Shown here piece after piece: positions 1-63,258 of a DNA stretch of 63,258 nucleotides. The notes under the pieces are model-generated. The model ran no database searches. It was not told where the DNA came from and worked only from the letters and a program-made list of their open reading frames with translations. Within the stretch, counting starts at the first letter, position 1; every line of letters starts with the position of its first letter. The stretch comes from Gemmatimonadetes bacterium bin94. Lineage in GTDB: Bacteria > Gemmatimonadota > Gemmatimonadetes > Longimicrobiales > Gaopeijiaceae. A program made the position numbers and the translations under genes. The stretch spans positions 1-63,258 of the forward strand of contig MPNE01000024.1 of the NCBI GenBank assembly GCA_002238865.1, given 5' to 3'.

Positions 1-190
1 CGCACCTTCTCAGGGTGGCAACCCAGGAAACCCGTCCACTGCGCGCGGGTGAAGACGCCGCCGTTGAGGCAGGCCAAGGCGATCCACTCGGCCCGGCGTC
101 CGGTCCAGCCAAAGGCCTCCAGAGCCTTCTCGCGTCCCTTGAGATGGGCGATCAGAGCGGTCGCCCGTGGTTGAAGGACTGGCCGTGCAT
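1..190 (-). pseudogene. broken 5' end of a mobile-element gene running off the left edge
   Basis: An ATG at 190 has a strong Shine-Dalgarno sequence (AAAGGAG at 195-201), but its frame stops after 12 codons. The adjacent frame is open from about base 178 to the window edge and looks like real protein, with GWTGRRAEWIALACLNGGVF followed by FTRAQWTGFLGCHPEKV. That pattern resembles a helix-turn-helix region in proteins carried by integrative elements; this is recall, not a search. A single indel between codons 9 and 12 would join start and frame. Upstream are a TTGACG -35 (256-261) and a weak -10 (232-237), 18 nt apart. The product is unrecognised. Confidence 0.4.
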
Positions 191-231
191 GTCGCTCCTT
201 TACTCGCTGCCGCGTGTGACTTCTCCGGTTG

Positions 232-530
232 AAATCGGGAGCGCGCCTTGGGCCGCGTCAAGCCGCGCCCACGAGTGGGTGTCCCAAGCGGTCCAGCGCA
301 GTCCCGGACGCAGATTGACCTCCGGTAGCGCCCTTCCGTCGCGTTCCGGGAGTGTCGGCACGGGGCAAGACGCCTCTTACGGGCGAAGTTTCGTTCGCGC
401 AGGTCGTGCAGTCCATCACCGAGGAGGAATCGAACGATCCGTTTGAAAATCGGGAGCGCACTTTGGGCCGCGTCAAGCCGCGCCCGCGAGTGGACGGCTC
501 GAGCGGTCCAGCCCAGTCCCGGGCGCGGAT
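232..530. repeat. two imperfect direct copies of an approximately 85-bp leader/promoter segment
   Basis: Bases 232-315 recur at 447-530, offset 215 bp. Both begin with AAATCGGGAGCGC, continue through TTGGGCCGCGTCAAGCCGCG and run to the end of CAGTCCCGG. Read on the minus strand, each copy carries TTGACG, 18 nt, then CGATTT, so the conserved part looks like a promoter pointing left. The stretch 191-713 contains no convincing gene; long ORFs through it are composition shadows. Confidence 0.75.
383..439. repeat. displaced copy of the integrase leader (partner at 3657-3711)
   Basis: Bases 383-439 match 3657-3711 over nearly their whole length: GCGAAGTT, then CGCGCA, TCGTGCAGTCCATCA, and GAGGAATCGAACGAT at the end. 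In the partner the final bases are the ribosome binding site and ATG of the integrase. Here ATG has become ATC and no coding sequence follows. A shorter relative, TTCGCGCAGATCGTGCA, lies at 643-659. The copies look like remnants of earlier element insertions or of recombination within the leader; the mechanism is inferred. Confidence 0.7.
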
Positions 531-713
531 TCGGATTCCCGCCAAGGCCTGTCCATCGGGCCGAATCCCCCGCCACTGCAGCGTGGCTCGAGGTGGCGGA
601 CAAGATGGCCCGGTCAGGAAGCCCTCTGGACGCCAAGTACCCTTCGCGCAGATCGTGCATCATCAAGAAACGCTGCAGACCGCTGTCCTCGTTCCATGAA
701 CAAGAAGAGCAAA

Positions 714-1559
714 TCACATTCCCATCGCCTGCAACAGTTTCCTGGCCACTTCTTCCTTCCCCAATTCCCAATTTACCGCGACCCTGTCCGCTAGGATCGG
801 CGAGTATTCGTACGCTTCTCCAACGGAAACCCCGTACCACACCGGTAGTATCACTCTCTTTTCTTCAACTAGCTCGCGTGTGTATATTGAGTCGAACTCA
901 CGCTTCGTCCATCCTTCGTTGCTCAGGAATCTCGGGGTGATGATGAGAACGCACTTGGGGCACTCTCTAAGACCCTTCTCGATCCGTGCCCGCAGACTGT
1001 CACCTACTCGGAGTGAGAATTCGTCGAACCAAACCGGGCACATCATCTTTTGTAGTTCCAGGGCCAACGGCTGAGCGACGCTCTCTTTGTCTCGGCTATC
1101 ATGGCATATGAAGGCTTGGGGTCGCTCCAACCTATTTCGATCCTTCAGGAACTCCTCGCTCCTGAACACCAAGCTATGCCCCACCCTGCGGGCGTCGCGT
1201 TCCAGCGAGCATCTCATCTCCTCGCTTACTGGCCGCTCGGAGTAAATGTAGACCCGACCCGTGAAGGTCAAGTCTACACCACTCCTCATTTCACCAGGGA
1301 GTCCGGCTGCGACCGGAACCTCTTTGGACATCTCGCTGAGAGTTGCTTCCAGATCGTTCAACACGATCGCCTCTGGGCAGCGAACCGCCGCCATGTCCTC
1401 TATGTACAGAGATACATACTTTGCACTGGCTTCAAAATCGTAATGAAGTCGTATAGTCACTTCCCCAATCACTTCGTCGTCTCGACATACCTGTTTGTTA
1501 ACACTGTGCGTAAACGTTCCCGGACCTAGCTTTAAGAAGTATTCTCGCAGTGTAGCCAT
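714..1559 (-). CDS. TIR-domain protein, probable NADase-type defence effector
   Basis: The predicted protein has 281 residues. Residues about 147-281 form a TIR domain, opening with AFICHDSRDKES, then VWFDEFSLRVGDSL, VLIITPRFL and the WxxxE motif WTKRE (W217, E221). That Glu is the expected catalytic residue of NAD-cleaving TIR domains. The N-terminal 145 residues are an unrecognised, probably sensory domain. ATG 1559 is preferred over the longer start at 1679 because GGAG lies 9 nt upstream and the extension is low-complexity and abuts the insertion sequence. The gene is visibly richer in A and T than its neighbours, which suggests horizontal acquisition. Single-gene TIR systems act in phage defence in other bacteria; that role here is inferred. 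Confidence 0.75.
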   Translation of the reverse strand: MATLREYFLKLGPGTFTHSVNKQVCRDDEVIGEVTIRLHYDFEASAKYVSLYIEDMAAVRCPEAIVLNDLEATLSEMSKEVPVAAGLPGEMRSGVDLTFTGRVYIYSERPVSEEMRCSLERDARRVGHSLVFRSEEFLKDRNRLERPQAFICHDSRDKESVAQPLALELQKMMCPVWFDEFSLRVGDSLRARIEKGLRECPKCVLIITPRFLSNEGWTKREFDSIYTRELVEEKRVILPVWYGVSVGEAYEYSPILADRVAVNWELGKEEVARKLLQAMGM

Positions 1560-1682
1560 CAGTTGCTTCTCCGGTCCCCTATTCCAAGTCCTTGTCAAGT
1601 GGCGAATCTTGTCACCAATACGTATCCTGGGCGGCAGCCTCCTCAACCGCGCACCACCGTTTCGCGAAACGGCCTGCAAACG

Positions 1683-3463
1683 GTAACCCTGCCTTATTCA
1701 TGAACTTACTCATGGGAGGTAATCTCGGGGGTTGACGGGGCTTCGGCAAGACGGGAGGTCCGCCGAACGGGGTTTTTGGGGGCGGTGCGAGCCGGGGCCG
1801 GGGTCGGAACACGCGGTTCACCCGGCGCAGATGGGCGATGTTCGGCACGAGGAGGCACCTCGGTGCCGTGCAGGCCGCAGGGGGCCGGGAGAGGGGTCGG
1901 CGTGGCTGTGCGGCCCCGCTATCCAGAGGGGCCGTGCAGGGTCGCGAGCCCGCGGGCGAGCATGCGCCAGTGCGCCGACGCGCCTCCGGTGGTCATCGTG
2001 ATCCGGCGGCCCGAGACGGTGAAGCGCGCCGGGGTGCGGAGCACGCGTTCGGCAAGACGCCGCAGGCTCCAGCCGGTTCCGGTCACGCGCTCCAGCAAGG
2101 CGCGCTGGACATGCATGATCTGGTAGCCAAAGCCGGCGAGCAGAAGGCGCACCTGGTTGCACGCGGAGGGGTCCACTCCCTTCTCGCGCTTCGCGACCTC
2201 CTTGCCCCGGTAGTGGCTCTTTCGGCGCGATGTGGACGACAGGGCCGGGGCGACGACGCTCATCAGCTCCCCCAGATGGCCCTCCGCCTTGCCGCGCTTG
2301 CGGTACAGCACCAGGAGATCCTCGCCCGACATCTCCTCCGACGGCATCGAAGTCAGCAGCCAGAAGCAGCGCGGGATGAGTTCGCCCGGCCGCTCGACGA
2401 CGACCTGCACGACCCTGCGGGAACGGGACCACGACCCGGCCCGGTAGGACGACTCGCAGACCCAGGTGCGGGGCTCGCCGGCGGCGGGCTCCCCGTTCCT
2501 CAGCGCATCCCAGACCACGGCGTCCATGGCCGGCAGCGCCAGGCGCTTCAGCACGGCGTTGTTGCGCACCCGGGCCACATAGTGCGTGCCCCGCTCTTCC
2601 AGCGCCGCCATCAGCGGCTCGCCGGGATACCCCGCGTCGAAGCGCACTGCGGCTTTCCCGCACAGATGCCGCTCCGCCCGCTCCAGCACCTCCAGCACGA
2701 ACTCCAGCCCGCCGTCCGCCGTGTGCACCTGCCCCTCGCGCAGCCGCAGGTCCAGGATGTCGCCCGTCTCCCCCGCCGACGCCACGATCGGATGATATAC
2801 GCGCCGGTGATAGTAGCCGTTCCAGGCGCTGCCCGGCTGTTCCCCGTGGACCTCGACCGGCAGGCTGTCGATGTCGATGACCAGCGTCTCCGGGCGCCGC
2901 CACCCGCCCATCGCCTTCAGCCGCCACCCCGCGAGGCGCTGCAACCCCTCGCGCAGCACCTCGACGCCCTCCTTCGCCGACCATGCAGCCACCCGCCGCG
3001 ACAGCGTCGGCTGCGAGGGCAGGTGCCCGGCCTTGCCCAGCGGAGCCGTGCCCGCCCGGTCGCCGGTGGCCAGCCGCAGCGCCGGATCGTCGCGCAGCTC
3101 CGTGGCGTCGCTGTGCTCCCGGCGGCCCTGCCCCGCCAGCAAAAGAAGCGTCCGCGCCAGCCGTCCCTGGGAATGCCGGATCCGGTGCCCGTCCCGCTTG
3201 TCCGGCAGCCGCTTCGCCAGAAACCGTACCACCCTGCTGCGCCTCAGCAGTTCGCGCCCCGTCAGAGCCCCCGAATCCCCCGTGATCCGGTCCCGGCGGG
3301 AACTGATCCTCCGACCTGTTGAAGCTGAACGGCGCATCCACTATCTTCACCTCCGGCGTGATGGCTGGCGAGTGCTCGTGGTTCTTCTAACACTCTGAAT
3401 CTAAAGCACTTGCCGCCTCACGTCTCCTCGGCTCCCGGCCATTCGTGAATAAGGGGGGGTAAC
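1683..3463 (-). mobile_element. IS1380-like insertion sequence
   Basis: The element is bounded by inverted repeats. CCTTATTCATGAA at 1692-1704 pairs with TTCGTGAATAAGG at 3442-3454 (12 of 13 positions). Imperfect matching extends outward to 1683 and 3463. It encodes one DDE transposase. No clean target-site duplication is visible; outside the extended repeats the flanks read AACG and ACCG. It sits directly upstream of the TIR gene, in the same orientation, and could supply it with an outward promoter. Confidence 0.7.
1919..3341 (-). CDS. IS1380-family DDE transposase, probable N-terminal frameshift
   Basis: About 470 residues with RNase-H-fold DDE landmarks. The first Asp lies in TLVIDIDSLPVEVHGEQ, the second in VRFDAGYPGE, and the C-terminal acidic region is near LYRKRGKAEGHLGEL. 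A typical IS1380 N-terminus (MDAPFSFNR) reads from a GTG at 3341, with GGAGG about 8 nt upstream, but lies in a different frame from the main body, which resumes at RDRITGDSGAL. An indel around 3290-3315 therefore probably inactivates this copy, unless the ATG at 3337, in the body frame, is used. The family cuts and pastes DNA in trans on its terminal repeats. Confidence 0.75.
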
Positions 3464-3708
3464 ACCGAATGCAGGTGTCCCGGAAACTCCACCTCGTCCG
3501 TCCGACGACTCGAACCGCCGTTGAGTCGCTGGGGAGCCTCTCCGGGCGCCATCTTCAGCACCGCACGCCTCGTGCAAGGAACCGCGTTCCGGTCGGGCTG
3601 TTGGGGAGGATGCCACGTGCTTCGAACAACTCCTCTGGCGGAGACGCCTTCCCCCCGCGAAGTTGCCTCCGCGCAGATCGTGCAGTCCATCATCGGAGGA
3701 ATCGAACG
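3342..3708. other. non-coding stretch: insertion-sequence right end plus integrase leader
   Basis: No gene is supported here. Bases 3342-3463 are the upstream end of the insertion sequence with its terminal repeat. Bases 3464-3708 are the integrase leader, whose last 50 bases recur at 383-439 and end in the integrase ribosome binding site (CGGAGGA, 8 nt before ATG 3709). Confidence 0.6.
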
Positions 3709-4973
3709 ATGGCATGCACGAAACGAAGGCGGCGCTCATACGGCGCCGGAGAATGGGGCCGGAACCGGGTGAGGGTGTTCCCCGATCCGAAGACCGGCCT
3801 CTTCCAAGTGGAGTGGCGCGAGAACGGGCGCAGGCTCACCCGGACGCTGGGTCACCGCGATTGGGCGAGGGCGAAACGGCAGGCGGACGAGTTCGCCGCT
3901 GGGTTCGTCGGACCCGAGATCGGGGGCAAGGCGGAAGCCGAGCCTGAGCCGCTCACGCTGGAAAGGCTGTTTGACATCTACGGTGAGGAGGTTACGCCCA
4001 CCAAGACGGAGCGGGTCCAGCACCGGGACAGGATCGCGACGATGATGTTCCTCGACCTCCTCGGGCGGGATCGAAGGCCCGAGACGTTGTCGCGGAGGGA
4101 CTGGGATCGCTTCATACGGGAGCGGCGGGCAGGCAGGATCGGTCCGAGCGGGAAGCCTGTGACCAACCGGACCATCGAGTTGGACCTGAAATTCCTGCTC
4201 GCGGTGCTCAACTGGGCGACCAAATCCAGAGACGAGGAGGGGAGACTCCTTCTCGACTCGAACCCGCTCAAGGGCCTGAGGACGCCTAAGGAGAAGAACC
4301 CCACCCGGGTCGTTCTCTCCGAAGAGGAGTATCAGGCGATGCTCGGGGTATCCCCGCAGGTCGATTGGCGGTTCCACGTCGCGTTCGTGCTCGCCCACGA
4401 GACGGGCCACCGGATCGGAGCGATCCGCAACCTTCGGTGGGCCGACATCGACTTCGAGGGCCGCGAGGTGCGATGGCGCGCCGAGCACGAGAAGACCGGT
4501 TACGAGCACGTCACGCCGATGACGAACGAAGCGGTTGCGGTGTTGGAAGAGGCGCGGGAGGTGAACCCCGGGAACGGGGAGGCGTTGGTGCTACCCGCGC
4601 CGCGGGACCCCTCGGTGAGCATCAGCCGGGGGCGGGCGGGCACTTGGTGGCGCAAGGCCGAGCGGCTTGCGGGACTGGAGCCGAAGGCGCGGCGGGGGTG
4701 GGGCCCGCCGCGACGGAAATTTCCGGCCGGCCGCCTGGGACTTCCGCTCCCAGGGGTTTTGCGGACGGGCTTGCGGGACTGGAGCCGAAGGCGCGGCGGG
4801 GTTGGCACTCGCTGCGACGCAAGTTCGCGTCCGACCTCATGGACCTTCCGCTCAAGGTGCTGTGCGAGCTGGGCGGCTGGAAGGAGGCCCAGACGGTGCT
4901 GCGCTGTTACCAGCAGGCCGACGCTGTACAACTCAGGAAGGCTTTGGACAGTCGTCCGAGGGTCCGCGCCTGA
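3709..4973 (+). pseudogene. tyrosine recombinase (phage/ICE-type integrase), frame-broken
   Basis: From ATG 3709 the protein reads as an Arm-type DNA-binding N-terminus (VEWRENGRRLTRTLGHRDWA), a SAM-like core-binding domain, and a catalytic domain whose first Arg lies in HETGHRIGAIRNLRW. After GLEPKARRGW the frame is disturbed by an imperfect 104-bp tandem duplication (4664-4767 and 4768-4871). The second copy, in another frame, supplies the missing HxxR box (GWHSLRRKF), the LGGW segment and the catalytic Tyr (VLRCYQQ), ending at 4973. Removing 104 bp restores a complete integrase of about 385 residues. In its present frame the protein runs to 5031 without HxxR or Tyr and should be inactive. 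Confidence 0.8.
4664..4871 (+). repeat. 104-bp imperfect tandem duplication inside the integrase
   Basis: GGCTTGCGGGACTGGAGCCG begins at 4664 and again at 4768. The first 35 bp of the copies are nearly identical. The rest align codon by codon, with shared CGACG, CTTCCGCTC and TGCG, but carry many non-synonymous changes in copy 1 (GPPRRKFPAGRLGLPL against HSLRRKFASDLMDLPL). The 104-bp period is not a multiple of three, so it causes the frame change. Confidence 0.8.
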
Positions 4974-5078
4974 CCTAAACCAATCGGCGGGAGTCAATCA
5001 GCGGGAATCCGCCCGCCGAAATCTGTAAGCTGAACGCTCACAACGACATGTGAATCAGAAGGCTCATGTCGCGTAGGC

Positions 5079-6185
5079 CTACACGAACCGCATCAGCCTC
5101 ACGTCGAGCGACCGGGTCGGCTTGGGCGGCTCCTTCCACTGGACCAGGATCGGGCTCTGGTAGGTCCCCCATCCGATCTCGCCGGTGCCGTCTCCGCTGC
5201 GGTCGAGGACCGGGAGGCTGAAGCCGCGCTTCATGCGCAGGAAGTGTGACACCGGCAGGGCCAGGGCCCTGTTCACGACCCGCTCCACCACCGACTCGCG
5301 CAGCCGCGTGGTGTCCATGACCTTGTTCAGCACCTGGACCGCGTCGAACTGCGCGAAGTTGATTGCCTTCGCGGGGATGGTGCGCGGGTCGCGCAGCACA
5401 TCCGTGACGTCTCTGCCCGTTCGCGCCATGAACCGGAAGGGGTTCTTCAGGGCCTCGCGAAGGTCGTAGTTCATGAGCAGCGTTTCGTACTCGTTGACCG
5501 TCAGGCCGGCGTCCGGTTCATCGTCGGGAAGCGTGACGTCGAAGCGGCCGAACGCGACTTCGTGCTTCTCGACCAGCTCCTCCAGCTCACCGATGAATCC
5601 CAGGTCCGGGTCGCGAAGGTTCTGGGCGTCGATCGCGTGGGGCGATGACTTCACGGGGAGCCGGATCCGGACGACCTCCTCCTCGCCGTCGTAGGCGACC
5701 ACCGTCGTGCGGCGGTGGCGGGTTCCGCCCACGTGTACGCCGTCGAGTTCCACGAACCAGACCGGCTCCGGGCCGTCGAGTTCATAGGAAGCCGAATTCC
5801 GCAGCCCCGCCCCGATGAAGGTGAGATGGGAGTCGGCGTTGAGGGGCTCGTTTGCGCGCTGTTCCGCGGTGAGCTCGGTCCTCAGGTGCATGGTGTCGTG
5901 CACGTAGTCGGCACCGGGCGGGAAGAGTTCCTGGAACAGCTGCAGGTAGTCCTGAATCCCGCCGCCGTCGTGCTCGAGGAGCTCCGCCAGGCGCTGGTCC
6001 AGATATCCCGCAGTCGTGTGGTTGGATACGTAGAACGACTTGGTGTACCTGGTGAATTCGTCTCCGAACTCCTCGCGCAACTTCCCGCGGACGTCGATGA
6101 GTTGAACACGCGCGGCCGGCTTGATTCGAAGGGTGGCCTGGAAGGGGGCCTTGCCCGAGCGTATGTGGCGGTCAATGAGAATCAT
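5079..6185 (-). CDS. YjbQ/UPF0047-like domain fused to an unrecognised C-terminal domain
   Basis: The protein has 368 residues. Residues about 1-165 fit the YjbQ (UPF0047) fold: FYVSNHTTAGYLDQR, a DYVHDTMHLR segment, NADSHLTFIGAGL, then WFVELDGVHVGG and HRRTTVVAYDG. Members of that family are small enzymes of about 135 residues with thiamine-phosphate-synthase-like activity. The remaining 200 residues (from about GEEEVVRIRLP to MRFV) have no family I recognise and no signal or membrane segment. ATG 6185 overlaps the stop of the upstream serine hydrolase (ATGA), so the two are translationally coupled. Confidence 0.6.
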   Translation of the reverse strand: MILIDRHIRSGKAPFQATLRIKPAARVQLIDVRGKLREEFGDEFTRYTKSFYVSNHTTAGYLDQRLAELLEHDGGGIQDYLQLFQELFPPGADYVHDTMHLRTELTAEQRANEPLNADSHLTFIGAGLRNSASYELDGPEPVWFVELDGVHVGGTRHRRTTVVAYDGEEEVVRIRLPVKSSPHAIDAQNLRDPDLGFIGELEELVEKHEVAFGRFDVTLPDDEPDAGLTVNEYETLLMNYDLREALKNPFRFMARTGRDVTDVLRDPRTIPAKAINFAQFDAVQVLNKVMDTTRLRESVVERVVNRALALPVSHFLRMKRGFSLPVLDRSGDGTGEIGWGTYQSPILVQWKEPPKPTRSLDVRLMRFV

Positions 6186-7480
6186 GACCGAAGCGCACCA
6201 TACACGAGTGCCCTCAGCTTCGCGTGGTCGTCCACCGGCAGGTTGTCCCGCAGCTGGGTGAAGTAGACCACGACCAGACGCTCGACCGGATCGACCCAAT
6301 ACGTGGTGTGGTAGGCTCCACCCCAACCGTAGTCGCCCTCCGACCCGGGCTCGCCGGCCGCACCCAGGTCGAGACGGACCTGAAAGCCGAGGCCGAAGCC
6401 AAACCCCGGCCCGAGAAGATCGCCGATGTGGTTCGCGGTCATCAGGGCGACACTGGCGGGAGAGAGTACACGCGCATCGCCGAGGGAGCCGCCGTTCAGC
6501 ATCATCTGAAGGAAGCGAGCGTAGTCCCGGGCGGTGGACAGCAGGCCGGCGCCTCCCGAGAAGCTCCTGCGCGGCCCGGTTACGTATTGCCCCTGCGTAT
6601 CCATCCCCGGGCCCTCCGCGGCGCGGACCAGAGAGCCAGCGTCGTCGTGCCCGTAGACGGTCGCCAGCCGGTCCACCTTGCCTGTGGGCAGGTAGAAGTG
6701 CGTGTCGCGCATGTCCAGGGGTTCGAAGATCCGCGACCGCAGGAAGTCGTCCAGTGCGACCCCCGAGACTTCCTCGACCAGCGCTCCCAGAATGTCGGTG
6801 GAGTAGCCGTAGACGAAGCGCTCCCCGGGTTGAGACTGGAAGGGCAGGGCCGCCATTCGGTCCACGGTGGCGCGGACGGGCTCGTCGCGGTGCGCGAAGT
6901 ACCAGCCGGTGATGTCGGCATCGCGCCAGCGGTCGCCGCCGGGACCGTACCCGTATGAAATACCCGCCGTGTGTGTGAGGAGGTCGCGGATCGTGACCGG
7001 GCGGTTCGCGGCGACGATGTCATACCCGCCATTGTCGTCCGGGACCGCGACAGTAGTCTCCCGGAAAGTCGGGAGGTGCTTGCCGACCGGGTCGGAAATC
7101 AGGAGGGCCCCATCGTCCTGGAGCATCATCACGGCCACGCTGACGATCGCCTTGGTCTGCGAAGCGATGCGGAAGATCACGTCCGTTTCCAGCGCCTCGC
7201 CCTCCTCCACGTCACTGTAGCCGACAGCTTCTTCGAGCACGACCGCTCCGTCGCGCAACACGGCGACGACCGCGCCCGGAATGCTGCCCGCTGCAACGTA
7301 GTTCTCCAGAACCGAGGCCAGGGTGGCGAGTCGCTCCGGAACGAACCCGGCTTCCTCGGGCGTGACCCGGGGGAGTTCCTGTGCACTCGTGGCGACCGGC
7401 GCGAAGACCAGGAGAAAGGCCGTAAGGAGCGCGGCGGGGCGCATGCGGACCGAAGTCGGTAGCGGGCAGGGGCGGGTCAT
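6182..7480 (-). CDS. exported serine hydrolase of the beta-lactamase/class C family
   Basis: The protein has 432 residues with a signal peptide (hydrophobic AALLTAFLLVFAPVATSA; start M1 or M13). The class C landmarks are the SxxK nucleophile in RIASQTKAIV, the YxS/N motif in FVYGYSTDILG and a late GGAYHTTYW in place of the KTG/HTG box. Such proteins cleave ester, D-Ala or related peptide bonds in the periplasm; many are EstB-like esterases and not true beta-lactamases. It is first in a two-gene unit with the YjbQ-like fusion. Substrate is unknown. Confidence 0.85.
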   Translation of the reverse strand: MTRPCPLPTSVRMRPAALLTAFLLVFAPVATSAQELPRVTPEEAGFVPERLATLASVLENYVAAGSIPGAVVAVLRDGAVVLEEAVGYSDVEEGEALETDVIFRIASQTKAIVSVAVMMLQDDGALLISDPVGKHLPTFRETTVAVPDDNGGYDIVAANRPVTIRDLLTHTAGISYGYGPGGDRWRDADITGWYFAHRDEPVRATVDRMAALPFQSQPGERFVYGYSTDILGALVEEVSGVALDDFLRSRIFEPLDMRDTHFYLPTGKVDRLATVYGHDDAGSLVRAAEGPGMDTQGQYVTGPRRSFSGGAGLLSTARDYARFLQMMLNGGSLGDARVLSPASVALMTANHIGDLLGPGFGFGLGFQVRLDLGAAGEPGSEGDYGWGGAYHTTYWVDPVERLVVVYFTQLRDNLPVDDHAKLRALVYGALRS

Positions 7481-7496
7481 GGCGATGGTCGCGAGT

Positions 7497-7525
7497 TTGA
7501 GGAGAGGATGAATCTAAGCTAGACT
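7497..7525 (+). promoter_or_regulatory. sigma-70-like promoter of the DinB-family gene
   Basis: TTGAGG at 7497-7502 and TAGACT at 7520-7525 are separated by 17 nt. They lie about 50 nt before the ATG at 7575, in the divergent interval between it and the serine hydrolase. Confidence 0.5.
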
Positions 7526-7574
7526 TCCCCGCTTTCGATCACAACGAACACGGCTCACCAACAAAGGATTGACC

Positions 7575-8045
7575 ATGTCGGCAGCAACGAGCTTCGCGGC
7601 CCAGCTCGGATCGTCCCTCAAGTACATCAAGGCCACCGTCTCCACGTTCGACGACGACGACGCGGGCTTCGCTCCCCAGCCTGAACTGTACACGGTTGCA
7701 GGGCACATCGCGCACGCTGCCGACTCGGTCGAGTGGTTTGTCGAGGGCGCCTTCGGGAAGGGGTGGAACATGGACTTCGAGGGCCTGATCGCGGCCGCGC
7801 GCGCCGTAACGACCATGGACGAAGCCATGGCCTGGCTCGAACGCGCGTACGCCACGGCGATCGCGACGATCGAGAATGCCTCGGACGAGGATCTCTTCGC
7901 ACCCATTTCCGACGAGCGCATCATGAAGGGGGCGCCCCGGGTCGCGATCGTCGGGTCCATCATGGACCACACCGCGCACCACCGCGGCGCACTCACGGTC
8001 TATGCCCGCCTTTTGGGCAAGGAACCGCGGATGCCCTACAGCTGA
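7575..8045 (+). CDS. DinB superfamily protein
   Basis: The protein has 156 residues with a four-helix DinB/YfiT-like fold. Candidate metal-binding His residues lie in TVAGHIAHAADSVEW and in MDHTAHHRGALTVYARL, the two places where DinB-like proteins hold their metal triad. ATG 7575 is preferred to the upstream in-frame TTG because AAAGGA lies 6 nt before it. The family includes thiol-dependent transferases and stress proteins of unknown reaction. It is transcribed alone from the promoter at 7497-7525. Confidence 0.8.
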   Translation: MSAATSFAAQLGSSLKYIKATVSTFDDDDAGFAPQPELYTVAGHIAHAADSVEWFVEGAFGKGWNMDFEGLIAAARAVTTMDEAMAWLERAYATAIATIENASDEDLFAPISDERIMKGAPRVAIVGSIMDHTAHHRGALTVYARLLGKEPRMPYS

Positions 8046-9368
8046 TCAGAACAGCATGTGCCCGATCAGCGCGCATACGGGAATCGTGATCAGCGTCCGC
8101 AGCAGGAAGATCACGAAGAGTTCCAGCAGGGTGACCGGCAGCTTCGACTTGAGCAGGTAGGCCCCGACCTCGGACATGTATATCAGCTGGGTCACCGACG
8201 CGCACGCAATGACGAAGCGCGTCAGTTCGCTCTCGATCCCCTGCCCGAGGATCACCGGAAGGAACTGGTCCGCGAAGCCCACGAGGAGCGCGGGAGCCGC
8301 CGCCGCCGCCTCGGGCAGCCGCAGCAGTTCGGCGAAGGGGACCAGCGGGTACGAGAGCCAGTCGAAAACGGGTGTGTGGGTTGCGACTGCGAGCGAAAAG
8401 GTACCGATCACCATGACCAGGGGCAGCAGGCCGAACCAGATGTCCGAGGTCGTCCGAAGGCCGTGGCGCGCCAGGGCGGCGGCCCCGGGCGCCCGGGCCG
8501 CACGCTCGCGGGCCAGCTCCAGGCTGCGCGCAAGGAGCCCGCGTCCGTCCGGCGGAGCGGGGTCGGGGGGTGAGCCGGCCGGAGCATGGCGGTCACGCTT
8601 GCGGGACAGGGGAGGGATGCGGGGAATGATCACCGCCGCCAGCACGCCGCTCACAAGGACGGCCGCGTACAGTGCCAGGAAGTGCTCGCCGAGTCCCACG
8701 AAGTCAATCACGACCTTGGCGAAGGCGACCGAGACGACCGAGAAGTTCAGGGCGATCACCAGCGCCTCGCGCTCCGTGTAGTATCCGCGGTCGTACTGCT
8801 CGGTGGTGATCACGAGGCCGACGATGGAAGAGCCGAACCATGACGCCGCACCGTCGACGGCGGCTCTGCCGGGAAGCCGGAAGAGGGGCCGGAAAACGCG
8901 CTGTACGAGCGTCCCGATGAACTCCATCAGCCCGAAGTCGGTCAGGAACGGCAGGATGAACGACGCGAACACGAACACCACCACGATCACGGTCATGAGG
9001 TCGTTCAGGATGACCCCGCCCGTCGCGGCGGAGGTGATCCACGCGGGCCCGGTCTCGAAGTGGATCATGCACGCCACGACGGCGGCGACGGCGCGGACGA
9101 GCGCCGAGGCCGGGGACACGCTGAAGACCTTGCCGAGGCCCCGGGGGTCGCTTGACCACGACGGACGGGCGAACGCCGCGTACAGGGACGCCAGGGCGGA
9201 GAAGCAGACCGCCAGCACGGCAACCGCGGGCAGGGTATCGCCCACCAGCGCCCTGGTCCAGTCGGTCAGGACCCCGAGCCCGATGTTGAAGCCGTCGGCG
9301 GTGGGGAAGGGCGTGAGGAACATGGCCACGCCCACGAGAGATGGCAGAACGAAACGGAGGGTTTTCAT
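8046..9368 (-). CDS. YjiH-family integral membrane protein (nucleoside-recognition Gate domains)
   Basis: The protein has 440 residues and about ten hydrophobic segments, beginning MKTLRFVLPSLVGVAMFLTPF. A charged cytoplasmic loop (SRKRDRHAPAGSPPDPAPP onward) separates two halves, as in YjiH proteins with paired Gate domains. Conserved-looking polar membrane segments include VGFADQFLPVILG and VTQLIYMSEVGAYLL. A transport role is assumed for the family; the substrate is unknown. An in-frame ATG six codons upstream is possible, but neither start has a clear ribosome binding site. Confidence 0.7.
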   Translation of the reverse strand: MKTLRFVLPSLVGVAMFLTPFPTADGFNIGLGVLTDWTRALVGDTLPAVAVLAVCFSALASLYAAFARPSWSSDPRGLGKVFSVSPASALVRAVAAVVACMIHFETGPAWITSAATGGVILNDLMTVIVVVFVFASFILPFLTDFGLMEFIGTLVQRVFRPLFRLPGRAAVDGAASWFGSSIVGLVITTEQYDRGYYTEREALVIALNFSVVSVAFAKVVIDFVGLGEHFLALYAAVLVSGVLAAVIIPRIPPLSRKRDRHAPAGSPPDPAPPDGRGLLARSLELARERAARAPGAAALARHGLRTTSDIWFGLLPLVMVIGTFSLAVATHTPVFDWLSYPLVPFAELLRLPEAAAAAPALLVGFADQFLPVILGQGIESELTRFVIACASVTQLIYMSEVGAYLLKSKLPVTLLELFVIFLLRTLITIPVCALIGHMLF

Positions 9369-9510
9369 GGCCGCCAAGGTAGACATCGGGGCCGCGATCC
9401 CGCCAGCGACCACACCCGTCTCGCCAGCCGGACCGAATGATGCGAGCTTTCCAGGCTGGGTCGAAGAGGGGCCGGGGGATCCGTCACTGCTGCAATTGGA
9501 GCCCGAGCAC

Positions 9511-10320
9511 GTGATTTCACTTGCGGGGAAGACCGCCATTGTTTCCGGCGCTGCCCGGGGGATCGGCGCCGCCTGCGCCCAGGCCTTTGCCGAACACGGG
9601 GCCGCCGTCGTACTGGCGGACATTCTGGAGGAACAGTGCGCCGAGACCGCGCGGCGGATCGCCGAAGCGACCGGGGTGGACACGATGGCCGTTCGGGCCG
9701 ACGTGAGCGACGAGGAAGACTGCGCGGCACTGCTCGACGCCTGCACGGACCGATTCGGACGCTGCGACATCCTCCTCAACAACGCGGGCATCATCGTGCA
9801 GGGCTCGATCCTGGACGCCACGGTGGAAGACTTCGACCGGGTGCTGGCCGTCAACCTCCGCGGCACCTTCCTGCTGGGCCGCGCGGTGGCGCGCCACATG
9901 GTGGAGTCCGGCACGCGGGGGACGATCATCAACATGTCCTCCACCAACGCCGTCGTCACGATCCCCGACCAGCTGCCCTACGCGGCCTCCAAGGGTGGCG
10001 TCGCGCAGATGACCAGGGCGATGGCGATGGCGCTGGCGCCGCACGACATCCGCGTGAACGCCATCGGTCCGGGGACGATCCTCACCGACATGCTGAAGGT
10101 GGTCATCGCCAACGATGAAGCCCGGCGGACGATCCTTTCACGCACGCCGATGGGCAGAATCGGCGATCCGAGCGAAGTCGCGAGCGTTGCCGTCTTTCTG
10201 GCGTCCCGTTACGCGTCGTACCTGACCGGGGAGACGATCTACCCGGACGGGGGACGGCTGTCGCTGAACTACACCGTCCCGGTGCGCGAAGACGACGCCG
10301 GCGTCCCGGGGAGCCAGTGA
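9511..10320 (+). CDS. short-chain dehydrogenase/reductase
   Basis: The protein has 269 residues. It shows the Rossmann dinucleotide motif (SGAARGIGAA), NNAG, the catalytic Ser in INMSSTNA, YxxxK (YAASKGG) and the classical C-terminal YPDGG. The GTG at 9511 is chosen for its GGAG 9 nt upstream and because the fold begins immediately after it. An Asp after the second strand (VVLADI) suggests NAD rather than NADP. It stops one base before the hydantoinase-like gene starts, so the two probably share a transcript and a pathway. Confidence 0.9.
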   Translation: MISLAGKTAIVSGAARGIGAACAQAFAEHGAAVVLADILEEQCAETARRIAEATGVDTMAVRADVSDEEDCAALLDACTDRFGRCDILLNNAGIIVQGSILDATVEDFDRVLAVNLRGTFLLGRAVARHMVESGTRGTIINMSSTNAVVTIPDQLPYAASKGGVAQMTRAMAMALAPHDIRVNAIGPGTILTDMLKVVIANDEARRTILSRTPMGRIGDPSEVASVAVFLASRYASYLTGETIYPDGGRLSLNYTVPVREDDAGVPGSQ

Positions 10321-10321
10321 C

Positions 10322-13300
10322 GTGACGGGGGAGTCCAACGCCCGGCTGGCCATCGACATCGGCGGAACCTTCACCGATGTGGCCCTGGAAGTCGGCGGCC
10401 GCCTGGTCACCACGAAGGTGCTCACCACCCCCGCCGCCCCCGAGCAGGGCGTCCTGGAGGGAGTGCACAAGGTGCTCGACATCGCATCGGTCCAGCCCTC
10501 GGCCGTGCGGCTTGTCATCCACGGGACCACCCTGGCCACCAACGCCATCATCGAGCGCAAGGGGGCGCGCACCGCGCTGATCGTCACGGAGGGGCATCGC
10601 GACGCCCTCGAAATGGCGCACGAGAACCGCTTCGAACAGTACGACATCGGTGTCGACCGGCCACCGCCGCTGGTTCCCCGCCGCCTTCGTCTCCCGGTGG
10701 CCGAACGCGTTGACCGGGACGGGCGCGTACTCGTGCCTCTCGACGAAGACTCGGTGCGGTCACGGCTGCGGGTCCTCGACGAACACGGCGTGGAGGCGGT
10801 CGCCGTCGGGCTGATCCACGGTTACGCCAACCCCGCCCACGAGCAGCGCATCGGAGAAATCATCAGTCGCGAGCGGCCCGGCCTGTCGGTCACGCTCGCA
10901 TCGGACGTCTGCCCCGAGGTACGCGAGTACGAACGCCTCTCCACGGCGTGTGCCAACGCGTACGTGCAACCACTCATGTCCCGCTACCTGCAGGGTCTCG
11001 CGGCCTCGCTGCAGCGGTCGGGGCTCGGGTGCCCCTTCCTGCTGATGACCTCGGGAGGCGGGCTCACGACGCTGGAAACCGCCGTCAGGGCGCCGGTTCG
11101 TCTCGTCGAGTCGGGCCCTGCCGGTGGCGCGATCCTGGCGAGCCACCTCGCACGGCAGCTGGAGCTGGGCGACGTGCTGTCCTTCGACATGGGCGGCACG
11201 ACGGCGAAGCTGTGCGTCATCGACGGGGGCGAGCCGCTCCACTCCCGCACCTTCGAGGTGGCGCGCAGCTACCGGTTCAAGCAGGGCAGCGGGCTTCCCG
11301 TGCGGATTCCCGTGATCGAGATGGTCGAGATCGGGGCCGGAGGGGGGTCCATCGCCGGGGTGGACGACCTGGACCGCATTCACGTGGGACCGGAAAGCGC
11401 GGGTTCGGAGCCGGGTCCGGCGGCGTACGGGCGGGGCGGCGATCACCCGACCGTGACCGACGCGGACGTGGTGCTTGGCCGCATCGACCCGGAGCTGTTC
11501 GCGGGGGGAGCCATCGGGCTGGACCGCGGTTGCGCCCGGAGCGCGATTGGGGCCGGGGTGGGATCGAAGCTGGGACTGGATGCTTCGGTGGCCGCGCTGG
11601 GGGTCAGCGAAATGGTGGACGAGAACATGTCCAACGCCGCGCGGACCCACGCGATCGAGTGGGGGAAGGGATTGGGTGGGCGCACCGTGATCGCCTTCGG
11701 TGGTTCGGCGCCCATCCACGCCGCGCGCCTGGCCGACAAGCTGGAGCTGGATCGCTTTCTCGTCCCGGGAGACGCGGGGGTGGGCTCGGCGGTAGGGTTC
11801 CTGCTGGCGCCGATTTCGTACGAGGTCGTGCGGAGCCGCTACATGCGCCTGTCACGCTTCGACCCGGGACTGGTGCGCGAGGTGCTTGCCGGGATGAGGG
11901 CGGAGGCGGTGGCGGTGGTGGCCAGGGGGGCGCCCGGAGTCGCCACCACCGAACGCGCGCACGCCTACATGCGTTACGTGGGTCAGGGCCACGAGATCGG
12001 GGTCGAGCTGCCGCGCGGGGTTGTAGAGGAGGGGGCGGGTGGCGGCGGTGCGGTATCCGCGCTGCAGGACGCCTTCGACCGCGCCTACAATGCGGTGTAC
12101 GGGCGCACGATCCCGGGGCTGGACGTGGAGGTGCTCAGCTGGACGCTGGTGGTGTCGGCGCCGGTGCGGTCAACGGTGGACACCGCAGGGGCCGGGACGG
12201 TCCTGTCGGGGGCGCCACGGGTGCTCCGTCCCCCGCCAGCCACCTGGACGGAGCTGTTCGAAGGGACGGCGGAGGGACGGGTGCGAGCCGCCGTGCATCA
12301 CCGGGCGGAACTCGATGTGGGCGCGGTGATCGCAGGCCCCGCCCTGATCGCGGAAGCTCAGACAACGACGGTGGTCCCCGGCGGCTGGGAGGCCGAGGTA
12401 CTTCCCGGCGGCCATATCCTGGCGCAGCGGCGCGCTCGCGACGTGGCCCGGGCCACCCTCTCCGCCCTTCAGGACCAGATCATGTGGAGCCGGTTGCTGT
12501 CCGTGGTCGAGGAGCAGGCACGGACCCTCGTGCGTACCGCATTCTCGACCCCGGTGCGCGAGGCGGGGGACCTCTCGGCAGGAGTGTTCGACCTTTCCGG
12601 CCGAATGCTGGCGCAGGCGGTCACGGGGACGCCCGGACACGTGAATGCCATGGCCGCCTCGGTGGGCTTCTTCCTGCGCGATCATCCGGTGGAGACGCTT
12701 CGCGAAGGCGACGTCCTCGTCACCAACGATCCGTGGGAGGGGACGGGCCACCTCAACGACTTCACGGTGGTGACCCCCACCTTCCTGAATGGCCGGCCGG
12801 TCGCGCTCTTCGCCGCGACGAGCCACATCGCTGACGTGGGTGGCCGCGGATTCGGCGCCGACGCGAATCAGGTGTTCGAGGAGGGAATCCGCATCCCCAT
12901 CGGCTACCTGATCCGCGCGGGCAGGGTGGACGAAACCCTCATGCGCATGGTGCGCGCGAACGTGCGCGACCCGGACGTTGCCCAGGGTGACCTCTACTCG
13001 CTCGCCGCCTGCAATCGCACGGGTTGCGGGCGGCTGATCGCCATGATGACCGAGTTCGGCCTCGATTCGCTCGAGGGATTGGCGGAAATGGTCATCACTG
13101 CGTCCCGTCGCGCCATGCTGGAACGGATCCGTGCGCTGCGTCCCGGCACCTATCGGCATCGGATGACCATCGACGGCTACGACCAGGACCTGGAGCTGGT
13201 GTGCGCGCTCACGGTCTCCCGGGACGGCATCCGCATCGACTTCGACGGCACGTCTCCCATGTCGCCCTTCGGGATCAACGTGCCGGAGACGTATACGCGC

Positions 13301-14143
13301 GCATACGGGTCCTTCGGGGTGCGTTGCGTGGTCGGCTCCGAAGTCCCCAACAACGCGGGCTCGCTGGACACGATCGAGGTCACCGCCCCGGTGGGCTCAC
13401 TGCTCAACGCGCCCCCTCCCGCCGCGGTCTCGGCCCGGCACTCGATCGGGCAGATGCTTCCCGACGTGGTGCTCGGCTGTCTGGCCCAGGCCATGCCCCC
13501 GGGGTCGGTCCCCGCCGAGGGCGCGTCCTGCCTGTGGAATCCGGTCATCATGGGAGGACGGGGGCTGACCGGGTCGGACCCGTACGGGGACGCGGAGGAG
13601 TTCGTGGTCAACCCGTTCCACACCGGGGGGACGGGCGCGCGGCCGGGCAAGGACGGCCTGTCGGCCACTTCGTTTCCGTCCGGCGTGCGCAGCACCCCGA
13701 TCGAGATCACCGAGACGGTGGCGCCCCTGATCTTCTGGCGGAAGGAGTACATCCCGGACTCGGGAGGGGCGGGCGAGCACAGGGGCGGCCTGGGTCAGGT
13801 GATGGAGATTTCGCACGCGGAGGGCGCCCCGTTCGCCGTTTCCAAGATGTTCGAGCGGGTACGCAACGCCGCACGGGGGCGCGATGGGGGCGGGGCGGGA
13901 GCCGCCGGGCGGGTCCACGTGCCCGGCGTGGGCGACCTGCGGGTGAAGGGGCGCGAAGTCGTGCCGCCCGGACACCGGATCGTGCTGGAGACGCCGGGGG
14001 GTGGCGGGCTGGGGGATCCGAACGACCGCAGCCGCGACAAGGTGCGGGAAGATGTAGCAGACGGTCTCGTGAGCGCAGGGGCGGCCGAACTTCACCCCCC
14101 TGGGCAAGCGGGCGCTACCCGTCCGGACAGGCCGGATACATAA
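10322..14143 (+). CDS. HyuA-HyuB fusion, hydantoinase/5-oxoprolinase-type ATP-dependent amidohydrolase
   Basis: The protein has 1273 residues. The HyuA half (1 to about 700) opens with the ASKHA phosphate loop LAIDIGGTFTDVALE and has FDMGGTTAKLC as the second phosphate motif and GGSAPIHA later. The HyuB half (about 715 to 1245) starts QIMWSRLLSVVEEQAR and contains NDPWEGTGHLNDF. Bacteria often encode these as two genes; a single chain resembles eukaryotic 5-oxoprolinase. The family opens cyclic amides with ATP. The SDR immediately upstream suggests a lactam or hydantoin-like substrate that is also oxidised or reduced; the substrate cannot be read from sequence. Confidence 0.9.
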   Translation: MTGESNARLAIDIGGTFTDVALEVGGRLVTTKVLTTPAAPEQGVLEGVHKVLDIASVQPSAVRLVIHGTTLATNAIIERKGARTALIVTEGHRDALEMAHENRFEQYDIGVDRPPPLVPRRLRLPVAERVDRDGRVLVPLDEDSVRSRLRVLDEHGVEAVAVGLIHGYANPAHEQRIGEIISRERPGLSVTLASDVCPEVREYERLSTACANAYVQPLMSRYLQGLAASLQRSGLGCPFLLMTSGGGLTTLETAVRAPVRLVESGPAGGAILASHLARQLELGDVLSFDMGGTTAKLCVIDGGEPLHSRTFEVARSYRFKQGSGLPVRIPVIEMVEIGAGGGSIAGVDDLDRIHVGPESAGSEPGPAAYGRGGDHPTVTDADVVLGRIDPELFAGGAIGLDRGCARSAIGAGVGSKLGLDASVAALGVSEMVDENMSNAARTHAIEWGKGLGGRTVIAFGGSAPIHAARLADKLELDRFLVPGDAGVGSAVGFLLAPISYEVVRSRYMRLSRFDPGLVREVLAGMRAEAVAVVARGAPGVATTERAHAYMRYVGQGHEIGVELPRGVVEEGAGGGGAVSALQDAFDRAYNAVYGRTIPGLDVEVLSWTLVVSAPVRSTVDTAGAGTVLSGAPRVLRPPPATWTELFEGTAEGRVRAAVHHRAELDVGAVIAGPALIAEAQTTTVVPGGWEAEVLPGGHILAQRRARDVARATLSALQDQIMWSRLLSVVEEQARTLVRTAFSTPVREAGDLSAGVFDLSGRMLAQAVTGTPGHVNAMAASVGFFLRDHPVETLREGDVLVTNDPWEGTGHLNDFTVVTPTFLNGRPVALFAATSHIADVGGRGFGADANQVFEEGIRIPIGYLIRAGRVDETLMRMVRANVRDPDVAQGDLYSLAACNRTGCGRLIAMMTEFGLDSLEGLAEMVITASRRAMLERIRALRPGTYRHRMTIDGYDQDLELVCALTVSRDGIRIDFDGTSPMSPFGINVPETYTRAYGSFGVRCVVGSEVPNNAGSLDTIEVTAPVGSLLNAPPPAAVSARHSIGQMLPDVVLGCLAQAMPPGSVPAEGASCLWNPVIMGGRGLTGSDPYGDAEEFVVNPFHTGGTGARPGKDGLSATSFPSGVRSTPIEITETVAPLIFWRKEYIPDSGGAGEHRGGLGQVMEISHAEGAPFAVSKMFERVRNAARGRDGGGAGAAGRVHVPGVGDLRVKGREVVPPGHRIVLETPGGGGLGDPNDRSRDKVREDVADGLVSAGAAELHPPGQAGATRPDRPDT

Positions 14144-14615
14144 CCAGCGACTCCAGGTCCTGCTTGATCGCCTCATACAGGCTCTCGGGCGTCGTTGGCG
14201 TTTCGTTTTCGATCCAGCCGCCGCACCGGGCTCCCGCGGACATCCGTCCCTCGTAGCGGACGCGGCCGGTCTCGTGATACACCGTCAGTTCGCCCTCCCA
14301 GGTTCCATCGCGCAGCGTCGCCTCGAGCAGCGGACGCCCTTCTTCGCCGGGGAAGTTCCGGAAGACCCTCCCCGAATAGGGAAGCATGGTGCCGGGGTCC
14401 AGATAGGTGGAGTCCTGAACGACGAGTTCCCCGATCTCCCGTGGGGGTTCCCGACACGCGGAGAGTGCAAGCGCCGGGAGGCACAGGCCAAGTGCGGCGA
14501 GCCGCGGCGCAGCGTGGCGGGCGGGTCTTGAAGCAGGGCCCGGGTTCCTTGCAGATTGTGTGCACGCCCGGTGGGGCGCGACTCTGGAAAACGTGGACCA
14601 ATGCCGAGGAAACAT
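14115..14615 (-). CDS. small lipoprotein with MORN/YwqK-like repeats
   Basis: The mature protein starts at the Cys of LALSACREPP, a lipobox after the hydrophobic AALGLCLPAL. It then shows PYSGRVFRNF, LEATLRDGTWEGELTVYHET and GRVRYEGRMSAG, the spaced G-x-W/Y pattern of YwqK-like MORN repeats. The only ATG in frame is at 14615, giving a long basic leader and overlapping the divergent Clp-N start codon, so the true start is uncertain. The 3' end overlaps the HyuAB gene by 29 bp in convergent orientation. Function unknown; probably anchored in the envelope. Confidence 0.55.
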   Translation of the reverse strand: MFPRHWSTFSRVAPHRACTQSARNPGPASRPARHAAPRLAALGLCLPALALSACREPPREIGELVVQDSTYLDPGTMLPYSGRVFRNFPGEEGRPLLEATLRDGTWEGELTVYHETGRVRYEGRMSAGARCGGWIENETPTTPESLYEAIKQDLESLVMYPACPDG

Positions 14616-15051
14616 GAGTATCAACCTAGCCGATGACGCCATCCACGCGCTAAACCGTGCTGCCGCGGCGGCCGCGCGCGAGGGCATGGACTCGATCACT
14701 CCCCGGCATGTTCTCGCCGGGATCATCTCCCAGGGCGATCCGGACCTTCTGAGGGTCCTCGATCGCCTTGGCCTGGATCCGCACGCCCTGCCGCAATCGA
14801 TGCGCAACCTTCCCCAGACCTACGAGGGACACCTCCCCTTCACACCCGCATCTCACGACGTGCTCGGAGCCGCGGTGGGTTTCGAGTCGGGGTCCGACGG
14901 CATCGCGACGACCAGTGGTCACCTTCTGTTGGGGGTCGTGCAGGCCGGTGACCCGGAGTCGCGGGCGGCGCTGGAGCCGTGGGGGCTGGACGAGGCGGCC
15001 CTGGAACGGGCGCTCCGGCCCGAACCATCGGGCGCCGCGGTCGAAGAGTGA
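14614..15051 (+). CDS. free-standing Clp N-terminal (Clp-R) domain protein
   Basis: The protein has 145 residues made of two Clp-N repeats. The first is near DAIHALNRAAAAAAREGMDS then ITPRHVLAGII; the second is near FTPASHDVLGAAVGF then TTSGHLLLGVV. No AAA module follows. In ClpA/C this domain binds adaptors and substrates, so the protein could sequester or hand over Clp clients (inference). ATG 14614 follows GAGGAAAC. Its stop overlaps the GTG of the propeller lipoprotein (GTGA), an unexpected pairing of a cytoplasmic and an exported protein. Confidence 0.75.
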   Translation: MSINLADDAIHALNRAAAAAAREGMDSITPRHVLAGIISQGDPDLLRVLDRLGLDPHALPQSMRNLPQTYEGHLPFTPASHDVLGAAVGFESGSDGIATTSGHLLLGVVQAGDPESRAALEPWGLDEAALERALRPEPSGAAVEE

Positions 15052-16046
15052 AAGCGATGATCGCAGGCGGCGCGGCCGCCTTCGTCGGCTTGGCGCTGGC
15101 ATGTGGAGCGCCGGCGGAGTCGGATTCCGACACGGGGTCGCCGGCCTCCGATGATCCCTTCGCGGCGACCCCCGCAGACGGCAGTCTCCCTCGGTTCGGT
15201 CCGGCGCCGGCCGACTACCGCCCCACCGCGGCCGGAGCTCCATCCACGGACATCTGGGTCGGCCGGATCGAGCGAGACGACGACGGCGTGGTCGCCATCA
15301 CCGGCCTGTCCAACGCCACCGACCGGGACGGATACGACAATCAGCCGTCCTTCGATCCCTCCGGCTCCGCTATCTACTACACCTCGGCCGTGGATTCGAC
15401 CCAGACCGAGACCTTCCGGTACGTCCTGGACAACGGCGCTGTCGAACAGGTTACGCGCTCCACCGACGTCAGCGAGTTCTCCCCCATCGTGATCCCGGGT
15501 CAGGACGCACTCTCGGCCATCCATGAGTTCAGGGGCCTGCAGTTTCTGTGGCGCTACACCGTGGACGGCTCCTCGCTGGGCGCGATCTTCGCGACCGCCG
15601 AGCCGGTGGGGTACCACGCGTGGGCCGACGGCCGGACAACGGCGATGTTCATTCTGGGCGATCCTCCCACGCTTCAGGTCGGGGACGCGATCTCCGGGGA
15701 AATCCGTACCGTTGCGGAGCACCCCGGCCGGTCGATCCACCGGATTCCGGGATCGAACGACATTTCCTTCGTGCGCAAGGTCTCGGACGACGAATGGTGG
15801 ATCGAGCGCCTGGATCCGGGGTCGGGCGAGACCGAGCCCCTCACGCGGACGCTGCCCGGGCGCGAAGACTACGCCTGGACCCCCGAGGGCGAAGTCCTTA
15901 TGGGGGACGGTTTCGGGCTCTTCGCGTGGATGTCCGGGGGTGACTGGCGCGAAGTCTCGACGTTGGATCCCCTCGGTGGCGGAGAGATCTCCCGCCTTGC
16001 CGTCAGCCCGGATGGCACACGGATCGCCGTGGTGAGGAATCGATGA
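15048..16046 (+). CDS. TolB-like beta-propeller lipoprotein
   Basis: The protein has 332 residues. The signal sequence MIAGGAAAFVGLALACG ends in a lipobox Cys. PD40-type propeller blades follow: NQPSFDPSGSAIYYTS, DISFVRKVSDDEW, YAWTPEGEVLMGD and RLAVSPDGTRIAVVR. GTG 15048 overlaps the upstream TGA; an ATG three codons on, with GAAGAG before it, is equally possible. It probably binds a partner at the outer membrane; no catalytic motif is seen. Confidence 0.75.
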   Translation: MKAMIAGGAAAFVGLALACGAPAESDSDTGSPASDDPFAATPADGSLPRFGPAPADYRPTAAGAPSTDIWVGRIERDDDGVVAITGLSNATDRDGYDNQPSFDPSGSAIYYTSAVDSTQTETFRYVLDNGAVEQVTRSTDVSEFSPIVIPGQDALSAIHEFRGLQFLWRYTVDGSSLGAIFATAEPVGYHAWADGRTTAMFILGDPPTLQVGDAISGEIRTVAEHPGRSIHRIPGSNDISFVRKVSDDEWWIERLDPGSGETEPLTRTLPGREDYAWTPEGEVLMGDGFGLFAWMSGGDWREVSTLDPLGGGEISRLAVSPDGTRIAVVRNR

Positions 16047-16180
16047 CGTCCGCGACCGCCACCGCAGTGCGCATGTTATCGTTGAACGTGGAGGAAACAA
16101 CGGTCCGGCGCGAGGCGTACGTTCCTGGAGACGCGGGCAGTTCCGGGTCGAAACCCGTATAGGAAAGAGGGACAGGCATC

Positions 16181-16489
16181 ATGGTGGGAGAGTTTTTCAG
16201 TTGGTACGTGACTTCCGTGGGCGAGTTCTGGAGCTCCGCCATCAGGATCGGCCTCCCCCAGATCCTCCTGGTGGTGCTTGTCATCTGCTGGCTTCGCAGG
16301 AAAGGCTGCGGAAAATCGAGCGACGAGTCCTGTTGCTGGAATTGGTCCTGGGGATTCGGCTCGTCCGGCGACGAATCGGGCTCCTCCTGTTGCCCGTCGG
16401 AAGGGTGCGGCTGCACCTGCGGCCAGTGCTGCTGCCAGGCCGCTTCGCACGACGACGGCGGGGACGGCGCCGACCACGACCACGAGTGA
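16181..16489 (+). CDS. Cys-rich single-pass small membrane protein
   Basis: The protein has 102 residues. A short amphipathic N-terminus (MVGEFFSWYVTSVGEFW) leads to one membrane helix (IGLPQILLVVLVICWL) and a basic stop (RRKGCGK). The tail is packed with cysteines, 12 in the protein, including SCCWNW, SSCCPSEGCGCTCGQCCC, and ends HDDGGDGADHDHE. The Cys and His/Asp clusters suggest metal binding or disulfide cross-linking. The ribosome binding site is AGGAAAGAGGG before ATG 16181. Its stop overlaps the GTG of the DUF5916 gene. I know no named family for it. Confidence 0.7.
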   Translation: MVGEFFSWYVTSVGEFWSSAIRIGLPQILLVVLVICWLRRKGCGKSSDESCCWNWSWGFGSSGDESGSSCCPSEGCGCTCGQCCCQAASHDDGGDGADHDHE

Positions 16490-18777
16490 CCGCTCGCTCC
16501 ATCCGGTCATCGCATCCGGCCCTTCTGACACTCCTCGCCGCAGGCGCCCTGCCGTGTTCCCTGATGGGCCAGGACGCCCGCACACGCGCTGACCCGGACG
16601 ACCCGCCAGGCACCGGTGCCCTGACCATACGGGCGGTACGCGCCCCGCAGCCCCCCACCATCGACGCCATTCTCGACGAGCCCTTCTGGCAGGAGATCGA
16701 GCCGGTCACCGACTTCCGCCAGCGCGTTCCCGTCGACGGCGCCCCGTCCTCCGAGCTGACCGAGCTTCGGGTGGCCTTCGACGAGAACAACCTGTACTTC
16801 GCCATCGTTCTCCACGACCGCGACCCGGCCGGCATCCGGCGCAGCATACTGCACCGCGAGGGCAGGATCGACCAGGACGACAACATCCGCATCGGGCTCG
16901 ACACGTACAACGACAAGCGCAACGCCTACATCTTCGAGATCAACCCCTTCGGCACCCAGGGCGACGCGCTGATCACCGACGAGTCCATGACCCTCTCGGA
17001 CTGGTGGTGGGAAGGCGTCTACGAGAGCCAGGCGAGGATCACGGACGAGGGATGGGTGGTCGAGGCGGCCGTCCCGTTCACGACAATCCGCTTTGCGGAC
17101 GCCGAAGCTCCCGAGATGGGGATCCTCATGGAGCGCACCATCCGGCGCAAGAACGAGATGGTGTACTTCCCGCACATCGGCCAGGAGTTCAGCCGCGCCC
17201 TCAGCCAGGTCTCGCAGTACGCCACGCTGACGGGTCTCGAAGGCCTGCGCCGCGGGCGCTACATGGAGGTGAAGCCCTTCGCCATCACGGGCCGGTCGGT
17301 CACCGGACGGCAGGGTGAAACCACCGGTGCGACAGAAACCCAAAACGACCTGGGTCTTGACTTCAAGTACTCGATCACCTCGAATCTGACGCTCGACGCG
17401 ACCGTCAACCCGGACTTCGCCCAGGTCGAGGCCGACAATGTCCAGATCAACCTGAGCCGCTTCAGTCTGTTCTTCCAGGAGAAGCGCGAGTTCTTCCTGG
17501 AGCGCGCGGGGCTCTTCGACTTCGGCGATCCGGAGGAGACGCAGGTCTTCTTCAGCCGGCGAATCGGCATCACCAACGACATCGTCGGGGGCGGACGGCT
17601 GACCGGCCAGGCCGGGCCGCTTTCGGTGGGTGCCCTCAGCCTCTACACCGACGACGCCCGCGATGCGGCGGGCCGGACGATTGCCGGCGGCCTCAATTCC
17701 GTCCTGCGACTTCGCGCCGATCCGTTGCCGAGAACGACCGTGGGAGGGATCTTCGCTTCGCTCGAAACCGACGAGGGCGGCAACAGGGTGGTGGGCGGGG
17801 ACGCCCAGTTCCGTTTCGCGGGCTCCAGCTACCTGGAGGGCTGGGTTGCGCGCTCCTCGGATTCAGGCGGGTTCGCCCGGGATGTCGCAGCAGGCAACCC
17901 CCAGACTCCGGGAAGCTTGTCCTCGACCGGGGAGACGACACGGTCCTCCACGGCGCTCTCGATTGCCAGCGAGATCCGCAGCAGTCTTCTGTCTGGCGGA
18001 GGGGGTTTCACTCGAATTCCCGCCGACTTCGATCCCGCACTCGGTTTCGTCCACCGTCGGGACATGAGCCGGTCCGAGATCGGTGGATCCTTTTTTCCCC
18101 GCTTCGAGCAGAGCGACTGGGCGCGTCAACTGGTAATCGTGGGACAGGGTGAGCGCATAAAGGGACTGGATGGCAAGAAGCAGAGCACCTTTCTCCTCTC
18201 GCACAACATGCTGACCCTCGAATCCGGCCACCGGGTCATGGTCAACATCACTCGCCGCTCCGAAGTCCTCTACGAATCCGCGCGCATTCAGGGGCGCGAA
18301 CTGTCACCCGGCGACTACGTGTTCAGCGGCGCGCAGATCCGGTTCGACACCGACACCAGCCGGCGTTTCTCGGCGCGGGGAGGCTATTCCCGGGGCGGCT
18401 TCTGGGGAGGAACCGGCACCGAGGCGGCGATCGGCGGAATGTGGAAGACGGGACCCTACCTCACGCTCAGCGGCGACTACACCCGGAACGACATCAGCCT
18501 GCCCGTGGACAACGGCGATTTCACCACCAGCCTCTTCAGCATGAGCGTCCTGGCCGCCGTCAGCCGGTCCCTCTTCGCCAACGCGCTGGTCCAGTACGAC
18601 GACGTGTCGAACGTGGTCCAGGCCAACGTGCGCATCAACTGGATCCACACCCCGGGCAGCGACCTCTTCGTGGTGTTCGACACGGGGTATCTGACGGGCG
18701 ACCTGCTGGACCCGAGGACGGAACGCTGGCAGCGGCGGACGGGGGTTGTGAAGCTGACCTACATGAAGGCGTTCTAA
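16486..18777 (+). CDS. DUF5916 outer-membrane protein with CBM9-like N-terminal domain
   Basis: The protein has 763 residues. A signal peptide (LLTLLAAGALPCSLMGQ) is followed by a CBM9-like beta-sandwich (PPTIDAILDEPFWQEIEPV, LRVAFDENNLYFAIVLHD, YIFEINPFGTQGD) and then a long DUF5916 beta-barrel with alternating strands ending YMKAF. The segment FSLFFQEKREFFLERAGLFD is the family hallmark. GTG 16486 overlaps the stop of the Cys-rich protein (GTGA). The CBM9-like part usually binds carbohydrate ends, so carbohydrate capture or uptake is plausible but unproven. A second, frame-broken paralogue lies at 59072-61439. Confidence 0.85.
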   Translation: MTARSIRSSHPALLTLLAAGALPCSLMGQDARTRADPDDPPGTGALTIRAVRAPQPPTIDAILDEPFWQEIEPVTDFRQRVPVDGAPSSELTELRVAFDENNLYFAIVLHDRDPAGIRRSILHREGRIDQDDNIRIGLDTYNDKRNAYIFEINPFGTQGDALITDESMTLSDWWWEGVYESQARITDEGWVVEAAVPFTTIRFADAEAPEMGILMERTIRRKNEMVYFPHIGQEFSRALSQVSQYATLTGLEGLRRGRYMEVKPFAITGRSVTGRQGETTGATETQNDLGLDFKYSITSNLTLDATVNPDFAQVEADNVQINLSRFSLFFQEKREFFLERAGLFDFGDPEETQVFFSRRIGITNDIVGGGRLTGQAGPLSVGALSLYTDDARDAAGRTIAGGLNSVLRLRADPLPRTTVGGIFASLETDEGGNRVVGGDAQFRFAGSSYLEGWVARSSDSGGFARDVAAGNPQTPGSLSSTGETTRSSTALSIASEIRSSLLSGGGGFTRIPADFDPALGFVHRRDMSRSEIGGSFFPRFEQSDWARQLVIVGQGERIKGLDGKKQSTFLLSHNMLTLESGHRVMVNITRRSEVLYESARIQGRELSPGDYVFSGAQIRFDTDTSRRFSARGGYSRGGFWGGTGTEAAIGGMWKTGPYLTLSGDYTRNDISLPVDNGDFTTSLFSMSVLAAVSRSLFANALVQYDDVSNVVQANVRINWIHTPGSDLFVVFDTGYLTGDLLDPRTERWQRRTGVVKLTYMKAF

Positions 18778-18835
18778 AAGGGCGATCAGCCCCCGCAACA
18801 CCGGGGTGAGCGTTGGCGGCGCATTTGGGCTGCGA

Positions 18836-19642
18836 CTATGATTGGCCTTGGCCCGCCCCCAACTCCGCGCACAGATCCACCAGGGTCACGGCCTCGATTC
18901 CGTCGCGCAGCGGATAGCTCTCATCGCCTCCGTGCACCACGAGCCGACGATCGGGCCTCACATCGTCGCAGGCGGTGTGGAAGCCGCGCGAGACCTTGGG
19001 CGCCGAACTCCGCTTGATCCCTACAGCCCAGACCTCCCCGCCGCCCAACTCCAGGACCAGATCGATCTCGGCGCCTCCGGTGCTCCGATAGTAGGCGTAC
19101 GAGACGTGCGCCGGCATTCCGCTCAGGATGTTCTCGATGACGAAGCCTTCCCAGCTGCCGCCGGCTACCGGATGACCGAGTAGCGCGTCGTATGAATCGA
19201 TCCCGAGCAGGGCGTCGCCGCGATGCCATAGATCTTCCGTGTCCGTGTCGGACGCCTCCCGCACGTTCACGGGCTGCATTTCACAGTACGCGACGCGCCC
19301 CGCCAGAGTCTCTCCGGTCTGCCGGAGGAGATCGATCGACGCGGAGCCCAGCAACAGAAAGTGGCCCGTGCGCCGACTTTCACGCCTGCGCTGGTCGATT
19401 ATGCCTCTCAGCGGCTCGAAGAGCCCTGCAGCGCGCTGTATCTCGTCGAGGACGACGAGGCGGTCCGCGTTTCGCTCGCAGTACTTGTGGACATCGGTGA
19501 GCTTCGCACGATCACGCGGATCCTCAAGGTCGAGGTTGGTGCCGCGCCACTCACGGACGAACTCCAGGGCAACGGTGGTCTTGCCAACCTGGCGCGGCCC
19601 GGTCAAGACGACGGCTGGAGCCCTGGCCAGCAGGCGTGCCAC
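18836..19642 (-). CDS. AAA (ATPase_14)/DUF4143 ATPase with internal deletion
   Basis: The protein has 268 residues; family members usually have about 380. The Walker A is TGPRQVGKTT, the Walker B RLVVLDEIQRA, and sensor-like LLLGSAS follows. The chain then jumps from ASDTDTEDLWHRG straight to DALLGIDSYDALLGHPVAGG, which normally lies after about 110 further residues. The DUF4143 nuclease-like end is intact (SWEGFVIENIL, EIDLVLEL, IKRSSAPKVSRGFH). The deletion is in frame, so a shortened protein may still be made, but it is probably non-functional. The family is common in mobile or toxin-like contexts and its role is unsettled. Confidence 0.75.
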   Translation of the reverse strand: MARLLARAPAVVLTGPRQVGKTTVALEFVREWRGTNLDLEDPRDRAKLTDVHKYCERNADRLVVLDEIQRAAGLFEPLRGIIDQRRRESRRTGHFLLLGSASIDLLRQTGETLAGRVAYCEMQPVNVREASDTDTEDLWHRGDALLGIDSYDALLGHPVAGGSWEGFVIENILSGMPAHVSYAYYRSTGGAEIDLVLELGGGEVWAVGIKRSSAPKVSRGFHTACDDVRPDRRLVVHGGDESYPLRDGIEAVTLVDLCAELGAGQGQS

Positions 19643-19816
19643 CCGGCCCTAGATGGCCACGCCCGACGCCACCAGGGGGATGAAGGCGTCGATCTGCGCG
19701 AGGTGGTCGCACGTGGTCAACTGGTCGAAGCTCGCCAGAGGTATGTCGATGCCGACCCACTGGGTCAGCCTCGGTCTGTCAAGCGCGGGCGGTGGGACAG
19801 TGGTGCGAGCCTCCGG

Positions 19817-21367
19817 TTAGTCGTGTGCCCCTTCGGCGAGGGACCGGGCCCACTCCGGCACGACGGACGGGTCGATATCGAACACGGCAAGACCAACCGT
19901 GAAGACCACGGTCGCGATCACCACCACCCCGATAAGGTTCAGGACGATGCCCGTGCGGGCCATCTGGCCCACCGTGATCCGGTCGCTGCCGAAGACGATC
20001 GCGTTGGGCGGGGTCGCCACCGGCATCATGAAGGCGCACGAGGCCGAGAGTGTGGCGGGGATCATGAGGACGAGCGGGTGCGTGCCCGTCACGACCGCCA
20101 CCGATGCCAGGATCGGGAGGACCATCTCGGTGGTCGCGGTGTTGCTGGTGAACTCGGTGAGGAAGGTGAGGGCCGCGCAGACAAGCAGGATCATCACGAA
20201 GACGGGGAGGTTCCCCAGCACCTCGAACTGGCGGCCGATGAGTTGCGCGAGCCCGGTCTCCTGGAAGCCGGCCGCCAGCGCGAAGCCGCCGCCGAAGAGG
20301 AGGACGATGTTCCAGGGCAGCCGGGGGATCACGTCCGGACCCATGACCCGGGTGGCGCCCCCCTTGCGGTTGCGTGCGGGGATGAAGAAGAGGACGGAGG
20401 CCAGCGCGATCGCCACGGTGCCGTCGTCGATCATCCCCGGGTCGGGCAGGAGGCGGGACCAACCCGGAAGGGTCAGGAAGCCGAGTTGAAGGTCGACCCT
20501 GAAGACCCACAGCAGCGCTGTCGAGACGAACACGGCCAGCACGGCCCGTTCCTCGAACGAGACCGTGCCGAGACGGGCGCGTTCCGTCTCGACCACCCGC
20601 CGATCGACGGTGACCCCCTCCGGGACGCGGTGGAAGACCCGCGTGATCATCACCCAGGCCACCACGAGCATGATCGCGCCCACCGGGAGCGCCATGACAA
20701 GCCACTGCCCGAAGGCGATGGCCGGGGCGTCAGGGAAGAGGATCTCGAAGATGCGGACGAAGGACAGGTTCGGGGGCGTGCCCACAAGGGTCGTGAGCCC
20801 CCCCACGGTGCAGCCGTACGCGATTCCGAGCATGAGCCCCACCGAGAAGTGGCGCGCCTGATCCAGTCCCGCTTCGCTCTCGATCTGCAGGACGATCGCC
20901 AACCCGATGGGCACCATCATGACGGCCGTCGCCGTGTTGGAGATCCACATCGAGAGGAAGGCGGCGGCGACCATGAACCCGAGGACGATCCGCGCGGGGC
21001 CGCCCCCGACCGCGTGGATGATGTTGAGCGCGATGCGGCGGTGCAGATCCCACTTCTCCATGGTCAGAGCGATCATGAAGCCGCCGAGAAAGAGCACGAT
21101 CGTGCTGTTGAAGTAGATCGGTGCGGTATCGCTCCCGGACATGATTCCCAGAAGCGGGTAGAGCACCAGCGGCAGCAGCGCGGTGGCGAAGAGGGGGATG
21201 GCGTCGGTGACCCACCATACGGCCATGAGGACGGCGACCGCCGCGAGGCGGCTCGCAGGTACGTTCCCGGCATCGACCGGGAAGATGAGCAGGAGGATGC
21301 AGGCCGTGCCGCCAAGCCAGAGGCCGAGCGCGCGTCCCTTGCTCGTGGTCTGTCGTTCAACCGCCAT
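19817..21367 (-). CDS. SLC13/DASS-family sodium:dicarboxylate or sulfate symporter
   Basis: The protein has 516 residues and about eleven hydrophobic segments. Both diagnostic SNT motifs are present, in WISNTATAVMMVPIG and EFTSNTATTEMVLPIL, the substrate- and sodium-binding hairpin tips of DASS carriers. CAFMMPVATPPNAIVFGS is the conserved C-terminal signature. It is expected in the inner membrane, moving di- or tricarboxylates, sulfate or related anions with Na+. It is monocistronic in this window. The antisense strand contains a very long shadow ORF. Confidence 0.9.
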   Translation of the reverse strand: MAVERQTTSKGRALGLWLGGTACILLLIFPVDAGNVPASRLAAVAVLMAVWWVTDAIPLFATALLPLVLYPLLGIMSGSDTAPIYFNSTIVLFLGGFMIALTMEKWDLHRRIALNIIHAVGGGPARIVLGFMVAAAFLSMWISNTATAVMMVPIGLAIVLQIESEAGLDQARHFSVGLMLGIAYGCTVGGLTTLVGTPPNLSFVRIFEILFPDAPAIAFGQWLVMALPVGAIMLVVAWVMITRVFHRVPEGVTVDRRVVETERARLGTVSFEERAVLAVFVSTALLWVFRVDLQLGFLTLPGWSRLLPDPGMIDDGTVAIALASVLFFIPARNRKGGATRVMGPDVIPRLPWNIVLLFGGGFALAAGFQETGLAQLIGRQFEVLGNLPVFVMILLVCAALTFLTEFTSNTATTEMVLPILASVAVVTGTHPLVLMIPATLSASCAFMMPVATPPNAIVFGSDRITVGQMARTGIVLNLIGVVVIATVVFTVGLAVFDIDPSVVPEWARSLAEGAHD

Positions 21368-21561
21368 GATGTGTTCGCCTGGTGGTGGGACCCGGGTGAC
21401 CGGGTCGGAAGTCTATCAGCTTGGAAGCGATGGGGGGTGAGGGCATGGCGTCTTGCCGTGCTCGGATCATGCGCCGCACAAGGGGCCGGGACGACCGCCG
21501 CCGCCCCGGCCCCTGTGACCCGCCGCGTGCCTGCGGCGAGGCTTCCGAGTCCGGTCGCTGA

Positions 21562-22935
21562 CTACCGGTTCGTACCCTCCCTGCTCTCGTTGTCCTGAGC
21601 CATGGCCGCACGCCTGGCGAGCTCCGCTTCGTACTGCTCTTCCGTCAGGTACGTGATGTCGACCCACGCGTGGGCCATCTCGTCGACCGTGCGGTCGCCC
21701 CAGCCCACCCACTGCGTGTGGTCCGGGTTGTTGGGGTTCTCGGGCGTGTTGTCGTGCCAGGCCGTGAAGACGAGCGTCGTCCCCGCGGGAAGGAGCGGAG
21801 CTGCATGGTCCGCGTAGATGTAGTTGACGTGCCAGTTCCATTGGAAATCACTGACCTGGCTCAGAATCTCCTTGCGACCGTCGGGGTAGATGGCCGCCAT
21901 GGACATGGTCTTGCCGCGCATGTGCATGTGAGGCTGGTAGTTCTCGAGCCGGGTCGGCCACCTGAGCACATGGAAGTCCTGGGTCACCGCAATCTCACCC
22001 GGCGCGATGTCGAGCCCGTCGCCGGTCGCGTTGAACATCCGCAGGCGGGTGCGGTTCTGGGGCACCTCGTCCTTCGGATAGAACCAGATGCCGAGTTCCA
22101 CGTATGTGTCCGGGACCTCCCTGCCGATGGCGTGCATGTGTACCTCCCAGCGAATCCTGGAACCCGGCAGCATGAGCTTGCCGGCACCGTCGGGGAAGAT
22201 CTCGCCGACCTTGCCGACAGCCCACTCCATGAAGAGCCCGGGACCTCCCATGGAACGGCTGCTGGTCGCGAGCGCGGCGGTCTCCGGGGTCATCTCGTCG
22301 GGGTCCTCGTCCTGAATCAGATACGCCAGCGTATGATGGACGACGCTCCGGCCATCGGGGTAGGACGGCCGGATCTCGATCGCCTTCACCCAGCGCTCTT
22401 CGGTCAGGCCGGTCTCGGTCTCGGGGCGGAACCACTTGTCCATGGTCTCCGCGGCCAGGGTGTAGGGCTCGGATTGAACGATCAGGTCGGGTTCGCCGAA
22501 CTGTTCCGAGAACTGCCAGACGGTCGGGTCCGGGAATTGGGCCGGAGGCGGCATGTCGGCCTCGTCGCCGAAGGGCATGTCGCTTTCGAGCCATGTGACG
22601 AAAGTCTCCAGTTCTTCGTCCGTCAGACCACGGTCATTCTTGAACTCCTGGATTCCCACGGACCGGTCGATGTGCCACGGCGGCATGATTCGCGCCGCCA
22701 CCTTTTCCCGAATACGGGGCGCGTATCGCTTGACCGCGTCGTAGGTCATCAGCGCCATCGGCGCGATGGACCCGGGCTGGTGGCAGATCTGGCAATTCTG
22801 TTGGAGAATCGGTGCAACGTCCCTGGCGAATGTCGGGTGATCCTGCGCACCGGCCGGTGCTGAACCTGCGACAACGGTCCAGACGACCGCGAGGCAGATG
22901 GTCGTCGGCCCGCGAATGGTTCTTCCACCGTGCAT
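21562..22935 (-). CDS. exported c-type cytochrome fused to a copper-monooxygenase-like domain
   Basis: The protein has 457 residues. The signal peptide ends near AGSAPAGAQ. Residues about 35-130 are a cytochrome c domain with CQICH and a likely Met ligand in ARIMPPWH. The rest resembles the PHM/DBH copper type II fold, with VVHHTLAY, VHMHAIGREV and YQPHMHMRGKTMSM supplying His/Met copper-type ligands. ATG 22935 has AGGAG 7 nt upstream. It lies 17 bp downstream of the exported hypothetical protein and is probably co-transcribed with it. A periplasmic redox role is likely; oxidant and substrate are unknown. Confidence 0.8.
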   Translation of the reverse strand: MHGGRTIRGPTTICLAVVWTVVAGSAPAGAQDHPTFARDVAPILQQNCQICHQPGSIAPMALMTYDAVKRYAPRIREKVAARIMPPWHIDRSVGIQEFKNDRGLTDEELETFVTWLESDMPFGDEADMPPPAQFPDPTVWQFSEQFGEPDLIVQSEPYTLAAETMDKWFRPETETGLTEERWVKAIEIRPSYPDGRSVVHHTLAYLIQDEDPDEMTPETAALATSSRSMGGPGLFMEWAVGKVGEIFPDGAGKLMLPGSRIRWEVHMHAIGREVPDTYVELGIWFYPKDEVPQNRTRLRMFNATGDGLDIAPGEIAVTQDFHVLRWPTRLENYQPHMHMRGKTMSMAAIYPDGRKEILSQVSDFQWNWHVNYIYADHAAPLLPAGTTLVFTAWHDNTPENPNNPDHTQWVGWGDRTVDEMAHAWVDITYLTEEQYEAELARRAAMAQDNESREGTNR

Positions 22936-22952
22936 GCGATTTCTCCTGATCG

Positions 22953-23807
22953 TCAGTGAGTGACGTGTACTCTCACGAATCCGTTGGTCCAGCAGCATTG
23001 GGCGTGTCCTGCTCTCGACACTCCCGAAACATCGTTTGCTCGAACGCGCAGCACGTACTTCCCCGGCTCCGCGAACGTCGCCATGGTCGTCATCCTGCCC
23101 CCCGAGATCGGTGCCTCGCCCTCGGTCTCGCTGAAGGTGACCTGGCCGGGCCCCTGGTGCTTGAACCACGTCAAATCGACGGCCGATCGAGTGGCCCTCC
23201 CGGATCGGCCCCGCCCATCGTCGCGGGCCCACACGGTCACCGGGACGGGTGTCCCCGCTCGGGCCTCGACCGGTTCGCTCCAGATTCCGGCAGGTCCGGC
23301 GCCCTCCGGACCGCCCTCGGAGAAGGCGAGTACCGGTGGCGTGTTGCCGGATCCCGCCTCACCCTCGAGCGCGTCGATCTGCCAGTCCGTGTGGAGCGTC
23401 CCCGGAATCGAGTAGCGCTCTCCCCGGAAGTCGATCGTCCACACCACCGCGTTGTCGCCGAAGTCGGCGGGGACGGTCACCGTGAAGACGCCCCAGTGCC
23501 GGCGAGGACTGAATTGCGTGGGCTGGGGGCCGTCGAAGTCGGCGGGCTCGATGTGGTTGCCGGCTCCGGCGGGGATCTCGACCACTTCTTCGAAATTCCG
23601 GTTGAAGTAGCCGAAGGAGAGGCTGAAGCTACCGTCGGCGTTTTGATACCAGCCCTCGAAGGCGGGTGTGACCGACAGACCCGTGGCAGTTCGGAATCCG
23701 AGCGGAATCTGGGCGGAGATGGGGTCGGGGGACGTCAGGCCGGCGCACAGCGCAAAGGCGGCCGCGCAAACGATGGACCGGGGTCTTGGCATGCGGGGTC
23801 GTGGCAT
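22953..23807 (-). CDS. exported beta-rich protein, partner of the cytochrome/copper protein
   Basis: The protein has 284 residues from ATG 23807; a start five codons on, at 23792, is also possible. After a signal peptide (IVCAAAFALCAGLTSPDPISA) it has GFRTATGLSVTPAFEGWYQNA with FGYFNRNFEE, then a C-terminal Ig/PKD-like part (VPVTVWARDDGRG, TFAEPGKYVLRVRANDVSG). No catalytic motif is visible. A possible -10 (TATACA, complement of 23828-23833) lies just upstream. It is first in the two-gene unit with the cytochrome fusion. The name of the family is not known to me. Confidence 0.65.
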   Translation of the reverse strand: MPRPRMPRPRSIVCAAAFALCAGLTSPDPISAQIPLGFRTATGLSVTPAFEGWYQNADGSFSLSFGYFNRNFEEVVEIPAGAGNHIEPADFDGPQPTQFSPRRHWGVFTVTVPADFGDNAVVWTIDFRGERYSIPGTLHTDWQIDALEGEAGSGNTPPVLAFSEGGPEGAGPAGIWSEPVEARAGTPVPVTVWARDDGRGRSGRATRSAVDLTWFKHQGPGQVTFSETEGEAPISGGRMTTMATFAEPGKYVLRVRANDVSGVSRAGHAQCCWTNGFVRVHVTH

Positions 23808-23984
23808 CGGGGACTTGGGGGGGAATTGTATACTGACATTAGGGAACTTGGAAGTCGGGCGCAAAGCCTGTGCCTTCACCGCGTGCCGAGATGAGCTGGC
23901 GTCGGACGCGCCGGGAGACTATGGTCGGGTCCGGGCGTCCCATCATGCGCGCCGTGAGCTGCGCGGTATCGGCGGAGAATTGCG

Positions 23985-25202
23985 ATGAACACGAAGATCG
24001 AAGCTGGTGCGCATGGGCCTGGGCGCGGTGCGGTTGTCGCCGTTGCGCTTGGCCTCTTCGCCTGTGAAACACCCGCCGACGACCCCTCATTGGTTGTGCG
24101 GCGGGACAGCGCCGGCGTGGAGATCGTGGAGGCGCTGCGTCCGGCATGGGGCGATTCGGACGGGTGGCGGATCGATCCGGAGCCGATCGTTGATCTTGCA
24201 ATGAGCGGGAGTGGGCCCACTCACGAGTTTGCCAGGGTGCTCGGGATGGCCCGCCTGTCCGATGGGTCGATCGCGCTTGCCGACGGGGTGATGAACGAGC
24301 TCCGCCTGTATGCGCCGGACGGCGGTTTTGTCGGCTCCGCGGGCCGCGCGGGCGAGGGCCCGGGCGAATTCAGCGGTGGCATGTACGAGATGGTGATGGC
24401 CGCGGGCGATACGATGTGGGTGCGCGACTGGGGTCGCCGGGTGTCGATGTTCGCCCCCGACCTCACCCCGGTTCGCACATTCGGCCTGACGTCTCCGATC
24501 AGCGGAATCCATGACCTCGAGGACGGAACAATGATCGTGGGATTCCACCTCCCGTTCGGCGAGGGTTCGGATGTCGACGGGTTGATTCAAACGCCGACCG
24601 CGTTGTGGCGCTTCGACCTTGAAGGGAATCGCCTGGACAGCATCGGGGGTACGGACGGCTATACGGACTACGTCAGGGAGTCCAGCCGGGGCGGGGTCAT
24701 GAGTATTGCAACCCTTTTCCCGGTGAAGGCCCAGGTCGCCACGCACGGCGGTATGCTGTTCGTGGGCAACGCGGACGTCATGGACGTGGAAGAACGCACC
24801 GCAGCCGGCGATCTGGCCCGCATCCTGAGGGTCCGTGACTATGACCTGGGATTATCCGCGGCTGAACTACGCGCCGAACGGGACGACTTCCTTGGCGACA
24901 ATCCGTCGGCGCTGCTCCAGGAAGTGGCGGAACGCACACCCGCGTCGGGCAAGCGGCCGGCCTACGCCGACATGATCGTGGATCCTGCGGGGGCCATCTG
25001 GCTCCAGCGGTTTCGGGGCGACAGCGAAATGGACAACCCCGACCGGTGGCTTGTGCTGAACGCCGATGGGGTCTGGCTCGGGAGCGTCGAAGTCCCGGAG
25101 AGGTTTCAGATCCTCGACATCGAGACGGACGCGGTGCTGGGCGTCTGGCGAGACGAGTTGAACGTCCCTCATCCGCAGGCTTTGCCGTTGCACAGGAACT
25201 GA
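23985..25202 (+). CDS. 6-bladed beta-propeller lipoprotein, first of a tandem pair
   Basis: The protein has 405 residues. The signal sequence ends in a lipobox (VALGLFACE). NHL-like blades follow: GMARLSDGSIALADG, ELRLYAPDGGFVGSAG, GEGPGEF and WLVLNADGVWLGSVE. The GREGEGPGEF-like signature is typical of secreted 6-bladed propellers abundant in Gemmatimonadota and Bacteroidota. The downstream gene is a clear paralogue, beginning 10 bp after this stop. A ligand-binding scaffold role at the envelope is inferred. Confidence 0.8.
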   Translation: MNTKIEAGAHGPGRGAVVAVALGLFACETPADDPSLVVRRDSAGVEIVEALRPAWGDSDGWRIDPEPIVDLAMSGSGPTHEFARVLGMARLSDGSIALADGVMNELRLYAPDGGFVGSAGRAGEGPGEFSGGMYEMVMAAGDTMWVRDWGRRVSMFAPDLTPVRTFGLTSPISGIHDLEDGTMIVGFHLPFGEGSDVDGLIQTPTALWRFDLEGNRLDSIGGTDGYTDYVRESSRGGVMSIATLFPVKAQVATHGGMLFVGNADVMDVEERTAAGDLARILRVRDYDLGLSAAELRAERDDFLGDNPSALLQEVAERTPASGKRPAYADMIVDPAGAIWLQRFRGDSEMDNPDRWLVLNADGVWLGSVEVPERFQILDIETDAVLGVWRDELNVPHPQALPLHRN

Positions 25203-25212
25203 CGCGGGGCCC

Positions 25213-26409
25213 ATGGCCGGCCAGGTGCGACTTGCCGTTGTGGTGGTGTCCCTCGGCTTGCTGTCCTGTGGCGACGCAGGGGGCGGCGACCATCCTCTGG
25301 TCGAGCAACGGGACAGTGCCGGAACGCTCATCGTTGAGGCGTTGCGTCCGGTCTGGGGCGACGCGGACCCGGCGCGGTGGACCATCGACCCGGATCCCGC
25401 CGTCGACCTTACCGTGAGCGGCACCGGATCGGACCACGAATTCTACCGGGTGCGCGGCATGGCGCTCCTCTCGGACGGGTCGGTGGCGGTCGCGGACGGG
25501 GGCTCGAACGAGGTCCGGCTCTACTCTGACGACGGCGGCTTTCGCGGCTCGGCGGGTGGGGAGGGCGAGGGTCCCGGAGAGTTCGACATGATCCGGGGAT
25601 TGCAACGCGGGCGTGGCGATACCCTGCTCGCGCTCGACCGATCCGATCGCGTCGCGGCGTTTGCGCCCGATCTCACCTTCGTCGCCAGTTCCCGGCTGGC
25701 ACCCTTTTCGGAGGCAATCTACGATCTTGATGACGGTACGATGGTCGTGGAGACCGAAACCATGTCGCTGGAGATCTACGAGGGCGGCGGGTTGGTGCGC
25801 AGGCCCAGGGTTCTATGGCACTTCGATCCGGGGGACGAGCGCATCGACAGCATCGGCGAGACCGCGGGCACCGAGGAGCACGTGGTTGTTTCCGGAGAAC
25901 GCCAGGGGCAAACCGGCACCCTCTTCGGCAAGAGTGCGCAGATCGCCACGCACGGTGGAAAGATCTACCACGGCCGGGCGAACGCGATGGAGGTGGAGGA
26001 ACGTACGGCGGCGGGCGACCTGGTCCGAATTCTGCGGATCCGTGACTTCCCGCTGCTCTTGACCGCCGAACAGATCAGCGCGGAGCGAACAGCGATGCTG
26101 GGCGAGGAATCCGTGTCCTGGTGGCGGGACGTCGTAGCCCAAGTGCCCGCGCCGTCGACCCGGCCTGCCTACGACGACATCATTTCGGACCCGACCGGCG
26201 CGCTCTGGCTCCGCCCCTTCCGCGGTCGCAGCGAATTGGAGGGGCCGGAGACGTGGCATGTGATCACGACGGACGGAATGTGGCTCGGTGGCGTGGAGAT
26301 TCCCGAGAACTTCCGTGTCATGGACATCGGGATGGACGCTGTGCTCGGAGTCCGGCGGGATGAACTGGACGTCGAGCACCCGCAGGTGCTGCGGCTCCGC
26401 CGGGAGTGA
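25213..26409 (+). CDS. 6-bladed beta-propeller lipoprotein, second of a tandem pair
   Basis: The protein has 398 residues and parallels its upstream neighbour block for block: LIVEALRPVWGDADP, GMALLSDGSVAVADG, GGEGEGPGEFD, MEVEERTAAGDLVRILRIRD and NFRVMDIGMDAVLGVRRDEL. The signal sequence ends LGLLSCGDAG, a lipobox. ATG 25213 follows the first copy by 10 bp, so the two are one operon created by tandem duplication. Divergence is spread evenly, which suggests both copies have been kept under selection. Confidence 0.8.
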   Translation: MAGQVRLAVVVVSLGLLSCGDAGGGDHPLVEQRDSAGTLIVEALRPVWGDADPARWTIDPDPAVDLTVSGTGSDHEFYRVRGMALLSDGSVAVADGGSNEVRLYSDDGGFRGSAGGEGEGPGEFDMIRGLQRGRGDTLLALDRSDRVAAFAPDLTFVASSRLAPFSEAIYDLDDGTMVVETETMSLEIYEGGGLVRRPRVLWHFDPGDERIDSIGETAGTEEHVVVSGERQGQTGTLFGKSAQIATHGGKIYHGRANAMEVEERTAAGDLVRILRIRDFPLLLTAEQISAERTAMLGEESVSWWRDVVAQVPAPSTRPAYDDIISDPTGALWLRPFRGRSELEGPETWHVITTDGMWLGGVEIPENFRVMDIGMDAVLGVRRDELDVEHPQVLRLRRE

Positions 26410-26467
26410 GTCCACGGTATCCGGGCCTTGCCCGCCGGGCGTATCGAGCCGAGCGCCGTCTTTCCTC

Positions 26468-27871
26468 CTACCGCACCAGATGCAGCTCCGTCTGCCTCCT
26501 CAACGACCAGCGGATCTCCCCGTCCGCGGTGATCTCTGCTTCTTCCTCCTGGGCCATCCTGACGGGCTGCCCGTCCCACTCGGGCACGGGTGTGGTGACC
26601 TGTAGTTCGGTGGAGAACCACATGCTGGGGATCACAAACGGGTCGCCGCGTCCCGGGACGCCCGTCTGGTAGTCCCAGAGGCCGATCAGGGGGCCCGCTC
26701 CGTGGCCGTGATCACCGATCGGGTGGGTGTACATGGTGCCGTTGAGCCCCTCGGCGCGCATCTTCTCCAGCACCGAGGCCAGGATTTCGTTCCCGCTCCG
26801 CCCCACCTTCGTCTCCTCCAGCAGGATGTCCTGCAGACGGTTCGAATTGGCGAGCGCCTGCCGCAACCCTGCCGGCGCTTCGGTTTCGCCTTCGCGGAGG
26901 ACATAGGCCATATGCTGCGTGTCGGTCGCCAGTCCGAGCGCGACGATCCCGAAGTCGCAGTGCAGCACGTCGCCCCGCTCGATCACCGGGGGGTCCGAAC
27001 CGGCCATTGACGCGCCCCGGCGCTGCACCGAGACCGATGGCTGGAACCACGAGCCCAGTCCCAGATCGTGTACGCGCTGGCGCATCCACCACACCACGTC
27101 CGCGGTGGTCGTCCTGCCGGGCTCGATCACGACGTCGGAGAAGGCCGTGGCGATGATCTCGTGCACGATCGCCTGCATCTTGCGGTAGACGGGGGTCATC
27201 GCGGGGACGCGCATGGCCAGGTAGTCGATCGCGAGCAGCGGCTCCCGCACGACCCGCCCCGCCAGATCGGGGCCGAGCGCCTCTTCCATCTGCTCCCACT
27301 CGCCTGCCGTGAGACCATCGGCGAAGTTGTGGTCGTGTGAAATATTGACCGCGATCCGCGCGGGGTCGCGCTCGCGCACCATGCGGGCGAAGAGATCCCA
27401 CTGGTCCTTGCCCCAGAGTTCGGCAGAGCGGCCGTCGGGGGCTGTCGCGGTGGCACGCACGGCCTCGTAGGCGCCGCCCTGGGACGTGCCTCCAAGCGCG
27501 AGCCGCTCCACACCGTCGGCCGGGCCGCGATCGTGGAACATGTAGATCGTGCGGCGCCGCGCGGCGAAGGTGGTGGGCGAGACGAGAGCCGGAAAGACGG
27601 GATCCTCGTTGTACTCGCGCATGGTCACGACCCACATGTCCACGCCGTGCTTCCGCATCAGCATGGGCAGGTTCTTCTCCAGCCGCTCTTCGAGCCAGGC
27701 CTGCTGCGTGCGTGCCTGCTCGCGCAGAGTGCCGAAGGGCCGCTCGGGGTGGTAGTCACGGGCCTGGCCGGAGAGGGGGGCCGCGGGAAACTGGAGGAGG
27801 ACGGCCAGGCAGAGGGCCGGGACGCAGGCGAGTGTTTGACGATTGATCGGGCTGGTCATCGTGTCGCTCAT
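26468..27871 (-). CDS. exported M24-family (aminopeptidase P-like) metallopeptidase
   Basis: The protein has 467 residues. A signal peptide (CLAVLLQFPAAPLSGQ) precedes an N-terminal creatinase-like domain (MLMRKHGVDMWVVTMREY) and the pita-bread catalytic domain. Likely metal ligands are the two Asp of LHCDFGIVALGLATDTQHM, the His of THPIGDHGHGAG and the Glu of WFSTELQVTTPV. The family removes N-terminal residues before proline or acts on related amides. ATG 27871 overlaps the thioredoxin stop (ATGA). It is third in the tesB-thioredoxin-peptidase unit. Confidence 0.8.
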   Translation of the reverse strand: MSDTMTSPINRQTLACVPALCLAVLLQFPAAPLSGQARDYHPERPFGTLREQARTQQAWLEERLEKNLPMLMRKHGVDMWVVTMREYNEDPVFPALVSPTTFAARRRTIYMFHDRGPADGVERLALGGTSQGGAYEAVRATATAPDGRSAELWGKDQWDLFARMVRERDPARIAVNISHDHNFADGLTAGEWEQMEEALGPDLAGRVVREPLLAIDYLAMRVPAMTPVYRKMQAIVHEIIATAFSDVVIEPGRTTTADVVWWMRQRVHDLGLGSWFQPSVSVQRRGASMAGSDPPVIERGDVLHCDFGIVALGLATDTQHMAYVLREGETEAPAGLRQALANSNRLQDILLEETKVGRSGNEILASVLEKMRAEGLNGTMYTHPIGDHGHGAGPLIGLWDYQTGVPGRGDPFVIPSMWFSTELQVTTPVPEWDGQPVRMAQEEEAEITADGEIRWSLRRQTELHLVR

Positions 27872-28404
27872 CGGGTTGCGGGGTCGGTTGCACCTGACCG
27901 AATCAGGTCCAGGACTTCGGCCACTATCGCGTTCCCCTTGTCGCGGGCGTAGAACCTGCGGGTCTCGGCGTATCGCGGGGTGGGATCCATCTTCATCCCC
28001 TCTTCCATCACCCACTTCTGGAGTACCGTTGGCCGAGGTCCCCACCAGCCCCGTTCCCGGTAGTCCTCGTCGAGGAGGATCACCACCGGAATCGAGCGGC
28101 TCCGTCCGTTGGTCAGGTGCGCGTCCATCAAATCGAGATTCTCATCTCTGTTCAGCACGCGCAGCTCGACACGGTCCAGTGCCTCGGCCAGGCGGGCGAC
28201 CACGGGGAGGATGTTGACCGCATCCCCGCACCAGTCCTCGCTCAAGGCAAGAAGGCGCCACGCGCCGGGGAGGGCGCGGGCTTGCTCGACAACGTCGTCG
28301 GGCAGTCGCACCCGCTGATAGACGCCGTGCCACAGCTCCTCGTTCTTGCGGACGGTCTCCAGGTAGGCGGGGAAGGGGAGGGCGGATTCGAATCTGTCAC
28401 GCAT
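27868..28404 (-). CDS. thioredoxin-family protein with a single active-site Cys
   Basis: The protein has 178 residues with a thioredoxin fold. The strand-loop LLALSEDWCGDAVNILPV keeps only the first Cys of CxxC, and SIPVVILLDEDY supplies the cis-Pro strand. A monothiol site suggests disulfide relay or glutathione chemistry, not classical thioredoxin activity. ATG 28404 overlaps the end of tesB by 8 bp, and the gene's own stop overlaps the peptidase start, so all three genes are coupled. No signal peptide. Confidence 0.8.
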   Translation of the reverse strand: MRDRFESALPFPAYLETVRKNEELWHGVYQRVRLPDDVVEQARALPGAWRLLALSEDWCGDAVNILPVVARLAEALDRVELRVLNRDENLDLMDAHLTNGRSRSIPVVILLDEDYRERGWWGPRPTVLQKWVMEEGMKMDPTPRYAETRRFYARDKGNAIVAEVLDLIRSGATDPATR

Positions 28405-29293
28405 GGGTTTCTCTTGTTTGCGGCGGGCTGCCGGTGCGGATCCGGAGCAGCCCTTCCTGGGCGGCCGACGCGACCACTTCTCCGTCGCGAGTGAAGAAAG
28501 TTCCCCTCGCGAAGCCTTTGGCGCCATGGGTCACGGGGCTGTCCACCACGTAGAGGAGCCACTCGTCCGCGCGGAACGGGCGGTGGAACCAGAGTGAGTG
28601 GTCCAGCGAAGCTACCATGAGATCCTTGTCACGAACGTTGCGGCCGTGCGGCTGCAGCGCTGTCGCCAGGATCCCGTAGTCGGAAGCGTATGCCAGAGCG
28701 GCCTGGTGATGCACCGGGTTGTCGTCCAGTGGCTCCACCGTCTTCACCCAGGTATGGCGGACGGGATCGCGCGGAGCCGGGTCGAAGGAGTCGTAGGGAT
28801 CTACCTGCCGGAAGTCGATGGGCCGGTCCTGGGTCAGGACCTCCCTGACGGATTCGGGAATCCGGCCGGCCTCCCCGCGCAGAATGTCCAGGTCCGAGCG
28901 CACGTCTTCGGGGGGCGGCACGTCGGGCATGGGTGCATGGTGCGACAAGCCGGCCTCGGTCCGGTGAAAGGAGGCCGACAGCGTGAAGATGGCCCTGCCG
29001 TGCTGAATGGCCCGTACATTGCGCGTGGTGAAGCTCCGGCCGTCGCGAAGGCAGTCGACGAAGTAGACCACCGGGATGGCCAGGTCGCCCTCGAGGATGA
29101 AATAGCCGTGCAGCGAGTGCGCCGAGCGGTCCGCGTGCTCGATGGTGCGCCGGGCCGCCACCAGCGCCTGCGCGAGGACCTGTCCGCCAAAGATTCTTCC
29201 GGCACCGAGGTCGCGGTTCTGGCCGCGATAGATGTTGCTCTCGATGGGTTCGAGGTCGAGCAGCTCGATCAGGGCTTGGGTGGAACGGGCCAT
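28397..29293 (-). CDS. tesB: acyl-CoA thioesterase II
   Basis: The protein has 298 residues, the normal TesB length, as a double hotdog fold. Landmarks are YRGQNRDLGAGRIFGGQVLAQAL at the N-terminus (first 20: YRGQNRDLGAGRIFGGQVLA), SLHGYFILEGD, the catalytic-region SLDHSLWFHRPFRADEWLLY, and FTRDGEVVASAAQEGLLR. It hydrolyses acyl-CoA to fatty acid and CoA in the cytoplasm. It heads the three-gene unit with thioredoxin and M24 peptidase. ATG 29293 is the first in-frame start at the domain boundary; longer readings upstream are shadows. Confidence 0.9.
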   Translation of the reverse strand: MARSTQALIELLDLEPIESNIYRGQNRDLGAGRIFGGQVLAQALVAARRTIEHADRSAHSLHGYFILEGDLAIPVVYFVDCLRDGRSFTTRNVRAIQHGRAIFTLSASFHRTEAGLSHHAPMPDVPPPEDVRSDLDILRGEAGRIPESVREVLTQDRPIDFRQVDPYDSFDPAPRDPVRHTWVKTVEPLDDNPVHHQAALAYASDYGILATALQPHGRNVRDKDLMVASLDHSLWFHRPFRADEWLLYVVDSPVTHGAKGFARGTFFTRDGEVVASAAQEGLLRIRTGSPPQTRETHA

Positions 29294-29359
29294 GGGCTCA
29301 TGATACCGAAAAGCGGCCAGGCGTGCATCGTGGGCACCGGCGGCCGTTACTTTTCGGGT

Positions 29360-31054
29360 ATGCCCTTCCTCTCCCTGCCCATGCGCGATCCAAGGCCAGG
29401 ATCCCCCCTCCGCCACCTCGCGTGGCCCGTCCTGGTCATCGCCCTCGCGGCGCCGACGCGGTCCGCCCCCCCCGCCCCGGCCCAGCTCCCCCCATCCGAC
29501 CCGGCCCCGCTCCCCCCACCCGACCCGGTCACGCGGCCCGCCGTCGATGTCGTCGAGCTCACGGCGGTCCGGGTCCACCAGGACCTGCTCGCGTCCAGGT
29601 ACACGGTCACGGAACTCGTTCAGGCGTTCCTGGACCGGATCGCGCGGTACGAGGACCACTACAACGCCTTCATTTCGATGAATCCGGAGGCGCTGGCCGT
29701 GGCGGCCACGCTGGACGAAGAGCTGCGCGCCTCGGGCCCGCGCGGCCCTCTGCACGGCGTCCCGGTCGTGATCAAGGACAACCTCGACTACGCGGGGCTG
29801 GTGACCACGGCGGGCTTCAACGGCTTCAGTTCTGCGACCGGGGGCATCGACATGGTGCCCGGGGACGACGCCGCCGCCGTGCAGCGGCTCAAGGACGCCG
29901 GCGCGGTCATCGTGGGCAAGACGAACATGCCTGACTTCGCCGGCCACGGGACCCGCACTCGCAGCTCGGTGGCCGGTGAGACGCTGAACCCCTACGCGAC
30001 CGACCGCGTCCCGGGCGGATCGAGCGGGGGCACCGCGACTGCCGTCAACGCCAGCTTCGCGGTGCTGGGCCTCGGAACGGAGACCGGCGGCTCGATCCAG
30101 AATCCCGCCGCCGCCCAGGCACTGGTCGGGTTCAAGCCGACCTTCGGGCTGGTGCCTCTGGAGGGTGTAGTGCCCATCGACGCCACCTACCGGGACGTCG
30201 TGGGGCCGCTCACCAGGACGGTGCGCGACGCCGCACTGACCCTCGACGTCATCGCCGGGCCCACCGTGGACGATCCGGCCACCTTTGCCGCTGCGGAGCA
30301 CATCCCCGAAGCGGGCTATTCGGCGGCGTTGACCACGACCGCACTCGAAGGGAAGCGCTTCGGCCTCGTGGGCCCGGGTTGGCGGGAATCCTACCTGCCG
30401 CTGGCGCCCGAGACCGAAGTCCTGTACCGGGAAGCCGTTGCGGCACTGCAGGCCGAAGGGGCCGACGTCGTCGAGGATCCCTTCGAGGACCGGGGATGGG
30501 TCGACCTCTACGGCGAGCGCCCGTCGGTTCCGACCGTGGGGAGCCACGACCTTCTCGCATACCTGCAGGGCCTCGGACCGGGCGCCGCCTTCCACACCGT
30601 GGAGGAGTGGGAGGCGCTTTCGGGACGCCAGTTCCGGGGTGGGCGCGGGCGCAGACCTCCGGCCGCGCCGACCGCCACTGAAGAAGGGGACGCGTTCCAG
30701 GCCTGGCGCATGGAGATGCGTGCCCTGTTCAGAGCGGTCGTGGAAGACCACCAGCTGGACGGCCTTTTCTTCCCCCAGGCGGGAGAACCGATCCGCCCAC
30801 TGGTGGAGGACCCGGAGCGCCTCGACTACCGGCCCAACAACCATGCCGAACTGCCAAGCAACATCATCAACGACATCGGCCTTCCAACCGTCACGGTTCC
30901 CTTTTCCTACTACGACGACGGAACCCCCTTCGTCCTGGCCTTCATCGGGGATCTTTGGACCGACGCCGATCTGCTCGCGTATGCGCACGACCTGGAGCGG
31001 GCGACCCAGGCTCGAGTGCCGCCGAAACTGACGGCAGAGCCGGGCAACCCGTGA
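29360..31054 (+). CDS. exported amidase of the amidase-signature family
   Basis: The protein has 564 residues. A signal-like segment (LAWPVLVIALAAPTRS) and a Pro-rich linker precede the amidase domain. The catalytic Lys lies in GVPVVIKDNLDYAG, the cis-Ser in DRVPGGSSGGTATAV and the nucleophile Ser in GTETGGSIQNPAAAQ. The family hydrolyses amides; the substrate is unknown. The signal suggests a periplasmic location, whereas GatA-type enzymes are cytoplasmic. An ATG at 29381 is an alternative start; neither has a strong ribosome binding site. Confidence 0.85.
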   Translation: MPFLSLPMRDPRPGSPLRHLAWPVLVIALAAPTRSAPPAPAQLPPSDPAPLPPPDPVTRPAVDVVELTAVRVHQDLLASRYTVTELVQAFLDRIARYEDHYNAFISMNPEALAVAATLDEELRASGPRGPLHGVPVVIKDNLDYAGLVTTAGFNGFSSATGGIDMVPGDDAAAVQRLKDAGAVIVGKTNMPDFAGHGTRTRSSVAGETLNPYATDRVPGGSSGGTATAVNASFAVLGLGTETGGSIQNPAAAQALVGFKPTFGLVPLEGVVPIDATYRDVVGPLTRTVRDAALTLDVIAGPTVDDPATFAAAEHIPEAGYSAALTTTALEGKRFGLVGPGWRESYLPLAPETEVLYREAVAALQAEGADVVEDPFEDRGWVDLYGERPSVPTVGSHDLLAYLQGLGPGAAFHTVEEWEALSGRQFRGGRGRRPPAAPTATEEGDAFQAWRMEMRALFRAVVEDHQLDGLFFPQAGEPIRPLVEDPERLDYRPNNHAELPSNIINDIGLPTVTVPFSYYDDGTPFVLAFIGDLWTDADLLAYAHDLERATQARVPPKLTAEPGNP

Positions 31055-31237
31055 CCTGACTCCGCGTCGCACAAGGCGCCGGGTTGACTCGTTGTGGACG
31101 AATTGTCAACCACGCTTGCGTCTGCAGGCCGCGTTTCGCAGTCTCCCCAAGGCAAGATCCGTGACCGCTCGTTCGCAGTCGCGACGACGGCACGTCCGCA
31201 CCCCAGCACGCCGGCCTCGTCCGGGTAAGGCAGCCAG

Positions 31238-33826
31238 ATGTCCGCTTCACGCACGGTCGCACGATTCCCCCTCGTTCTTTTCGTCGCCGCCATGGCCCTC
31301 ACCGTTCCCGTTCCCCCCGCCGCGGCTCAGGAAGCCCTGCCGGGCATCGCGGAAAAGACTGATGGCACCACTCCCATGGAGGGCTTCTTCAACCTCTACT
31401 GGGACGACGGCGAGGGGGTGCTATACTGGGAACTGGACCTCGGTGCCGGCGAATTCCTCTACCAGGTCTCGATGGGTTCGGGGCTGGGGTCGAATCCGGT
31501 GGGCATCGATCGCGGCCAGCTCCGGGGCACACATGTCCTGGAAGCCAGGCGGGTGGGACCACGGGTCCTGCTCATGGAGCCCAACTACCAGTTCCAGGCA
31601 CGCAGCGACAATGCGACCGAAGTGCAGGCTGTACGGGACGCGTTCGCGCCGTCGGTCTACTGGGGGTTCGACATCGTGGCCCGGACCGGGGACAGGGTGC
31701 TGGTGGACGCAACGCCCTTCTTCCTCCGCGACGCACGCGACGTGATCGGGCAGATCGCCCAGCGCAACCAGGGCACCTTCCGCCTCGACGCGTCCCGTTC
31801 GGCCATTCACCTGCCCGCGACCCGGTCGTTCCCGGAGAACACCGAGGTCGAGTCACTCCTTACCTTCACCAGCGACAATCCGGGTGGACTGGTTCGCGGC
31901 GTGGCGATCAATCCCCAGGCCGTGACGTTGCGCCAGCACCATTCGTTCATTCAGCTCCCCGACGACGGCTACCGGACCCGGGTCGCGGATCCGCGCGTCG
32001 GCGTCAACGGTCCGACCCTCTTCGACTACGCGACCCCGATCGACGAAGACCTCCGCCTCCGCCTCGCCTCTCGTCACAGGCTCCAGAAGCGGAATCCGGG
32101 TCCGGGGCCGTCGGAGCCGGTGGAACCGATCATCTACCATGTGGATCCGGGCACGCCCGAGCCGATCCGCAGCGCCCTGATCGAAGGGGCTGCCTGGTGG
32201 GCGGACGCATTCGAAGCGGCCGGCTTCATCGACGGTTACCGCGTGGAGGTGCTGCCCGACGGCGTGGACCCGCAGGACATCCGCTACAACATGATTCACT
32301 GGACCCACCGGCGGACGCGGGGATACTCCTACGGGAACACGGTGACCGACCCCCGCACAGGCGAGATCATCCGCGGCGTGGTCAACCTTGGCAGCCTGCG
32401 GCTTCGCCAGGACTACCTTCACGGCCAGGGAATGGTCGCTCCCTTCGTGGGCACGGTCGGTGGCGGGTCGGCTGACGGCGGACCGCTCGGTGTGCAGGGG
32501 GGCGCGTCCGGGCACTCTCTTTCCTGCGGCATGGCCGCGGCACCCGCCTTCGAGTACCTCGCCCAGCTGGCCGGCAATTCGGACGCCGTCGAGATGGCGC
32601 TGGCCCGGGTGCGGCAGCTGTCGGCCCACGAAGTTGGCCACACTCTGGGCTTTCCGCACAACTACATCGCCAGCACGTATGGCCGCGAGAGCGTGATGGA
32701 CTATCCGGCACCGTACGTCGAGATCGACGGTGACGGCGACCTGGACCTCTCCAACGCGTACGTGCAACGGATCGGCGAATACGACAAACTCTCGGTCGAC
32801 TGGCTGTACCGCGAGTTTCCGGAGGGTACCGACGAGGACGCCGCTCTGGAAGAGATCGCCATGCAGGGTCTCCGTGACGGACTCCTCTTCATGGCCCACA
32901 CGAACAACAACTTCATCGGCGCCGGCCACCCCTACGCGAGCGTCTGGGACAACGGATCGAACCTGGTTGACCACCTCAAACACGAGATCCGGGTACGCAA
33001 CATCGGGCTGCGGGACTTCGGCGAGAGTGTGATCGGCACGGGTCGGCCGCTGTCGGATCTGGAGTTCGTGCTCCTGCCCTTGTACATGCACCACCGCTTC
33101 CAGCTGCGCTCCGGTGCGCAGAGCCTGGGCGGCGCGGACTACAGCTACGCACTCCGGGGCGACGGGCAGACGCCGGTGTCGATCGTGCCGGGCGAGGAAC
33201 AGCGGGACGCGCTCGAGACAATCCTGTCGGCGCTGACGGTGGATTTCCTGGCCCTCCCCGAAGAGGTGGTCGCCATGATCCCCCCACCTGCGTTCCGGCA
33301 CGGTGAGGGCGAGATCTTCGCGGGGCACACCGAGGTGCTCTTCGACCCGCTGGGCGCCGCCGAGGCCGCCGCCGACTTCACCGTGGGCGAGATCCTGCAT
33401 CCGGCGAGGATGGCCCGCCTGGTGGTGTACGGAAGCATGGGCGACTACCCGGACCTGGAAGAGGTGGTGGACCGGCTCCTCGCCGCCACGTGGGGTGCCG
33501 CGAACGAAGGTGACGAATACCGCATGAGGGTTCAGCACGTGATCCAGCGGGCCGTGGTCGATCGCATGATGCAGGAAGCGGGGAGTGCGGGCACCATGAC
33601 CGAGGCGCGAGCCGTGCTCTCGGACCGCCTGCACGACCTGGCCGGGCGCCTGGAAGCGCTGATGAACCCCTCGCCGCATGAGCGCCTGGTCGCAGCCGAC
33701 ATCCGCAGGTGGCAGGCCAGGATCGAGAATACCACGCCGGGCCCGTCGCTTCAGCTGCCGGCCGGGGATCCGATCGGGGGTTCCGCGACGACCGCGAAAG
33801 CGGTTCCGGGTCGGACGGGGCGTTAG
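31238..33826 (+). CDS. exported zinc metalloprotease with DUF5117-like N-terminus
   Basis: The protein has 862 residues. The signal peptide ends near PVPPAAAQ. The N-terminal region contains FNLYWDDGEGVLYWELDLG, a DUF5117-type start. The catalytic motif is extended metzincin-like, HEVGHTLGFPHN, with a following VMDY Met-turn. The C-terminal 350 residues are helical. The protease is expected in the periplasm or outside the cell. The 183 bp upstream of it hold no gene or clear promoter. Confidence 0.85.
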   Translation: MSASRTVARFPLVLFVAAMALTVPVPPAAAQEALPGIAEKTDGTTPMEGFFNLYWDDGEGVLYWELDLGAGEFLYQVSMGSGLGSNPVGIDRGQLRGTHVLEARRVGPRVLLMEPNYQFQARSDNATEVQAVRDAFAPSVYWGFDIVARTGDRVLVDATPFFLRDARDVIGQIAQRNQGTFRLDASRSAIHLPATRSFPENTEVESLLTFTSDNPGGLVRGVAINPQAVTLRQHHSFIQLPDDGYRTRVADPRVGVNGPTLFDYATPIDEDLRLRLASRHRLQKRNPGPGPSEPVEPIIYHVDPGTPEPIRSALIEGAAWWADAFEAAGFIDGYRVEVLPDGVDPQDIRYNMIHWTHRRTRGYSYGNTVTDPRTGEIIRGVVNLGSLRLRQDYLHGQGMVAPFVGTVGGGSADGGPLGVQGGASGHSLSCGMAAAPAFEYLAQLAGNSDAVEMALARVRQLSAHEVGHTLGFPHNYIASTYGRESVMDYPAPYVEIDGDGDLDLSNAYVQRIGEYDKLSVDWLYREFPEGTDEDAALEEIAMQGLRDGLLFMAHTNNNFIGAGHPYASVWDNGSNLVDHLKHEIRVRNIGLRDFGESVIGTGRPLSDLEFVLLPLYMHHRFQLRSGAQSLGGADYSYALRGDGQTPVSIVPGEEQRDALETILSALTVDFLALPEEVVAMIPPPAFRHGEGEIFAGHTEVLFDPLGAAEAAADFTVGEILHPARMARLVVYGSMGDYPDLEEVVDRLLAATWGAANEGDEYRMRVQHVIQRAVVDRMMQEAGSAGTMTEARAVLSDRLHDLAGRLEALMNPSPHERLVAADIRRWQARIENTTPGPSLQLPAGDPIGGSATTAKAVPGRTGR

Positions 33827-34617
33827 CGGCGCGGCGCCTGGAAGCGGTATCCGAAGCCCCGGGCAGTCTCGATCCATTCGCCGGCCGTGCCGAGCTTGCC
33901 TCGAAGACGGCGCACGTGCATGTCCACCGTGCGAGTGTGGAGGCGGCCAGCTATCGCCGAGTCCACGTCCCAGGCCTCCTTGAGCAGTTGGTCGCGACTC
34001 TGCGTGCGGCCGCGACGCTCCATCAGTGTTCTGAGAAGCCGGAACTCGGTCGGGGTCAGCTGGATCTCCTCGCCCTCCAGGGTGACGATATGTGCACCGT
34101 CATCGAGCTTGAGCGGTCCCGCACGCAGAATCCTGCCTCCGCTAACGACGGACATGAGTTCGCCCTGTGCACGGCGGAGGATCGCGTCCACCCGGAGTAC
34201 CAGCTCGCGGGGGCTGAAGGGCTTCGTGAGGTAGTCGTCGGCGCCCAGCTCCAATCCCTGGATTCGGTCGACCTGCTCCCGCCTGGCGGTGAGGATGAGA
34301 ACGGGTACCGCTCGGGTTCGGGCGTCCGAGCGGATCGCTTTCAGGACATCGTCTCCGGACACGCCGGGCAGCATCCGGTCGAGGACCAGCAGGTCGGGCA
34401 GTTCGCGCTGCAGAGCGTCCAGAGCGGCCGTGCCGCTCAAGGCCGTCTCGACCCGGTATCCTTCCCGCGTGAGCTGGTACGCAATCAGAGCGGCGATCTC
34501 ACGCTCGTCCTCGACGACCAGCACGCGGGGGGCCGCCGGCTTGCTTTCGTCCGTTGCGGGAGACGCCGACATGGCCGTGCCGACGGTGCCGGCTCTCCTG
34601 CGGTCGGATGGTGTCAT
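33823..34617 (-). CDS. OmpR/PhoB-type response regulator without a nearby kinase
   Basis: The protein has 264 residues. The receiver (about 31-145) has the acidic pair in LVVEDERE, the phospho-acceptor Asp in DLLVLDRMLP, the Thr in LILTARRE and the Lys in YLTKPFSP. The C-terminal winged helix shows IQLTPTEFRLLRTLMER and RTVDMHVRRLRGKLG, ending GFGYRFQAPRR. ATG 34617 overlaps the stop of a possible small upstream ORF; M17 at 34569 is an alternative. No histidine kinase is seen in the window. The last 4 bp overlap the convergent protease gene. Confidence 0.9.
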   Translation of the reverse strand: MTPSDRRRAGTVGTAMSASPATDESKPAAPRVLVVEDEREIAALIAYQLTREGYRVETALSGTAALDALQRELPDLLVLDRMLPGVSGDDVLKAIRSDARTRAVPVLILTARREQVDRIQGLELGADDYLTKPFSPRELVLRVDAILRRAQGELMSVVSGGRILRAGPLKLDDGAHIVTLEGEEIQLTPTEFRLLRTLMERRGRTQSRDQLLKEAWDVDSAIAGRLHTRTVDMHVRRLRGKLGTAGEWIETARGFGYRFQAPRR

Positions 34618-34802
34618 GATCCGCCCCCTGGTGACGGGTCGCCGATGAGCGTCCGGTCCTCGCCGGTCACGAGTTCCGGGTCTTCATGGTAGTATCGGAA
34701 GATCTTGTATCCACCGCCTCTTTCCAAGACGCCCTTGAACAACGTCCCGGCTTGCCATGACCCGATCTCCGTGTATGATCCGCGAGGGCCGGCCGGTCGC
34801 AC
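34614..34802 (-). CDS. possible small ORF coupled to the response regulator
   Basis: A 62-codon frame from a GTG at 34802 ends in TGA overlapping the response-regulator ATG (ATGA). The peptide reads ...GSYTEIGSWQAGTLFKGVLE then RGGGYKIFRYYHEDPELVTG; it has plausible globular composition but no family I recognise. The GTG lacks a clear ribosome binding site. The overlap is the main argument for coding. Confidence 0.35.
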   Translation of the reverse strand: MRPAGPRGSYTEIGSWQAGTLFKGVLERGGGYKIFRYYHEDPELVTGEDRTLIGDPSPGGGS

Positions 34803-34851
34803 ACACGATACAGGTCGGCGGCAACGTCGGCGCGAAGATGGAGCAACCCCC

Positions 34852-35487
34852 TTGAAACGACTGTCAGTCCGGCGCGAAACCGATTTCGAGTCGGCGGTCC
34901 GCAACACGGAGGGGGTTCAGCCCTGGCGGCGGCTTTTCCACTCGGGAGGCGGGTTGGCCATGATCGGCCTCGCGCATTTCGCGGGTGCGGACTCCGCCGT
35001 CATGCTGGCGATCGTTGGCGCGGGGGCCGGGGTGGCCCTGATCCTGGACGTGGTCCGTCTCCGTCTGGAGGCGGCCAACACCGTCTTCTTTCGCGTGTTC
35101 GCCGCCCTCGCCTCCCCGCGTGAAGCCGAGAAGATTGCGTCGTCGACATGGTTCCTGATCGGGGCGCTGATCCTTCTCCTGTTCGCACCACCCGGGCTGT
35201 TCATTCCTGCCATGCTCGTCCTCGCGTTCGCCGATCCGGCAGCGAGCGTGGTGGGCCGGCTCTGGGGTCGCCGGCGCCTGGGGAAGGGAACCTGGGAGGG
35301 GACGACGGTCTTTTTCCTCGTGGCAGTGATCGTCCTGACCCCGGTCGTGGGCTTCCAGCGCGCTCTCGTCGGTGCAGTTGCTGCCGCGGCGTTCGAGGTC
35401 CTTCCCAGTGGCGTCGACGACAACCTGCTGGTCCCCCTGGTCACTGCCGGAGCCCTCTGGCTTGCGGGAGGCGCTTTCGGTTTGTAA
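34852..35487 (+). CDS. SEC59/DGK1/VTE5-like polyprenol or diacylglycerol kinase family membrane protein
   Basis: The protein has 211 residues and about six membrane helices. The family signature is LVLAFADPAASVVGRLWGRR then LGKGTWEGTTVFFLVAVIV. These proteins phosphorylate lipid alcohols with CTP or belong to the phosphatidate cytidylyltransferase fold group; which applies here cannot be read. The TTG at 34852 is preferred because GGAG lies 8 nt upstream and the reading before it overlaps opposite-strand sequence. Confidence 0.75.
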   Translation: MKRLSVRRETDFESAVRNTEGVQPWRRLFHSGGGLAMIGLAHFAGADSAVMLAIVGAGAGVALILDVVRLRLEAANTVFFRVFAALASPREAEKIASSTWFLIGALILLLFAPPGLFIPAMLVLAFADPAASVVGRLWGRRRLGKGTWEGTTVFFLVAVIVLTPVVGFQRALVGAVAAAAFEVLPSGVDDNLLVPLVTAGALWLAGGAFGL

Positions 35488-35601
35488 CGCGATTCGGCCA
35501 CTGTCATTCCAGGGGGCTGTTGACCTGAAGCGGTTTTTGCCTCAGCTTTCGCACGTACAAATCAGGAGTAGTCTGCGCGGTCAATACCATCTCACACTCA
35601 C

Positions 35602-35638
35602 GACGGGCCTCGTACCCTAACGGGGGAGCCCGTCTTTT
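35602..35638 (+). terminator. intrinsic terminator-like hairpin upstream of the cold-shock gene
   Basis: GACGGGC and GCCCGTC form a stem, with further TC/GA pairs around one bulge, followed directly by TTTTTC. It lies 115 bp after the lipid-kinase-like gene and about 95 nt before the cold-shock start, so it either ends the upstream transcript or attenuates a long cold-shock leader. Confidence 0.7.
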
Positions 35639-35733
35639 TCTTTCCGTCACGACCGCGTCCCCGCCGTGCCCAAACAGCCAGTCGGAGATTCGAGGTCAGC
35701 AGACTGCCCCGCGACACCAGGGAGAACAGCAAC

Positions 35734-35943
35734 GTGCGTACGCAGGGAACCGTCAAGTGGTTCAACGATCAGAAAGGGTTCGGATTCATTTCCCGGGCCG
35801 ACAATGGACAGGACTGCTTCGTCCACTTCTCCGCCATTCAGGGCGATGGCTTCAGAAGCCTCACCGAGGGCGAGAAGGTCGAGTTTGACGTGGTCGACGG
35901 CGCCAAGGGGCCGGCGGCCGAAAACGTCATGCGGACGGGCTGA
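35734..35943 (+). CDS. cold-shock protein, CspA family
   Basis: The protein has 69 residues, the canonical single OB-fold length. RNP1 is KGFGFISR and RNP2 is CFVHFSAI; the N-terminus is [10 protein letters not shown]. It binds single-stranded nucleic acid and melts RNA structure. The start is GTG 35734, with GGGAGAA about 8 nt upstream. The leader carries the hairpin at 35602-35638. Monocistronic. Confidence 0.95.
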
Positions 35944-35967
35944 CCGGCAGCAGCCGAATCAAGCCCG

Positions 35968-35992
35968 CCGGGCGGTCTGCCGACCTGCCCGG
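35968..35992. other. strong hairpin after the cold-shock gene, no U-tract
   Basis: CCGGGCGGTC pairs with GACC(T)GCCCGG across a 4-base loop. It is followed by AAAAAA on the plus strand, so it is not a standard intrinsic terminator for the cold-shock gene. On the minus strand the run of T comes before the stem, which also does not fit. It may protect the mRNA 3' end. Confidence 0.55.
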
Positions 35993-36062
35993 AAAAAACA
36001 CCGCAAGTCAACGAACAGAGCGCCGGGTGGCCGGAGCAATCCGGTTGCCCGGGGCGCGCTAC

Positions 36063-36671
36063 CTATGGTTCGACCCGGCCGCGTCCACTCGTGGCCTCCG
36101 CGATCCCGGCGTCCAGAAGGGCGCGGCGGTGAGTGGGAACCAGTACACGGTAACGTACATCGGCGCCAAAGAGCTTTTCGCTAACGGTTGCGTCCAGTTC
36201 CTCGAGCAAGAGGTCCACGCGTCGTGACGCCTCGTAGCTCACGGTGACGACGACGGCAGTGCGTTCGACCTTTTTCACTGTCGGACACACGTCCAGGACG
36301 CGTTTGACTCCGCCCGAGTAGGCGCGCGCCAGTCCTCCGGTTCCGAGCTTCACTCCGCCATAGAAGCGGGCGCATACCACGACTGCCTCTCCCACTCCCG
36401 AGTGGAGCAGGGTGGTCAGCATGGGCCTGCCGGCCGTCCCGTGCGGCTCGCCGGCGTCGCTCATGCCTATGCGGGCCGTCGAACCCGGTGCGCCGGCGTT
36501 GAACGCCCAGCAGTAGTGCGTCGCTCCAGGCAGCTCCTGCCTGGCCTTTTCGATGAAGAGCGCCGCGTCCTCCGGGCTTGCAGCGCGTCCCGCACGAGTC
36601 ACGAAGCGGCTGCGCCGGATGACCTCGAAGGATTCGGCGGGGCCGGCCGGTACGCGGTAGGAGTGGCTCAA
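36063..36671 (-). CDS. yigZ: YigZ/IMPACT family protein
   Basis: The protein has 202 residues. The IMPACT N-domain (UPF0029) signature is intact: HYCWAFNAG, RIGMSDAGEPHGTAGRPML and VVVCARFYGGVKLGTGGLAR. A C-terminal DUF1949-like ferredoxin-fold region follows (VVVTVSYEASRRVDLLLEEL). The family is linked to translation control and ribosome-associated regulation in eukaryotes and is of unknown exact function in bacteria. It is transcribed away from the feo operon. Confidence 0.9.
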   Translation of the reverse strand: MSHSYRVPAGPAESFEVIRRSRFVTRAGRAASPEDAALFIEKARQELPGATHYCWAFNAGAPGSTARIGMSDAGEPHGTAGRPMLTTLLHSGVGEAVVVCARFYGGVKLGTGGLARAYSGGVKRVLDVCPTVKKVERTAVVVTVSYEASRRVDLLLEELDATVSEKLFGADVRYRVLVPTHRRALLDAGIAEATSGRGRVEP

Positions 36672-36816
36672 TTCGCAACTCCATCAATCATTGTGGGCGA
36701 AGGGTCCATTGGCGGGGCTGGGGATTGACCAGGGTCGCCCACGACTGCGGCGTCAATCCCCCCGGGACTTTCCATTTCCGTCGTGCCCCCTTACTCTACT
36801 AGCGTGTGCCGGCAAT

Positions 36817-36831
36817 TGAGAATCAGTCTCA
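36817..36831 (+). promoter_or_regulatory. Fur-type iron operator upstream of feoA
   Basis: TGAGAATCAGTCTCA is a 7-1-7 inverted repeat (6 of 7 arms match) of the form recognised by Fur. A second half-site, ATCTCAA, follows directly and creates overlapping palindromes. A weak -35/-10 pair (TTTCCA 36769-36774, TACTCT 36792-36797, 17 nt apart) lies just upstream, placing the operator near the start of transcription. Confidence 0.65.
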
Positions 36832-36869
36832 ATCTCAAGAATGGCCGTTTCAGACATCACGATATCCCA

Positions 36870-37187
36870 ATGGGTGCTCTCACGGGAGGACTTGTGAGAA
36901 GGACAGACAACTCGGCCCCGACCCCCCCCGACCGCACACTGGCTGATGTCCCTCTGGAGGAGGAGGTCGTCCTGGTAAGGATGGACGTGGCCGGGGATGA
37001 TGTCGAGTCTCTCCTGGAGCGGGGAATTGTACCGGGATGCAAGCTCTGTCCGATTCGGCATGCTCCGGCGGGAGGCCCCACCGTCTACCGAGTGGACGGC
37101 GCCCTCGTCGCACTCCGGAAAGAGACCGCAGCGTGCCTTTGTGTGCGTAGTGCGCTGGAAGCGGCCGGGGTTCTCGCCTCGAATTGA
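36870..37187 (+). CDS. feoA: FeoA-like ferrous iron transport protein
   Basis: The protein has 105 residues from ATG 36870, or 97 from GTG 36894, which has GGAGG just upstream. The SH3-like FeoA domain spans TLADVPLEEEVVLVRMDVAG, LLERGIVPGCKLCP and GALVALRKETAACLCVRS. FeoA assists FeoB at the inner membrane. Its TGA overlaps the TTG start of feoB. The Fur-type operator upstream predicts induction under iron limitation. Confidence 0.85.
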   Translation: MGALTGGLVRRTDNSAPTPPDRTLADVPLEEEVVLVRMDVAGDDVESLLERGIVPGCKLCPIRHAPAGGPTVYRVDGALVALRKETAACLCVRSALEAAGVLASN

Positions 37188-39130
37188 ACGGGGGGACACC
37201 GTCCGCCACCCTGGTGGTGGATCCGGCCGAGGGTAATGGGGCCGCCCAGGGGCGTGCTCCCCTGGTTGCATTGGTGGGGCCGCCCAACTCGGGCAAGTCC
37301 ACGCTCTTCAATCACCTGACGGGGCTACGGCAGCGCGTTGCGAACTACCCGGGCGTGACCGTCGAGCGGAGGTCCGGGCAGGTCTCGCTGCCGACCGGCC
37401 CGGTGGAGGTGATCGACCTTCCGGGGGTGCACGGTCTTTCTCCGCGCAGCCTGGACCAGATGGTGACCCGGGACGTGCTCCTCGGTGAGCAGGAAGGCGC
37501 GCGACAACCCGACGCGGTCGTGCTCGTGCTGGACGCCACGCAGCTCAACTCCCACCTGATGGTCGCCGAGCCCGTGCTGGGGCTCGGCTTGCCGGCCCTC
37601 GTCGTCCTCACGATGGCCGACGAACTGGACAGGCGTGAAGGAGCGCTGCGTGTATCCCGTCTGTCCGGCGAGCTCGGCGTCGAGGTGGCGCTGGTCAACG
37701 CACGGGACCGCGCGACGCTGGAACCCGTACACCGCTTTCTGAAGGCCCTCCACACGGGTGGGGAGGAGGTGCGCGCGTGCCCGATCGTCGTTGCGGCCGA
37801 CCACGTTGAGGGCCACGGTGCGGGTCGCCCCCTCCCCATGATCGATCTCTTCGCGGCGCGCCGGGAGCGAGCCCGGGCCCTGGGCCGCTCGGCGGGGTTT
37901 CAGGCCCCCCGGCTCTCGCGGTCCACGCAGCGGCTCGATGCCCTTGTACTCCACCGTCTCTGGGGTCCCCTCATCTTCGCGGGTGTGGTCGCGCTCGTCT
38001 TCCAGGCCATCTTTGCGTGGGCAGTGCCGCTCATGGACGGCACCGAGGCCGCGATCGCCGCTTCCGGCGACCTCGTACGGACGGTCCTCCCCGAGAGCTG
38101 GTTCCGGTCCCTGCTGATCGACGGCGTCTGGGCGGGCGTGGGGTCCGTGGTGGTGTTCCTCCCGCAGATCCTGATCCTCTTCCTGTTCATCGCGGTCCTC
38201 GAGGACTCGGGGTACATGGCGCGCGCCGCCGTGATCGCAGACCGGCTCATGCACCGGGTAGGCCTGCAGGGGAAGTCCTTCCTGCCGCTTCTGTCCGCCT
38301 ACGCGTGCGCCGTGCCCGCGATCATGTCGGCGCGGACGGTCGAGGACGAGCGGGACCGGATCGCCACCATCTTCGTGGCGCCGTTCATGACCTGCTCCGC
38401 CCGGCTTCCGGTATACGCGCTGCTCATCGCGGCGTTCATCCCCGCTCAACCCATGCTGGGACCGTTCTTCGGACAGCGCGCAGCGGTTCTCGTCGGGCTC
38501 TACGCGCTCGGGCTGGTCGCGGCCATCGGCACGGCGGCGATCCTCAAGGGCACGCTTCTCAAGGGGCGGCCCGTCCCGTTTGTGATGGAGTTGCCTCCGT
38601 ACCGTCTGCCCAGTGTTCGCTCGGTTGGCGCGCGCCTCCTTGACCGGGCGAAGGTCTTCGTTCGGCGTGTCGGGAAGGTCATCCTGACGGTGACCGTTGT
38701 GCTCTGGGTTCTGACCCAGCTTCCCGTGACACCGGACGGTGAAACACCGCCGATCAGCGACAGCGCTCTCGGCCGGGTCGGCCACGTGATCGAACCCGTG
38801 ATCGAGCCCCTTGGATTCGATTGGCGCATCGGGATCGGGCTCGTCACGTCCCTTGCCGCGAGGGAGGTGATCGTCGGAACACTGGGCACCATCTACGGGA
38901 TCGAGAACCAGGACTCGCAGGACTTCGAATTGCAGGCGGCCCTCCAGCGGGACCTGGACCTGGGCGCGGCGGTTGCGCTGCTGATCTTCTTCGTCTTTGC
39001 ACTCCAGTGCATGTCGACCGTGGCCGTGATGCGTCGCGAAACGGGAGGATGGCGATGGCCCATCCTGCAATTCACGTACATGCTGCTGCTCGCCTATGTG
39101 GGGGCGTGGGCAGCCAACGCAATCCTGTGA
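37184..39130 (+). CDS. feoB: FeoB ferrous iron transporter
   Basis: The protein has 648 residues, at the short end for FeoB. The G domain has G1 GPPNSGKST, G2 in GVTVERR and G3 DLPGVHG; the usual NxxD G4 is altered to TMADELD, which may lower guanine specificity. Gate regions follow: EDSGYMARAAVIADRLM, FLPLLSAYACAVPAIMSART and FMTCSARLPVYALLI. It transports Fe2+ across the inner membrane. TTG 37184 overlaps the feoA stop (TTGA); no other in-frame start precedes the G1 motif as well. Confidence 0.95.
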   Translation: MNGGTPSATLVVDPAEGNGAAQGRAPLVALVGPPNSGKSTLFNHLTGLRQRVANYPGVTVERRSGQVSLPTGPVEVIDLPGVHGLSPRSLDQMVTRDVLLGEQEGARQPDAVVLVLDATQLNSHLMVAEPVLGLGLPALVVLTMADELDRREGALRVSRLSGELGVEVALVNARDRATLEPVHRFLKALHTGGEEVRACPIVVAADHVEGHGAGRPLPMIDLFAARRERARALGRSAGFQAPRLSRSTQRLDALVLHRLWGPLIFAGVVALVFQAIFAWAVPLMDGTEAAIAASGDLVRTVLPESWFRSLLIDGVWAGVGSVVVFLPQILILFLFIAVLEDSGYMARAAVIADRLMHRVGLQGKSFLPLLSAYACAVPAIMSARTVEDERDRIATIFVAPFMTCSARLPVYALLIAAFIPAQPMLGPFFGQRAAVLVGLYALGLVAAIGTAAILKGTLLKGRPVPFVMELPPYRLPSVRSVGARLLDRAKVFVRRVGKVILTVTVVLWVLTQLPVTPDGETPPISDSALGRVGHVIEPVIEPLGFDWRIGIGLVTSLAAREVIVGTLGTIYGIENQDSQDFELQAALQRDLDLGAAVALLIFFVFALQCMSTVAVMRRETGGWRWPILQFTYMLLLAYVGAWAANAIL

Positions 39131-40125
39131 CGGTGACGATCGAGCGCCCGGCCACCGTTTGCCGCACGATCTGCCTTGCGGCCGCGGCGGTGTTCGGCGC
39201 GAGCTGCACGCCCGCCCCTCCCGACGCGGTCTCCGGCGAATTCGTCGTTGACGACCGGGGGCGCAGGCACGAGGTGTCCATCCCCCGCACCCGTATCGTC
39301 TCCCTGATCCCCGCCGCCACCGAAACCCTGGCCGCAATCGGCGCGACCGACCGCCTTGTCGCGCGCACCCGCTACGACGATCATCCCGACCTGGCGTCCC
39401 TCCCGTCCGTCGGTGGAGGGATCGACCCGAGCCTCGAGTTCCTGGCCGAGCTCGCCCCCGATCTGGTCATCCTCTGGCCCGCCGCCGGAGGTGGTGTCAC
39501 GCTCGGGGATCGCCTGGCCGAGGTCGGGCTGTACGGGTACGCGGCGGAGATCCAGACGGTGGCCGACTTCAACCGATTGGCACGGAACCTCGGTCGACTT
39601 GTCGGCCTCGGTGATCGCGCGGATGCCCTGGTCGAGGGCGTGCGTGCGCAACTGGCCGACGTTCGGCAGGCCTGGTCGGGGCGCGATCCCGTCGAAGTGA
39701 TGTACGTCGTCCAGCACGAGCCGCCGATGACGGTCGGGCCCGGCACGTTTCTTGACTCGGTCCTGGCCGCGGCAGGCGGTGTCGGCGCATTCCATGACAT
39801 CCGCGGCAACTGGCCACTCGTCAGCATGGAGGAGGTCGTGTTGCGGGACCCCGAGTTTCTCGTGGTCCCGGTGGTCGGGTACGGTACCCCCCCGGTCCCG
39901 CTGGAGTCCCCCGATCCGTCAGCGGCCCGGTTGGCCCAACTGCCGGGCTGGTCGGCGGTCCCGGCTGTGCAGGCGGGCCGCGTCATCTCGGTCGACGCCT
40001 CGCTCTTCGGGCGGCCCGGCCCCCGCATGGGTGATGCCGCCCGCTACCTGGCCTCCAGGCTCCACGGCACGACCTTCAGGATACCCGCGGCGGCCGCTTC
40101 TTCAGCACGAAGAGCCCCTCCTTGA
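39127..40125 (+). CDS. BtuF-like substrate-binding lipoprotein (helical-backbone metal/cobalamin receptor type)
   Basis: The protein has 332 residues. The lipobox is VFGASC. Landmarks are RIVSLIPAATETLAAIGATD, YDDHPDLASLPSVGG, ELAPDLVILWPAAG and a conserved-type C-terminal WSAVPAVQAGRVISVDAS. The family feeds vitamin B12, haem or iron-siderophore ABC importers. GTG 39127 overlaps the feoB stop (GTGA), tying it to iron uptake. No permease or ATPase follows in the window. Its 3' end overlaps the convergent LVIVD protein gene by 50 bp. Confidence 0.85.
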   Translation: MTVTIERPATVCRTICLAAAAVFGASCTPAPPDAVSGEFVVDDRGRRHEVSIPRTRIVSLIPAATETLAAIGATDRLVARTRYDDHPDLASLPSVGGGIDPSLEFLAELAPDLVILWPAAGGGVTLGDRLAEVGLYGYAAEIQTVADFNRLARNLGRLVGLGDRADALVEGVRAQLADVRQAWSGRDPVEVMYVVQHEPPMTVGPGTFLDSVLAAAGGVGAFHDIRGNWPLVSMEEVVLRDPEFLVVPVVGYGTPPVPLESPDPSAARLAQLPGWSAVPAVQAGRVISVDASLFGRPGPRMGDAARYLASRLHGTTFRIPAAAASSARRAPP

Positions 40126-42631
40126 TGCTCGAAACGATGATGATCCCGCTCTCGAAGTAGGGGTACACGCTCCACGCCCCCGCGAAACCCGCCCTGTCCT
40201 CGCCGAAGGGCACCGTGTCGAAGAAGCCCACCTCCCTCGGGGCTTCCCCGTCGGAGATATCGAGGATCCGGAGTCCGCTCAGGTAGTTGGCCTGGTACAT
40301 GAAGTCTCCGCGGACGTACAGGTTGTGATCCGAAGAGCCCGTCGTGCCGAAGTGCTCGTTGACCAGCACCGGGTCCCCCAGTTCCTCGATGTCCCAGACG
40401 AGGGTGCGTGTCCGGGACACCTGCCCGCCCAGCTCGTCCGTCTCGTCGTTCATGTAGAAGTACCGGTGGTCGTCCGAGATCCAGCCCTGGTGGAGGTATC
40501 CGGTGTTGGGGTAGGATTCGGTCGCCAGGGAGACGGGAGCCTCCTTGTCGGTGACGTCCGAGATCGAGAGCGCGTTCTCGTTCGCGCCGAGACAGATCTC
40601 GTGACCGGTGTACTCCTCGTCGGGCCCATGGTAGATCACGCACTGGGCGTCGTGGCTGTATCCCGTGCCCGCGTTGCCGGTGCCGGCCTCGGCGAAACAC
40701 CCGGCGAACACCGGGTTCGCGGGGTTGCGGATGTCGATCATGTGAAGGCCGCCCCCACACGTCTCCCCTCCGCCCGACGCCCCCACGACGTAGGCGAAAC
40801 CCGTCTCCTCGTTGATCACGATGTTGTGCGCCGAGTTGATGCCGTCGTAGCGGGCCGTGGCCGCGAAGGTAACCGGGGGTGAGGTCACGTCGCGCAGCTG
40901 CGTGAGGTCGAAGACCTGGACGCCGTGCGCGCCCGCATTGTCCGCGACCACGTAGGCGTGGTCCGCGTAGACCTTGATGTCGCGCCACATGTTCGTGATG
41001 GCACCCTCCGTCAGGGGAAGCTCCCCCAGATAGACCGGGTTGCCGGGGTCGCTCAGGTCGATGAATGTCGTCCCGTCAGCGCGCCCCATGATGGCGTACT
41101 CGCGCCCCGACTGCGGATCCGTCCACCCCCAGAGGTCGTTGGCGATCATGCCGCGCTCACCGCCCAGGTCCTGGACCGGCACGAAGGCGACGAGGTCGAC
41201 CTCGCTGCACGTGAAGCCGCCCGCCTCCCCCTCCTCGCACTCCCGCTCCTCGCCGCGGACGGCCTCCAGTCCCGCCGCTTCGTCGACAATCGTCCCCTCG
41301 GGGTCCCAACCGGTTGCAGTGCGGCGGAAGAGGAATCCGGCCCCCTCGAAGAAGTCGGCGCCGGGTGCGCCCACCACCGCAACATCCCCTCCGACCGCGA
41401 CCGCGAGGCCCTGGAAGCTGAAGGGGCCGCCGGGTCCGAAGTCGGCGACTTGCGACCACTCCCCCGTCCCGTCACGGCGAAACGCGAGGCCACCGCCGAT
41501 CCCGCCACCGACCAGAGGGGTTCCCGCGACCAGATCGTCACCGGAGGCGGCGACAGCCATGCCGAACCCGGAGAGGGGAGCAGGGGACTCGGGCCGGATC
41601 GTGTGGGAGAGCGTCCAGTTGCCTGCTCCCTGTCCGGCCGCACCGGTCTCACCGGTCCGGGTGTAGTGATACACGGCGCCGTTGCCTTGGCCGCTCAGCG
41701 GCGCTCCCGCGAAGACTTCGCCCCCCGACACAGCCACGCTGGCTCCCAGCGACGAGGGTCCGGGATCGGGGGGATCGAGACGGCCTGCCGGGGACCAGAC
41801 GCCGGACTCACCGGCGAAGACGTGCACCGACCCGGGCTGAAAGTTGGGCTCGCCGGTCCCGGGAATCAGCGCGATCCCCCCACCCGGGGCACCGACCGCC
41901 AGAAGCTGTCCCTCCACGTCCAGGGACGTGCCGAATCCGGCTCCCTCGGGCAGGTCCCCGGGCCTGAGAGCCCCGGCTTCGGTCCAGCCGGTCGCGCCTC
42001 CCGCGAAGACGACCACAGCTCCCGCGCCGGCGTCCGCTCCGGGAGCGCCGACCGCGATATCCTGTCCGTTGGTGGCCACCGTTGCTCCAAAGCGGGGGTC
42101 GGCACCGCCTCCGGACCATGCGAGGCGCTCCTGAAGGGCCCACTCGCCCCCGGTTCGGCGATATACGTAGACGGCGCCCGTGCCCTCCTGCGGCGCTCCC
42201 ACGACCATCACGTCACCGCTGGCGTCGAGACCTTCCCCGTATCCGGTGGCCGAGCCGGCCTCCTCCGAGATGAGAGCGGCGACCTCGGCCCACGAGTCAC
42301 CGGCACGGCTGAATACGTGGACGCCCCCGGGCCGGTTGCCCGGCATTGGAAAGATGGCGAGTCCACCCGGCCTGCCCACATAGATGTAGCCATCCTCCAG
42401 GACGACGCTGGCGGAGAAGGCCGACAGGGAGCCCGTGGTCGGGATCGACGGGCTGGTGGATGCGTTGGTCTGGCTGCGGGCAACCGAAGGGGAGAGAAGC
42501 AGGACAGCGGCCGCCATCAGGGCAGGGAGGCGCAGCCGCGCCGCGAGGGAGGTGCGCGGGTCCCGCCGTGGCGCCAGGGGATGGAGGGGCAGCCCCGGCC
42601 CCGCACTGCGGAAGTGGTGTCGGATTCGCAT
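40076..42631 (-). CDS. exported FG-GAP plus LVIVD (choice-of-anchor B) repeat protein
   Basis: The protein has 851 residues from ATG 42631 (CAGGACG upstream). A signal peptide (LMAAAVLLLSPSVARSQ) is followed by about seven FG-GAP-like repeats (GDVMVVGAPQEGTGAVYVYR, GQDIAVGAPGADAGAGAVVV). From about residue 480 come LVIVD repeats of the choice-of-anchor B type (YAIMGRADGTTFIDLSDPGN, DIKVYADHAYVVADNAGAHG), ending VSSIKEGLFVLKKRPP. Both halves form propellers. Surface adhesion or ligand binding is likely; no enzyme motif is seen. Confidence 0.8.
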   Translation of the reverse strand: MRIRHHFRSAGPGLPLHPLAPRRDPRTSLAARLRLPALMAAAVLLLSPSVARSQTNASTSPSIPTTGSLSAFSASVVLEDGYIYVGRPGGLAIFPMPGNRPGGVHVFSRAGDSWAEVAALISEEAGSATGYGEGLDASGDVMVVGAPQEGTGAVYVYRRTGGEWALQERLAWSGGGADPRFGATVATNGQDIAVGAPGADAGAGAVVVFAGGATGWTEAGALRPGDLPEGAGFGTSLDVEGQLLAVGAPGGGIALIPGTGEPNFQPGSVHVFAGESGVWSPAGRLDPPDPGPSSLGASVAVSGGEVFAGAPLSGQGNGAVYHYTRTGETGAAGQGAGNWTLSHTIRPESPAPLSGFGMAVAASGDDLVAGTPLVGGGIGGGLAFRRDGTGEWSQVADFGPGGPFSFQGLAVAVGGDVAVVGAPGADFFEGAGFLFRRTATGWDPEGTIVDEAAGLEAVRGEERECEEGEAGGFTCSEVDLVAFVPVQDLGGERGMIANDLWGWTDPQSGREYAIMGRADGTTFIDLSDPGNPVYLGELPLTEGAITNMWRDIKVYADHAYVVADNAGAHGVQVFDLTQLRDVTSPPVTFAATARYDGINSAHNIVINEETGFAYVVGASGGGETCGGGLHMIDIRNPANPVFAGCFAEAGTGNAGTGYSHDAQCVIYHGPDEEYTGHEICLGANENALSISDVTDKEAPVSLATESYPNTGYLHQGWISDDHRYFYMNDETDELGGQVSRTRTLVWDIEELGDPVLVNEHFGTTGSSDHNLYVRGDFMYQANYLSGLRILDISDGEAPREVGFFDTVPFGEDRAGFAGAWSVYPYFESGIIIVSSIKEGLFVLKKRPPRVS

Positions 42632-42846
42632 CGTGCTTACGTCCTGACGATTCGAGGGTTCGGTGACCGGTTCCCATCGGGTGGATCGGTCGATCAAGGT
42701 ACATGCGCACGTGGTCATCGAACCAGATCGCCCACGCCTCGGCTAAGCCGGCACGCGAAGCATGGCCATCATCGCGGGCACGGAGCGGAAGGCCGACAAA
42801 CGTGGCATAATGAGTGGCCGCCGACATCTCACGCCGGAGACCACCG

Positions 42847-44628
42847 ATGACCTTGCCCCGCGCACGCACCGTGACCCCCGCGATGCTGGCCGCCGCCAGC
42901 GCCGCGCTGACAGCCGGCGCCTGCGATTCCGTCCCCTCGGATCCCATCCACCTGACCACCGCCCATCAGATGGGACCGGTGGCCTACCGTGATCCGGCGG
43001 GCTCGGTCTCGCCCGACGGACGGATGCTGGCCTACACCCAGGGACGGGAAGTCCTGGTGCGCGACCTGCAGGGTGGAGAAGTCCGGAGCCTCGGCCTCGC
43101 GCCAAGCCAGGTCCGCTACCTGACGTGGCATCCGGCGAGTGCCCGACTCCTGGTGCACGAGCGCTCCTTCGACCGTCGCAGGCAGGGCTGGTTCGTCTAC
43201 GATGTCGCGACAGGCGCCAAGGAAACACTGTGGGGCGGGCGCTACTCGGCCGGTCTGCCCTCCCTGTCCAGTCTGCTCGAACTTGCGTGGGCACCGGACG
43301 GGCAGACGGTCGTGGGCGTCGTCCGCGACGCAGGGGGTGCCCGCGTCTGGCGGATCGGCGCTCTGGGCGATAGGGGAGAGATCGTCGGCGAGGGCCGTCG
43401 CCTTTCCCATCCGGTGGTGTCGCCGACCGGAGAGGTGGCATGCATCGAGCGGGACACGGGCGTGCAGTCCCTCCGATACCCGTGCGCGGGTGGTCCGGTG
43501 AGCTGGCTCCAGGACCACCAGCCGTACGGCCACGTGGCTTTCTCACCGGATGGAAGCCAACTCTACTACGCCACGCCGGATGAACGCGGGGTGCTTGAGC
43601 TGTGGTCTCGTCCGGTCGGTGGCGGTCCGGGGCAAAGGCTGGTGACCGCCGAACGGGACGTGTATGGACCGGGGGTCACCGCCGGGGGAGACATCGTCTA
43701 TCGGAGCCAGTGGTATATGGTGTCGGTCTCGGCCGTCCCCTCGGATGGCGGTGACGTCACGCCGGTAACGACCTTCCAGTCCGAGACCCCGACCTGGTCA
43801 CCCGACGGGGCGCACGTCGCGTTCACCTTCGGCGGCTGGCGGATTGCCACCGACGACGTCAACTACCCGGACATCGACCAGCACATCGGCATCGTCGACT
43901 TCACCTCAGGGCTGCCCCGGAGTGATCCGGACAGGATCATCCGCAGCTCCTACTCCGAGGACCAGGGCATGCACTGGTCGCCCAACCAGCGGTGGATCAC
44001 CTATCACAGCCACATCGACGCGACCGACGACATCTACCTCGTCCCCGCCGACGACCCCTCCTCCCCGCGCAAGATCTCGACCGACGGCCACGAAACGGGC
44101 TGGCCCCGGTGGTCACCCGACGGCAGGTGGATCTCCGTCCCGAGCTACACCCTCGACGACGCGGGCGCCCGCAAGAGCTTCCTTTACGTCATTCCGGTGG
44201 ACCAGCACTCGGGAGAGACGCGGCCCCAGCGCATCGTCGACATGGGTGACTTCCCGCACGATGCACTTCAGACCGAGTGGACGCCCGATTCCGAGTCGCT
44301 CGTGTTCGAGGCCGCCGAGGGGCCGGGCAGGAAAGCGCTCTACGAGGTCCCCCGGGAGGGCGGCACTCCACGGCGTTTCCACGAATGGGAGTCGGACCAG
44401 GTGCACTCCGGGATCGCCGTATCCCCGGACGGGGCGTGGGTGGCCTATATCGGCCCGGGGCGCGACGGGTTCTTTCAGGTGTTCAGAGTGCCGATGGGTG
44501 GTGGTGTAGCCGAGCAGCTGACGGTGGACCCGACCCGGAAGACACAGCCCGCGTACGACCCGACGGGGACGTGGCTGGCCTATACGGTATTCAGCTACGA
44601 GGCGCGGTTCTGGCGGCTGAAGCCCTGA
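42847..44628 (+). CDS. TolB/PD40 beta-propeller lipoprotein
   Basis: The protein has 593 residues from ATG 42847 with GGAGACC upstream. The lipobox is LTAGACDS. At least eight PD40-type blades are visible: GSVSPDGRMLAYTQG, VAFSPDGSQLYYATP, PTWSPDGAHVAFTFG, MHWSPNQRWITYHS, PRWSPDGRWISVPS and IAVSPDGAWVAYIG. No peptidase domain follows. It starts divergently from the LVIVD protein. Likely envelope-anchored; partner unknown. Confidence 0.8.
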   Translation: MTLPRARTVTPAMLAAASAALTAGACDSVPSDPIHLTTAHQMGPVAYRDPAGSVSPDGRMLAYTQGREVLVRDLQGGEVRSLGLAPSQVRYLTWHPASARLLVHERSFDRRRQGWFVYDVATGAKETLWGGRYSAGLPSLSSLLELAWAPDGQTVVGVVRDAGGARVWRIGALGDRGEIVGEGRRLSHPVVSPTGEVACIERDTGVQSLRYPCAGGPVSWLQDHQPYGHVAFSPDGSQLYYATPDERGVLELWSRPVGGGPGQRLVTAERDVYGPGVTAGGDIVYRSQWYMVSVSAVPSDGGDVTPVTTFQSETPTWSPDGAHVAFTFGGWRIATDDVNYPDIDQHIGIVDFTSGLPRSDPDRIIRSSYSEDQGMHWSPNQRWITYHSHIDATDDIYLVPADDPSSPRKISTDGHETGWPRWSPDGRWISVPSYTLDDAGARKSFLYVIPVDQHSGETRPQRIVDMGDFPHDALQTEWTPDSESLVFEAAEGPGRKALYEVPREGGTPRRFHEWESDQVHSGIAVSPDGAWVAYIGPGRDGFFQVFRVPMGGGVAEQLTVDPTRKTQPAYDPTGTWLAYTVFSYEARFWRLKP

Positions 44629-44634
44629 CCCCCC

Positions 44635-44850
44635 TCACCACCGGCGCATCTTCCCGGTAACCTCGACGTCCACCGGGACGCCCCCGGCCCGCCGGGGCAA
44701 CCGTCCCCGCAACCCCGCGTCCTCCCGCTCCACGTACACCTTGATGCACGGCTTGCCGCCCTTCAGACCGATCGCCGTCCCCGAGACGCCCTTCATGCCG
44801 ACCACCTTGCGGGTCACCTCGGCGCGAGCCCTCTCCAGCGAGTCGTCCAC
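44635..44850 (-). CDS. detached Nal1-N-like small protein
   Basis: The protein has 71 residues. The stretch RKVVGMKGVSGTAIGLKGGK then PCIKVYVER mirrors residues about 60-85 of the upstream protease (LPGVAGTAVAIGADGRPVVK). It contains only the small N-terminal module, without protease fold and without a signal peptide. ATG 44850 lies 5 bp after the protease stop, so the two form one unit. It may be a partial duplication retained as a modifier; that is inference. Confidence 0.65.
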   Translation of the reverse strand: MDDSLERARAEVTRKVVGMKGVSGTAIGLKGGKPCIKVYVEREDAGLRGRLPRRAGGVPVDVEVTGKMRRW

Positions 44851-44855
44851 CGCGT

Positions 44856-45908
44856 TCAGCTCCCGTCGACGGTCACGTTGAAGCGCTCGAGCACCTCGTC
44901 GATCGGGTTGGCGAGCGTGTTGGTCTGACTGCCCGCGAAGAGGAGGCCGACCGGACGCCGGCCGGTCTCGTCCGTTCCACCCGACACGATCAGCGACCCG
45001 GAATCGCCGGGCCCGGAGAAGTCACCCCCGGCGATCAGGATCTGGCCGGTAAAGCGCGCCGTTCCATCGCGGAATCCCACGTTCATCGTGGCGTTGACGC
45101 CGCTGACCAGGCTTCTGGTGTGGCCGGTGGTGCGCCCGTACTTCTGGACCTCCATCCCGAGCCGCGCCGCCGCCGTCTCGGAGCGCGGAGTGCCGTAGCC
45201 GTTCGACGGCGTGCCGTTCCCGAGGTTTTCCGTGGTCGTGGCGGCGATTGCGGCGTCGATCCGGTTGGCGGGACAGCTGGGGAAGGGAGAGCAGAACTTG
45301 ATGGGCTCGTAGTCGTAGAGCGTACCGATCGCGTCGGCGGGATTGACGCCACCGTCAACGGTGCCGGGCTGTAGAACGTGGTCACCCAGCTTGGCCGCGT
45401 TCCGGTTGGCGTAGACGTGATTGTTGCTCAGGGCGAATACGTCTGCCCCGGACACCACCCGCGCGGCGATCGTACCGGCCGTCACGTCCACCTGTCCCGT
45501 CGATACCCCGATGGGGACGGGGCGCGGGAAGGACTGCCTGGGGTCGGTGTCGCTTCCGGCGCTCGCGGGGATCTCTCCGAGGGCACGGAAGGCGCCCGTG
45601 ACCTCGGTGACGAGGGCATGGCCATCCAGGGTAGCCGGAATCCCGATCACGCCGGCGTCCACCAGGTAGACCTTGACCACGGGTCGGCCGTCGGCACCGA
45701 TCGCAACGGCGGTGCCCGCGACCCCCGGGAGACCGAGCAGGTCGGGGTTGTGGCGTTCCTGAAGCGCCATGGCGGCCACGAAGTCGCCCGCGGCGAACGA
45801 CAGCAGCCCGGATCCTGTGCCCGGCTCCATCGCGGGCCGGAAGAACACGAGATCGAGCGCCACGGCGGCGGCCAGCGTCGTGACCCGCAGGAACGATTTC
45901 CTTTTCAT
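44856..45908 (-). CDS. Nal1-like trypsin-fold serine protease
   Basis: The protein has 350 residues. A signal-like N-terminus (VTTLAAAVALDLVFF) precedes a small module (GLPGVAGTAVAIGADGRPVV) and a chymotrypsin-fold domain. Candidate triad residues are the His in ALSNNHVYANR, an Asp in NRIDAAIAAT and the Ser in GPGDSGSLIV. GRTTGHTRSLVSGV is characteristic of Nal1-like bacterial proteins. ATG 45908 has GGAGGAG upstream. The following gene repeats the N-terminal module alone. Confidence 0.8.
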   Translation of the reverse strand: MKRKSFLRVTTLAAAVALDLVFFRPAMEPGTGSGLLSFAAGDFVAAMALQERHNPDLLGLPGVAGTAVAIGADGRPVVKVYLVDAGVIGIPATLDGHALVTEVTGAFRALGEIPASAGSDTDPRQSFPRPVPIGVSTGQVDVTAGTIAARVVSGADVFALSNNHVYANRNAAKLGDHVLQPGTVDGGVNPADAIGTLYDYEPIKFCSPFPSCPANRIDAAIAATTTENLGNGTPSNGYGTPRSETAAARLGMEVQKYGRTTGHTRSLVSGVNATMNVGFRDGTARFTGQILIAGGDFSGPGDSGSLIVSGGTDETGRRPVGLLFAGSQTNTLANPIDEVLERFNVTVDGS

Positions 45909-46009
45909 GTCCGGACTCCTCCACACCGGGACCTGTAACCAAGAATACTCCGCCGACGCGCCTAAGGTTTCCTCCGCGGCCCGATCGCGCCACCCCTCTC
46001 GCAGGAGAA

Positions 46010-47197
46010 TCACTCGTCTTGCGGGAACAATTCCCCCTGATGTTCGCCTGCCGTCGGAGGAAACCGGCGGAGCTGCGTCCGCTTCCGATCCCACCGGATG
46101 GGCGGGGGGATGTCCACGTATCCCGGAATGGCGGGGTGCTCGCACGCGCGGAGCATGCCCGTCGCGGCCGTCTGCGGGTCGTGCAGCGCCGAAGCCACGG
46201 TGTGAATGGGGGCGGAAGGGACCCGGTGGCGCCGCAGCAACTCCAGAAGTTCCTCGGTCGTGAAGTGACCGGTCTTCTCCGACAGCAGTCCCGCCAGCCG
46301 CTCGCTGTTTGCAACCCGGGCCGCGTTGTCCGCGTAGTCGGGGTTCACCTCCAGCTGCAGTTCGAGGGCCTGACAGAGACGCCGGAAAATGCCGTCGTTG
46401 CCGGCGGCGATCATCACGGCGCCGTCCGTGCACGGGAAGGCCTGGTAGGGGGCGATCATCGCGATGGAGGTTCCCATGCGCTCCGGCAGGACACCCGTCG
46501 ACAGGTAGCTGGTGAGATGATACGACATCCACGCAAGGGACGTGTCCAGCAGCGACGCGGTGACGTGGCAGCCGCGTCCGGTTCGTGCACGCTCCATGAG
46601 GGCTCCCATGACCGCGATGGCCGTCCACATTCCCGTGCCGAGATCGACGATCGACGTGCCGACGCGCGCCGGGTTCCCTTCCGGGTCGCCGGTCACGGAC
46701 ATGAGACCGGAACGCGCCTGCATGAGCGGGTCGTATCCGGGGTCGTCCGCGAGGGGGCCTTCCAGTCCGTGAGAAGTGACGGACACGTAGACGACCCCGG
46801 GGTTCTTCGCGCGTACGTCCTCACAGCCGATGCCGTACCGGTCCGCAACGCCGCGGCGCAGTGCCTGCACCACCACGTCGGCGCCGGAAGCCAGATCAAG
46901 GGCCCGGGCACGATCCCGCGCGGACTTGAGGTCGAGGATCACCCCGCGCTTGTTGCGGTTCACAACCTGGAAGAGGTGGCTCTGCCCCCCGATGAACGGA
47001 GGCCCCCACCGCCGCGCCGGGTCTCCTCCGGGCGGCTCCACCTTGACGACGTCGGCTCCGAGGTCGCCCAGGATCTGGGTCGAGTACGGTCCGGCAAGGT
47101 TTTGCGAAAAGTCGACCACGCGCACACCCGCCAGCGGCGCGATGGCCGTGTCCGCATCCCGGTTCCGCGTCGTCGATGTCGGTTCGCTGGAGTTCAC
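46010..47197 (-). CDS. CaiB/BaiF family (class III) CoA-transferase
   Basis: The protein has 395 residues, full length. Landmarks are VVDFSQNLAGPYSTQILGDL, GADVVKVEPPGGDPAR and VNRNKRGVILDLKS. The catalytic Asp is expected in LADDPGYDPLMQARSG. It moves CoA between carboxylic acids. The GTG at 47197 has GGGAGA about 10 nt upstream. Substrates cannot be assigned, and no acyl-CoA dehydrogenase or racemase lies next to it. Confidence 0.9.
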   Translation of the reverse strand: MNSSEPTSTTRNRDADTAIAPLAGVRVVDFSQNLAGPYSTQILGDLGADVVKVEPPGGDPARRWGPPFIGGQSHLFQVVNRNKRGVILDLKSARDRARALDLASGADVVVQALRRGVADRYGIGCEDVRAKNPGVVYVSVTSHGLEGPLADDPGYDPLMQARSGLMSVTGDPEGNPARVGTSIVDLGTGMWTAIAVMGALMERARTGRGCHVTASLLDTSLAWMSYHLTSYLSTGVLPERMGTSIAMIAPYQAFPCTDGAVMIAAGNDGIFRRLCQALELQLEVNPDYADNAARVANSERLAGLLSEKTGHFTTEELLELLRRHRVPSAPIHTVASALHDPQTAATGMLRACEHPAIPGYVDIPPPIRWDRKRTQLRRFPPTAGEHQGELFPQDE

Positions 47198-47268
47198 GAC
47201 CAGACCGTCTCCCTTGCTGGCAGGTGGCAGGCGAAGCTTCTTTAGTGTAGTTCCTTCGAGGAGAAGAT

Positions 47269-48189
47269 ATGGAGACGATTCGAATTCCGAACAGCGCGAC
47301 GTACTCCCCCGTTTCCCTCACCGACCTCATGATCGCGGCGCCGATGGCGTCGCGCCTCCTGATCGGGGCGACGCTGCCGGGCCGGCTCATTCAGGCGGCC
47401 GCCGCCGGAGCGTACGCCGGCAGCGTCATCGGTGACTGGGCCAGTCGGCGGGGTGTGAGGAAGATCGACTTCCTGGCGACCTACACGTCCGACGTGAAGC
47501 ATATGGACGAGATGCCCGAGGAGCGGCGCAGAGAAGACATTCAGCGCTTCTCCGGGGAGTTGATGGAGATCCACGAGCCCGTTCGGCGCAGCCGGGAACT
47601 GCTCGCCGGGGACATCAACGAGCGGCTCACCTCCTACATCTCCGAGATTACCGGGCAGCGGGTGGAGACCAGCTCCTCGGTGCGTGAGCTGACGCTGGCG
47701 CGGCTGATGCTGCCCTTCGCGATCGGGAGCTGCGACATCCTTTCCGGGGATGTGGCCGTCTTTCGCAATACCGGTATCTTCGAGCCTCACATCCTGGCGC
47801 ACGAGTTCTGCCACCGGAAGGGCTACCTGAAAGAGCTCGAAGCCCAGGCCATCGCCTACCTCGCCCTGTCCCGCTCCCGGGATCCGGTGCTTCGCCAGGC
47901 CGCCCTCGCGGAGCGGGTCTACCGCAACCTGAGGGTGCTCGATGGCGACGATCCGGCCCGCTACGGAGAGTTGCTGGAAGAGACTCCGCTGGCAGGTGAA
48001 GTCCTCGAAGACTTCCGCCGTCTCCGTCCGCCCGACCAGCGGCCGGGTGCGTTCACCACCGCGATGCGGGAGTTGTACGACTCGCGCATGAAGCTTACCG
48101 GACAGAACGGACTGTCCGACTACGACCGCGGCTTCACCAACTTCCTGTACACCTACGAACAGGCGGTGTCGGAGGGGCGGGCTTCCTAG
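47269..48189 (+). CDS. DUF3810-like zinc peptidase-type protein
   Basis: The protein has 306 residues. The metal motif is HEFCHRKGYLKELEAQ, HExxH with a downstream Glu, of the DUF3810 form. An N-terminal hydrophobic stretch (RLIQAAAAGAYAGSVIG) may be a membrane or amphipathic helix. The ribosome binding site GAGGAG precedes ATG 47269. It is divergent from the CaiB gene. Peptidase activity is inferred from the motif only. Confidence 0.65.
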   Translation: METIRIPNSATYSPVSLTDLMIAAPMASRLLIGATLPGRLIQAAAAGAYAGSVIGDWASRRGVRKIDFLATYTSDVKHMDEMPEERRREDIQRFSGELMEIHEPVRRSRELLAGDINERLTSYISEITGQRVETSSSVRELTLARLMLPFAIGSCDILSGDVAVFRNTGIFEPHILAHEFCHRKGYLKELEAQAIAYLALSRSRDPVLRQAALAERVYRNLRVLDGDDPARYGELLEETPLAGEVLEDFRRLRPPDQRPGAFTTAMRELYDSRMKLTGQNGLSDYDRGFTNFLYTYEQAVSEGRAS

Positions 48190-48216
48190 CAGTCCGAGGC
48201 TTTTTTCGACGGGCGG

Positions 48217-48849
48217 CTAGCGGTTGCCACCAGGGCCGGCCGGCAGGCTCAACGCCCATCCCCCCCCGGGTCCGGCACTGAACCGTATCTGATCGAGCGG
48301 CATGGCAACCCATCCCTGACGCTTGAAAAAGCGGCTCAGAATGACACCGACCGCCGCCCCGATCCCCGTCCCGATGGCGAAGCCGCGCAATGCGGCTCCG
48401 CCGGCCGTCCCCACTTCGGGGCATGCCACCACCGCGACCCCCAGTGCGAGCTCCGACTCGTCGGCGGTACAATCATCGTGGAGGCCCAGCGCGAAGGTTG
48501 CTCCGGCCGCCCCGGAGATGGCCGCCGTCACCAGGACCGACCGCTTCATGTCGCTTACCACGGCACGGCGTTCAACCAGCGGGCCCCTGCCCAGCGGGAT
48601 CCAGTACACGGGTTCATTGCCCGTCTCGAAGAGGATTGTGTCGCCCCTCATGCCGACGACGCTTCCTTCAAGAATGGTCGGATAGAGTCTCGGCGGAGAT
48701 GCCGGGCCGCCCCTCAGCACCGTCGCGCCGGTGATCCTCACGGCACTGCCCATCGACAGCTCGTGCTCCTGGCTGGCCAGGGGGCTTCCGCCAAGGGCCG
48801 TGAGGAAAATGAGGAGTGTTGCGGGCCAGAGGGAGGTCGTGCGTTTCAT
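48217..48849 (-). CDS. exported protein with glycine-zipper-like helices
   Basis: The protein has 210 residues. The signal peptide (ATLLIFLTALGGSPLASQ) is followed by a beta-rich part (GSAVRITGATVLRGG, GSVVGMRGDTILFETG) and then two small-residue-rich hydrophobic helices (VLVTAAISGAAGATFALGL and LRGFAIGTGIGAAVGVILSR). Family unknown to me. It follows the outer-membrane protein gene by 3 bp and probably shares its transcript. Confidence 0.6.
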   Translation of the reverse strand: MKRTTSLWPATLLIFLTALGGSPLASQEHELSMGSAVRITGATVLRGGPASPPRLYPTILEGSVVGMRGDTILFETGNEPVYWIPLGRGPLVERRAVVSDMKRSVLVTAAISGAAGATFALGLHDDCTADESELALGVAVVACPEVGTAGGAALRGFAIGTGIGAAVGVILSRFFKRQGWVAMPLDQIRFSAGPGGGWALSLPAGPGGNR

Positions 48850-48852
48850 GGG

Positions 48853-50898
48853 CTAGAGATAGGGCCGCAGGCGGGGGTCGACGGAGAAGATCAACTCGAA
48901 GGTACCGCCCGGGATTCCCCATGCGCCATCGACCCGGATAATGTCGTAGAGGGTTGCCAGCCCGACGCCCGCGTATCCGAGCAGCCCCTCCGTCGGCCCG
49001 GCGTCCCATGCCTCGGCGGCGAGGAGGGGCGTCGCACCGACGGCGCCGGCGCCGGCGAGCAGCCGCGCAGTGAGCCAACCGGGGACGACGCTGAAGGCCG
49101 CCTCGCCCCTGGCCAGCAGGAAGCGGCGGCCTCCATATGCTCGAAACGGGTGGCCCGGGAGCGTCCCTCTCCCCCCAAGAAAGAACAGAAGCTGATGAGG
49201 GAGACTCCCCCACGACGCCCCGGCCTCCACCGTCACGTGCGCGCGCCGGGAAAGGTTCGGATCCGCCACTCTGGTGACCAGCCGTCCCGTGACCCTGGCG
49301 TTTCCCATCCCGTCCCATCGCCCCGCCGTGCCATTCAGGGACGCCTCGGCACCCCATGCGGACAGCCCGCCCCAACGGTACGTGACTCCCCCGCCGGCGC
49401 TGGCGAACACTCCTTCGCCGGCGGGGCGGACGGGTCTCTGGCCGGTGGCGGAGCCGATTCCCGAGGACCAGAGCTCTTCGGCTCCTGCAAAGTCTTCCCA
49501 GCTGCCGCCGATCCTGAGCGTGGCACCTCCACCGACACTGCGTTCCGTGAACAGGCTGGCTCCGGTGGCATGGTAGGGGTCCGTGTAGTCGAGGTTCCGC
49601 AACACCGCCGAGAGCGAATTGACCGCCCCCGATGCGCCGGGGCGCGGGCCCACGTCGCGCAACTGGCGCGCGAAGAGGGCGAGGGTCGTCGTCGTGCCGG
49701 CGTCGCCGGTGGTCCAGCGCAGCCGGACCGCCCCGGTGAGCTTGTCATTCGACGTTCCGTATCCTGCCAGCACATCCAGCTTGAGGAGGTCGCGGGGCAC
49801 GAAGGAGGCCCCGGCGCCGATGTGCACCCCCTCCGCGCGATTCGCCCGCAGTATGGACGAAAACCGGTCCGCGTAAAGACGGGACTTCGGCAGCCCGCTG
49901 ACCAGGCGGGCGCGGGCAGTCTGGCGTGCCTCGGCCTCGATTCGGGCCATGCTCACGGGGGACAGGCCCTCTTCCGCCATGCGATCGGTGAGTCCCGCGC
50001 GAAACTCGGTCGAGTCCGCAGCTCCATACGGCACCATGGTCACCGGTGGGCCGGAGAAGAATCCCGGCTCCAGCGCCGGGTTGAAGTCGTACCCGGTGAC
50101 CTCCAGCGTCGCGCGGATCACCGAACCCACAGGCAGGTCGAACTCGGGGATTTCCCGTCGCACCTCCACCACCTGCCGGTACGGGAGCCAGAAGGTCTCT
50201 TCCCACAGCGCGTGCTCGAGCCGGACGGTGATCCGGTCCGAGCGCGGATCCACGTAGGAAGCAGGTGTGAAGGTGAACACCATCCGCGCCAGGGCTCCGG
50301 TCTCGGCCTCCAGAAACACACTGCCGACGAAGGCGGGGACATCATCGCGGCGGGGCTCGACGGCGACCTCGTAGACCCGGATCGGCGCTGGCAGGCTGGG
50401 GACCCCCACGCGAATGGAATCCGTGATCCGGTAGCGGTAGAGCTCCTCTCCGTCACTGGCCAGAGGGTGTGGTACGTCACGGACATCCCGCCCCTCACCG
50501 ATCGCGATCCGTTCGCCAAAGCCGTTTTGGACCGCCGTCAGTCGATCGATGTAGTAGCGGAAATCCTGTACGGGCAGAAATTCCTTCCGTCGAAGCCCGC
50601 GGATGATCTGTCGTGTTCGCCCGTCGGCGCTACGGAAGAGGTCGACCGCCACCTGATCCACCCGCATCGGGACCGGCTCGCCTCCGTCGTCGCGGTCGAG
50701 GAAGAAATAGACGTGCCCTTCGGCCTGCGCCTTGTAGGAGGTGGCCGTCGCAGCCGAAGGGGGTGATTGGCGGAGTTCCCGTGCCTTGCGGACAAGGGAC
50801 AACGCCGCGGGCGTGTCGAAGACTCCCTCTTGACCACACAACGGGGCCGCGCCGACCAAAACGGCGCAGAAAGCGGCGCCGAGCGCCGCGTAGCTCAG
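48853..50898 (-). CDS. exported beta-barrel protein, coupled to rpmB through a probable CTG start
   Basis: The protein has about 681 residues. The signal peptide is YAALGAAFCAVLVGAAPLCGQ; a periplasmic region (EGHVYFFLDRDDGGEPVPMR) is followed by a long barrel rich in alternating Gly/aromatic strands, ending FELIFSVDPRLRPYL, an outer-membrane-type terminus. No ATG, GTG or TTG lies between the rpmB stop and the signal peptide. The best start is CTG 50898, whose last two bases begin the rpmB TGA (CTGA). The barrel resembles surface-antigen/BamA-type C-termini, but no POTRA domain is clear. Confidence 0.65.
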   Translation of the reverse strand: MSYAALGAAFCAVLVGAAPLCGQEGVFDTPAALSLVRKARELRQSPPSAATATSYKAQAEGHVYFFLDRDDGGEPVPMRVDQVAVDLFRSADGRTRQIIRGLRRKEFLPVQDFRYYIDRLTAVQNGFGERIAIGEGRDVRDVPHPLASDGEELYRYRITDSIRVGVPSLPAPIRVYEVAVEPRRDDVPAFVGSVFLEAETGALARMVFTFTPASYVDPRSDRITVRLEHALWEETFWLPYRQVVEVRREIPEFDLPVGSVIRATLEVTGYDFNPALEPGFFSGPPVTMVPYGAADSTEFRAGLTDRMAEEGLSPVSMARIEAEARQTARARLVSGLPKSRLYADRFSSILRANRAEGVHIGAGASFVPRDLLKLDVLAGYGTSNDKLTGAVRLRWTTGDAGTTTTLALFARQLRDVGPRPGASGAVNSLSAVLRNLDYTDPYHATGASLFTERSVGGGATLRIGGSWEDFAGAEELWSSGIGSATGQRPVRPAGEGVFASAGGGVTYRWGGLSAWGAEASLNGTAGRWDGMGNARVTGRLVTRVADPNLSRRAHVTVEAGASWGSLPHQLLFFLGGRGTLPGHPFRAYGGRRFLLARGEAAFSVVPGWLTARLLAGAGAVGATPLLAAEAWDAGPTEGLLGYAGVGLATLYDIIRVDGAWGIPGGTFELIFSVDPRLRPYL

Positions 50899-51134
50899 GT
50901 TACGTCGCTGAGCGAAAGCCCGTTCTTTCGCAGGAATGCCGCCAATCCCATCTTGTCGATCGACCGGAGGGCGGATGTCGACACCTTCAGGCGGATCGAC
51001 TTCCCCAACTCCGGGACGAAAATCCGCTTCGACTGCAGGTTCGGCAGCTGCCGCTTCCTGGTCTTGTTGTGAGCGTGGGAAACGTTGTTCCCGGTCAGGG
51101 GCCGCTTTCCCGTGATGTCGCACTTGCGGGACAT
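50895..51134 (-). CDS. rpmB: 50S ribosomal protein L28, zinc-free form
   Basis: The protein has 79 residues. MSRKCDITGKRPLTGNNVSH and RKRQLPNLQSKRIF are typical of L28. Only one Cys is present, so the CxxC pairs of the zinc-binding form are absent. It lies between rpmG and the beta-barrel gene on the same strand, and its TGA overlaps the latter's probable CTG start. Confidence 0.97.
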   Translation of the reverse strand: MSRKCDITGKRPLTGNNVSHAHNKTRKRQLPNLQSKRIFVPELGKSIRLKVSTSALRSIDKMGLAAFLRKNGLSLSDVT

Positions 51135-51162
51135 CGTGTTCCTCCGTTTGTACCCCGAAGGC

Positions 51163-51333
51163 CTACTTCTCTTCCTTGAACAGGACGTGGCGGCGCAGGA
51201 CGGGGTCGTAGCGCTTGAGTTCCAAACGCTGAGGGTGGTTCCGTTTGTTCTTCGTGGTCGTGAAGCGGTGGGGGCTCTCGGTGCTCGACATCTTGATGAT
51301 CACTCGTGGACCTTTGCCCGACTTCTTGGCCAT
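51163..51333 (-). CDS. rpmG: 50S ribosomal protein L33, zinc-free form
   Basis: The protein has 56 residues: [20 protein letters not shown] at the N-terminus, [20 protein letters not shown] in the middle and VLFKEEK at the end. It contains no Cys, so it is the zinc-free L33. AAGGAG stands 6 nt before ATG 51333. It heads the rpmG-rpmB unit, reading from the divergent promoter region shared with rpmE2. Confidence 0.97.
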
Positions 51334-51403
51334 GATTTCTCCTTGGCTGCCCCCGGTGTGCCTCTACTGGCTCCTCCGGCCAGGTTCGCGCGGGGCGCCA
51401 AGT

Positions 51404-51431
51404 AAGATAGCCCGTTGACCGCGCTCGTCCA
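51404..51431 (-). promoter_or_regulatory. candidate rpmG-rpmB promoter
   Basis: On the minus strand TGGACG (complement of 51426-51431) and TATCTT (complement of 51404-51409) are 16 nt apart, ending 70 bp before rpmG. It interleaves with the rpmE2 promoter on the other strand. Confidence 0.45.
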
Positions 51432-51444
51432 GTCGGGGTAGAAT
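51415..51444 (+). promoter_or_regulatory. sigma-70-like promoter of rpmE2
   Basis: TTGACC at 51415-51420 and TAGAAT at 51439-51444 are 18 nt apart and lie 65 bp before the GTG of rpmE2. The core overlaps the candidate rpmG promoter, so the two may compete or share one regulator. Confidence 0.65.
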
Positions 51445-51509
51445 TATGTCCGCCGGATTCGGTGGCCGCACGTCGCGGTTGCCGCGGCAAGGAAACCAGG
51501 AATGCAGCT

Positions 51510-51758
51510 GTGAAGAAAGACATCCATCCCACGTATCGGCCCGTCGTCTTTCAGGACGTTTCCACGGGCTATTCCTTCCTGACCCGTTCCACCGTGTCCA
51601 CCAAGCGGACGATCGAGTGGGAGGACGGGAACGAGTATCCCCTGGTCACGCTCGAGATATCATCGTCGTCGCACCCGTTCTACACAGGGACGCAGCGACT
51701 GCTCGACAGCGCGGGCCGGGTGGAGCGCTTCCAGCGCCGGTACGGGAACAAGAGCTAG
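51510..51758 (+). CDS. rpmE2: 50S ribosomal protein L31, type B (zinc-free)
   Basis: The protein has 82 residues from GTG 51510 (AGGA upstream). [20 protein letters not shown] and [20 protein letters not shown] identify type B L31, which lacks the four zinc-binding Cys. It is divergent from rpmG-rpmB. In other bacteria type B L31 is made when zinc is scarce. The downstream VOC gene starts 11 bp after its stop. Confidence 0.96.
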
Positions 51759-51769
51759 CAGTCGCGGCG

Positions 51770-52411
51770 GTGTCGGCCCCGCGGACTCACCCGGGCACCG
51801 ACCACCTCGTCTACGCGGTCCCCGACCTCGCCCTCGGGGTGCAGAACGTCGAGGCGCTTCTCGGCGTCGCCCTGACGCCGGGCGGCAGCCATCCGGGGCT
51901 GGGGACGCGCAACGCCCTGCTCCGGATCGGTCCCCGCATCTACCTCGAGGTCGTCGGCCCCGATCCACAGCAGCCCCGGCCTCCCGGCGGCCTCTGGCTC
52001 GGCGGCGGTGCGTCACCACTCCCCGCGCTGATCACCTGGGCCGCCCGTTCGAGCGATCTCGACGGGCTCGCCGCGGGGCCCGGGGGCGATCTCCTGGGTC
52101 CGGTGCGGGCCATGTCCAGAACCAGACCCGACGGCGAGCGCATTCACTGGACGCTGACCATGCCGCGGGCCCCGCTCCCGCGCCGGGGCCTCGTCCCCTT
52201 CTTCATCGACTGGGGAGAGACCTCGCACCCTTCGTGCGGTCTCCCCGACCGTGGGATCCGGCTGGCTCGTCTCCGTGCGCGTCACCCCGACCCCGGTGCC
52301 GTCCGGGCCGACCTGGCCGCCGTGGGGACGGAGCTCGATGTCGCAGCGGGGGAAGAGGCGAGGCTGGAAGCCGTGCTGGAGACCCGGGAAGGGACCATCG
52401 TCACGCTGTAG
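51770..52411 (+). CDS. VOC-fold (glyoxalase-like) protein
   Basis: The protein has 213 residues from GTG 51770. HLVYAVPDLALGVQNVEALL, LGTRNALLRIGPRIYLEVVG and a Pro/Gly-rich DPQQPRPPGGLWLGG fit the Glyoxalase_3-type VOC domain. One metal-ligand candidate is His12 and another the Glu in YLEVVG. No substrate can be named. It starts 11 bp after rpmE2 and is probably co-transcribed. Confidence 0.7.
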   Translation: MSAPRTHPGTDHLVYAVPDLALGVQNVEALLGVALTPGGSHPGLGTRNALLRIGPRIYLEVVGPDPQQPRPPGGLWLGGGASPLPALITWAARSSDLDGLAAGPGGDLLGPVRAMSRTRPDGERIHWTLTMPRAPLPRRGLVPFFIDWGETSHPSCGLPDRGIRLARLRARHPDPGAVRADLAAVGTELDVAAGEEARLEAVLETREGTIVTL

Positions 52412-52479
52412 CGCGGCACCGACCTGGCCAGTGTGGCGTCGAATGCCGCGGGAGACCCGCTCCGCCGAACCGGGGCCCG

Positions 52480-53274
52480 CTACCGATCCTCTTCTACCTG
52501 GGCGTACGCGTCGTGCTCGTGAATCGACTCGAAGTTGACAACGTGGACGTTGAACCAGGTTACCTGCTCCATCGCGCGCAGCCGAAGGGTGACTTCCCTG
52601 ACCAGGTCCTCGACGAAGCGCGGATTGTCGTAGGCACGCTCGGTCACCCACTTCTCGTCCGCCCGCTTCAGGACGGGGTAGAGGCCGCACGAGGCCGAAG
52701 CGTCAACCAGTTCGACAAGATCCTCGATCCACAACTCGTCGTCGAAGCGTGCCTGGACGGTGACCATGCTGCGCTGGTTGTGGGCGCCTCTCGCACTGAT
52801 TTCCCGGGAACAGGGGCACAGCGTCGTGACCGGGACCTTCACCGTGAGTACGAAATCGTCATCGGCGCCGCTGGATGCGTCGAATGCGCAGTCATACGAC
52901 AGCAGTCCGGCGGCTCCGGTGACAGGGGCCCGCTTGTGCATGAAGTAGGGGAACGAGATGCCGAGGTGAGCCGTCGCCGCATTGAGCCGATCACGCATGG
53001 TCCGGAGGATTGCGGGGAGCGCCTCGACGGAGATCTCGCCATCGTGGGAGTTCAGGATCTCCATGAAGCGGCTCATGTGGGTTCCCTTGAAATGGTCCGG
53101 GAGGTCCACGGACATGTCGATCCGCCCGACCGTATGCTGCGCGGTTTTCTGCCGGTCCTTCACGGCGATGGGGAACCGGATGTTCTGAACCCCAACCTTG
53201 GCGATGGGAACCTGCCGCCCGTCGGGGTTGGCCTGTACGTCCGCCAGAGCCGTGGGGTCGAATGCGTCGTTCAT
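52480..53274 (-). CDS. folE2: GTP cyclohydrolase FolE2 (type IB)
   Basis: The protein has 264 residues, the usual length. Landmarks are VGVQNIRFPIAV, VDLPDHFKGTHMSRF and the active-site Cys in VTTLCPCSREIS, followed by ARGAHNQRS. It makes dihydroneopterin triphosphate from GTP, the first step of folate synthesis. FolE2 replaces zinc-dependent FolE in many bacteria and is zinc-starvation-induced in some. ATG 53274 overlaps the stop of the MazG-like gene (ATGA). Confidence 0.95.
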   Translation of the reverse strand: MNDAFDPTALADVQANPDGRQVPIAKVGVQNIRFPIAVKDRQKTAQHTVGRIDMSVDLPDHFKGTHMSRFMEILNSHDGEISVEALPAILRTMRDRLNAATAHLGISFPYFMHKRAPVTGAAGLLSYDCAFDASSGADDDFVLTVKVPVTTLCPCSREISARGAHNQRSMVTVQARFDDELWIEDLVELVDASASCGLYPVLKRADEKWVTERAYDNPRFVEDLVREVTLRLRAMEQVTWFNVHVVNFESIHEHDAYAQVEEDR

Positions 53275-53642
53275 ATGTCTTCCTGCGGACCGGAGGACTC
53301 CGGCTCCGCCAGTCGTCTCCCGTCGATGTGCCGCATCTTTTGTTTCACGACCCTTGCCAGGTCGATTCCGCGGCTGTTGGCGAAGTTCATCAGGGCGATG
53401 CAGACGTCGGCCGCTTCGTCATCGAAGTCGGCGTCGGCCACCTGGCGGCCCTTCCAGACCTTCTTCTCGAGGTTGGCAAGCTCGCCGGTTTCACCCGCGA
53501 GTTCCAGAGCGAAGAACCGTGGCGGACGTTCGGGGAAGGCGGCTTTCTGATAGTGCAGGAATTCCGCCTGCAGCGTCTGGAGCCCGCCGTAGCTTGACGG
53601 AAGCACGGCGCTCGGAGCGTCGGGGCTGGCGTGGTCGTTCAT
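53271..53642 (-). CDS. MazG-like nucleotide pyrophosphohydrolase
   Basis: The protein has 123 residues from ATG 53642; the longer reading is unsupported. The all-alpha NTP-pyrophosphatase motif is ALELAGETGELANLEKK, then DFDDEAADVCIALMNFANS, supplying the acidic metal-binding pairs. It hydrolyses nucleoside triphosphates, often non-canonical ones. Coupling to folE2 suggests a shared GTP/pterin triphosphate pathway, for example removing pyrophosphate from dihydroneopterin triphosphate; that specificity is inference. Confidence 0.8.
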   Translation of the reverse strand: MNDHASPDAPSAVLPSSYGGLQTLQAEFLHYQKAAFPERPPRFFALELAGETGELANLEKKVWKGRQVADADFDDEAADVCIALMNFANSRGIDLARVVKQKMRHIDGRRLAEPESSGPQEDI

Positions 53643-53737
53643 GGGTTCCGGGTGTGGGGTGTCCGGGGACGGCGGATTCGTCCATACCGTGAAAAAATGC
53701 CACAAATGGCGCATATTGTCGAACATGGGGGATAACA

Positions 53738-54307
53738 TTGCCGAATATCGCTGAGTCCGGGACACCGGTGGGCGGGGAAACCGTCCGGGTAGGAATCGTA
53801 TCGGTGTCGGACCGTGCGTCCCGCGGCGAATACGCCGACCGGGGCGGCCCGGCCGTGCGGGCGTACCTTGAGGGGGTGCTGGTGAATGCCTGGGAGGCCG
53901 ACGTGCGCGTCATCCCCGACGAAGAGGACCTGATTCGCACCACCCTGGTGGAGCTCGTGGACGAGGCGGGCTGCTGCCTGGTGATTACGACGGGGGGGAC
54001 CGGACCCGCGCCCCGGGACGTCACCCCGGAAGCGACCGCGGCCGTCCTGGACAAGGAGCTTGCCGGGTTCGGCGAGGCCATGCGCGCCGTGTCGCGCCCC
54101 CATGTCCCGACCGCCGTGCTGTCGCGGCAGACTGCGGGGGTACGCGGATCGGCGCTGATCATCAACCTGCCGGGCTCGCCCAAGGCCGTGCGCGAGTGCC
54201 TCGACGCCGTGTTTGCCGCTGTTCCCGACTGCGTGGACCAGGTCGGGGGACCGCGCCTGGAGACGGACCGGTCACGGGTGACGGCATACCGGCCCCACGG
54301 ATCTTGA
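53738..54307 (+). CDS. MogA/MoaB-type molybdopterin adenylyltransferase
   Basis: The protein has 189 residues. VRVGIVSVSDRASRGEYADR, VITTGGTGPAPRDVTPEAT and LIINLPGSPKAVRECLDAVF are the MoCF-fold signatures. It activates molybdopterin with ATP before metal insertion. The TTG at 53738 follows GGGGGAT; no ATG precedes the domain. It is divergent from the MazG-folE2 unit. Other molybdenum-cofactor genes are not seen in the window. Confidence 0.9.
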   Translation: MPNIAESGTPVGGETVRVGIVSVSDRASRGEYADRGGPAVRAYLEGVLVNAWEADVRVIPDEEDLIRTTLVELVDEAGCCLVITTGGTGPAPRDVTPEATAAVLDKELAGFGEAMRAVSRPHVPTAVLSRQTAGVRGSALIINLPGSPKAVRECLDAVFAAVPDCVDQVGGPRLETDRSRVTAYRPHGS

Positions 54308-54424
54308 TTTCCCAGCGCATCGTTGCAATCATTAAAGGCTAGGGTGCTGTCGCGCTGACGGGACCCCGGGCGCGGCGCTGCACGCGTTCGCCCTGCACGA
54401 TGAAACCACTTCAGAGAATCGTCG

Positions 54425-54730
54425 ATGGCCAAGAAGGGCAAACTTGAGAAGAACGACCGGCGGGCCAAGTTGGTCGCCAAGTACGCCGACCGGCGGGCCA
54501 AGCTCACCGCGGTCATGAAGAATCCGGACGTTACGCCCGAAAAGAAGCGTCAGGCGATGGCCGCGTTGCAGGCGCTTCCCCGCGACTCCGCGGCCGTGCG
54601 TTACCGTAACCGCTGCCAGATGTCGGGGCGCCCCCGCGGTTTCATCGGCAAGTTCGGAATCTCCCGGATCGCTTTCCGGGACATGTCTCTCCACGGCCTG
54701 ATTCCCGGCGTTCGCAAGTCATCCTGGTAG
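54425..54730 (+). CDS. rpsN: 30S ribosomal protein S14, zinc-free form
   Basis: The protein has 101 residues, the long form. [20 protein letters not shown] and [20 protein letters not shown] identify S14; the CxxC pairs of the short zinc form are absent. ATG 54425 is 117 bp after mog. It stands outside the usual spc operon here, which fits either a relocated single copy or a zinc-independent paralogue. Confidence 0.97.
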
Positions 54731-54748
54731 GGCGGGCGCACGCCCTGG

Positions 54749-55543
54749 TTGACCGCTCTCCAGCGTCACCGCCGCATCGGCGCGCGGTTCGCACCCCGCA
54801 ACAGCCTGTGTGACGGGCGTTTGAACAAGACGGAGCCCGGCACCGGGCGCATCGGCAAGTCGTACTACGACGAGACGGCGTACTTTGACGCCGCCGCCCA
54901 CCTGCGTGACTTCGGCAGCCGCTTTCAACGCTACCGCGTCGCCAGGGTCATGGAGATACGCGCGCCGCGGCCGACGGATCGGGTGCTGGACATGGGGTGC
55001 GGGTGGGGGACGATCAGCTATGCGCTCGCCCCGAGGGTGCGGGAGGTCGTCGGGCTGGACTTCTCCGAGCGGGCGATCGCGGGCTGCAGGGCGCGCACGG
55101 ATCTTCACGGCTTCGACAACATGGTCTTCGAAGTGGGTGACGCGCGCGACAGCGGCCTGGACGCGGCTTCGTTCGATGTGGTGGTTGCGGCGGACCTCTT
55201 CGAGCACCTCTACCCGGACGACTCGGAAGCAGTGGCGGCGGAAGCCTTTCGAGTGCTCGTGCCGGGCGGCACATTTCTCGTGTGGACGCCGTGCCGCAGC
55301 CACATCCTGGAAGTGCTCAAGAACCGTGACATCATCCTCAAGCGCGATGTGAGCCATGTCGACTACAAGTCGATGCGGCGGATGAAGGAGATCCTTACCG
55401 GAGCCGGCTTCGCGATCGAGCGTGCGTACTTCGCCGAATCGCACCTGCCGGGCCTGAGGGTGCTGGAGCGGCTGGTGCAGCGGTGGGTGCCCCTTCTGAG
55501 GCGCAGGATCGCGGTGCTGGGCCGCAAGCCGGCGCGGGCGTAG
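54749..55543 (+). CDS. class I SAM-dependent methyltransferase
   Basis: The protein has up to 264 residues. Motif I is VLDMGCGWGTISYALA, with the acidic VVGLDFSERAI next and VVVAADLFEHLYPDD as the post-II region. The substrate is unknown. The start is uncertain: TTG 54749 or TTG 54821, both without a good ribosome binding site. It is followed one base later by the flavin-dependent oxidoreductase. Confidence 0.85.
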   Translation: MTALQRHRRIGARFAPRNSLCDGRLNKTEPGTGRIGKSYYDETAYFDAAAHLRDFGSRFQRYRVARVMEIRAPRPTDRVLDMGCGWGTISYALAPRVREVVGLDFSERAIAGCRARTDLHGFDNMVFEVGDARDSGLDAASFDVVVAADLFEHLYPDDSEAVAAEAFRVLVPGGTFLVWTPCRSHILEVLKNRDIILKRDVSHVDYKSMRRMKEILTGAGFAIERAYFAESHLPGLRVLERLVQRWVPLLRRRIAVLGRKPARA

Positions 55544-55544
55544 C

Positions 55545-56531
55545 GTGGCGGCCCTCGCGACCCCGCTCACGGAGCACGCCGGGATCGAGGTGCCGCTGAT
55601 TTGTGGGGCCATGTACCCGTGCAGCAATCCGGAGCTGGTGGCGGCGGCGTCGGACGCGGGCGGGATCGGGATTCTGCAGCCCGTGAGTCTGACGTATGTC
55701 CACGGGTACGATTTCCGCGAAGCGCTCCGCTACATGCGCCGCTTGACGGACCGACCCATCGGGATGAACGCGCTCATCGAGAAGGCGTCCCGGCGGTACC
55801 ATGAGCGCATGACCGAGTGGATCGACATCGCGCTCGAGGAAGGGGTGCGCTTCTTCGTGACTTCGCTGGGCAAGCCGGCGTGGGTTGTGGATCGGGTTGC
55901 GCCGCATGGGGGTGTGGTGTACCACGACGTCACCGAGCGCAAGTGGGCCCTGAAGGGACTCGAGTCGGGGGTGAACGGCCTCATCGCCGTGAACCGGCGT
56001 GCGGGGGGGCACGCCGGGCCCAGAGGCGTGGAGGAGCTGATCGGCGAGGTGGGCGACCTGGGGGTGCCGGTGGTGTGCGCCGGTGGGGTGGGAACGCCTG
56101 CCGAGTTTGCCCGGGCGCTCGAGCTCGGGTACGCGGGAGTGCAGCTTGGGACCCGCTTCATCGCCACGCGGGAGTGCACGGCCTCCGATGCGTACAAGCG
56201 GGCGATCCTCGAAGCCGGCGAGGACGACGTGGTGCTTTCGGAGAAGTTGACCGGGGTTCCCGTTTCGGTGCTGAACACGGGCTACGTCAGGCGGATGGGA
56301 CTCTCGGCGGGTCCGCTGGCGCGGCGCCTGCTGAGGAGCAACCGCACCAAGCACTGGATGCGGCTCTTCTATGCGGCGAAGTCCTTCTGGCAGCTGAAGC
56401 GGTCGCTCTCCGACGAAGAGAAGGAGTTGTGGCAGGCCGGCAAGAGCGTCGCGGGAATCTCGGAAATCGAGTCCGCGGGGGACATTGTCCGGCGCTATGC
56501 GGCCGCCGTCAGCGGGGCGACCCCGGCCTGA
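55545..56531 (+). CDS. nitronate monooxygenase-like FMN oxidoreductase
   Basis: The protein has 328 residues from GTG 55545, one base after the methyltransferase stop. It is a TIM barrel with PLICGAMYPCSNPELVAAAS, the flavin-region RRAGGHAGPRG, CAGGVGTPAEFARALELGYA and GVQLGTRFIATREC. The His in GGHAG is the expected catalytic base of the 2-nitropropane dioxygenase group. Coupling to the methyltransferase is translational. The 3' end overlaps the convergent lipoprotein gene by 23 bp. Confidence 0.85.
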   Translation: MAALATPLTEHAGIEVPLICGAMYPCSNPELVAAASDAGGIGILQPVSLTYVHGYDFREALRYMRRLTDRPIGMNALIEKASRRYHERMTEWIDIALEEGVRFFVTSLGKPAWVVDRVAPHGGVVYHDVTERKWALKGLESGVNGLIAVNRRAGGHAGPRGVEELIGEVGDLGVPVVCAGGVGTPAEFARALELGYAGVQLGTRFIATRECTASDAYKRAILEAGEDDVVLSEKLTGVPVSVLNTGYVRRMGLSAGPLARRLLRSNRTKHWMRLFYAAKSFWQLKRSLSDEEKELWQAGKSVAGISEIESAGDIVRRYAAAVSGATPA

Positions 56532-57897
56532 AGGATCCGACCCTCGTGGTGTCCGGTCGCGGCTTCGCAGGAGCCCCGGCGGCTTCAACGTTCCCCTCGA
56601 CGGGTTCCTCTGCCGGAGTCTCCACGATGGCGGTGGTCGTGTCGAAGAGTTCGAAGCGCCTCGAGACCGGCACGATCTCGTTCGCGATCCGCACCAGGGG
56701 TTCCTCGACGAATCCTCCGGCGGGCTCAAGCGCAGCCTGCGTGTATCGGCTGCTCGGGTTCCAGAGCACCCACTCGTCGATGCCGACATCGTAGGCAGCC
56801 TGGATCTGAGCACGCACTTCGGGGGCCTCGTAGCGGGGTGGCCCGAGGGTGAAGTCCTGCAGCCACGGGCGCGTCGTGCCGGCTCCTTCCAGCTCAGCTG
56901 AACGGCTGAGCGCGTCTTCCAATGCTTGCCGCACGACCTCGTAGGGGTGCGCGTTGGGCTCGTCGATGCCGAAGTTCCCCTCCCGGTAGTGGCTGGGATA
57001 GATCATGGGGAGCGCCACATCGACGACATCGATGAACGTCTCCCAGACCTGCCCGATCCCCACATCCCGCGTTGTGGAGGTGGTGACCCCGAAGACGTCG
57101 GCGGTGACCTTCGCGCCGAACTCCGAGAGGTTCCCGCGGCTGTAGTCCAGAAACGCGCGGATAGCGTCGGTCTTGGCCCTTCCGTCCTGCCCGGGGTAGC
57201 TCGCGCGCCCGAGTGCCGAGGCCGACGCGTCGGGGAAGCGGACGTAGTCCCACTGGACTTCCCCCACGCCCATGGCCGCCACTTCGCGGGCCAGGTCGAC
57301 GTGATAGTCCCACACCTCGCGGCTGAAGGGGTTGAGCCACACGATCCCCCTGTTGTCGACCCATGTACCGCCGGCGGTGTCCTGGACCGCCAGCTCGGGC
57401 CTTGCCGCCGCGAGGAGCGGATCCTTCACGATGACGATGCGAGCGATGGGGTAGATCCCTGCCTCCTCAAGCCGCTCGAGCGTCCAGGCCAGATCCGGAA
57501 TCCGGATTTCCCCGGTTGCCCCGATCTCGTGCGCGAGACGCACCCCGGTCGGATGGCTCACGTAGCCGCTCGCGTCCTTGATGTCGATGACGAAGGAGTT
57601 GATTTCGGTGCGCGCGGCGAGGTCGATCAGCGCCGCGAGGCGCCGCCGCGAGCCGGCGGACCACGAATTGACGTAGATCCCGCGGACGTGCTCCGGCCGG
57701 GTGAAGTGGAAGAACGTGCGGGCGGGGGGGTCGGGTTCGACCTCGGCCGCAGTGGGATCTTCCGGGGTGAGGTCGCCGTGGACCGGATCCGCGGTGGGTG
57801 TGGCGGGGCTGGCCGCGGCCGGTGAGCCTTGCCGATCCCCGTCATCACAGCCCGACAGCAGGGCGGCGAACAGCATGACCGTCACAAAGGGCTTCAT
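56509..57897 (-). CDS. DUF4015 putative glycoside hydrolase lipoprotein
   Basis: The protein has 462 residues. The lipobox is LFAALLSGCDD, followed by a Pro/Ala/Asp-rich linker. The TIM-barrel part contains VRGIYVNSWSAGS, INSFVIDIKDASGYVSHP, WLNPFSREVWDYHVDLAREV and GVGEVQWDYVRFPD. The Asp/Glu-rich strand ends fit the DUF4015 group, which is related to glycoside hydrolases. Polysaccharide cleavage at the cell envelope is inferred. It is monocistronic. Confidence 0.8.
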   Translation of the reverse strand: MKPFVTVMLFAALLSGCDDGDRQGSPAAASPATPTADPVHGDLTPEDPTAAEVEPDPPARTFFHFTRPEHVRGIYVNSWSAGSRRRLAALIDLAARTEINSFVIDIKDASGYVSHPTGVRLAHEIGATGEIRIPDLAWTLERLEEAGIYPIARIVIVKDPLLAAARPELAVQDTAGGTWVDNRGIVWLNPFSREVWDYHVDLAREVAAMGVGEVQWDYVRFPDASASALGRASYPGQDGRAKTDAIRAFLDYSRGNLSEFGAKVTADVFGVTTSTTRDVGIGQVWETFIDVVDVALPMIYPSHYREGNFGIDEPNAHPYEVVRQALEDALSRSAELEGAGTTRPWLQDFTLGPPRYEAPEVRAQIQAAYDVGIDEWVLWNPSSRYTQAALEPAGGFVEEPLVRIANEIVPVSRRFELFDTTTAIVETPAEEPVEGNVEAAGAPAKPRPDTTRVGSFRPGSPR

Positions 57898-57951
57898 GAA
57901 ACGAATCTAGTCAAAATGCGAAACCACCGTCGGGCGCGATCGGTAGTGGCA

Positions 57952-57981
57952 TTGGAAAGCCGCCACTGCCGCCGCTATCTT
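57952..57981 (+). promoter_or_regulatory. promoter of tRNA-Ala
   Basis: TTGGAA (57952-57957) and TATCTT (57976-57981) are 18 nt apart, placing the start of transcription about 26 nt before the tRNA. Confidence 0.55.
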
Positions 57982-58013
57982 CGTTCCCTGATCCGGCATT
58001 ACGTCGCAGTCAT

Positions 58014-58086
58014 GGGGCCATAGCTCAGCTGGGAGAGCGCTGGCTTTGCAAGCCAGAGGTCACCGGTTCGATCCCGGTTGGCTCCA
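58014..58086 (+). tRNA. tRNA-Ala (anticodon TGC)
   Basis: A 73-nt cloverleaf. The acceptor GGGGCCA pairs with TGGCTCC with one G-T pair; the anticodon stem CTGGC/GCCAG encloses TTTGCAA, giving TGC. The T arm is ACCGG-TTCGATC-CCGGT and the discriminator base is A. CCA is not encoded. It lies between the DUF4015 gene and surE, and no integrated element is visible next to it. Confidence 0.97.
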
Positions 58087-58115
58087 CTCCACGAACCTCG
58101 AGAGAAACACCGGCC

Positions 58116-59003
58116 ATGATGTCCAACGTCCCGTCCCCTCCGCTGGTGCTGGCCGCGGTGTTGCTGTCACTCCCGCTCCCCGGTTGCGCACCGTCGGTCG
58201 ACGGGGGTGCCGAAGACGCGGGCGACGGGCCGTATCGCATCCTCGTCAGCAACGACGACGGCATCGGGTCTCCCGGCATCCAGGAGCTGGCGGATGCTCT
58301 GAGCGAGGTGGGGGAAGTGACGGTGGTGGCTCCGTGCGGCCAGCGAAGCGGCAGCAGCATGGCGGTCGACCTGCGCCAGGAGTTGCGCCTCATGCCGTAC
58401 GAGGTGGGCGGCGAGGCGCGGGGACACTGCGTCGATGCCACCCCGGCTGGCGCCGTCCTTCTCGCGATCGAGGCGCTCGCGCCCGAGGGCGGATTCGACC
58501 TGGTGGTCAGCGGGATCAACGCGGGCGCGAATGTGGGCGACCTGTCGCACATGTCGGGCACGGTCGGTGCGGCGATGATGGGCGCCTACTACGGGATTCC
58601 CGCTGTGGCCGCTTCCCTCGGCGACGCGCGTGACTTCGGCTATGCGGCGGCGTTCATGGCCACCTTCGTCGAGGAGGTGCGCCGCCGTCCCCCGCTCCCC
58701 GGGGTCGTGCTCTCGGTCAACATCCCGAGCACCACCGAGGCCGGGACCGAGGGGGTGGCCGTGGCCGGAATGGGGGGAAGCTACCTCGTTTTCGGCTACG
58801 AGGAGGGCGAGCCGGAGGAAGGGGCGCGGGTCTTTCGTCCCCGCCTCTCGTTGGAGGACAACCACCCGCCCGGGTCCGATTCCGAGGCCTACGCCGCCGG
58901 CATGATCACGGTCACGCCGCTGCGCTACGACTGGACCGATGCCGAACTGGTTCGTGAACTGGCCTCGTGGGGCCTCGATCACCGGGTGGGCGGGCGACCG
59001 TAG
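58116..59003 (+). CDS. surE: SurE-type nucleotidase with a lipoprotein signal
   Basis: The protein has 295 residues. The SurE fold is clear: ILVSNDDGIGSPGIQELADA with the metal-binding DD, PCGQRSGSSMAV, DLVVSGINAGANVGDLSHMS and GTVGAAMMGAYYGIPAVA. Unlike usual cytoplasmic SurE, it begins with LVLAAVLLSLPLPGCAPS, a lipobox, so it should be anchored outside the inner membrane. It removes phosphate from 5' or 3' nucleotides. GAGAGA precedes the start. The signal may redirect it to scavenging extracellular nucleotides. Confidence 0.9.
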   Translation: MMSNVPSPPLVLAAVLLSLPLPGCAPSVDGGAEDAGDGPYRILVSNDDGIGSPGIQELADALSEVGEVTVVAPCGQRSGSSMAVDLRQELRLMPYEVGGEARGHCVDATPAGAVLLAIEALAPEGGFDLVVSGINAGANVGDLSHMSGTVGAAMMGAYYGIPAVAASLGDARDFGYAAAFMATFVEEVRRRPPLPGVVLSVNIPSTTEAGTEGVAVAGMGGSYLVFGYEEGEPEEGARVFRPRLSLEDNHPPGSDSEAYAAGMITVTPLRYDWTDAELVRELASWGLDHRVGGRP

Positions 59004-59071
59004 CTGCCGGGGGCGAATCAACGGGGGCGCTTCGGCGATCCCGGTGCCGGCCACGCGCTCGCGACGGCCTG

Positions 59072-61439
59072 TTAGAAGCGGTAGGTGTAGTTCGCCTTGA
59101 CCGCGCCGCCCCGCGACAGCGTGATGAACTCGCGGTCGTCCAGGATGTCCAGCCCCAGGTTCCGCCAGTTGTGGGTGTAGACCAGGAAGACATCGTTGCC
59201 CGGCTTGACGATCCATCGCATCCTGGCGAATAGACCTACGATGTCGCTGTCGTTGTCGTACCGGATCTGGTTCGTGACGCTGATCCACTGGTTCGGGTTC
59301 CACTCGCCTTCGACTTCGTACACGTCGGCGTCGAAATCGCCGCGAGGCAACGTGACGGCGTTGTGCTCGAAGTTGCCCGATATGATGATCCCGGGGTTCG
59401 GCCGGAACGACGCGCGCACGCTGTAGCGTGTCCTCTCTCCGTCCCAGAAGCCGCCGCGGCTGATGTTCCCGAACCCCGAGATGCGACGCCTTCCGGTGGT
59501 GCGGCCCTGGATGCCCCATTCCCAGTTGGTGTACTCTCCGGGCAGGATGTCGATGCCGTCGGAGACCTCGTAGCCGTAGTCGAGGAACTCCAGGGTGCGG
59601 GTAGCCTCGATCTCGATGTTGTCGCCGCTCTCGAAGTCGACGCCGAAGAGGTCCAGCTGCCACTCGCGCTCTTCCAGGATGCCCGTACCGAGCTGGGTCA
59701 GGTTCCGGAACTGCGCCGCGAAGTCGAACTGCCTGATCCAGTCGATGCTCTGGGGGCGGGGGGACCAGCCGACCCGTGGTTCCACGCGCCGGAAGCCGTT
59801 TCTGGTGACGAACCCCATGGTGGGGTGGTAGTCGTCCCCGAATTCACGGTAGGACAGGTGCGCCGACCACACGTCGTTGGGGAAGCTCACGCGTGCCCCC
59901 CGGGCCGAGAGGTCACCGAGCGAACGGTCCACCGTCGGATCCGGGTTGGAGTTCCAGACGACGAAAGCCTCCATGTCGGCGCGGTGGCGGCCCAGGAAGT
60001 TGCTGGTGGAGACCTGCAAATCGATCCCCGCCGTGTGGCCGTCCCGGGGTGCCTGGCCCGTCGGGTCCGGCGACGTGGAACGGCGCGTGTAGATCGCGCC
60101 GATGGTCGACTGCTCCAGGATCGACCGCTTGACGCGTGCGACGGTGAAGTTCTCTCTCGGGATGGCCACGTCGATCGCATCGCCTTCGTCAAAGTACGAA
60201 TGGGCACTGGTGCCGATCTGATAGAAGCCGAGCTCGTATTGTCCGGCCTGGCCGGTCATTCTGGTGCCATACTGGATCGGGACCTGCTGGCCCGCGCTGA
60301 GTCCGATCCGCCGCGAGAAGAATGGTGACGGTCCGCTCCTTGGCGCGAAGGAGAACACCCCCGAACCTTCCAGGAAGAAGTCCCGCCGCTCGGGGAAGCG
60401 CTGGGGGAACCGGGTGAGGTTGACCCGCCTCTGGTCGCTCTCGACCTCGGCGAAGTCCGTGTTGATGCTCGCCGACGCCCGCAGGCTGGAGGTCAGGCTG
60501 TAGTTGACGTCGAGGCTGACGTCCGCCGGAAAGGTCGTGGGGTCCGCGTTGTCGGGGACGTTCTTCCAAGTGGCGACGGTGGAGGGCCTGGCCTCGAGCC
60601 CCAGCCCCTGTGACAGGTTCTGCAACCCCGTCAGCTGACCCGCATGAACCGGCTGCCTGAGCCCCTCGGTCCGGCGGTACCCCCGCCAGAGTATCTCCTC
60701 GTTCCGCCGGCGGATCGTGCGCTGGAAGTTGATCCCCCAGCTGTCCAGGTTCGGGTTGAAGTTGAGGGTCCGGAAGGGGATGCGGATCTCCGCGGACCAG
60801 CCGTCGGGCCGCCGGGCGGTCCTCGCCTCCCAGATCCCGTCCCAGGCTTTGCCGAAGCCGCCGGCCGGCCCCCGCCCCCCACCTCCCGCCCCGGCCTTCC
60901 CAGACGCCGCCCCCCCCCCCGCCCCCGCCGCCGCCCCTGCCGCCACCGCCGGAAAGAAGCCCATCGCCCATCAGCCCCGCGGGGTTGATCTCGAAGAAGT
61001 ACCCCGTGCGTCCGTCCCCGAAGGTGTCGAGAATCCACATGAAGCGGTCATCAGTCCCCAGACCGGCGTCGCGCTGACGCTGATAGGCGAGGATCCCGGC
61101 AGGGTCGTCGTAGAAGATCGCGCCGATGTACAGGTTGTCCTCGTCGAACACGACGCGGATCTCGGTCGCCTCCGAGGGCACACCCCCTTCGACCGGTTCC
61201 TGCTGGGTGAAGTCCGTGATGGGCGCTGCGCGCTGCCAGACCGCCTCCTCGATCCGACCGTCAAGATCGATGTCCATCGACTCGGATACCGGGAACGCCA
61301 CCAGGGCCACGGACCCGTTGTCATCTCCGTTGGACGTTTGCCCCTGGAGTTGGCCTGCGCTGGCGACGAACACCAGCCCCCATAGTAGCGCCCTTCCCGC
61401 CAGGCGCGGGGTGCCGGTGCGGGCTTCCGGTTGTGTCAC
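59072..61439 (-). CDS. DUF5916 outer-membrane protein, reading frame broken at a poly-G tract
   Basis: Two overlapping frames together encode about 788 residues. The first, from GTG 61439, has a signal peptide (LLWGLVFVASAGQLQGQ) and CBM9-like landmarks (DIDLDGRIEEAVWQRAAPIT, VVFDEDNLYIGAIFYDDPAG, GYFFEINPAGLMGDG). It then enters a Gly-rich linker with eleven consecutive G (60910-60920, coding strand). The second frame resumes with FGKAWDGIWEARTARRPDGW and continues through the barrel to KANYTYRF. Deleting one G, or adding two, restores the protein. Either a homopolymer sequencing error or slippage-based phase variation is possible. It is a paralogue of the gene at 16486-18777. Confidence 0.8.
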
Positions 61440-61601
61440 GTTCGTTCAAGTCCGGTCCGTAGGGAGTTCACCGTGGCGGCTCAAGCCGAGCCTGCCCCAC
61501 GGGAGATAGACACCCGATCCCCGGTGTTCGTTGGCGCGGGCGCTCACCGCCTTCTATCTTCACGTTCTGATCGGCCACACTTGCGGGAAAGAGAGGTTGC
61601 C

Positions 61602-62297
61602 ATGCCACAGAAGAAACATGCCCCGACCATCGCACTTGCTCTGTTCACAGCGGCCGGACTGGCCTGCTACGGCGGCGATACCGAATCCGCCGACCCGGCG
61701 GCCGAGACCGAGGCTGCTGTCGAAGCCGCGGCCCCGGACATGCCGATGGGCCACGTGAACCCGAACCTGGGAACGTCCGAGGAACTCGCGGGGGTGCCGG
61801 GAATGACGGCCGAAGCGGTTGGCGCCGTCGAGGGTGGCCGGCCCTACCTTCGCATGGCCGATGTGCACGCGGTGTTGGCGGGTGCCGTCGGTGACGAGGC
61901 GGCCACGGCGGTCTACGAATCTCTGTGGCTGCCGATCAACCTGAACGACGTGACCAACGAAGAGGTCCTGCTGATCCCGGGCGTGGGCGACCGGATGGCC
62001 CACGAGTTCGAGGAATACCGCCCGTACGAGGACATGGACGAGTTCCGCCGTGAGATCGGAAAGTACGTCGACGAGGACGAGGTGGCCCGGCTGGAGAGCT
62101 ACGTGTACCTCCCCCTGGACCTGAACAGCGCCACCCGGGAAGAGATCATGGCGGTCCCGGGAATGTCCGAGCGCATGGCCCACGAATTTGAAGAGTACAG
62201 GCCGTACACGGACCTCGAGCAGTTCCGGCGGGAGATGGGCAAATACGTGGACGAGAACGAAGTGGCCCGCCTTGAGCGCTACGTGATCATCAACTGA
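61602..62297 (+). CDS. lipoprotein with repeated helix-hairpin-helix (ComEA-like) modules
   Basis: The protein has 231 residues from ATG 61602. The lipobox is FTAAGLACYGG, followed by an acidic linker. Three HhH-like modules follow: NPNLGTSEELAGVPGMTAEA, INLNDVTNEEVLLIPGVGDR and LDLNSATREEIMAVPGMSER. The last two are near-repeats that also share MAHEFEEYRPY and GKYVDE-EVARLE-YV. ComEA-type modules bind DNA in the periplasm; this chain lacks the rest of ComEA, so DNA binding is a hypothesis. Confidence 0.75.
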   Translation: MPQKKHAPTIALALFTAAGLACYGGDTESADPAAETEAAVEAAAPDMPMGHVNPNLGTSEELAGVPGMTAEAVGAVEGGRPYLRMADVHAVLAGAVGDEAATAVYESLWLPINLNDVTNEEVLLIPGVGDRMAHEFEEYRPYEDMDEFRREIGKYVDEDEVARLESYVYLPLDLNSATREEIMAVPGMSERMAHEFEEYRPYTDLEQFRREMGKYVDENEVARLERYVIIN

Positions 62298-62343
62298 CAA
62301 CCGGCGGGGCGCGGGGGTTGTCGGCCGGCCGCGCCTTTCGGGC

Positions 62344-63258
62344 ATGATCCGGCGAGTCGTCTTCCGGTTGCACCTGACGGTGGCCATCGCCGCCGGCCTG
62401 GTGATCCTGATCTTGGCGGCCACCGGGGTCATCCTCGCCAGCGAGGAGCTGGTGACGGGTCTGGCCGAACGGCGCTACCGGGTGACCATGCCGCGAGCGG
62501 GCGAAGGTGAGCGCATCCCGCCCGATGCGCTCGTCGCGGCGGCGGAGGCGTGGGGCGCGGGGGCCGAGCCTCCCTTCGCGGCGACCTCGATCGAGTACCG
62601 GGCCGGGACGGATGCGGCGGTGCGGGTCCACGCGGGCCGGGAGCGGCGCGTCTTCGTGGATCCCTACACGGGTGAGGTGCTCGGCGGGGGGATGGCGCGC
62701 CTGGAGGGCTTCTTCGAGAGCGTGAACGGCTGGCACCGCTGGCTGAGCTTTCCGGATTCCGCGATCCGCAGGGGCAGGGCGGTCACCGCGGCGGCCAACG
62801 TGGCGCTCCTCCTTCTTCTCCTGACCGGGCCGATCCTGTGGATTCCCCGGCGGATCACGCGCAGGTCGGTGGCGGAGGGACTGTTGTTTCGGCGCGGGGT
62901 GAAGGGTGTGGCGCGGGCCCTGAACTGGCACTACGTGATCGGGATCTGGTCGGTTGTGCCGCTCCTGATGATTGCGGTAACGGGGATGGTCATGTCGTAT
63001 CCGTCCGTCGGCGACCGGGTGTACCCGGTGGTTGGCGGGGCGATCTCGTTCGGGAGCGTGACGGCTGGTCCCGGGGTGGGGCAGGTGGGCGGGGACGTGG
63101 CGGGCGGCGGGGGGGGGGGGGGGGGGGGGCGAGGTGGCGGGGCGGGCCCCTGTGGCGGCCCCTGGCGCCAGCCTGGCGGCCGCCCTCGCCGCGACCGAGT
63201 CGCGAATACCCGGATGGCGCGCGATCGTGCTCACGCTGCCTCGGCCGCGCGACGCGGA
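62344..63258 (+). CDS. PepSY-associated membrane protein, partial, frame broken at poly-G
   Basis: The gene runs off the right edge. From ATG 62344 it has a membrane helix (LTVAIAAGLVILILAATGVI), a PepSY-like periplasmic part (RRVFVDPYTGEVLGG, VNGWHRWLSF), then two helices (VALLLLLLTGPILWI; IGIWSVVPLLMIAVTGMVMS). At 63109-63129 there are 21 consecutive G. After the tract the original frame becomes Arg/Gly-rich nonsense, while the +2 frame reads ASLAAALAATESRIPGWRAI, typical PepSY sequence. A tract of 20 or 23 G would restore the gene. Relatives are PiuB-like proteins linked to iron uptake. Confidence 0.75.
   Translation, partial: MIRRVVFRLHLTVAIAAGLVILILAATGVILASEELVTGLAERRYRVTMPRAGEGERIPPDALVAAAEAWGAGAEPPFAATSIEYRAGTDAAVRVHAGRERRVFVDPYTGEVLGGGMARLEGFFESVNGWHRWLSFPDSAIRRGRAVTAAANVALLLLLLTGPILWIPRRITRRSVAEGLLFRRGVKGVARALNWHYVIGIWSVVPLLMIAVTGMVMSYPSVGDRVYPVVGGAISFGSVTAGPGVGQVGGDVAGGGGGGGGGRGGGAGPCGGPWRQPGGRPRRDRVANTRMARDRAHAASAARRG

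Follow-up and report, generated by a model that had tools for sequence, protein, structure and literature searches.

Probable corrinoid receptor of a split BtuCDF importer encoded in the feo operon of a Gemmatimonadota bacterium

Results

Organization of the feo locus

In the 63,258-nucleotide stretch of DNA from Gemmatimonadetes bacterium bin94 analyzed here (the window), profile searches registered feoA, feoB and a gene for a PF01497 receptor, following one another on the plus strand (Table 1). As noticed in the first-pass annotation, both junctions are stop-start overlaps of 4 bases, read from the sequence with predicted start codons: TTG of feoB (37184) overlaps TGA of feoA (37185–37187), and GTG of the receptor gene (39127) overlaps TGA of feoB (39128–39130). 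Such overlaps are not universal, since spacing between feoB and btuF in relatives ranges from overlap to approximately 1 kb, the latter in G006 with an open reading frame in between. The UPF0029-family gene is a preserved upstream flank, which precedes feoA in 20 of the 23 other loci with feoB that were compared and is missing there in G050, G155 and G158, the last of which is cut by the contig end. The choice-of-anchor B gene is the preserved downstream flank and, according to synteny, marks the position of btuC-btuD in two related genera. A sigma-70 promoter scan of positions 36650–40300 found none.

Table 1. Features of the feo locus (positions in the window)
Feature	Position	Strand	Comment
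UPF0029-family gene	36063..36671	−	Divergent from feoA; PF01205, E 3e-29
Fur-box-like 7-1-7 palindrome TGAGAATCAGTCTCA	36817..36831	+	Probable operator of the feo-btuF operon
feoA	36870..37187	+	PF04023, E 7e-13; inferred start ATG 36870 or GTG 36894
feoB	37184..39130	+	648 aa; TIGR00437, 447.5 bits (cut-off 315.65)
btuF-like lipoprotein receptor gene	39127..40125	+	PF01497, E 1e-26; probable corrinoid receptor for BtuCD of contig C57
Codon of C27 (numbered from the open frame), probable lipidation site	39205..39207	+	Lipobox GASC, imperfect
E104 codon	39436..39438	+	Aligns with N-lobe glutamate of E. coli BtuF
E235 codon	39829..39831	+	Aligns with the docking glutamate in the C-lobe of E. coli BtuF
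Choice-of-anchor B family gene	40076..42718	−	Convergent; TIGR04312, 467.5 bits (cut-off 100)

The palindrome TGAGAATCAGTCTCA has one mismatch to TGAGAATNATTCTCA, which we take to be the 7-1-7 Fur-box consensus. It is the sole site of the window with no more than one mismatch, and such sites appeared in 0 of 100 shuffles. The longer open frame of feoA starts 5′ of it, so that, if the palindrome is the operator, the start codon should be one of the two downstream candidates. Fur-like sites with up to three mismatches were registered at 16 of 21 testable feo loci of the genus, and a Fur-family protein (PF01475) in all 23 of its genomes. At the same 21 loci the site followed one Fur paralogue, which the bin94 genome encodes on C80 (both 15, neither 5, site only 1, paralogue only 0). 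Conservation of the site and this joint presence or absence strengthen the initial reading of the palindrome as a Fur box, and the feo-btuF operon is predicted to be, probably, under Fur control.

FeoB contains the PF02421 (FeoB_N) and PF07670 (Gate) domains. Its G4 motif is TMAD instead of NxxD (N to T; T143 codon at 37610–37612), a change to which the first-pass annotation attached some interest for the operon. The change is real, but it is not a special trait of the feo-btuF arrangement, as T was found at G4 in all 14 close FeoBs examined, with the receptor present or absent; among 20 more distant FeoBs T occupies this position in one and N in 19.

Properties of the receptor

The PF01497 score of 94.1 bits (cut-off 27.5) assigns the protein to the class III receptor fold. 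The lipobox rule points to C27 as the lipidated residue, and lipoboxes are better in translations of relatives (e.g. LAGC). In E. coli BtuF the N-lobe glutamate docks on BtuC and the C-lobe glutamate also serves docking; both were invariant in 32 of 32 aligned sequences (E74 and E205 in A2 numbering). The nearest solved relative by sequence is V. cholerae BtuF 5ysc (E 2e-22), followed by E. coli BtuF chains, with haem receptor 2r7a behind the B12 receptors (5e-15). The AlphaFold2 model (pLDDT 91.1) also gave BtuF 5ysc as the top Foldseek match; a Shigella haem receptor ranked 2–3, so that the fold comparison could not tell B12 receptors and haem receptors apart, which counts against the corrinoid reading. 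Two more observations count against it. From the five cobalamin contacts of BtuF named in PMC5662663 (Y50, W66, F162, F168 and W196), Y50 and W196 are kept in the alignment, while W66, F162 and F168 differ. V. cholerae BtuF also departs at these three positions, and W66 mutants, according to PMC5269720, bind cobalamin near-normally unless the substitution is charged. Besides, the protein scores 67.7 bits against the cut-off of 234 for the NCBIfam BtuF equivalog NF002894, which the riboswitch-linked BtuF of G035 (95.4) fails as well.

A receptor-less BtuCD elsewhere in the genome

The receptor was initially described as lacking a transporter, which is true for the locus and wrong for the genome. 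The only FecCD permease of the bin94 genome (PF01032, 303.3 bits) is encoded on contig C57, with an ATPase gene directly behind it, a cobalamin riboswitch RF00174 upstream (45.2 bits, gathering score 31.5) and no receptor gene beside these elements. The best models are NF007081 (BtuC) for the permease (253.7 bits, below the cut-off of 461) and "corrinoid ABC transporter ATPase" for its neighbor (257.7 bits, below 537). Against the corrinoid reading, the nearest solved relatives of this BtuC are two haem permeases (1.2e-57 and 4.7e-56), which come just before BtuC (3e-55). The only other PF01497 protein of the genome, C3:6910, was considered as BtuF and set aside as an unlikely external receptor, because by eye its open frame has no signal peptide. 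At E ≤ 1e-5 each of the seven genomes in the class sample that are feo-only has a second, weaker match, which also weakens the reading; in the bin94 genome this match is the C3 protein.

Distribution of two receptor types

Twenty-three genomes of the genus were sampled, and receptors were called at E ≤ 1e-20. The feo-type receptor was found in 13 genomes, the riboswitch-type in 12, both in two and neither in none. The overlap is the least possible (Fisher 5.8e-5, ignoring phylogeny), though the two genomes retaining both receptors, G038 and G109, speak against a split importer. The feo-type receptor is thus the sole such receptor in 11 genomes, and each of the 10 genomes without it has a riboswitch-linked BtuF. 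In nine genomes feoAB is present and the feo-type receptor was not found. The gene-order survey suggested in the first-pass annotation revealed its linkage to feoB in 12 of the 13 genomes that have it, with a single genome from each of two other genera (G141 and G050) adding to these. Of the two findings which that annotation considered fatal for its own proposal, ABC partners elsewhere in the genome and no conserved linkage to feoB, BtuCD was indeed found elsewhere, while linkage is seen in nearly all genus genomes with this receptor. A contig scan limited to the best 80 of 527 confirmed matches gave 79 loci, with feoB nearby in six; all six are among seven loci at 57–70% identity, the seventh (L165) being cut by the contig end. 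Several related records look sponge-associated, as far as one can guess from their titles.

In all 10 feo-only genomes without btuCD in the feo locus, BtuC and BtuD genes are adjacent and a receptor gene is absent there. The riboswitch reached the gathering score at seven of these loci, was just below it at one and was not detected at two, which counts against the proposed scheme, as does, for the corrinoid reading, a second FecCD type in six genomes. G135 has a single FecCD permease at E ≤ 1e-5, and its gene is linked to feo. The B12 domain of MetH, the B12-dependent methionine synthase, is present in 22 of 23 genus genomes and CbiC in 0 of 23; B12, therefore, probably must be imported.

Trees, synteny and a gene remnant

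The feo-type BtuFs form one clade (100/100), while BtuCs of the receptor-less pairs fall in the riboswitch-type clade (100/100) rather than with feo-type BtuCs. Between constant flanks the same locus occurs in three states: feoAB-btuFCD, feoAB-btuF and feoAB. Complete btuFCD stands behind feoAB in G135, a member of the genus, and in G141 and G050 from two related genera. G152 keeps feo-btuF together with remains of the native btuF between riboswitch and btuC, and flanks of this remnant are 94–95% identical to intact G154. Such a remnant is clear in only one of 10 receptor-less btuCD loci, which counts against the scheme, and the search for feo-type btuF remnants near feoAB of receptor-less genomes gave chance-level matches only (best E 0.016). 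The BtuC and FeoB trees are partly discordant, which also counts against it; because of this disagreement, some gene changes may represent horizontal transfer.

Discussion

Based on gene order, two receptor lineages, their complementary distribution, the remnant in one genome and the probable need for B12, we consider it likely that the feo-linked protein is a corrinoid receptor of a split BtuCDF importer, expressed with feo, probably under Fur, and not a feeder of FeoB. Its ligand, its docking on BtuCD, its control by Fur and the succession of changes in the genome of the window are inferences. The receptor would capture B12 in the periplasm and dock on BtuCD encoded on another contig; its expression would be tied to feoAB, probably by Fur, and permease and ATPase would answer to B12 via the cobalamin riboswitch. 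The split may have arisen in two steps. Complete btuFCD would first have followed feoAB, the arrangement seen in G135, G141 and G050, until btuCD was lost from this place; a parallel loss would have removed the native btuF from the btuFCD operon under riboswitch control, as its remains in G152 show. Due to this latter loss BtuCD of one lineage would depend on the receptor of the other.

It is rather unlikely, with a chance that is still noticeable, that the receptor binds iron in complexed form, as haem or siderophore, and delivers it via the same BtuCD. BtuCD would then carry iron chelates as well as B12, and the feo context would reflect the substrate of the receptor. The Fur-like operator and feo linkage fit this possibility, as do the fold equally near haem receptors, the permease marginally nearer haem permeases, two genomes with both receptors and the lack of conservation at W66, F162 and F168. 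Yet in 11 genomes of a genus that needs B12 no other such receptor passed E ≤ 1e-20, the sequence is nearest to B12 receptors (2e-22 before 5e-15 for haem receptors) and the only FecCD permease of G135 pairs with the feo-type receptor. A direct transfer of ferrous or chelated iron from receptor to FeoB without any ABC transporter, as originally proposed, retains almost no probability. The adjacency of the two genes in 12 of 13 genomes, and in G141 and G050, is what it explains; it was rejected because nine genus genomes have feoAB without the receptor and a receptor-less BtuCD exists elsewhere in the genome, and both conserved ABC-docking residues and complete btuFCD behind feoAB in G135, G141 and G050 are at odds with it.

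Nor does the gene look like a decaying leftover, without a partner since btuCD disappeared from the feo operon, which we regard as highly improbable even though no btuCD separates btuF from the constant gene downstream and the FeoB tree requires three changes of label, read as losses. dN/dS of the receptor is 0.14–0.27 in 11 pairs and its core is free of stops in 13 of 13 genus genomes; single stops were marked in five genomes, and in the two inspected (G120 and G041) they fall where the match ends at its C-terminal side. Also, all 10 genomes without the feo-type receptor carry a riboswitch-linked BtuF.

Returning to the corrinoid receptor, one may tentatively extend its role to an iron-and-vitamin gate, where Fur sets the amount of receptor and the riboswitch that of permease, BtuCD accepts two deeply split receptor lineages, repeatedly exchanged, and in G038 and G109 one BtuCD may import two metal chelates; this extension is possible, though we doubt it. 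If regulation is as supposed, B12 uptake would be coupled to the iron status of Gemmatimonadota without CbiC, probably non-producers of B12. Where neighbors leave a receptor looking like an orphan, its assignment can instead use complementary distribution, the remnant of a gene and a ladder of syntenic states, and the genus offers a natural series of an ABC importer switching its receptors, useful for the question of receptor-permease specificity.

The split BtuCDF is a known system, while its feo-linked variant appears to be new: among the titles and abstract openings listed in the literature searches, none describes a feo operon that contains btuF or btuFCD. E. coli BtuCDF (BtuF 1n2z, BtuCD 1l7v) has the same set of PF01497 receptor, FecCD permease and ATPase, with aligned docking glutamates, and there, too, the receptor gene stands apart from permease genes, as E. 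coli btuF lies outside the btuCD operon. Here, in contrast, the receptor gene belongs to an operon for ferrous iron that has a Fur-like operator, a cobalamin riboswitch precedes the permease gene, and receptor and permease come from different btuFCD lineages. Riboswitch btuFCD operons of the genus (G035, G154) share the BtuC lineage (100/100 clade) and riboswitch RF00174, but have their own btuF, 43–46% identical to the feo-linked one. From the FeoAB ferrous iron system the locus has complete feoA and feoB, above curated cut-offs, and differs in the extension by btuF or btuFCD and in TxxD instead of NxxD at G4. Haem receptors of the ShuT/HmuT type have the same fold and similar Foldseek scores, but the sequence of the receptor is nearer to BtuF and its context points to B12.

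A receptor of the BtuF type in a ferrous-iron operon

Comparative evidence supports well the reading that a vitamin B12 importer is split here, its receptor gene lying among those for ferrous-iron uptake: a corrinoid receptor encoded with feoAB would serve a BtuCD encoded elsewhere, with the ligand, the docking and control by Fur as predictions. In the window (contig C73 of a genome of 4.42 Mb, 97.5% complete) profile matches gave a run of three genes, feoA, feoB and a PF01497 receptor. The stop-start overlaps described in the first-pass annotation were read in the sequence as TTGA at feoA/feoB and GTGA at feoB/receptor, and the 7-1-7 palindrome that it had placed before feoA was recovered as TGAGAATCAGTCTCA, with one mismatch to TGAGAATNATTCTCA, which we take to be the 7-1-7 Fur-box consensus; an equal match appeared in 0 of 100 shuffles. 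Since the longest open frame of feoA begins upstream of this palindrome, translation probably starts at one of the two codons listed in the table.

The receptor had also been proposed to lack a transporter and perhaps to capture iron complexes for ferrous uptake. The lack of a transporter holds for the feo locus, where no btuCD is present, but not for the genome, whose single FecCD permease gene, located on contig C57, has an ATPase gene behind it and no receptor gene beside the pair. A cobalamin riboswitch (RF00174) is located directly upstream of the permease (45.2 bits against 31.5). Of the NCBIfam models, BtuC fits the permease best and "corrinoid ABC transporter ATPase" the second protein, each with a score under its cut-off. 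The only other PF01497 protein of this genome, on contig C3, has no signal peptide visible by eye.

Coordinates of features in the window and in related loci
Feature	Sequence	Position	Strand	Remark
Receptor gene	window	39127-40125	+	PF01497, BtuF-like
feoA start, probable	window	36870 or 36894		ATG or GTG
Tail-to-tail overlap	window	40076-40125		receptor gene and convergent choice-of-anchor B gene, 50 bases
Orphan PF01497 protein	G000:C3 (L012)	6910-7596		window's genome
ORF between feoB and btuF	L092 (G006)	8002-8574	-	190 aa, no NCBIfam match
A+T-rich stretch upstream of btuF	L094 (G137)	7611-7840		by eye
A+T-rich stretch upstream of btuF	L098 (G120)	6825-7137		by eye
Region of a second FeoB	G000:C81 (L014)	365-3732	-	normal G4 (NLVD)

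Distribution of receptors and transporters

In total, 23 genomes of the genus were searched (receptor threshold E ≤ 1e-20). The feo-type receptor was registered in 13 (54-100% identity) and a second, riboswitch-linked type in 12 (43-46%), both together only in G038 and G109 and neither in none, which is the smallest overlap possible for these totals (Fisher 5.8e-5, overstating the evidence because the genomes are related). In the class sample, a second, weaker match appeared at E ≤ 1e-5 in each of the seven genomes with the feo type only; in the window's genome it is the C3 protein. The survey of feoB-btuF gene order suggested by the first-pass annotation found the linkage conserved on one contig in 12 of the 13 genomes (with a distance of about 1 kb in G006) and in two further genomes, G141 and G050; in G120 each of the two sits close to the end of a contig. 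The class sample comprised 149 genomes; among the matches listed for it, FeoB and BtuF were adjacent only in the genus, G141 and G050. In a scan limited to the best 80 of 527 confirmed matches, feoB was nearby in 6 of 79 named loci, all six from Gemmatimonadota or Longimicrobiales MAGs.

The second-type receptor shares a contig with BtuC in 12 of 12 cases, at most 5 kb apart, and a cobalamin riboswitch is upstream of all 11 fetched loci (G153 was left out); all ten genus genomes without feo-type btuF possess this receptor. BtuC and BtuD stand together with the receptor absent in all ten feo-type genomes that have neither the second receptor nor a feo-linked btuCD. Seven of these ten loci carry the riboswitch at gathering score, that of G120 reaches 31.2 against 31.5, and none was found at those of G158 and G155. 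At seven loci (L089, L115, L124, L125, L126, L127, L128) a second cobalamin riboswitch points away from the btu operon, btuB being a guess for its target. Six genomes (G109, G038, G152, G150, G154 and G159) encode a FecCD permease of another type (about 188-191 bits), with no receptor assigned, and in G109 there is one more permease, at 224 bits.

History of the locus

Uninterrupted feoA-feoB-btuF-btuC-btuD was found in G135 of the genus and in G141 and G050 of two other genera of the same family, each having one FecCD permease (E ≤ 1e-10, among the matches listed) and no riboswitch at gathering score at this locus. A UPF0029 gene upstream and a choice-of-anchor B gene downstream served as constant flanks, enclosing feoAB-btuFCD in G141, feoAB-btuF in the window, G038, G109, G041, G006, G137, G077, G149 and G152, and feoAB alone in G035, G150, G157 and G159. 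Only the downstream flank was seen in G050 and only the upstream one in G135; at the remaining feo loci one or both were out of view, in some through a contig end. When "feo-linked btuF" is mapped as a label onto the FeoB tree, it takes three changes, all forced by well-supported branches. With G141 and G050 taken as outside, this fits an old feoB-btuF linkage lost about three times, the direction of which we infer because the root is the midpoint.

All feo-type BtuFs form one clade (support 100/100), and BtuCs of the receptor-less pairs fall within the riboswitch-type clade (100/100), so that BtuF and BtuC of the window's genome are of different lineages; feo-linked BtuCs make up a separate clade (100/100). 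The native riboswitch-linked btuF would have been lost, and feo-linked BtuF of the other lineage would remain as receptor. In G152, which has feo-btuF, two short pieces of riboswitch-type btuF lie between riboswitch and btuC, their flanks being 94-95% identical to those of G154 with the intact gene; at the other nine receptor-less btuCD loci no clear btuF remnant was seen. BtuC of two members of another family, f4 (G001, G005), and BtuF of three (G001, G128, G013) nest in the genus clade, which suggests that the riboswitch-btuFCD operon has also been transferred horizontally. BtuC and FeoB trees conflict for some genomes.

Fur-like operator and G4 motif

The palindrome (at most 3 mismatches) precedes feoA at 16 of 21 testable genus loci, being absent in G006, G137, G077, G149 and G155; not counted are G158, whose region is lost to a contig end, and G154, which has no such feoB. 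Outside the genus G141 has it (2 mismatches) and G050 does not. PF01475 gave 58 matches across the 23 genomes, 34 of which entered a Fur-family tree. One paralogue, a clade of 17 genomes (support 99/97), is missing in the same five genomes and in G156; the tree took all matches of these six except one of G137's four, which scores the same as a fetched match of another clade. Site and paralogue occur together in 15 genomes and are both missing in 5, with site only in one (G156) and paralogue only in none (Fisher 2.9e-4, uncorrected for phylogeny). This supports, but does not prove, the prediction that the palindrome is an operator of that paralogue. The proposed Fur box gains from its conservation and from its co-occurrence with one Fur paralogue. 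Control by Fur cannot by itself account for the feoB-btuF linkage, which is also kept where the site is missing. The A+T-rich stretches upstream of btuF may be its own promoter; G137 has neither Fur site nor paralogue, and G120 has both.

The altered G4 of FeoB, noted earlier as a point of interest for this operon, turned out to characterise the clade, whether or not the receptor is there: TMAD is present in 13 of 14 FeoBs and TMGD in that of G032, while among 20 more distant FeoBs G4 has N in 19 and T in one. By eye, the gene ahead of the second FeoB resembles a regulator of the DtxR type that carries two FeoA-like domains.

Requirement for vitamin B12

The MetH activation domain was found in 22 of 23 genus genomes (missing in G157, 86% complete) and CbiC in 0 of 23; among control genomes each family was matched in 7 of 14. 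PMC10469786 describes Palauibacterales, to which the window's genus may belong, as having btuF and btuB but no B12 pathway. Together these data make B12 import probably essential for the genus. At E ≤ 1e-20, 11 genomes contain no candidate of this kind other than the feo-linked receptor.

Comparison with known BtuF and BtuC proteins

Both docking glutamates (E104, E235) are invariant across 32 receptor sequences, and on the permease side the matching arginines seem to be kept when the genome's BtuC is aligned with that of E. coli, whose docking positions we presume. Values of dN/dS were 0.14-0.27 in 11 pairs, all from genomes where no btuCD was seen behind feo-btuF. With the AlphaFold2 model of the receptor (pLDDT 91.1) BtuF and haem receptors were matched alike; by sequence, V. 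cholerae BtuF (2e-22) and then E. coli BtuF rank as its nearest solved relatives, with haem receptors starting at 5e-15. For the genome's own BtuC two haem permeases (1.2e-57, 4.7e-56) come marginally ahead of BtuC (3e-55). Among the cobalamin contacts of BtuF named in PMC5662663 (Y50, W66, F162, F168, W196), Y50 and W196 are conserved in the receptor, and W66, F162 and F168 differ, as they do in V. cholerae BtuF.
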